Origin: a virus
DNA: 24,397 bases
Direction: 5' to 3' (one strand)
Virus record (IMG/VR): IMGVR_UViG_3300009705_002687
Span: 1-24,397 of that record
Shown here piece after piece: positions 1-24,397 of this stretch (position 1 is its first letter; each line of letters opens with the position of its first letter). The notes beneath the pieces are model-generated. The model was not told the DNA's origin. It ran no database searches and saw only the letters and a list, made by a program, of their open reading frames with translations. The position numbers and the translations under genes are program-made.

Positions 1-996
1 CCCCCAATAGCGGTTAACGTCACTGAATATAATTTTGATGTCAGATATACCTCATCTTTATCTAAAGTTGGTAGGTCAATGCCTGATGAGGATAATGGTA
101 TCATGATAAACATTCCAATGTATAACATACGAGGGGGTAGTCTTCCATATGCGGATAATATGGTTATGCCTTACTTTGATAAGTATCCTGAGGCTAATGT
201 ACAGTTTAAAAAGATTGTAAAAGATTTTATTGAATATATAAATGCCGGTGGAGGCGATAAATTAATTAACGTAACAATTAAGGGTAGTGCCGATTCAGGT
301 AAACCGACATTACAGTGGCCAAGTGGGTATTCTAAATTAGACCACCCAAGTGCGAAACCATATAACGGTAAAACTGACCCTGAAGAAATGAATCAGTATT
401 TGGCCGATATGAGAGCTAACCAATATGCACAAGCTTTAATTAATGGTGTTAAAGAATCTACAGGATTTGATTTAAAAATAAAAGTAAAAAAGGGAGATAA
501 CTTCTATGGGCAAGGTGAAAGTAAAAGAGGTGAAGAATTTAGAAAAATTACTTTAAATCCAAATGCTAAACAACATGAAGTAAAAAATACGACAGAAACA
601 CCTGGTACCGTAACAAACCCTGAAATTAAAAAAGGTGGTATACCATATCTCGTTGATGTATATTTGGAAGGTCAAACCGAAAATATGAAAGGATATAGGG
701 TAATGGATAGTAAGGGATATAAACGATTAGGTATTAGTCGTGAACTAACTGAAAAGTTAGATTTACCTAAATTTGAGGGTAAAGTAAGTTCAGAAGTAAA
801 AGGTGAAGATTTTTATGCTAATGGGAAATTAGTTGGTAAAATAAAAACTATGAATGAAAGTCCTGTTAATATGTCTGGAAAACCAAGATATTTCGCCGGA
901 CCAATAAGTACGGTTGCGGCTTATAGAACACATAAAATTAATGGTGAAGATGTAACAATATCTTATTTAAAGGACGCTTACTTCGCATTCTTTTAA
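1..996 (+). CDS. Phage protein with probable OmpA-like domain (5' partial)
   Basis: The frame is open from the first base, so the gene starts upstream of the window; the first ATG at 79 is unlikely to be the true start because the frame continues in front of it. Counting from that ATG, residues about 60-165 look like an OmpA-type peptidoglycan-binding domain: a strand with VTIKGSAD, then the N-x2-LA-x2-RA helix (NQYLADMRA), a further strand, and a closing GQGESKRG...RKITL block resembling the conserved G-x-G-E ... R-R-V-x-I end of OmpA domains. This is pattern resemblance only. The remaining C-terminal 140 residues are not recognised. In a phage such a domain could belong to a virion protein that touches the cell wall, but nothing here proves that. 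The stop lies 15 bases from the stop of the convergent CAP-domain gene. Confidence 0.6.
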   Translation, partial: PPIAVNVTEYNFDVRYTSSLSKVGRSMPDEDNGIMINIPMYNIRGGSLPYADNMVMPYFDKYPEANVQFKKIVKDFIEYINAGGGDKLINVTIKGSADSGKPTLQWPSGYSKLDHPSAKPYNGKTDPEEMNQYLADMRANQYAQALINGVKESTGFDLKIKVKKGDNFYGQGESKRGEEFRKITLNPNAKQHEVKNTTETPGTVTNPEIKKGGIPYLVDVYLEGQTENMKGYRVMDSKGYKRLGISRELTEKLDLPKFEGKVSSEVKGEDFYANGKLVGKIKTMNESPVNMSGKPRYFAGPISTVAAYRTHKINGEDVTISYLKDAYFAFF

Positions 997-1011
997 TTAC
1001 TATAATTTATT

Positions 1012-1527
1012 TTACGGAAACATTTGAACTACAATAATTGCATTCAATTTTTTATTGTAAACAACGTGGTGACCATAGTGACTTGGTAATATATAACCTT
1101 CATTAAGGTAATCTCCATATTCAGTTAAAACATTCATTTTATGGTATTTTGAATTCATAAAATTATTATGTGCTTGTGTAGCAATTTCTAAATCTGTTTT
1201 AGTTGAGTGGTAGGTAAATGCGGTTACATTTTCTGATGAATTAGTATATTTTGAATTACTTGCGATTTTAATTCTATCAGATGGGTATTTATATTTTAAG
1301 TTAGGATTAGTATGAGATACTTGTTTGACACTTATAATTGTACTTAAATAATTAGCTTGTATTTTAGCTCCATTATTTATTAAAGTATCGGTAATAAATG
1401 TAGTTAACCCTCTTTCACTTCTTTCTTTATTTACTAAATTTAGTAAATGTTTTTCTATTTCACCTAAGTTTTGTGAATAACCTAGACTACAAATAAGTGT
1501 TAGTAATATTAGTAGTATCTTTTTCAT
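1012..1527 (-). CDS. Secreted CAP/SCP-domain protein (YkwD-like)
   Basis: From this start the protein has 171 residues and opens with a clean signal peptide: two Lys, a Leu/Ile-rich core and a probable cleavage after GYSQ. An upstream in-frame ATG at 1554 would add nine residues before the signal peptide, so 1527 is preferred. The mature part looks like a bacterial CAP (SCP-like, YkwD) domain: NKERSERGL near the start, SHTNP with the conserved His, SSENV with the conserved Glu, an FMNSKYHKMNVL block matching the W-x-x-S-x-x-H-R-x-x-I/M-L motif, and a final strand ending VVQMF. Secreted bacterial CAP proteins have no single established function. It is a lone minus-strand gene between two + strand genes. 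TATATTTG, matching the Bacteroidota -7 box, sits four bases before the start with no convincing -33 box, so a nearly leaderless transcript is possible. Likely acts in the periplasm or outside the cell. Confidence 0.82.
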   Translation of the reverse strand: MKKILLILLTLICSLGYSQNLGEIEKHLLNLVNKERSERGLTTFITDTLINNGAKIQANYLSTIISVKQVSHTNPNLKYKYPSDRIKIASNSKYTNSSENVTAFTYHSTKTDLEIATQAHNNFMNSKYHKMNVLTEYGDYLNEGYILPSHYGHHVVYNKKLNAIIVVQMFP

Positions 1528-1531
1528 ATAA

Positions 1532-1539
1532 CAAATATA
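1532..1539 (-). promoter_or_regulatory. Possible Bacteroidota -7 box for the CAP gene
   Basis: On the minus strand this reads TATATTTG, an exact match to TAnnTTTG. It ends four bases before the chosen start, so transcription would begin at or very near the ATG. No TTTG is found 19-20 bases further upstream, so the promoter is only half supported. Confidence 0.35.
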
Positions 1540-1571
1540 AGCCTTTAAAACCAATTATACTAATAATATAC

Positions 1572-1579
1572 TATTTATT
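1572..1579 (+). promoter_or_regulatory. Late-type motif TATTTATT before the 637-residue gene
   Basis: TATTTATT followed by an A-rich stretch ends 13 bases before the start codon at 1593, the same spacing seen before several other + strand genes in the window. Read as a phage late promoter by recurrence, not by experiment. Confidence 0.5.
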
Positions 1580-1592
1580 ATAAAAGTTTTAA

Positions 1593-3506
1593 ATGAAATT
1601 TATCACACTACTAAACGAAGGTAAAAAGGAAAACCTTATTTCAAAGTACGGTAACGAACTTATATTCGATAATAATGACTTTATATCGACTATTGTTGAT
1701 AGTGACCCCTCAAGTACTAAGAAGTATTCTGAGTGGACTATTAATCAAGTAATAGAGTTCATGAAAGTTAATGATGGAGCATCACTTCCCGATGTTATAA
1801 CTCAAATAACTGACTCAATAAAAACTTTTAATGATGTCGCTCAATCAATAACGGATGAGGATATTACATTTGCTAAAAAATTACATTCAGGTATTGATGA
1901 TACATACATTAAAGGTGGTCCAAGAGACATTTATAGATATAGGTCTTATTGGGAACTTCAAACCTTATTATCCGCAATAGATAAAAGAAAAAAAGATAAA
2001 GAACAGGAAGTTGAAGCCAAAAAAGATGTCGATAAGATTTATGAAGACAGTCGTTTTTTAATTGTCCAACCTTATTCACATAAGGCAAGTTGTTATTATG
2101 GTGCAGGTACTAAATGGTGTACATCTTCAAAAGATAATGAGAACTACTTTGATAGATATGGGACTGATGGTAGATTAATCTATATTATAGATAAACAATC
2201 TAAGGACACAACATTCGGTAAGATGGCAATACACATTAATATAAACGATAATGTATGGATTTACGACCAAAAAAATGAACAAAGAAGTGAACAGTTTTTA
2301 TTAGACCGATTTGAACCTATTGCCGAAACCATCAAGAAAATGATTAAGGGGGATGATGATTATACTATTCTTAAAAAGATTGCGGAAGGAAAATTGACTC
2401 CGTCAACTCAAAAACTAACTGCCCCCTACTTTAAAAAAATGGATAAAGAAGACGTTTACCTATCATTTGATGACGTTAAGGAATATCTTAGTTTATTTTC
2501 TCAGACGTTAGAAGATTATGAGATTGAGTCATACGCTTATGCTGTGGATTCGCCATATGGGTATGAATCGTACTACTATGACCCGTACAACTTTATGGAT
2601 GAGTTAAAAGAGGGATATCCTTTATATGACTTTAATGCTGGTCATTTAAAAAAATTAAAAGAAGTGTTAGAAATTGCTGGTAGTGATTTAGTCAAAAGTT
2701 TTAAGACTACGCCAAACGTATCTAAAGAAAAATTAATAAGGTTTAAAGAGTTAGGCCACGATTTAAAGGATTACTATGAGTTATACGACTTATCAATATT
2801 TGACAAAGATGGTAGTTTAGAGAAAATGGGTGAATTTATTGGTAGTTTTGATGCAAAATTCTTAGATACTTTTGATGATACATATGGGTACGCTAAAAAT
2901 CAGGCTATGGAGGTAGGTGTGCAAAAAGCTTTAAAAGAAGAATTATGTGAAATATACAAACCAATAGGTATAGAATTAGAATCCGCTTGTTTCTATAAAT
3001 ACTATATTAGTATTAGTAAATTAATCTCAATGTATGAAGAAAACTTGGAGTACAATAAAAATTTATCGTTAAATGAAATGTTAATAGATTATGTTGAAAA
3101 TAATCTAACTATTAATGTTGAAGAGCCACATAATTTAGCTTATGAAAACATAGACCAAGAAACATTTGCCTATTACTTTAACGACAACATGGACTCGGCA
3201 TTTGATAATCTATTGGAGAGATTACAAGACTCGGACTCCTATATCGATTTAAAGGTTTATCGGGAAATTTATAATTTTATCGAAAATAAGTATGGGTGGA
3301 ACAAAACAGTTTCAGTTGAGCCATTAAGTAAGAATAAATCGAAGGATACTGTTATTGAGTTTTTTAAAATTAATCCCGAAACTAATAAAATTGATTTTCA
3401 ACTAAAAAAATTGGGTAATTACGGAATTAAAAAAGGTAGTGCTAAATTGTCAACAATTCAAAAATTAATGACTAACTACCAATTATTTGACCCTTTTGAT
3501 GATTAG
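1593..3506 (+). CDS. Large phage protein of unknown function with YGAGTKWCT motif
   Basis: A 637-residue soluble protein with no signal peptide or membrane segment. I do not recognise a named function. The N-terminus (FITLLNEGKKENLI) resembles openings of other T4-like phage proteins of unknown role. A lysine/glutamate-rich helix near residues 128-150 leads into a distinctive block at about 150-235: a strand FLIVQPYSHKASC, then YGAGTKWCT at residues 169-177, an aromatic Y/F-rich stretch, an LIYIID strand and KMAIHI. I have the impression of this Cys/Trp block in other phage proteins, but cannot name the family. The rest is rich in Asp, Tyr and Lys and probably mostly helical. It has its own late-type motif 13 bases upstream. 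It ends tail-to-tail with the minus-strand peptidase gene, the two stop codons sharing bases 3503-3506. Confidence 0.85.
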   Translation: MKFITLLNEGKKENLISKYGNELIFDNNDFISTIVDSDPSSTKKYSEWTINQVIEFMKVNDGASLPDVITQITDSIKTFNDVAQSITDEDITFAKKLHSGIDDTYIKGGPRDIYRYRSYWELQTLLSAIDKRKKDKEQEVEAKKDVDKIYEDSRFLIVQPYSHKASCYYGAGTKWCTSSKDNENYFDRYGTDGRLIYIIDKQSKDTTFGKMAIHININDNVWIYDQKNEQRSEQFLLDRFEPIAETIKKMIKGDDDYTILKKIAEGKLTPSTQKLTAPYFKKMDKEDVYLSFDDVKEYLSLFSQTLEDYEIESYAYAVDSPYGYESYYYDPYNFMDELKEGYPLYDFNAGHLKKLKEVLEIAGSDLVKSFKTTPNVSKEKLIRFKELGHDLKDYYELYDLSIFDKDGSLEKMGEFIGSFDAKFLDTFDDTYGYAKNQAMEVGVQKALKEELCEIYKPIGIELESACFYKYYISISKLISMYEENLEYNKNLSLNEMLIDYVENNLTINVEEPHNLAYENIDQETFAYYFNDNMDSAFDNLLERLQDSDSYIDLKVYREIYNFIENKYGWNKTVSVEPLSKNKSKDTVIEFFKINPETNKIDFQLKKLGNYGIKKGSAKLSTIQKLMTNYQLFDPFDD

Positions 3507-4564
3507 TAGATATGGTTACTCAATAATTTTTGTCTAATAACCTCATACAATTCTAATGTTTCTTCATCATCTAAGTAAATTATTTCACCTGTAATTTTAC
3601 TTTCAATCTCTACTCCACTACTTGAAATAGTGATGGAATTATATTCAGTATCGTATACTTCTTTATCTTCTTCAAAATCCTCATCATCATAGTCCTGAAC
3701 ATCAAATAATGGGGTAGTAGTTGACCAATCAGGTTTTTGATAATTATATATGAACTTACTATTACCTAATTCGTCAACTAAACGGTTAGCGAATGTAATT
3801 GCCCGTTCAACATCATCGACCACTACAAATTCTTGTTCTGTATGCATATTATAATATCCACATGAGAAATTAATACAACTAAAATCGCCCTTACGTTTAA
3901 TTTGAGAAACATCGGTATATGGATGGGATTGAGGGTCTGCAGTAATTCCCATCACCTTATTAAATAATGGAAGTGCGACATTGATAAAATCCCCATCTTT
4001 TTCATATAGCCTAGTACCTGAACAAATCTCGGTAATTAAGTGATTACCTGGTGCATCAAATTGTACCGCATATCCTACATCAGTCAAAAAGTTAGTATCA
4101 CACTTACTTGAACCGTGACACCCTGTTTCTTCAGATACAAATAACCCTATTTTTACTTTAGGAAGGTCATTTAGAAGTTCAAGGGCAATAAACACTCCAC
4201 ACTTATCATCTCCTCCAATACCTGTCGGTTTACCGTCTTCGGTATACCCTTTCAGGGATAAGAACTCTTCATTATCATATGTATGACCAAAGGTATGAGG
4301 TTTGATAAGTGACTCTTCTTGAACAATGATTTTATCGACCAGTGAATGTACCGTATCAGTATGAGCAATAAACATTGGATAAAACTCTCCCTCATCTAAT
4401 ATACCTTTAGTAGCATAAACATTATTCATATCATCAGTATAGTACTTAACATTTGGCATTGAGTCCATTACACCACATAAGTACTGTACCATATCATCTT
4501 CCTGATACGTTTTAGTAGGTATTGATAGTACTTCCTTTAGTCTATTGAGTCGTTTATTGTCCAT
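3503..4564 (-). CDS. M20-type zinc metallopeptidase
   Basis: A 353-residue cytoplasmic enzyme of the M20/M28 di-zinc peptidase superfamily, expected to release amino acids from small peptides. The metal-binding pattern is complete: His68 and Asp70 in AHTDTVHS, Asp119 in GIGGDDKCG, the Glu145-Glu146 pair in SEETGCHGS (general base and ligand), Asp170 in FDAPG and His241 in MHTEQE. The usual roughly 110-residue lid/dimerisation domain of M20 dipeptidases appears shortened, since little separates FDAPG from the last His block. The C-terminal 85 residues form an acidic extension (DYDDEDFEEDKE) with no known role. Substrate is unknown; peptidase-T-like aminopeptidases are the closest in feel. It lies 62 bases downstream of the Clp gene on the same strand and has a near-consensus Bacteroidota promoter of its own. 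Its stop overlaps that of the convergent + strand gene. Confidence 0.85.
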   Translation of the reverse strand: MDNKRLNRLKEVLSIPTKTYQEDDMVQYLCGVMDSMPNVKYYTDDMNNVYATKGILDEGEFYPMFIAHTDTVHSLVDKIIVQEESLIKPHTFGHTYDNEEFLSLKGYTEDGKPTGIGGDDKCGVFIALELLNDLPKVKIGLFVSEETGCHGSSKCDTNFLTDVGYAVQFDAPGNHLITEICSGTRLYEKDGDFINVALPLFNKVMGITADPQSHPYTDVSQIKRKGDFSCINFSCGYYNMHTEQEFVVVDDVERAITFANRLVDELGNSKFIYNYQKPDWSTTTPLFDVQDYDDEDFEEDKEVYDTEYNSITISSSGVEIESKITGEIIYLDDEETLELYEVIRQKLLSNHIY

Positions 4565-4582
4565 GATATATGTTTTAGAATA

Positions 4583-4614
4583 CGAATATAAGGTTAATAT
4601 TGGAATAAACCAAA
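4583..4614 (-). promoter_or_regulatory. Bacteroidota-type promoter for the peptidase gene
   Basis: On the minus strand TTTG (4611-4614) is followed after 20 bases by TATATTCG (4583-4590), one mismatch from TAnnTTTG, ending 18 bases before the start codon. This matches the host housekeeping promoter form TTTG-N19/20-TAnnTTTG. It would let the peptidase be made independently of clp. Confidence 0.5.
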
Positions 4615-4626
4615 AGAAAAGGAAAA

Positions 4627-6645
4627 TTAATTATCTTTCTTAATGATTAATTCTTCATCGTCCTTCATATCAATAATAAATGGTTCATTCTCATTGATGT
4701 TACCTCGTAGTATTTCCTCAGAAATTAAATCCTCAATTTTTTCTTGGATAGCTCGATTAATTGGACGTGCACCATACTTCTCGTCAAAACCTACCTTAGC
4801 GATGTATTCTTTAACTGACTCAGTTATAGTCATTTCATACTTCATCTCAAATAAACGTTTCGTAAGTTTTAGTAACTCGATATCTACAATCTTAACAACT
4901 TCTTTCTCTTTTAGTGGATTGAAAACTACTACCTCATCAACACGATTTAAGAATTCAGGGGTAAAATGGTTCTTTAACTCTTTTTGAAGAATTGTCTTTT
5001 TCATGTCTTCATTATTGGACATTCTATTCTTAGTGTCAAACCCAACACCTACTCCAAAGTCTTGAATTTTTTTAACCCCTAAGTTTGATGTCATAATGAT
5101 TAAGCAATTTTTAAAGTTAATCTTACGACCGAAACTATCAGTTAAGTGTCCATCATCCATCATTTGAAGTAACAATGAGAAAATATCTTTATTCGCCTTT
5201 TCAATCTCATCGAATAAAACTACAGAATATGGTTTGTTTTTAACTGCTTCAGTTAATTGACCTCCTTGGTCATGACCGACATATCCTGGAGGAGAACCAA
5301 TTATTCTCGACATTGAGTACTTCTCTTGGTATTCTGACATATCCATTCTAATAAGTGAGTCTTCGCTACCAAAAATTTCTTTAGCTAATTGTTTAGCTAA
5401 ATGTGTCTTACCTACACCTGTCGAACCTAAAAAGATAAAAGAACCTATAGGTCGGTTAGGGTCTTTAATTCCGATACGATTTCTACGTATTGCCTTTGAT
5501 ATCTTTTCAACGGCAAATTCTTGACCAATTACCGAACGGTTGAGACTATTCTCGAGACCCAATAAAGATTCTTTATCATCTTTATTTAACTTCGTTACAG
5601 GTATTTTAGTCATAGTAGATACTACTTCATAAACCATATCTTCGGTAATAGGTTTACGTGTGTTATTTTTTGACACCTCAAACTTTACCTTTTCGTTATC
5701 TAATTTTTTAAGAATTTTTCTTTCTTTATCTCTTAATTCTGCTGCCTTTTCATATTGTTGAGATTTAACTACCCGTATTTTCTCCTCTTTTATATTAATT
5801 GCACGTGACCTAAGTTTTTCAATAACCTCAGGAAGTTTAACATTAATCTGTGCCTTTGCTCCTACCTCATCCATAATATCAATCGCCTTATCCGGAAATT
5901 CACGGTTAGTAATATATCTATCCGCTAATGTCACACAGGCCTTTAACGACTCGGGGGTATACGTCACTTTATGGTGTTCTTCATAACGAGATTTTAAGTT
6001 ATCGAGAATGATTAAAGTTTCTTCGGGTGTTGACCCGTCAACAATAACCTTTTGGAAACGACGCTCAAGAGCTCCATCCTTTTCAATGTTTTCACGGTAT
6101 TCATCAAGAGTCGTTGCCCCAATACATTGTAGTTCACCTCTAGCTAATGCAGGTTTAAAGATGTTAGAGGCATCTAAAGAACCTGATGAGTTACCAGCAC
6201 CTATAATTGTGTGTATCTCATCAATAAAAATTATAATATCTGAATTTTCATTTAACTCATCTAAGATGACCTTTAATCTCTCTTCGAATTGTCCACGGTA
6301 TTTAGTTCCAGCTACAATTGAAGTCATATCTAAAGATACTATTCTTTTATCTGATAAATTTTGAGGACAGTCCCCTTCAAATATCTTCATTGCTAATCCT
6401 TCGACAATTGCCGTCTTACCCGCACCAGGCTCCCCAACAATAATTGGGTTATTCTTCTTTCTTCGAGAAAGAATCTGGGCTATTCGATTAATCTCTCGTT
6501 CACGTCCAACTACTGGGTCAAGTTTACCCATTTCGGCATACTTAATTAAGTCACGAGAAAAATTATCTAAAACGGGAGTTCTAGAGTTATTAATTTCTTT
6601 GGGTTTACGTCCTCCCTTTTCATTAGGGTCTACTGATTCTATCAT
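4627..6645 (-). CDS. ClpC-like AAA+ unfoldase lacking the N-domain
   Basis: A 672-residue HSP100 ATPase that should unfold proteins and thread them into a protease. D1 has Walker A GEPGAGKT (71-78), Walker B with FIDEIH (140-145), and the Arg finger at RRF (195-197). A short middle domain carries a UVR motif (QQYEKAAELRDK, about 297-308), as in ClpC. D2 has Walker A GSTGVGKT (407-414), Walker B VVLFDE (475-480) and sensor 2 GARPINRAI (625-633). The loop between SNLG and FLNRVDE contains VGF (534-536), at the place of the (I/L/V)GF tripeptide by which ClpA, ClpC and ClpX dock on ClpP. The roughly 150-residue ClpC N-domain, where adaptors and substrates bind, is absent: only about 27 residues precede D1. 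No ClpP gene is in the window, so host ClpP is the obvious partner. A near-perfect host-type promoter lies upstream, and a double-UVR gene is divergent. Confidence 0.93.
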   Translation of the reverse strand: MIESVDPNEKGGRKPKEINNSRTPVLDNFSRDLIKYAEMGKLDPVVGREREINRIAQILSRRKKNNPIIVGEPGAGKTAIVEGLAMKIFEGDCPQNLSDKRIVSLDMTSIVAGTKYRGQFEERLKVILDELNENSDIIIFIDEIHTIIGAGNSSGSLDASNIFKPALARGELQCIGATTLDEYRENIEKDGALERRFQKVIVDGSTPEETLIILDNLKSRYEEHHKVTYTPESLKACVTLADRYITNREFPDKAIDIMDEVGAKAQINVKLPEVIEKLRSRAINIKEEKIRVVKSQQYEKAAELRDKERKILKKLDNEKVKFEVSKNNTRKPITEDMVYEVVSTMTKIPVTKLNKDDKESLLGLENSLNRSVIGQEFAVEKISKAIRRNRIGIKDPNRPIGSFIFLGSTGVGKTHLAKQLAKEIFGSEDSLIRMDMSEYQEKYSMSRIIGSPPGYVGHDQGGQLTEAVKNKPYSVVLFDEIEKANKDIFSLLLQMMDDGHLTDSFGRKINFKNCLIIMTSNLGVKKIQDFGVGVGFDTKNRMSNNEDMKKTILQKELKNHFTPEFLNRVDEVVVFNPLKEKEVVKIVDIELLKLTKRLFEMKYEMTITESVKEYIAKVGFDEKYGARPINRAIQEKIEDLISEEILRGNINENEPFIIDMKDDEELIIKKDN

Positions 6646-6669
6646 ATTATATTATTTAATTTATTATTA

Positions 6670-6700
6670 CAAACATAACAAAAGTTATGCATTTATCAAA
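6670..6700 (-). promoter_or_regulatory. Consensus Bacteroidota promoter for the Clp gene
   Basis: On the minus strand TTTG (6697-6700) is followed by exactly 19 bases and then TATGTTTG (6670-6677). This matches the Bacteroidota housekeeping consensus TTTG-N19-TAnnTTTG at every defined base. Transcription should start around 6660-6665, giving a leader of roughly 20 bases before the start at 6645. Confidence 0.75.
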
Positions 6701-6703
6701 TAC

Positions 6704-6716
6704 TGACATTTTGTCA
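6704..6716. promoter_or_regulatory. Palindrome TGACA-TTT-TGTCA, possible operator 1
   Basis: A perfect 5-bp inverted repeat with a 3-base centre lies three bases upstream of the -33 box of the Clp promoter. A second palindrome of the same two half-sites in swapped order lies 31 bp away centre to centre. Position and pairing suggest a regulator site; no regulator is identified. Confidence 0.4.
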
Positions 6717-6734
6717 TATTAAGTTTATTTTACA

Positions 6735-6747
6735 TGTCACTTTGACA
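6735..6747. promoter_or_regulatory. Palindrome TGTCA-CTT-TGACA, possible operator 2
   Basis: A perfect inverted repeat, extendable by one A/T pair on each side. Its centre is 31 bp from that of the first palindrome, about three helical turns, so both would lie on the same face of the DNA. It sits in the middle of the divergent region between the Clp and UVR genes. Confidence 0.4.
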
Positions 6748-6842
6748 TTATAATTACTTTACTACATACCATACTTGTGTTGGCACGTTTATTACTTATC
6801 GTTAATACAAAGATAAACAATTAATTAAGAAAAACTAACATT

Positions 6843-7214
6843 ATGTTCGGAAAAAGAAAATTTAATAACCCATTCAGTGATTTTGACTCTATGTTCAATG
6901 AACTAGATACCTTCTTTAATGAGACTAAACCATTATTTTATAAAATGGGACCTAACGGTTATATGTATTATTATAAGAATGGTAATACTGAAGAATCGTC
7001 AAGTAAGGTTGACGACTTAAAAAATAAGTTAAATGAATCAGTAGTTAATCAGGACTTTGAGACTGCGGTTAAACTTAGAGACATGATTAAGTCTTTAGAA
7101 GAGAACGGAGAGAAAATAAGTGAACTTGAAATAGAACTGAAAAAATCAATTACTGAAGAGAACTTTGAATACTCTATAGAACTTAGAGATAAAATCAAAG
7201 AATTATCAAATTAA
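6843..7214 (+). CDS. Double-UVR-motif protein, candidate Clp adaptor
   Basis: A 123-residue, charged, soluble protein. Two UVR motifs are visible: residues about 60-86 (KNKLNESVVNQDFETAVKLR...) and about 98-121 (ELKKSITEENFEYSIELRD...), each with the hallmark (D/N)(Y/F)E-x-A/S-x-x-L-R-D-x-I-K pattern. UVR motifs form antiparallel helical hairpins; they occur in UvrB/UvrC, in the middle domain of ClpC, and in McsA, a ClpC partner. Unlike McsA it shows no CxxC zinc-binding pairs. The N-terminal 45 residues are Phe/Asn-rich (FNNPFSDFDSMFNELDTFF) and end in a Tyr-rich strand; unrecognised. It is transcribed divergently from the phage ClpC-like gene, whose middle domain has the same motif. A role as adaptor or activator of that Clp is inferred. 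It ends in a strong terminator. No clear promoter was seen in front of it. Confidence 0.85.
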   Translation: MFGKRKFNNPFSDFDSMFNELDTFFNETKPLFYKMGPNGYMYYYKNGNTEESSSKVDDLKNKLNESVVNQDFETAVKLRDMIKSLEENGEKISELEIELKKSITEENFEYSIELRDKIKELSN

Positions 7215-7216
7215 TG

Positions 7217-7242
7217 AAAACCCTCCAATAGGAGGGTTTTTT
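7217..7242 (+). terminator. Intrinsic terminator after the UVR gene
   Basis: A perfect 10-bp stem AAAACCCTCC / GGAGGGTTTT with AATA loop, running into a T tract, starts two bases after the UVR stop codon. It isolates the UVR gene from the following late-type unit. Confidence 0.9.
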
Positions 7243-7260
7243 ATTTAAAAACTATTCGTA

Positions 7261-7268
7261 TATTTATT
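7261..7268 (+). promoter_or_regulatory. Late-type motif TATTTATT before the KTSC gene
   Basis: TATTTATT followed by an A-rich run ends 13 bases before the start at 7282 and lies directly after a strong terminator, where a new promoter is expected. Confidence 0.55.
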
Positions 7269-7281
7269 TAAAAAGTTAACT

Positions 7282-7530
7282 ATGGGAATTAAAAGTGAAA
7301 AAATAGAGGGTAAATTAATTATCAATGAGATAGTATCTTCGAACTTAACAAAAACAATTTACGATACAGGTGAAGAAAAATTAACGGTATCGTTTAAAAA
7401 TGGTATGAAATACGAATATGAGAAGGTACCACACTCAATATATACAAAATTTAGAATGGCCGAATCTCAAGGAACATTCTTTAATAAGGAGATAGGTAGG
7501 AAATTCAAATATAAAAAAATAACAAAGTAA
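7282..7530 (+). CDS. KTSC-domain protein
   Basis: An 82-residue protein whose C-terminal half fits the KTSC domain, a roughly 60-residue module first noted at the C-terminus of some lysyl-tRNA synthetases and common as small stand-alone proteins in bacteria and phages. The visible pattern is a strand LTVSFKNGMKYEYEKVP, then IYTKFRMAESQGTFFNKEIG and a final KFKYKKI strand, matching F-x-x-G-x-x-Y-x-Y-x-x-V-P ... A-x-S-x-G-x-x-F-N-x-x-I-x-x-x-Y/F-x-Y. The biochemical role of the domain is not established. The first 30 residues are family-unlike. It follows a terminator, has its own late-type motif, and lies 22 bases before the nucleotidyltransferase-like gene. Confidence 0.8.
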   Translation: MGIKSEKIEGKLIINEIVSSNLTKTIYDTGEEKLTVSFKNGMKYEYEKVPHSIYTKFRMAESQGTFFNKEIGRKFKYKKITK

Positions 7531-7540
7531 TTACTTTGAC

Positions 7541-7548
7541 TATTTATT
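7541..7548 (+). promoter_or_regulatory. TATTTATT close to the nucleotidyltransferase-like gene
   Basis: The same motif as elsewhere, but ending only four bases before the ATG at 7553. If it is a promoter the transcript would be leaderless or the start lies further in; otherwise it is a chance match and the gene is read from the promoter at 7261. Confidence 0.3.
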
Positions 7549-7552
7549 ATTA

Positions 7553-8305
7553 ATGGAAAATTTTAATAATATAATTAATAGTTTTAATGTGAAAGATGAG
7601 TTAAACCCAGTAATATGGGAAAACCCAAATAGTCCTTCAGATGCAAGACTACATGAAGATATCCGTCTGCGGTTAATTGAGATATCAAATAAGTTTATTG
7701 AACATTTAGGGTATGATATATTCATACAGGATATTACAATGACAGGTTCTTTATCGAATTATAATTGGTCTGAATACTCAGATATCGATTTACATATTAT
7801 GTATGACTTTAATGAGTCGGGAGAAGAGAAGGAATTATACCAAGACCTGTTTAAGTTAAAGAAGACCTTATTTAATTCTACTCATGATATAACCGTAAAG
7901 GGTTATGAGGTGGAGGTATATGTCCAAGACACGAATGAGCAACATATATCTACAGGAGTTTATTCTGTATTATATGGAGAGTGGATTATTGAACCATCTA
8001 AAGAAGATATTGAGATTAATAAGAAAATAATTAAAGATAAAGTTAATCAATGGGAAGACATTATAGATGCATTAATTGATGACCTTGAAAATAATAATGA
8101 GGACTTAGAGTCTTCATTATTAAAAATTGATAAAGTAAAAGATAGGTTAAAGAAATATCGAGGATGTGGATTAGAAAAGGAAGGTGAATATTCCTACGAA
8201 AATTTAGTATTTAAATTCTTAAGAAGAAATGGTTATATTCAAAAATTATTTGATTTTCAAAACGGTTTAATTGATAAAAAACTCTCTTTATCTGAACAAA
8301 AATAA
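7553..8305 (+). CDS. Nucleotidyltransferase-fold protein
   Basis: A 250-residue protein with the signature of the polymerase-beta-like nucleotidyltransferase superfamily: Gly65-Ser66 in MTGSLSNYNW, then Asp77 and Asp79 in YSDIDLHIM, and a likely third carboxylate at Glu121 on the strand VEVYVQD. These enzymes move a nucleotide from NTP onto a protein, RNA or small molecule; the substrate cannot be told from sequence. I have the impression that proteins of this type occur in T4-like environmental phages. The C-terminal 100 residues are predicted helical and end in a basic stretch. No antitoxin-like partner (MNT/HEPN type) is adjacent, so a toxin-antitoxin reading is not favoured. The start at 7553 is the first ATG of the frame. 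Confidence 0.82.
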   Translation: MENFNNIINSFNVKDELNPVIWENPNSPSDARLHEDIRLRLIEISNKFIEHLGYDIFIQDITMTGSLSNYNWSEYSDIDLHIMYDFNESGEEKELYQDLFKLKKTLFNSTHDITVKGYEVEVYVQDTNEQHISTGVYSVLYGEWIIEPSKEDIEINKKIIKDKVNQWEDIIDALIDDLENNNEDLESSLLKIDKVKDRLKKYRGCGLEKEGEYSYENLVFKFLRRNGYIQKLFDFQNGLIDKKLSLSEQK

Positions 8306-8357
8306 ACTATAATTGTATCGTGAGATAAGAAAAAATGGAAATTCTTAACTTATGGTA

Positions 8358-8365
8358 TATTTATA
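8358..8365 (+). promoter_or_regulatory. Late-type motif TATTTATA before the 51-residue gene
   Basis: Perfect TATTTATA followed by ATAAAA ends 13 bases before the start at 8379. It probably drives the small gene and the four-gene run up to the terminase. Confidence 0.6.
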
Positions 8366-8378
8366 ATAAAAAACTATT

Positions 8379-8534
8379 ATGGCACAAACCGGATGTACAA
8401 GCTCACAATACATAATTCCCTTAAGCGGAACTACAGGATTTACCCCAACACACGCAACATATATTAATGGTCTTGGAGAGTCTGTCGTACAATGTAATAC
8501 GGTACTGCTAGGTGGTGCTGGTTTAAACAGTTAA
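8379..8534 (+). CDS. Small protein of unknown function (51 residues)
   Basis: A short gene that begins MAQTGCTSSQYIIP and ends LLGGAGLNS. It is supported by a perfect late-type motif at the standard 13-base spacing, by a sensible stop 28 bases before the next gene, and by the lack of any other explanation for the 257-base gap. The product is uncharged, with only one acidic residue and no Lys or Arg, rich in Thr, Gly and Ser, with two cysteines about 33 residues apart. It has no signal peptide or clear membrane helix. That composition differs from the charged, acidic proteins around it and would suit a small beta-structured virion protein, but this is a guess. Confidence 0.65.
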   Translation: MAQTGCTSSQYIIPLSGTTGFTPTHATYINGLGESVVQCNTVLLGGAGLNS

Positions 8535-8562
8535 ATTAAAAAAAATACAAAACAATTAAGAT

Positions 8563-9783
8563 ATGTCAGATTTAAAACCTCTAGGTAGTGAAAAATTATC
8601 AGGTCAAGAACAAATAAATAGAATTCTTGAAATGGCTAATTACGGGTCAAAACCGTCAACTATTAGTGAAAACAAAAGCTCTACATCCGAGTACTCAATA
8701 CAATTGGCGGATGGAAAACATTATGGTATCGTTAAAGAAAAAACAGGGTACATAATTAAAAAAGGAATTAACGAATCAGAACTTGATTACGCTGAACCAA
8801 TGCAAAACCGTAAACATTATAGGTCTTTCTCTCAAGCGATGAAAAAGATTAATCTTATTGCTGGTGAACTTAACCGACTCTTTGAAAATGTTGAAGGAGT
8901 TAATATTATTGGTGAACAAAAAAAGTTTGTTCTTAAAACACCAAAACCTGAAGTGGATGTTGAGCTTGACATTGAAGAGCCATTAGGGGAACCTTCTGTT
9001 GATTTAGACTTAGGTTCGGATTTACCTGATACACAGTTAGATGACGAGTCAATGGACTTAGATATGGACTTAGATATGGATACGGAGACTTCTATAGAAG
9101 ATGAGGAATTAGATTTAGATATTGAAGACACTATAGACGGTGAAGAGGACGATGAAAGTTCATTTAAAGTAATTCAAAAACTAACCGGTAAAATAGGTCA
9201 GAAGTTGAGAACTTATGATAAAAATCAGGGGTTATCTTCTGAGGATATTAAATATGTTATAAACTCAATTATTTCTGCGGTTTCATTAGAAAAATTATCT
9301 GAAGAGGATAAGGAAGATATCTTAGCTAATTTTGAAGAAGAAGATGTCGATTATGGTATGGATGATACCGATATTGATATTGACGCTGAAGATGAAGATT
9401 TAGATTTAGATTTAGATTTAGAAGAACCAATAGTTGACGATGAGTTATCTGAACAAGATTCGATGACTTCATTTGTTGATGAAATATTTACCGAATCTAA
9501 AGTAGATAAGGTACTAAAAAAATACTTTGTAATTAATGAAAATGAGAAAAGTACTATTAAATCAAAAAACATTAAAAAATTCTTATCAGAAAAAGTTAAA
9601 AACATTTCAGTAAAAAAAGAAATAAAAAGATTATCGAAAACTGTTGAACAAGAATTGACTTCTGAGTTCTTAGTTAAAGAAAATAATAATATTATATTTT
9701 TAGGTAAAACTAATAAAGGTAATCTAGTATTTGAATCTGAAGGTAAACAACTTAAAGTATCCACTAAAGGGGTATTAATATGA
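8563..9783 (+). CDS. Acidic phage protein of unknown function, LDLDLD repeats
   Basis: A 406-residue protein, not recognised. Residues about 40-105 look like a small folded domain (IQLADGKHYGIVKEKTGYIIKKG, then YRSFSQAMKKINLIAGELNRLF). Residues about 125-190 and 260-290 are almost pure Asp/Glu/Leu, with alternating DLD/DMD units; the second stretch contains four tandem GATTTA hexamers at 9397-9420. A helical stretch between them (FKVIQKLTGKIGQKL ... LEKLSEEDKEDILANF) and a basic C-terminal region complete it. Low-complexity acid regions with short helical modules are common in phage head-core and scaffold-like proteins, but no assignment is possible. It overlaps the next gene by the ATGA of its stop, so the two are probably translationally coupled. 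Confidence 0.82.
   Translation: MSDLKPLGSEKLSGQEQINRILEMANYGSKPSTISENKSSTSEYSIQLADGKHYGIVKEKTGYIIKKGINESELDYAEPMQNRKHYRSFSQAMKKINLIAGELNRLFENVEGVNIIGEQKKFVLKTPKPEVDVELDIEEPLGEPSVDLDLGSDLPDTQLDDESMDLDMDLDMDTETSIEDEELDLDIEDTIDGEEDDESSFKVIQKLTGKIGQKLRTYDKNQGLSSEDIKYVINSIISAVSLEKLSEEDKEDILANFEEEDVDYGMDDTDIDIDAEDEDLDLDLDLEEPIVDDELSEQDSMTSFVDEIFTESKVDKVLKKYFVINENEKSTIKSKNIKKFLSEKVKNISVKKEIKRLSKTVEQELTSEFLVKENNNIIFLGKTNKGNLVFESEGKQLKVSTKGVLI
9397..9420 (+). repeat. Four tandem GATTTA hexamers
   Basis: A perfect (GATTTA)4 microsatellite inside the acidic 406-residue gene encodes alternating Asp-Leu. It keeps the frame whatever the copy number. Confidence 0.8.
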
Positions 9784-10196
9784 AATTAGTTTATGTTAAT
9801 GAACTAGGACCCAACTATAAAGGGGATAATATATATGAATTTATATTTTCCGATATGGACGATGTATGGGGCGATGAATGGGATACACAACCGGCAAATG
9901 GTAACCCTTCACCGCCTCAAATTAAGTTTATAAAAAAAGTGGGCGTACTACGAAATGTCGGTATAGATTTACATTTAATACAAAACTCAGATTTTTTCGG
10001 TGTATATGATGCAATCGATAGGGTAATATCCTTAGCTTGGGAAAATGAAGATAGTGAAGCCATTTTAAATGAAAAATTTAAAAGATTAGTTTTTCATTAT
10101 GGAGACAGTGTTAAATCTGTTGAGGATAAACTTTACGAAAGAGATATCGTATTGAGCTACGAAAAAAGTTTTATGGAAGATGAATACAAAAAATAA
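9780..10196 (+). CDS. Phage protein of unknown function (138 residues)
   Basis: An acidic, Trp/Asp-rich protein beginning MKLVYVNELGPNYKGDNIYEFIFSD, with a DDVWGDEWDTQPANGNPSPP stretch, a strand FIKKVGVLRNVGIDLHLI and a helical C-terminus. No family is recognised and no signal or membrane segment is seen. Its start overlaps the previous stop by four bases and its 3' end overlaps the next gene by 17 bases, so it belongs to one coupled unit with them. The DVW/DEWD pattern at about 28-35 is distinctive enough to search with. Confidence 0.85.
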   Translation: MKLVYVNELGPNYKGDNIYEFIFSDMDDVWGDEWDTQPANGNPSPPQIKFIKKVGVLRNVGIDLHLIQNSDFFGVYDAIDRVISLAWENEDSEAILNEKFKRLVFHYGDSVKSVEDKLYERDIVLSYEKSFMEDEYKK

Positions 10197-11451
10197 CATA
10201 ATAGAATTACTTAAAGAAGGGTTTAAGGTAAAGACTCTTAAACGACTTAGTGAAAAACAAATCAATCTTTTACATAAAAAAATAGTGAAAGAACAAGGGG
10301 ATACCCCTACTAAAGTAGACAAAATAAAGTCTGATTTAGCTCAAGCAAATCAATTTGCACAACAACTAACTAAAGAATTAGGAGAAGAAGAATTAAATGA
10401 ATGGGGAAGTTCAGACCAGTCATACTTTAATAAATCAATTCATGATGAGTTAGGTGAACCTGAAGATATGCCAAGTCCATTTAGTTCTGATTTAGAATCT
10501 GCGGCCGAGTCTGCAGTTGACCATTGGTGGGATGATTGGGAGGAATATCAAACAGATAGACAGGGTTTAATCGATAATGCCAAAAGACTATATTTAAGAC
10601 GTTATTTTAAAGATGACTTTAATATGTTAATGAAAATGTTTGAACCAGCTAAAGATAGAGAGTCATATGATGTTGATATAGAATTAGGTGATAACGAACA
10701 ATCCACAACCTTTGAAATCCCCGTAGATGAAGAGATTGATTCTTCAAATGCTTTAGGTGATGTCGCGATGCAAACGGCTACGGGTCAAGAAATGCCACAT
10801 GATGAAGATGATATGGCGCCTGACGGTATGGATGATGATTCAGATAACGATAGAAAGGCAATGGGAGAGAATAGTATTATAAGAGGAAAGATGAAAAAAG
10901 GAATTGCCAAGGATTTAGTTGGTAATATGAAAATGAATAAACCTATTGGTAAATATTTTACTTTTAAACCAAAGGGAGGTCCAAAAGGGGCGGAAGCTCC
11001 AGAAGCACCTACATCATTAGGTATGTTTGAAGAAGATAATGAATATGCGATTTGTATGGATAGTATACAATCTAAGTATGGCCCTAAAAAAACATGGAAG
11101 AAAAACGCTGAGAAGAAGTTTGATGCATGTGTTAGTCAAGTATCGAAAGACCTTAAAGAACATAGTGATAAAGTTAGACAGATTGAAGAAAATATCGTAT
11201 CTTTGATTAAAGACATTAACAAACCTACTATGACTAAAAAAGATTTAATAGATATTATCGAACAATCACCGGATATAAAAGATTCTCCAGGTACAAAAGA
11301 AGCACCTACTAAATCACCTACACGTACTAAACCGGATAGAAAATCTCCTTATAAGCCGAAACATAAACCGGCACCTAAAGCTAAAACTAATTCAGATTTA
11401 CCTGAATTCCTTAAATTTAATAGTTTAAATATCACATTTAAAGATGAGTAA
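10180..11451 (+). CDS. Phage protein of unknown function (423 residues)
   Basis: Not recognised. The N-terminal 80 residues are helical and charged (NNIIELLKEGFKVKTLKRLSEKQINLL). Residues about 95-145 contain an aromatic helix pair (VDHWWDDWEEYQTDRQGL ... RLYLRRYFKDDFNMLMKMF). An acidic linker with DEDDMAPDGMDDDSDND follows. A later module has two cysteines in EYAICMDSIQSKYGP-KKTWKKNAEKKFDACV, which reads like a small helical hairpin. The C-terminal 60 residues are Lys/Pro-rich (SPTRTKPDRKSPYKPKHKPAPKAK) and probably disordered. The start lies inside the 3' end of the previous gene and the stop overlaps the next start by eight bases. Position just upstream of the terminase suggests a head, neck or packaging role. 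Confidence 0.85.
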   Translation: MNTKNNIIELLKEGFKVKTLKRLSEKQINLLHKKIVKEQGDTPTKVDKIKSDLAQANQFAQQLTKELGEEELNEWGSSDQSYFNKSIHDELGEPEDMPSPFSSDLESAAESAVDHWWDDWEEYQTDRQGLIDNAKRLYLRRYFKDDFNMLMKMFEPAKDRESYDVDIELGDNEQSTTFEIPVDEEIDSSNALGDVAMQTATGQEMPHDEDDMAPDGMDDDSDNDRKAMGENSIIRGKMKKGIAKDLVGNMKMNKPIGKYFTFKPKGGPKGAEAPEAPTSLGMFEEDNEYAICMDSIQSKYGPKKTWKKNAEKKFDACVSQVSKDLKEHSDKVRQIEENIVSLIKDINKPTMTKKDLIDIIEQSPDIKDSPGTKEAPTKSPTRTKPDRKSPYKPKHKPAPKAKTNSDLPEFLKFNSLNITFKDE

Positions 11452-12718
11452 GAGAATAAAAGAACAAATTGAATACGATGGACCTGAAAGAATGGACCAA
11501 GGAATACAGTCTAAGTTGGAAACGGGAGATACCCCGATGTCTGATAATCCGGCATTACCTAGAAAGGATGACGATGAACTTGACAACTCTTTTGAGCAAT
11601 TAATTGCATCTAAAAGATTTCGTGATGTTATTGAGAAAGTTAAGAGTTATACAGGGGTACCCGATGTGACTCAAAATCAATTAATGAATCTACAGGGTAT
11701 GATGATGAAAGCCGTACAAGAGGTTAAACAAATAGAATCAAATAACGAAGGATATTTAGAACAACTTGCGGTTACATTGGTAAAACAAGAGATGTCATTA
11801 CCTGAAAATGCCTTTCAGTTTGATGTTGAGTTAACTTCAATGCCTGGTCAGATTGATATGTCTGGAATGAAAAAAGACTCCGAAGAACCTGAAGATGAGG
11901 ACGTTATTGACCAATTTGGTGTTAGTGAAGATGATGCAGAGGACGACTTAGAAAATTTTATGGCCGCTTTTGAAAAGTTTGACTTAGAAAAGTCTAAGAG
12001 ACGTTTTATTAATTCTCTTATTCAGGGAGCTTCTAAAAAAGGACACTATATGTTTCATTTAGTATCTGAAGAATTAAATAAGATTGACCCTAAACTATTA
12101 AATCTTTACGGGGTTATAATGTCAGTTAACGACTTATTATATTGGATTTTACCTGATGAAATGGTTATGAAGGCAGCAGAGAGTGGAGAGGGTATGGAAG
12201 GTAAAGAAGAGGTAGATGATACTACTGACCCACCAACTATTAAGGCTAAAGGGTTATTTTTCCCGATATTAGTACACGAGTTAATTAAAGGAGTTTACGA
12301 GGTACTAGGTACTCAAGGATTACCTGATGAACCTAAAGCCGCTGAAATGGTTATGAATTCACAAGATACTTTACCATATGAGGTGTGGGATTTAAGATTA
12401 GGTCCAGTTATTTGGGAAAAATTTATGGAAGCTTATCCTGAAAAATTATATGATGACGATTTAAGAGAAATACAAAATTACTTATTTTCAAGATTCTCAT
12501 CTTTAACGACTGACGAATTTTTTGATGTGGCAAAAATGATTATGTCTGGTTCTGATGATGGTAAAAAAATTGTATCTAAGATGGTTGATGAAATTATTGA
12601 AGAGTTACAATCTCAAGAATATGAAGACGCGATGGACCAATACTCTGATGATGATGAAGATGATGATGATGGTGGTCTTTCGGATTTACTAGGTGACTTA
12701 GGTATTTCTTTATCATAA
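11444..12718 (+). CDS. Acidic phage protein of unknown function upstream of terminase
   Basis: A 424-residue protein, not recognised. The first 45 residues look disordered. A helical part follows (LIASKRFRDVIEKVKSYTGVPD, then MNLQGMMMKAVQEVKQIE). The middle carries a hydrophobic helical domain (LNLYGVIMSVNDLLYWILPDEMVMKA; later FFPILVHELIKGVYEVLG), with an aromatic block VWDLRLGPVIWEKFMEAYPEKLY. The C-terminus is a run of Asp/Glu (YSDDDEDDDDGG) capped by a short LSDLLGDLGISL helix. In T4 the gene before the large terminase encodes the small terminase gp16, but this protein is far larger and not obviously similar. It ends 20 bases before the terminase start. Confidence 0.85.
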   Translation: MSKRIKEQIEYDGPERMDQGIQSKLETGDTPMSDNPALPRKDDDELDNSFEQLIASKRFRDVIEKVKSYTGVPDVTQNQLMNLQGMMMKAVQEVKQIESNNEGYLEQLAVTLVKQEMSLPENAFQFDVELTSMPGQIDMSGMKKDSEEPEDEDVIDQFGVSEDDAEDDLENFMAAFEKFDLEKSKRRFINSLIQGASKKGHYMFHLVSEELNKIDPKLLNLYGVIMSVNDLLYWILPDEMVMKAAESGEGMEGKEEVDDTTDPPTIKAKGLFFPILVHELIKGVYEVLGTQGLPDEPKAAEMVMNSQDTLPYEVWDLRLGPVIWEKFMEAYPEKLYDDDLREIQNYLFSRFSSLTTDEFFDVAKMIMSGSDDGKKIVSKMVDEIIEELQSQEYEDAMDQYSDDDEDDDDGGLSDLLGDLGISLS

Positions 12719-12738
12719 AAAAAACTTATTATGTATAG

Positions 12739-14511
12739 ATGGGACTATCAAGAGAGCAAGTTTTATTGGAATACTCAAAATGTGTAAAAGACACTTCTTA
12801 CGCATTAAAAACCTATCTACAAACTTACGATAATACCCAATCTAAATACGTACCTTTAGAATTATTTCCTGACCAAGATACACTTATTCGTGATTATGAT
12901 GAACACGAAGAGAATATTGCTCTAAAATACAGACAAGCTGGTGTTTCAACAGTAACCGCAGCATGGGCATCTAAGAAAGTTATTACCGCATCTAAAAAGA
13001 AACCTGAAAAAGTATTGATTATTGCGAATAAACTAGATACGTCTATGGAGTTCGCTAATAAGGTAAGAGGATTTGTTGACCAATGGCCATTATGGTTCGG
13101 AGTCACATTTTCGGCTGAAAAAAATTCACAAAGACATTTTAAATTAAGTAATGGGTGTGAAGTTAAGGCAGTAGCAACATCTAAAGATGCTCTTCGTGGG
13201 TATACTCCAACTATACTTATTTTTGATGAAGCCGCGTTTATCGATGCCGATGGTGATTTTTGGTCTGCTTGTATGGCTTCATTATCTACAGGTGGTAAAG
13301 TAATTGTGATATCAACACCTAACGGTTTTGACCCAATATATTATACTATCTATGACCAAGCAGTTAGAGGGATGAACGACTTTAAGATAACTGAAATGTA
13401 TTGGTATCGTGACCCAAGATATGCTAGTGACTTAAAACTTATTAAATGTAAGGATATAATTCATTATATGTTAAATCGTAATGAATATGATGATAGTAAA
13501 ATCATTATCGATTATTCACACATACATCCACGTAAAAGGGATAACGATAAAATTAAACGTAATTTATTAGACGGATATAAAGTTTATTCTTCATGGTTTG
13601 AAGGTATGGCTAAGAAACTTAAATTCGACCGAAGAAAGATATCTCAAGAATTAGAGTGTAACTTCTTGGGTTCAGGAGATAATGTTATTCCAAGTGAAAC
13701 GATTGAAATCATTAAAGAAAAGTCTATAAAGGAACCTGAAAATAAATTCATGGGAGGTGCCTTATGGCAATGGAAAGAGCCGGTAGAGGGACATAAATAT
13801 ATAATGGGTATTGATGTTTCTCGTGGTGATAGTGAGGATTTTACAACCTTTACTATTATCGATTTTGAAGAAAGGGAACAAGTTTTAGAATATTTAGGTA
13901 AAATACCTCCTGATGTTGCTGCTGAAATAGCATTTAAATGGGCTACTATGTACTCTGCTTTTGTGGTTATTGACATTACTGGAGGTATGGGTGTTGCTAC
14001 TTCAAGAAAACTACAAGAGTTAGGATATAAGAATTTATATGTTGAGGGGGTAAATGTTGCCGATAAATGGAAATATAATCCATCCACTATAGATAAGATA
14101 CCGGGACTAAACTTTAATAATAAACGTGTACAAATCGTATCGACCTTTGAGGAGTCTCTTAGACATGATTTTGCGATACGTTCAACACGACTGTTAAACG
14201 AGTTAAAGACATTCATCTATATCAATGGTAGACCTGACCACCAAAAAGGTCAACATGATGATTTAATAATGGCTATTGCAATGGCTATATATGTCGGTGA
14301 GAACTCATTTACTCAATTAGAGCGAGTTACTGAACATACAAAGGCGATGATGGATAGTTGGATGGTAAATGAGACTCCAGTAAAGAGTAGTACTAGAAAT
14401 TTTAATCCCGCATTGACCTCTACAGGAATGGGAATAAACCACCAAAGAATGGGTCAAGAAGCAACAAAACAAGACTATCAAAACAATTCTTGGTTATTTG
14501 GAAGAATTTAA
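12739..14511 (+). CDS. Terminase large subunit (T4 gp17-like)
   Basis: A 590-residue packaging motor with ATPase and nuclease domains. The ATPase has the terminase-type deviant Walker A KYRQAGVST (63-71), where the usual P-loop Lys is replaced by Val and a Lys/Arg sits at the front of the motif. Walker B is TILIFDEAAF (Asp163, Glu164), and the coupling motif VIVISTPNG lies at 188-196. The C-terminal RNase-H-like nuclease shows its three acidic positions: Asp359 in MGIDVSRGDSEDF, Asp412 in VVIDITGGMG, and Asp507/Asp508 in GQHDDLIMA. It translocates DNA into the prohead through the portal and cuts concatemers. The only upstream ATG nearby hits a stop at once, so 12739 is a firm start. The portal gene follows directly; the sheath and tube genes that separate gp17 from gp20 in T4 are not here. 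Confidence 0.96.
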   Translation: MGLSREQVLLEYSKCVKDTSYALKTYLQTYDNTQSKYVPLELFPDQDTLIRDYDEHEENIALKYRQAGVSTVTAAWASKKVITASKKKPEKVLIIANKLDTSMEFANKVRGFVDQWPLWFGVTFSAEKNSQRHFKLSNGCEVKAVATSKDALRGYTPTILIFDEAAFIDADGDFWSACMASLSTGGKVIVISTPNGFDPIYYTIYDQAVRGMNDFKITEMYWYRDPRYASDLKLIKCKDIIHYMLNRNEYDDSKIIIDYSHIHPRKRDNDKIKRNLLDGYKVYSSWFEGMAKKLKFDRRKISQELECNFLGSGDNVIPSETIEIIKEKSIKEPENKFMGGALWQWKEPVEGHKYIMGIDVSRGDSEDFTTFTIIDFEEREQVLEYLGKIPPDVAAEIAFKWATMYSAFVVIDITGGMGVATSRKLQELGYKNLYVEGVNVADKWKYNPSTIDKIPGLNFNNKRVQIVSTFEESLRHDFAIRSTRLLNELKTFIYINGRPDHQKGQHDDLIMAIAMAIYVGENSFTQLERVTEHTKAMMDSWMVNETPVKSSTRNFNPALTSTGMGINHQRMGQEATKQDYQNNSWLFGRI

Positions 14512-14539
14512 ACATTTAGTTTAATTCAAATAACCTTAC

Positions 14540-14547
14540 TATTTATG
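14540..14547 (+). promoter_or_regulatory. Late-type motif TATTTATG before the portal gene
   Basis: TATTTATG followed by an A-rich run ends 12 bases before the portal start at 14560, within the 48-base gap after the terminase. Confidence 0.5.
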
Positions 14548-14559
14548 TAAAAAGAACAT

Positions 14560-16413
14560 ATGGCACAACAAAATTATACAGTATGGCAAAGACTTACTAA
14601 GGTATTTGGTCCTGATTCTACATTGGACCAACAAGCGCCTGTGTTTAAGTTTGATAAAAAAGAACTTTTAAAGACTCCAGATAAGAAGGAGTATGAAAGA
14701 GAAAAACTTCAAGCACAACAGACTTTATATCTTGGTCAACAATGGCAAAAGATTGAAAATAACTTATATACTCAAGCAGTATATTACGAACCAACCCGAT
14801 TAGCGTCTTTCTACGATTATGAAAGTATGGAGTATACTCCTGAGATTTCAGCAGCATTAGATATCTATGCTGAAGAATCGACAACTTCAAATGAGGATGG
14901 ATTTATATTACAAATTTATTCAGAAAGTAAAAGAATTAAATCGGTATTAGGTGACCTATTTAATAATAGATTGGACATTAGCACTAATTTACCTATGTGG
15001 ACAAGAAATACTTGTAAATACGGTGATAATTTTGTTTATTTAAAATTAGACCCTGAAAGAGGTGTGATGGGAGTTCAACAACTTCCTAATATTGAAATTA
15101 CTCGTCAGGAAAGGGGTATGAAAATTAAACCTGAAAGAAATAGTACTGATACTGATAATGACTCACTTAAATTTTTATGGCAAACTAAGGATGTCGTATT
15201 CAATACTTGGGAAGTTGCACATTTTAGATTATTAGGTGATGACCGTAAATTACCATATGGTACTTCTATGTTAGAAAAAGGTAGAAGAATATGGAAACAA
15301 CTTATCCTTTCTGAGGATGCAATGTTAATATATAGAACATCAAGGGCTCCTGAAAGAAGGGTATTTAAAGTCTTTGTTGGTAATATGGACGATAAAGATG
15401 TCGAAGCATATGTTCAAAGAGTGGCTAATAAGTTTAAAAGAGACCAAATTGTTGATTCAGAAAATGGTAACGTTGATTTAAGATACAATCAAATGGCCGT
15501 AGACCAAGATTATTTCATACCTGTTCGAGACGCTAATGCACCGAATCCAATTGATACATTACCAGGGGCTCAAAATTTATCTGAAATTGCAGATATTGAG
15601 TATATCCAAAAGAAACTTTTAACGGCACTTCGTGTTCCTAAAACATTTTTAGGTTTCGAATCTGTTGTGGGTGACGGTAAGAACTTAGCGTTACAAGATA
15701 TTAGATTTGCTCGTACAATTAATAGAATTCAAAAATCTATGATTCAGGAATTAAATAAGGTAGCTATTATTCACTTATATTTATTAGGGTTTGAAGATGA
15801 ATTAAGTAACTTCACATTAGGACTTACTAACCCATCAACACAAGCAGACCTTCTTAAAGTAGAGCAATGGCAACAAAAAGTAGCTCTCTATCGAGACTCG
15901 GTTTCAGACCCAGGAAACGGAATTCAACCCGTTTCATCTTCATGGGCTAAAAAACATATACTTGGTTTTTCAGATGAAGAAATTAAGTTAGATTTACAAC
16001 AACAAAGAATTGAAAGGGCAGTTGGTGCTGAACTTGAAAAAACATCAGAAACAATTTCTAAAACAGGTATATTTGCGAATATCGATAAACTATATGGCGA
16101 TAAACCTGGTGAGGGAGGTGCTCCCGAAGGTGAAGTTACTGAACCTTCTGATACAGGATTTGGAGGAGACTCAGGATTTGGTGGTGACTTAGGTGGTGAC
16201 TTAGGTGGTGACTTGGGTGGTGCCTTAGGAGATACCGGTACAGATATAGGTGGTGGAGGTGAAGAGATTACTCCTGAAGGATTTAATGGAAAAGACTTAA
16301 ATATTGTATTAGAAGATAATATGATAACAGGTATTTCACAAATAGATTTATCTAGAGGTAGAAAGTCTTTAGGGGAAATCGAAGATAAATTGAAAACATT
16401 ACTACATAAGTAA
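14560..16413 (+). CDS. Portal protein (T4 gp20-like)
   Basis: A 617-residue portal subunit, longer than T4 gp20 (about 520). Recognisable stretches include the N-terminal MEYTPEISAALDIYAEES segment, RNTCKYGDNFVYLKL, WEVAHFRLLGDDRKLPYGTSMLEKGRRIWKQLILSEDAMLIYRTSRAPERRVFKVFVGNM, and LLTALRVPKTFLGFES, all in the order expected for the gp20 family. The dodecamer forms the DNA channel at one head vertex, nucleates head assembly and docks the terminase. The extra length is mainly a C-terminal tail: about residues 515-570 are Gly/Asp-rich with four GGDL/GGAL units in tandem, then a short helical end (ITGISQIDLSRGRKSLGEIEDKL). The tail is probably flexible. The gene has its own late-type motif and is followed 20 bases later by a helical protein. 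Confidence 0.95.
   Translation: MAQQNYTVWQRLTKVFGPDSTLDQQAPVFKFDKKELLKTPDKKEYEREKLQAQQTLYLGQQWQKIENNLYTQAVYYEPTRLASFYDYESMEYTPEISAALDIYAEESTTSNEDGFILQIYSESKRIKSVLGDLFNNRLDISTNLPMWTRNTCKYGDNFVYLKLDPERGVMGVQQLPNIEITRQERGMKIKPERNSTDTDNDSLKFLWQTKDVVFNTWEVAHFRLLGDDRKLPYGTSMLEKGRRIWKQLILSEDAMLIYRTSRAPERRVFKVFVGNMDDKDVEAYVQRVANKFKRDQIVDSENGNVDLRYNQMAVDQDYFIPVRDANAPNPIDTLPGAQNLSEIADIEYIQKKLLTALRVPKTFLGFESVVGDGKNLALQDIRFARTINRIQKSMIQELNKVAIIHLYLLGFEDELSNFTLGLTNPSTQADLLKVEQWQQKVALYRDSVSDPGNGIQPVSSSWAKKHILGFSDEEIKLDLQQQRIERAVGAELEKTSETISKTGIFANIDKLYGDKPGEGGAPEGEVTEPSDTGFGGDSGFGGDLGGDLGGDLGGALGDTGTDIGGGGEEITPEGFNGKDLNIVLEDNMITGISQIDLSRGRKSLGEIEDKLKTLLHK
16179..16229 (+). repeat. Gly-Gly-Asp-Leu tandem repeat in portal tail
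   Basis: Tandem 12-base units of the form GGTGGTGACTTA encode GGDL-GGDL-GGDL-GGAL. The units are nearly identical at DNA level, so they look recently expanded. Confidence 0.75.
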
Positions 16414-16421
16414 TATTTATA
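16414..16421 (+). promoter_or_regulatory. Late-type motif TATTTATA after the portal gene
   Basis: Perfect TATTTATA followed by ATAAAA overlaps the end of the portal gene region and ends 12 bases before the start at 16434. Confidence 0.6.
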
Positions 16422-16433
16422 ATAAAAAAGATT

Positions 16434-17168
16434 ATGAGTAAATTCGGACAAATAAAATCAAATATAGAATCTTTAATGGTGGAATCGTATAGTAAAAACT
16501 CTTTTAAGAGTAATACAATATCTTTCAAAAAAAATATAATAGATAATGCAAAACTTGCTGAAGCGTATTTTTTATATGATGAGTTATCTAAAAATAAAGG
16601 ACTGTCTAATGATATTTTAGATGATTATATTAACGAAAGTATTGAAATCATTAAGAAAATTGTTGTAAGTGAAAAAAGTAAAATAAAGGAAGTCGATATG
16701 TGGATTTCTGAAAATTTGAGTAAATCGGTAACTAACTCATATAATGATATAGATACTATTGTTTATAATAAATCTATTAAGCATTTAGAGAAAGTATTAG
16801 AATGTAAAAATAATATTAAAAAATTATTAGGAAAATCCATTAAATCGGAAAATGTTTTAGAGTCATTTAATATTCCAATAAGTTCAATGATTAGTATCGC
16901 GACAAATACCTTTAATAAAGAATATGATAATATTAGTGAGGAAGAACAAAAGGAATTAAAAAGTCTTTTATCTTTAAATAAAAGTGAATTATCTGAAGAG
17001 ATAATTAAATCTAAAAAAGTGGTTTTATCTAAATTATCTGAAAAGATAAACGAGTCTAAAGATATTGAATTAAATGACCAAGTTAAAAAGACTATTGAAA
17101 AGATTAATGAATCGGATGTTTCATTGACTTCATTATATAAGTTGAAACAATTAGAACAGGGACTATAG
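16434..17168 (+). CDS. Helical phage protein, possible prohead core component
   Basis: A 244-residue, Lys/Glu/Ser-rich, almost entirely helical protein with no signal or membrane segment. Sequence alone does not identify it. Its place directly after the portal corresponds to that of the small head-core proteins gp67 and gp68 in T4, which are built into the prohead and cut by gp21. It contains three INES tetrapeptides and several LSE/ISE sites that fit the loose (L/I)xE cleavage consensus of gp21; these are frequent by chance in such a composition. It starts MSKFGQIKSNIESLMVESY. A strong terminator follows about 30 bases after its stop. Confidence 0.85.
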   Translation: MSKFGQIKSNIESLMVESYSKNSFKSNTISFKKNIIDNAKLAEAYFLYDELSKNKGLSNDILDDYINESIEIIKKIVVSEKSKIKEVDMWISENLSKSVTNSYNDIDTIVYNKSIKHLEKVLECKNNIKKLLGKSIKSENVLESFNIPISSMISIATNTFNKEYDNISEEEQKELKSLLSLNKSELSEEIIKSKKVVLSKLSEKINESKDIELNDQVKKTIEKINESDVSLTSLYKLKQLEQGL

Positions 17169-17197
17169 AGGTTTAAAAGAAATATAATAATATACTT

Positions 17198-17233
17198 AAT
17201 AAAGGGTTTAGTTTTCTATACCCTTTATTTTTT
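17198..17233 (+). terminator. Intrinsic terminator closing the terminase-portal unit
   Basis: A perfect 10-bp stem AATAAAGGGT / ACCCTTTATT with a 12-base loop runs into six Ts on the + strand. The hairpin overlaps the last bases of the minus-strand bS21 gene. On the minus strand the following sequence is not T-rich, so it acts best on + strand transcripts. Confidence 0.75.
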
Positions 17234-17399
17234 GCACATAAATGGACTTTAACTTCTCTTTTCGTTTTACTTCCGATTTTTTAGTATATTCCTTATACTC
17301 TCGAACTTTTATCAAAAGTTTAGTTTTATAGACTTTATTCTTGTACCTTTTTAGTACCTTTTCTATATTTTCGTTTTTACCTACTTTTATTATTATCAT
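17208..17399 (-). CDS. rpsU: Ribosomal protein bS21, phage-encoded
   Basis: A 63-residue basic protein that aligns along its whole length with bS21: the start MIIIKVGKNENIEKVLKRYK matches the (V/I)IKVxENE-x(5)-ALRRFKR start of known bS21, KVREYKEYTKKSEVKRKEK matches the (L/V)R-x-R-x-x-(Y/F)-x-K-P-x-x-x-R block, and KSIYVQK follows. Residue 54 is Tyr; in Flavobacterium ribosomes Tyr54 of bS21 is reported to help hold the anti-Shine-Dalgarno tail of 16S rRNA. bS21 joins the 30S platform and affects initiation. An in-frame ATG at 17414 would abut the late-type motif and add MITIN, so 17399 is preferred: it restores the bS21 N-terminus. It is the only minus-strand gene inside the head cassette. 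No Shine-Dalgarno sequence precedes it. Confidence 0.88.
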   Translation of the reverse strand: MIIIKVGKNENIEKVLKRYKNKVYKTKLLIKVREYKEYTKKSEVKRKEKLKSIYVQKIKGIEN

Positions 17400-17415
17400 A
17401 TTTATTGTTATCATT

Positions 17416-17423
17416 AATAAATA
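17416..17423 (-). promoter_or_regulatory. Late-type motif TATTTATT before bS21
   Basis: On the minus strand TATTTATT ends 16 bases before the chosen bS21 start and only one base before the alternative ATG at 17414. It suggests that bS21 is expressed with the late genes although on the opposite strand. Confidence 0.45.
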
Positions 17424-17510
17424 TCCAAGTATTTACCAATCCTTTGACAATCGATATTTTTATGGTTACATTTTATATTGAAAATAAACATTAGAACATT
17501 ATGAAAATAT

Positions 17511-17948
17511 ATGAAAAAAGGAAAAACCTCTCAGTTAACGGGATACAAAAATGCAAAGTGTAGTTATGGCACAGTTGATTCAAAAAAATTAAAGTCAGTT
17601 TACATAATCATCCAAAGTTGGGTTGAGCCAACTACGACTGTAGAAAATTGGTCAAGAGTTACAGGAATGTTAGAAAGAAATATTAGACATCATTTATTAG
17701 ATGTAGTTGACCCAATAATATTTGAAAAACACAATATAGTTGATTTAGATTTAAGGAGTAGTGGTATACAATTAGGTAAGAGAAGTTTTATGAATTTAGA
17801 GATGACATTGTTTGTAAAAGAACATATTGACTTTAAATCGTTAATATTAAGAGATAGAGTAAGACAAATTGTAAATACGGTTTACGGTTATCCATTAACT
17901 AAGTCGAAACATTTCATTCTACATAAAACTAAGAAACAAACAATCTGA
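17511..17948 (+). CDS. Phage protein of unknown function (145 residues)
   Basis: A basic protein beginning MKKGKTSQLTGYKNAKCSYG. Features visible: SVYIIIQSWVEPTTTVENWSRVTGMLERNIRHHLLD, which suggests a strand followed by an amphipathic helix with Trp residues, then DLDLRSSGIQLGKRSFMNLEMTLFV and a Lys-rich end. The family is not recognised. Basic N- and C-termini could suit a DNA- or head-associated protein. It follows a 96-base gap downstream of the divergent bS21 start and precedes the next gene by 23 bases. A second ATG ten bases upstream is in another frame and reads only about 20 codons. Confidence 0.8.
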   Translation: MKKGKTSQLTGYKNAKCSYGTVDSKKLKSVYIIIQSWVEPTTTVENWSRVTGMLERNIRHHLLDVVDPIIFEKHNIVDLDLRSSGIQLGKRSFMNLEMTLFVKEHIDFKSLILRDRVRQIVNTVYGYPLTKSKHFILHKTKKQTI

Positions 17949-17950
17949 TA

Positions 17951-17958
17951 TATTTATA
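17951..17958 (+). promoter_or_regulatory. Late-type motif TATTTATA before the 126-residue gene
   Basis: Perfect TATTTATA ends 13 bases before the start at 17972 and just follows the previous stop codon. Confidence 0.6.
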
Positions 17959-17971
17959 TTAAAACATTTAA

Positions 17972-18352
17972 ATGAAAATAGTTATTACTGAAAATCAATC
18001 AACAAGATTATTTGAGTCAAATACTGCATTGGATAATTTAAATAACCTAATCAATATTAATGATTATATTTGGGAGCATGGACAAGTCTACATAAAACCA
18101 TCAAGTGTTTTCTTAAAAGGTAATTTAGACGAGGAAGATAATTTGATTTTAGCCGTGGATGTCGATGAAGTACTATATAATGGGAAGGACGTGACCGAGT
18201 TTGCCGTTAATTGGGCTTTATGGCCGGGAGAAATGGAAGATACCCAATTAGCAATGGAGTATAAATTGTTTTTATCCAGTAAACTAAATGAAAAAATATT
18301 GAGATTAACACCAATTCAAATAAGTGAATGGGATGTAGAATTACATTTATAA
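17972..18352 (+). CDS. Phage protein of unknown function (126 residues)
   Basis: A small acidic protein. It starts MKIVITENQSTRLFESN, a form often seen at the start of unknown proteins in T4-like phages, then shows a short strand-rich middle (GQVYIKPSSVFLKGNL, LILAVDVDEVLYNG) and an aromatic helix (TEFAVNWALWPGEMEDTQ). No family is recognised. It sits between two late-type motifs, directly before the prohead protease, so it is likely made with the head proteins. Confidence 0.78.
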   Translation: MKIVITENQSTRLFESNTALDNLNNLININDYIWEHGQVYIKPSSVFLKGNLDEEDNLILAVDVDEVLYNGKDVTEFAVNWALWPGEMEDTQLAMEYKLFLSSKLNEKILRLTPIQISEWDVELHL

Positions 18353-18354
18353 GA

Positions 18355-18362
18355 TATTTATA
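18355..18362 (+). promoter_or_regulatory. Late-type motif TATTTATA before the prohead protease
   Basis: Perfect TATTTATA followed by AAATAAAA ends 11 bases before the start at 18374. Confidence 0.6.
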
Positions 18363-18373
18363 AAATAAAACAT

Positions 18374-19096
18374 ATGAAAATATTAGGACCAAACGACACC
18401 GGCAAAGGAATATTGATTGAGTGGGATGCAGGGTTTATAAACCCAAACGATAAGCGTAATGCTGACATTATAAAAGAATCTTATGGTAAATTAGACCATT
18501 CTAAACCATTTGAATTTTACGCAGTGTTACAAAAGTATAATACTCCGAACAGGAATGGAAGAATATATCCCGAAAAAATACTAAGAAGAGAAGGTGAGAA
18601 ATATAAAGATGCCATAAAAAAAGGTTTATCAATATCTGAACTTAATCATCCTGAATCATCTTTAATTGATTTAGACCGTGTATCACATTTAATTACTGAT
18701 ATATGGTGGGAAGGAAACGTATTAATGGGTAAGATAAAATTATTAACATCACCAGGATTTCATGATAGTGGTATAGTATCTTGTCCGGGAGACCAAGCGG
18801 CGAATCTTATGAGACAAGGGGTTACGATGGGAGTATCGTCTCGTGGAGTAGGTTCATTAGTTAAGAAGGGTGAGAAAAACGAGGTACAGGAAGACTTTGA
18901 GTTAATATGTTTTGATTTAGTTTCATCTCCATCCACACCAGGAGCATACTTATTCCTTAATCAAGACGATAGAATGAAGTATGATGAGAATATTGAAGAG
19001 GAGACCGTACAAAGGAGTTCAATGACAGAACCTGAAAAAGGTTTAGGAAAATCACTTGACTTAATGAAAAAATTATCCGATTATTTAGGGTATTAA
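18374..19096 (+). CDS. Prohead maturation protease (T4 gp21-like)
   Basis: A 240-residue serine protease of the gp21 type. The catalytic His is His92 in ISELNHPES, and the nucleophile is in GVSSRGVGS (Ser155 or Ser156). A conserved FDLVSSPSTPGAYL block (Asp181) follows, as in the family. The front part carries FYAVLQKYNTPNRNGRIYP, also typical. It is packed inside the prohead, activates itself, and cuts the scaffold, core and capsid proteins after (L/I)xE before DNA packaging. Its targets are probably the helical protein at 16434, the scaffold at 22594 and the capsid N-terminus. The C-terminal 45 residues, acidic then helical, may be a propeptide. The next small gene follows after 21 bases. 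Confidence 0.93.
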   Translation: MKILGPNDTGKGILIEWDAGFINPNDKRNADIIKESYGKLDHSKPFEFYAVLQKYNTPNRNGRIYPEKILRREGEKYKDAIKKGLSISELNHPESSLIDLDRVSHLITDIWWEGNVLMGKIKLLTSPGFHDSGIVSCPGDQAANLMRQGVTMGVSSRGVGSLVKKGEKNEVQEDFELICFDLVSSPSTPGAYLFLNQDDRMKYDENIEEETVQRSSMTEPEKGLGKSLDLMKKLSDYLGY

Positions 19097-19117
19097 ACAT
19101 TATAAAAAAAGAAAACT

Positions 19118-19336
19118 ATGGAAACAATGCAAGACAAATACTTTGTAGCAAAAGTACAGTATGATTTACCTGATGAGAATACAGGTAAAATTAAGAAAAT
19201 TAGAGAGGAAAAATTGGTTAAAGGTTTTAGTATAACAGATGTTGAATCTAAAGTGACTAACAGTTTTGAAGGATTCACATATGATTGGAGAATTACCGCA
19301 TGTGTTGAAAGTAAAATTGATGAGGTATTTGAGTAA
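19118..19336 (+). CDS. DUF4494-like small protein
   Basis: A 72-residue protein starting METMQDKYFVAKVQYDLPDENTGKIKK. The arrangement of a strand (Y-F-x-A-K-V-x-Y), a turn rich in Asn/Gly/Lys, IREEKLVKGFSITDVESKV and a second aromatic strand resembles DUF4494, a small domain seen in Bacteroidota and their phages, whose function is unknown. The match is by eye and moderate. A shorter start at METMQ residue 4 is possible. It is the last gene before a terminator and so ends the prohead protease unit. Confidence 0.75.
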   Translation: METMQDKYFVAKVQYDLPDENTGKIKKIREEKLVKGFSITDVESKVTNSFEGFTYDWRITACVESKIDEVFE

Positions 19337-19363
19337 AATTAAATCACACATTAAAAAAATAAG

Positions 19364-19389
19364 AATCGGGATACCCCCGATTTTTTTTT
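19364..19389 (+). terminator. Intrinsic terminator after the DUF4494-like gene
   Basis: A 7-bp stem AATCGGG / CCCGATT with a five-base loop runs into nine Ts. It separates the prohead protease unit from the exported-protein pair. Confidence 0.88.
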
Positions 19390-19429
19390 GCCTTATAATG
19401 AATAAAGTTATCTTTTTTAAATTAACAGA

Positions 19430-19437
19430 TATTTATA
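19430..19437 (+). promoter_or_regulatory. Late-type motif TATTTATA before the exported-protein pair
   Basis: Perfect TATTTATA after a terminator, but 44 bases before the start at 19482 instead of 11-13, so this unit would have a longer leader. It is the best promoter candidate for the two exported proteins. Confidence 0.5.
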
Positions 19438-19481
19438 AGGGATAATAATATATTATTACAAACGCTTATATATACCCTTAG

Positions 19482-20801
19482 ATGTGTCGATTTTTAATAG
19501 TACCTCTAATATTACTACCCTTTTTCTTATCAGCTCAAAGCACCCAACATGTTTTCAGCTCGGTAGAGGTAGAAAAATGTGGAACTGACGAAGTCCACAC
19601 AAGAGCTATGGAGGACCCAGAATATTCACGGGATTATATGAAAGTTTTGAAATTTAATCAAAATTCTCACAAAAACATCCAAAGAACGGCTCCTGACCCT
19701 ATTATTGTACCTGTTATTGTACATGTTATACATGAGGGAGAGGATTATGGAGTAGGTTCTCACTTGACGGAGGAATTTGTGAAGGAAACAGTTACTAATC
19801 TTGCTGAGAATTTCGCAGGAGTATTTTCTGATTTATCTGACGCAAATACCCAAATCGATTTTTGTATTGCTGGTCTATCACCATCGGGTGATGATATTGA
19901 TGGTATTCGCTATTATGATTGGGGAGATTTGGGATTAGGGGATATTGATAATGTATATAATACTCATCTAAGTATGTACTCCGCATTATCTTATGCGTCA
20001 TTTAACTATTGTAATATATACGTAGTACCTTGGTCGGGTAATCCACTCGGATTCGCTTACACTCCTCCTGCCCCATATGGGGTGTATGTAAGGACTAATG
20101 CTTTTGGATTTACATCAAGTACTAATTTTGGATTAAATAGGACTTTAGTTCACGAGATGGGTCATTATTTAGGGTTATACCATATTTTTAATATTAATGC
20201 TTCGTGCGATAGTGTTGATGAAGAGGTAAATTGCTTGCAACAAGGGGATTATGTATGTGATACCCCTCCCACCTTAGTAAATTGGAGTTGTAATAATCCT
20301 ACATGTCCCGAACTAAATCCTCTATTAGATAATTATATGGATTACTACGCCGACCCTTGTTGCACAAGATTCACATCTGGACAATCAGATAGAATGCATG
20401 GTATGTTGGTTTATAGACCCTCACTGATAACTGATGGGAGTGTTTGTGATGTTGAAGATACTTGCCCATATGATTTTGATGGGGATGGTATTGTTGGAGT
20501 TTCTGATTTGAATGTGTTTCTATCTAATTATGGAACTAATGGTGTTGGAGTTGATGAATTAATGACATTCCTTGAATATTATGGGATGGATTGTACTACA
20601 GGAAGTATTATTGATATGCCAAAACCTCAACCTATAATAGAAAAATCAATCAGTGAAGTAATTAAATCATCTATTATTGGTATAGACGGTAGGGTGATAT
20701 CGGATGTTAGTAGAATATCACCTGGCCTTTATATAATAAAGACTGAATGGTCAAACGGTTTTATCACCACAAAAAAAATATTTTATCAAAATGAAAAGTA
20801 A
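19482..20801 (+). CDS. Secreted M43 metalloprotease with T9SS type A sorting domain
   Basis: A 439-residue exported zinc protease. Residues 1-19 form a signal peptide ending near SAQS. The catalytic domain has HEMGHYLGLYH (224-234), the extended HExxHxxGxxH site, then GDYVCDTPP (255-263), NYMDYYADPCC with the Met-turn (284-294) and FTSGQSDRM (297-305). This order is that of M43 (cytophagalysin/ulilysin, PAPP-A-like) proteases. Paired cysteines suit an extracellular fold. Residues 331-342 form an EF-hand-type calcium loop (DFDGDGIVGVSD) within a dockerin-like segment to about 371. The last 50 residues resemble the T9SS type A sorting domain (ISPGLYIIKTEWSNGFITTKKIFYQ). A stop codon directly precedes the ATG, fixing the upstream limit. 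It should be made in the phage-infected cell and sent to the host surface or medium. It overlaps the next gene by 11 bases. Confidence 0.92.
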   Translation: MCRFLIVPLILLPFFLSAQSTQHVFSSVEVEKCGTDEVHTRAMEDPEYSRDYMKVLKFNQNSHKNIQRTAPDPIIVPVIVHVIHEGEDYGVGSHLTEEFVKETVTNLAENFAGVFSDLSDANTQIDFCIAGLSPSGDDIDGIRYYDWGDLGLGDIDNVYNTHLSMYSALSYASFNYCNIYVVPWSGNPLGFAYTPPAPYGVYVRTNAFGFTSSTNFGLNRTLVHEMGHYLGLYHIFNINASCDSVDEEVNCLQQGDYVCDTPPTLVNWSCNNPTCPELNPLLDNYMDYYADPCCTRFTSGQSDRMHGMLVYRPSLITDGSVCDVEDTCPYDFDGDGIVGVSDLNVFLSNYGTNGVGVDELMTFLEYYGMDCTTGSIIDMPKPQPIIEKSISEVIKSSIIGIDGRVISDVSRISPGLYIIKTEWSNGFITTKKIFYQNEK

Positions 20802-22437
20802 ATTATTTGCTCTCCTAATAGGACTCATACATTTTAGTGTAGTTGCTCAATGTGACTTAAGTATTAATAGTTGGAATGCAACTACTGGCGATATTGTTAT
20901 TGAGGCTATCAATAGCGAAAACTGTGGATGTAATGAATTTACAACAGAAGGAAATACGTGTGAGAATAGCGGCAGTCCTTTCGTAAATAACAACACAACT
21001 GTTAGTCATATAGTTTTAGGACTACACTCCCCTGGATTAGATTATAATTGGGGTTGTACTGGAACTGTTAACCATCCTGGTTGGACGTTTAAGACTTTCA
21101 CTTTATTTGGGAATCAGGAATTAGAGAGTGGGGATACTTGGAGTGCAAATGTATATGATACTTCTTTAGCGAGTGATTGCTGGGCTGAGATACTATCTAA
21201 TGATACTTTGTGTACTGAGATTGTTGTATGGCAGATTAACTTATCTCGTACATCCTCAGTAGACGAAGGAGGTTGGGCGGTTAATGGAGGTGGTGCCTTA
21301 CAAACACAAAACTATCCTGATGTAAATATATTTAATAATTCGATATCAAGTTGTCCTCCACCTGACGCACCTGATGCCGTGATAGGAAATATTGAGTTTG
21401 AAACTGGATGTATAGGGGATGATTCGTACTACGAGGTAACATATATTATTTGGAATTATGGTCAAGATATAATAACTGATTATTGTGTAGAAATATGGAA
21501 TGAAGATGTATATGATTGTTACGATTCCGACTCATCAGGGGATGGTAATTTAGGAATACCTCCAGGATTTGGTCAAACATTTACATCCTCCCCACTCCAA
21601 GGTCCTTGGAACGAAGGTGGATTTTTCGTTATTGAAGTAAGTGATGTTAACGATGAGATAATAACGGGAAATAACATTACTACAGTTTTCTTTCCTGAAT
21701 TATTAGACTGTCCTATAGAATGTGAAAGTGATACTATTATAGAATATATCAATATTACAGATACTCTTTATGTGGAGGTAATCGATACTATCTACGTAAA
21801 TATTATTGATACTTTATATATTGAACTACCTCCAGATACTATTATAGAATATGTGGATATCCTAATTTATATCACAGATACTATCTATGTAGATGTCGTA
21901 GATACTATCTATGAGACTGATACAATAGAAATTATAGAATATATAGACGTAATAGATACGTTATGGTTAACTGAGTATATCTATGATACTATATATGTAG
22001 AAACTATTGAGTACATCTATATCACAGATACTATAGAAATATTAGTCGATAACTACATTTACTTAACAGATACAATTACAATCACTGAGTATATAACACA
22101 ATACATCGATTGTGAGACTGGTGAGCCATGTGATGGAATAGTAGGATGTACAGATAACTCAATTTTTGTACCAAACACCTTTACACCAAACAATGATGGT
22201 GTTAATGATACCTTCTATGCAGTAACCGATTCAGTCTGCTGGTTAACATGGAACTTACAAATCTATAATCGTTGGGGTGGTATCGTATGGGAGACTAGCT
22301 TAGTAAATGATTTTTGGGAAGGACAAAGTAGAAGTGGACATTGGTTAGTTCCAGACGGAGTATATGTATGGAAGATAAAAGCTACCCAATCAGGAGGTGC
22401 TACTGAGATTCAGGGATACGTAACAGTATTTAGATAA
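20791..22437 (+). CDS. Secreted repeat protein with T9SS type B (CHU_C) sorting domain
   Basis: A 548-residue exported protein. Residues 1-20 are a signal peptide ending VVAQ. Residues about 21-190 are a Cys/Trp-rich beta domain that I do not recognise. Residues about 195-305 look like a CARDB-type Ig-like domain (DAVIGNIEFETGC ... YYEVTYIIWNYGQDIITDYCVEIW). Residues about 312-440 are a low-complexity stretch of about a dozen DT(I/L) units, with alternating aromatic/Ile and Asp/Glu/Thr. The last 95 residues are a clear gliding-motility-associated C-terminal (CHU_C) domain, the T9SS type B sorting signal: FVPNTFTPNNDGVNDTF, LQIYNRWGGIVWE, W and PDGVYVWKI. It likely ends up attached to the cell surface or released. 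It overlaps the protease gene by 11 bases, so the two are co-expressed and may act together. Confidence 0.92.
   Translation: MKSKLFALLIGLIHFSVVAQCDLSINSWNATTGDIVIEAINSENCGCNEFTTEGNTCENSGSPFVNNNTTVSHIVLGLHSPGLDYNWGCTGTVNHPGWTFKTFTLFGNQELESGDTWSANVYDTSLASDCWAEILSNDTLCTEIVVWQINLSRTSSVDEGGWAVNGGGALQTQNYPDVNIFNNSISSCPPPDAPDAVIGNIEFETGCIGDDSYYEVTYIIWNYGQDIITDYCVEIWNEDVYDCYDSDSSGDGNLGIPPGFGQTFTSSPLQGPWNEGGFFVIEVSDVNDEIITGNNITTVFFPELLDCPIECESDTIIEYINITDTLYVEVIDTIYVNIIDTLYIELPPDTIIEYVDILIYITDTIYVDVVDTIYETDTIEIIEYIDVIDTLWLTEYIYDTIYVETIEYIYITDTIEILVDNYIYLTDTITITEYITQYIDCETGEPCDGIVGCTDNSIFVPNTFTPNNDGVNDTFYAVTDSVCWLTWNLQIYNRWGGIVWETSLVNDFWEGQSRSGHWLVPDGVYVWKIKATQSGGATEIQGYVTVFR
21724..22110 (+). repeat. 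Degenerate DT(I/L)-Y/E coding repeat
   Basis: About a dozen irregular units around GATACTATCTATGT encode DTIYV, DTLYI, DTIEI and similar. Unit spacing varies between about 8 and 14 residues. It forms the long linker between the Ig-like part and the sorting domain. Confidence 0.75.
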
Positions 22438-22478
22438 CGATTATTTAGGTCGTATAATATAACATATTTAAAAACAAG

Positions 22479-22505
22479 AATTGTGGTAAACCTCGATTTT
22501 TTTTT
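22479..22505 (+). terminator. Intrinsic terminator after the exported-protein pair
   Basis: An imperfect 9-bp stem AATTGTGGT / ACCTCGATT with one T-T mismatch and one G-T pair runs into nine or more Ts. Weaker than the other terminators, but correctly placed about 40 bases after the stop. Confidence 0.65.
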
Positions 22506-22545
22506 GCTATATGTAGAATAAAACGTATTTTTTTCAATTCACGTA

Positions 22546-22553
22546 TATTTATA
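22546..22553 (+). promoter_or_regulatory. Late-type motif TATTTATA before the scaffold gene
   Basis: Perfect TATTTATA followed by ATAAAA, after a terminator and 40 bases before the scaffold start. A TATAAATA, the classical T4 late box, lies at 22561-22568, so the exact promoter is uncertain. Confidence 0.55.
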
Positions 22554-22593
22554 ATAAAACTATAAATAAATATTTTGCAAAAATAAAACTAAA

Positions 22594-24066
22594 ATGGCAG
22601 AGAAAAAACAAAATTTAGTCGAAGAAGCGCTATTACAAATGAGGAATTTGGAACAAGCCGTTACGGAGAATGCAAAAGGAATACTTGCTTCTACAATGAA
22701 GCAAGAAATCAGTGAATTAGTAAAAGAATCTCTATCTGATGAGATTGAAGACGAAGTGTCTGTCGAAACAATGGAAAGTGAAAAACCGAAAAAAGGTGTA
22801 AATACAGGGAAATCTGTTAAACACGAAACAAAGGAACAAGATGAACTTGACATAGAAGACGACATGGAGGTAGATGATGAAATTGAAATGGATTACGAAT
22901 CTTATGAAGATGAGGACGAAATTGAAATGGCATCTGATGAAATGCTTATGATGGATTTACCAGGAGATGAATTTGAAGTGGATGATGAAGAAGAAATTCT
23001 TTTACCGCTTGATTTAACTGGTGCATCTGACGAAGAAATCCTTAAGGTCTTCAAGGCTATGGGTGAAGAAGACGGAATCGTTGTAACACAAGACGGTGAC
23101 GAAATCACACTTAAAGACGAAGAGGCTGACGTTGAATATCAAATTCAAATGGAGGAATTCGGAGGTAAGAAAGGAGACGACTCTAAATCTCATAAGGACT
23201 ATGAGGAGTCTAACGAAGGATACGGAGGTAAGAAAGGCGACGATTCAAAATCCCACAAGGATTATGAAGAATCAAATGAAGGATATGACGAATCTAACGA
23301 AGGAGACGAAGTTGTTTACGAAATCGAACTTGGTGAAGAAGATGATGAGGAGTATGACAAATATCACGACGCTGAAAAGGACGACGCGGCTCATATTAGA
23401 GATTTAGAAATCGATATGGATGATGACGCTGAGAAAACTGAAGCAAGTGAGGAATGGGGTTCTGACAAACATGAATACAGACGTAAGGATGTAGACGGAG
23501 TTGAAAAGAAAGCTGGTGTTAGAAAAGGACACTATAAGGATTACGAAGAAGCTAAAGAAGGTATGATTAGAAGTCATGCGGTCGGTTCTAAAGCGTCATC
23601 CCAAAAGTCGAAAGGTCTTAAGAAACCAGCAGCTATTCCAAATAAGTCAAGATACAACGAGTCAACACTACAAAAAGAAGTGGGTCAGTTAAGAGAGAAG
23701 AATGAAGAGTACCGTAAAGCACTTAACATTTTTAAAGAAAAACTTAACGAAGTCGCGGTTTTTAATTCAAATCTAGCATACGCAACTCGACTGTTTACTG
23801 AGCATTCGACAACAAAACAAGAAAAAATAAACATTTTAAGACGTTTCGATTCTGCGGATACAATCAAAGAATCAAAAGGTCTTTATAGACTAGTTAAAGA
23901 AGACTTAGAATCAAAAGGAAATTCTTCAGTCGTAACTGAATCAGTTGCAGCTAAAGTTCAGAAATCTCCATCTAGAGGTTCGGCGACAAATCTTATCGAA
24001 AATAAAACTTACGAAAATCCTCAGTTCATGAGAATGAAGGATTTAATGAGTAAACTTCAAAAATAA
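22594..24066 (+). CDS. Prohead core scaffold protein (T4 gp22-like)
   Basis: A 490-residue, extremely acidic protein placed between the prohead protease and the major capsid gene, as gp22 is in T4. Residues 1-50 are helical (LVEEALLQMRNLEQAVTENAKGIL). Residues about 50-135 are rich in Asp/Glu, followed by a small ordered part (LDLTGASDEEILKVFKAMGEEDGIVV). Residues 190-231 are two identical 21-residue repeats. The C-terminal part, about 355-450, has a coiled coil (LQKEVGQLREKNEEYRKALNIFKEKLNEVAVFNSNLAYATRLFTEHSTTKQEKINILRRFD), the best preserved part of phage gp22-like proteins. It should form the inner core round which the capsid assembles, then be degraded by the gp21-like protease. It is longer than T4 gp22 (about 270) because of the acidic and repeat part. 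The capsid start follows after 25 bases. Confidence 0.88.
   Translation: MAEKKQNLVEEALLQMRNLEQAVTENAKGILASTMKQEISELVKESLSDEIEDEVSVETMESEKPKKGVNTGKSVKHETKEQDELDIEDDMEVDDEIEMDYESYEDEDEIEMASDEMLMMDLPGDEFEVDDEEEILLPLDLTGASDEEILKVFKAMGEEDGIVVTQDGDEITLKDEEADVEYQIQMEEFGGKKGDDSKSHKDYEESNEGYGGKKGDDSKSHKDYEESNEGYDESNEGDEVVYEIELGEEDDEEYDKYHDAEKDDAAHIRDLEIDMDDDAEKTEASEEWGSDKHEYRRKDVDGVEKKAGVRKGHYKDYEEAKEGMIRSHAVGSKASSQKSKGLKKPAAIPNKSRYNESTLQKEVGQLREKNEEYRKALNIFKEKLNEVAVFNSNLAYATRLFTEHSTTKQEKINILRRFDSADTIKESKGLYRLVKEDLESKGNSSVVTESVAAKVQKSPSRGSATNLIENKTYENPQFMRMKDLMSKLQK
23161..23286 (+). repeat. Tandem duplication of 63 bases in the scaffold gene
   Basis: Copy 1 is 23161-23223, copy 2 is 23224-23286. Both encode the same 21 residues (GGKKGDDSKSHKDYEESNEGY). 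I count 11 base differences, all at third codon positions and all synonymous. Confidence 0.92.
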
Positions 24067-24091
24067 AAATTACTAAAAAACAAATACTAAA

Positions 24092-24397
24092 ATGGGAGCA
24101 TTATTAGAATCAGGTCTTGTTGGTAACATCGGTTTAAAACACTTGAAGGTTATCAAAGAAGACACAATTAACAAATGGGATAAATTAGGATTCCTAGAAG
24201 GACTTAACGGTCACGTAAAAGAGAACATGGCACAATTATATGAAAACCAAGCGTCTCACTTAATAAACGAAGCATCTTCATCAGATAACTCAGGTTCATT
24301 TGAGACAGTTGTTTTTCCAATCATTAGAAGAGTTTTCTCTAAATTATTGGCAAATGATATAGTATCAGTACAAGCGATGAACTTACCAATCGGTAAG
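24092..24397 (+). CDS. Major capsid protein (T4 gp23-like), N-terminal part
   Basis: The first 102 residues of the capsid protein; the gene runs off the window's right edge. It begins MGALLESGLVGNIG and shows the gp23 family patterns of an early helical propeptide (LGFLEGLNGHVKENMAQLYENQ), then FETVVFPIIRRVFSKLLANDIVSVQAMNLPIGK, close to the FP(I/V)IRRVFP...L(I/V)AN-x-(I/L)V-x-VQPM-x-x-P-x-G block of T4-like capsid proteins. LINEASS at 58-63 gives a likely gp21-type cleavage after Glu60, near the known processing position 65 of T4 gp23. Position directly after the scaffold gene agrees. No late-type motif lies in the 25-base gap, so it is probably transcribed with the scaffold gene, or from a promoter inside it. 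Confidence 0.93.
   Translation, partial: MGALLESGLVGNIGLKHLKVIKEDTINKWDKLGFLEGLNGHVKENMAQLYENQASHLINEASSSDNSGSFETVVFPIIRRVFSKLLANDIVSVQAMNLPIGK

Follow-up and report, generated by a model that had tools for sequence, protein, structure and literature searches.

A predicted exported M43 protease and T9SS type B protein inserted among the head genes of a T4-like phage

The window, by which we mean the whole stretch of DNA analysed here, is a 24.4 kb fragment (24,397 nucleotides) of a virus record that carries a T4-like head block in the order terminase, portal, gp21-like protease, DUF4494 gene, P0001 and P0002, gp22-position gene and gp23. Profile searches matched the flanks to Peptidase_S77 (gp21), Portal_T4 and a T4-type terminase, with gp23 at 24092. 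The initial annotation had placed the pair between gp21-like and gp22-like genes; the former is identified by profile, whereas the gp22-position gene returned zero profile matches and takes its name solely from position and conservation. The portal is 38% to those of the Flavobacterium immuto phages, the nearest cultured phages with a Bacteroidota host, and the cultured kin of the window phage infect Flavobacterium; the top-scoring portal match overall is a phage recorded from Microcystis. The phage is T4-like and probably has a Bacteroidota host. The features of the locus are as follows:

18374..19096, + strand: gp21-like prohead protease, left neighbour (PF03420 3e-23; phrog_207 5e-43)
19118..19336, + strand: DUF4494 protein, left border of the insertion (PF14902 1.4e-9), with gp22 directly next in the relatives from other phages (72/73)
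19338..19462, + strand: regulatory element copy 1, with terminator hairpin (19361-19385), T-run and TATTTATAA at 19430-19438
19482..20801, + strand: M43 metalloprotease P0001, 439 aa (signal peptide, residues 1-18; PF05572 3.2e-12, over the cut-off)
19536..19580, + strand: segment after the signal peptide of P0001, QSTQHVFSSVEVEKC, a partner-like stretch, then Cys33-Gly34 (cysteine-switch-like)
20151-20183, + strand: zinc motif of P0001, HEMGHYLGLYH, of the M43B form HExxHxxGxxH
20331-20345, + strand: Met-turn of P0001, NYMDY, as in M43B
20463..20594, + strand: dockerin-like repeats of P0001, residues 328-371 (residues 324-352 match the 120-aa partner proteins at their dockerin-like end, at about 50-72%)
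20691..20798, + strand: weak type A-like T9SS tail of P0001 (sub-threshold TIGR04183 and NF033708; hhalign to phage type A tails)
20791..22437, + strand: CHU_C surface protein P0002, 548 aa (signal peptide, residues 1-19; PF13585 8.5e-18)
20848..21363, + strand: N-domain of P0002, nearly virus-restricted (NSENCGCNEFT...WQINLS...QTQNYPD)
21730..22128, + strand: DTIYV-type repeat spacer (stalk) of P0002, about 12 D-T-I/L-x repeats, read from sequence
22165..22428, + strand: CHU_C (T9SS type B) sorting domain of P0002, residues 459-546 of 548, at the very C-terminus
22454..22581, + strand: regulatory element copy 2, ahead of gp22, aligning to copy 1 and to the empty-site DUF4494-gp22 intergenic region
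22594..24066, + strand: gp22-position scaffold-like protein, right neighbour; the order gp21-DUF4494-gp22-gp23 recurs in relatives

The P0001 and P0002 ORFs (19482-20801 and 20791-22437, both +) overlap by 11 b, and each protein starts with a hydrophobic signal sequence and then A|Q, bearing out the overlapping pair with signal peptides described in the initial annotation. This start matches the Q-rule, which is specific to Bacteroidetes Sec substrates (PMC5837995). The call of an M43 protease likewise stands: the Peptidase_M43 match exceeds its cut-off, the zinc motif and Met-turn are intact, and the zinc ligands and catalytic residues are invariant in an alignment of seven phage M43s. Thus, by motif and profile P0001 belongs to peptidase family M43 (M43B), with predicted proteolytic activity. 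Among PDB sequences it matches mirolysin (9.5e-19), its best solved homologue, and ulilysin (1e-18). The catalytic domain is like those of these two M43B enzymes, the former a KLIKK protease of Tannerella forsythia, which also has a Cys-Gly soon after the signal peptide and a T9SS tail; however, both are cellular enzymes, whereas P0001 is phage-encoded, its N-terminal segment is partner-like, its tail is weak and it has dockerin-like repeats. Mirolysin travels as T9SS cargo and owes its latency to Cys23, right after its signal peptide, Cys23-Gly24 being a proven cysteine switch (PMC8259862). Residues C33, G34 and D36 of P0001 are invariant among the seven phage M43s and, by analogy with mirolysin Cys23, a similar Cys33-Gly34 latch likely holds P0001 latent.

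The two proteins differ in how firmly their sorting ends can be called. The type A-like end attributed to P0001 survives in part: over its C-terminal half it is like genuine type A tails of phages (71% probability by hhalign against a profile of these, in a database of one), but the first half of the type A domain is missing, and the curated models score under their cut-offs (TIGR04183, 12 bits against 23; NF033708, 14.9 against 40), so that P0001 lacks the above-cut-off Por_Secre_tail that defines type A cargo. P0002 has the defining features of type B cargo, namely a terminal CHU_C domain over both curated cut-offs (PF13585, E 8.5e-18, 64.7 bits against 27; TIGR04131, 35.8 bits against 35), as had been claimed, and a hydrophobic start with VVA|Q (by a loose pattern). 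The sole PDB sequence match of this domain is the Aureispira grappling hook protein (5.5e-6). The CHU_C domain and signal peptide suggest that P0002 is exported via the host T9SS. The earlier proposal that the phage uses this machine to place both proteins outside the cell is borne out in part: the signal peptides, the type B domain and the Flavobacterium-infecting kin speak for it, whereas the type A call is weaker than had been stated. The N-domain of P0002 has 20 invariant columns across 36 sequences and zero PDB sequence or fold matches; a cohesin or other known fold was rejected, with Foldseek giving no match at E <= 0.001 for a structure model of moderate confidence (pLDDT 69, pTM 0.67). 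CARDB, named earlier among the profiles to search, gave no Pfam match up to E 10. When the pair was examined for a cellulosome-type dockerin interaction, the dockerin matches obtained were weak and zero cohesin was found in P0002.

The pair is not part of a conserved locus and is an insertion between two copies of an intergenic terminator/promoter-like element. We surveyed 77 loci having DUF4494 and the start of gp22: the gap is 93-180 b in 72 of them, and in the four loci from the window and its sister contig it is 3257 b. Counting other phages only, the site is empty in 72/73 and holds the P0001/P0002 pair in 0/73, and so the conservation between gp21 and gp22 for which the initial annotation had proposed a survey did not materialize. 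One locus (L135) bears a different insert, with a gap of 477 b and an ORF resembling part of a type I restriction specificity protein. The element that empty sites carry (a terminator hairpin, a T-run, TATTTATAA and a leader) is found on both flanks of the pair. Copies 1 and 2 align with a score of 95, as against 36 +/- 5.5 for 1000 dinucleotide shuffles, none of which reached 95, and copy 2 aligns to the DUF4494-gp22 intergenic regions of pair-less phages with scores of 148 and 156 (shuffles about 34-39). The two copies are the expected trace of a gene-cassette insertion with duplication of the regulatory unit. Of the flanking terminators claimed earlier, the upstream one is strong (copy 1 hairpin, z -3.9) and the downstream one weaker (z -1.3). 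The motif TATTTATWA was dropped as a candidate phage promoter, being only mildly enriched (10 against 4.9 expected, with 3/100 shuffles having as many). The arrangement is real and the possibility of a chimeric contig, raised earlier as a reason for doubt, is eliminated, since the junctions are reproduced in two sister contigs: 3300009425_002477 (L002), with 99.8% identity to the window over 14.9 kb, spans both, and 3300027813_003721 (L017), with 99.7% identity over 2.4 kb, spans the 3' one. In T4-type phages, mobile regulatory cassettes termed PeSLs are known, in which genes are inserted between core genes along with stem-loop and promoter units. The present insertion is alike in joining gene insertion between core genes with regulatory units, but differs in that the recipient intergenic terminator and promoter-like unit stands twice.

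Beyond the window, P0002 belongs to a family that is nearly restricted to viruses. A search of IMG/VR gave 84 confirmed stretches on more than 80 contigs from several phage lineages, and that of 84,980 species genomes gave one hit, although both scans shared one pattern set and distant cellular relatives might thus be missed. The single hit, on a Pseudomonadales MAG contig, was rejected as a host gene, for the contig bears an elemo-type terminase (Flavobacterium elemo/Cellulophaga type) about 10 kb away. The family occurs in window-type T4-like phages (G002, G003, G017, G018 and others), in a second T4-like group (G004, G010, G015, G030) and in elemo-type phage relatives, where it often lies just upstream of the terminase and portal. 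In the N-domain tree, where gene order alone decided the grouping of several rows and the branches of L163 and L165 are long, the window sits in a clade (100/99) mostly of elemo-type sequences and apart from its T4-like kin L009, L013, L163 and L165, suggesting exchange between unrelated phages. The N-domain dN/dS of 0.055-0.20, in pairs where dS was computable, indicates purifying selection. Q-rule-like signal peptides, as detected by a loose pattern, are present in 63/64 unique proteins of the family. The GenBank phage set holds zero phages with the N-domain or the partner gene and zero full-length relatives; its only yield was CHU_C stretches in two uncultured huge-phage records and, in a gut record without annotation, one M43 stretch.

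Most CHU_C genes of the family adjoin a partner gene. Its product is exported, is about 120 aa long and combines a conserved Cys-rich part with a single dockerin-like repeat. A profile search recovered 64 partner loci, of which 63 have a CHU_C gene near (within 300 b in 55) and the remaining one is truncated by the contig end. The partner profile matched dockerin chains in the PDB (best 3e-4), and a structure model of the protein was discarded as too poor (pLDDT 59). Residues 1-32 of P0001 are 62% to the L072 partner gene (signal peptide and ...QHVFSSV..EK). Having a partner-like start and a dockerin-like end, P0001 looks like a product of an M43 domain taking the place of the middle of a partner gene.

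An M43 profile scan of IMG/VR gave at least 122 contigs, 80 of which were kept for analysis, and Q-rule-like signal peptides were seen by a loose pattern in all 73 M43 proteins with a complete N-terminus. These enzymes are found in two settings. In the first, M43 adjoins and precedes the gene of an N-domain/CHU_C protein (the window, L240/L241/L246/L248, L079 and L261) or is fused to that protein (L073, L075 and L076); the dockerin-like part is kept in the separate M43s examined and missing from the fused ones, as expected if it joins M43 to the CHU_C protein. In the second, larger class, most genes lack a sorting tail and the location is often a lysis region; these CTD-less M43s bear dockerin-like repeats, and zero CHU_C genes were found in the 24 contigs searched. 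Of 73 M43 genes without a CHU_C neighbour, the upstream side is cut in 14; in 30 of the 59 uncut ones a holin-cluster gene (representative matching phrog_3427, E 1e-17) lies at most three genes upstream, and an amidase (phrog_822, E 1.6e-53) or DUF5675 gene lies at most three genes downstream in 21/73. Both sides are so occupied in 13, and 27 uncut genes have neither neighbour. This proximity to holin and amidase/DUF5675 genes points to a role in lysis or egress. In the window-type T4-like phages G018, G020 and G021, an M43 gene for 671 aa stands on its own at another place.

The pair is read most economically as acting at the surface or outside the cell. We posit, with confidence evenly balanced between belief and doubt, that it is a late, host-exported surface protease with its anchor, which aids release and/or destroys receptors. 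What the sequence shows is the set of domains, the catalytic motif and the signal peptides, together with the insertion between duplicated elements, the spread of the family and the linkage of the genes; how the proteins are exported, latched and docked, when they act, on what target and to what benefit, we infer. P0002 would be exported by Sec and then, through its CHU_C domain, by the T9SS to the host cell surface, where its N-domain would be displayed outward on the DTIYV stalk. P0001, a zinc protease similar to mirolysin, would leave the cell as a zymogen latched by its cysteine and be brought to the same cell surface either by its weak type A tail or by docking of its dockerin-like repeats to P0002; activated late, it might cut host surface or matrix proteins, easing release and/or destroying receptors, such that progeny are not re-adsorbed. 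As the pair is an insertion, its place among head genes tells little about timing; the relatives in lysis cassettes favour a role in egress. Against this reading count the tail of P0001 under the cut-offs and the N-domain fold without a known match; against docking to P0002 counts the presence of the repeats also on CTD-less M43s, with no CHU_C gene in the 24 contigs searched. We offer more tentatively, as something we would on balance doubt, a shared mobile virus-specific module: a T9SS-displayed anchor (N-domain and CHU_C) would dock either the dockerin-bearing 120-aa partner or M43 for surface remodelling at release, and elsewhere M43 alone would serve as a Bacteroidota-specific lysis factor in the lysis cassette.

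The main rival to an egress role is receptor destruction, and the two can coexist. That the pair acts in superinfection exclusion only, masking or removing surface receptors with no part in lysis, agrees with the predicted surface targeting of P0002 by its CHU_C domain, but we consider it unlikely in that the M43 relatives cluster with holin and endolysin genes that act at the end of infection. More doubtful is a lysis factor working mainly in the periplasm or outer membrane with the sorting tails secondary: while the sub-threshold tail of P0001 and the CTD-less M43 genes adjoining holin, amidase or DUF5675 genes in phages with elemo-type terminases would suit it, the coupling or fusion of M43 to CHU_C in the window and at least three other contig groups argues for the surface. 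M43-dockerin-sorting-tail layouts are typical of Bacteroidota proteins, and the pair could accordingly be seen as passing host genes, neutral or of benefit to the host, whose extracellular activity has no phage-specific role. Cryophage offers a precedent in its variable T9SS glycosidase-type cargo (PMC7468147); yet the near confinement of the N-domain family to viruses (84 IMG/VR stretches against one species-genome hit, itself beside a phage terminase) and its purifying selection make this quite improbable. Least probable of all are virion decoration or tail proteins acting at entry, for although the pair sits among head genes, nearly all family members have signal peptides and the site is empty in nearly all other-phage relatives with the same head genes.

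Returning to the reading of a host-exported protease and anchor, phage-borne T9SS cargo is not new as a kind, contrary to the initial annotation, which knew of no described system: the report on Cryophage describes three type A cargo genes and the same proposal of host T9SS hijack (Nat Commun 2020, PMC7468147). The likeness lies in phage genes with T9SS sorting ends, variable among related phages, and in the proposed use of the host T9SS; P0001 and P0002, too, are sorting-domain genes inside a bona fide phage genome and absent from close relatives. The Cryophage cargo differs in consisting of type A endoglucanase, GH39 and PA14 proteins, and the excerpted text mentions neither a CHU_C family of type B nor a pair with M43, and neither a partner gene nor a link to lysis cassettes. 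Other exported and unexplained proteins of Bacteroidota phages, namely ORFs of crAss-like phages that bear T9SS sorting domains (PMC6949934) and Q-rule proteins of P. gingivalis phages (PMC10367356), have other domains and no protease-anchor pair. As far as the open-licence literature was searched, what appears to be new is a type B family restricted to viruses and accompanied by a partner gene, the passage of this family between phage lineages, its coupling or fusion with M43, and the presence of M43 genes in lysis cassettes. Absent from the initial annotation were the virus-restricted CHU_C family and its dockerin-like partner, the bracketing of the insertion by duplicated regulatory elements, the M43 genes in lysis cassettes and the M43-CHU_C fusions. 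If the proposal is true, a dedicated protein family gives phages of an abundant marine phylum the use of the machine with which their hosts export surface proteins, the lysis genes of many of these phages have beside them one for an exported and probably latent protease, and phage exit from cells with T9SS-built surfaces becomes directly testable. A large set of viral genes would also gain its first identity; none of the tested M43 and CHU_C proteins matched a PHROG.

Several further genes were observed in these phages. L166:3470-3847 (G018) codes for a 125-aa protein with little beyond a signal peptide and a CHU_C domain (PF13585 5e-14), which might act on the T9SS as a decoy or competitor. 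L169, L170 and L171, from phages G035, G014 and G007 of the CHU_C/M43 set, hold clear type A (Por_Secre_tail) cargo genes; those on L169 and L171 lie near a gene whose product, of about 350 aa, bears a Q-rule-like signal sequence. LR745206.1 and LR756502.1, unannotated uncultured phage records of 635-642 kb, hold CHU_C-like stretches. On four elemo-type contigs a gene judged from its sequence to be glycosyltransferase-like lies near the CHU_C module (L033:4041-4802). In the window itself, 4627-6645 (-) and 3503-4564 (-) code for a phage-encoded ClpB-like AAA protein and an M42-like peptidase (PF05343 7e-7), and 1012-1554 (-) for a small protein with a Q-rule-like signal peptide, itself without a Pfam match; an exported protein resembling it in a comparable neighbourhood of G018 (L165:3016-3585) has a CAP/SCP match (PF00188, 4e-7).
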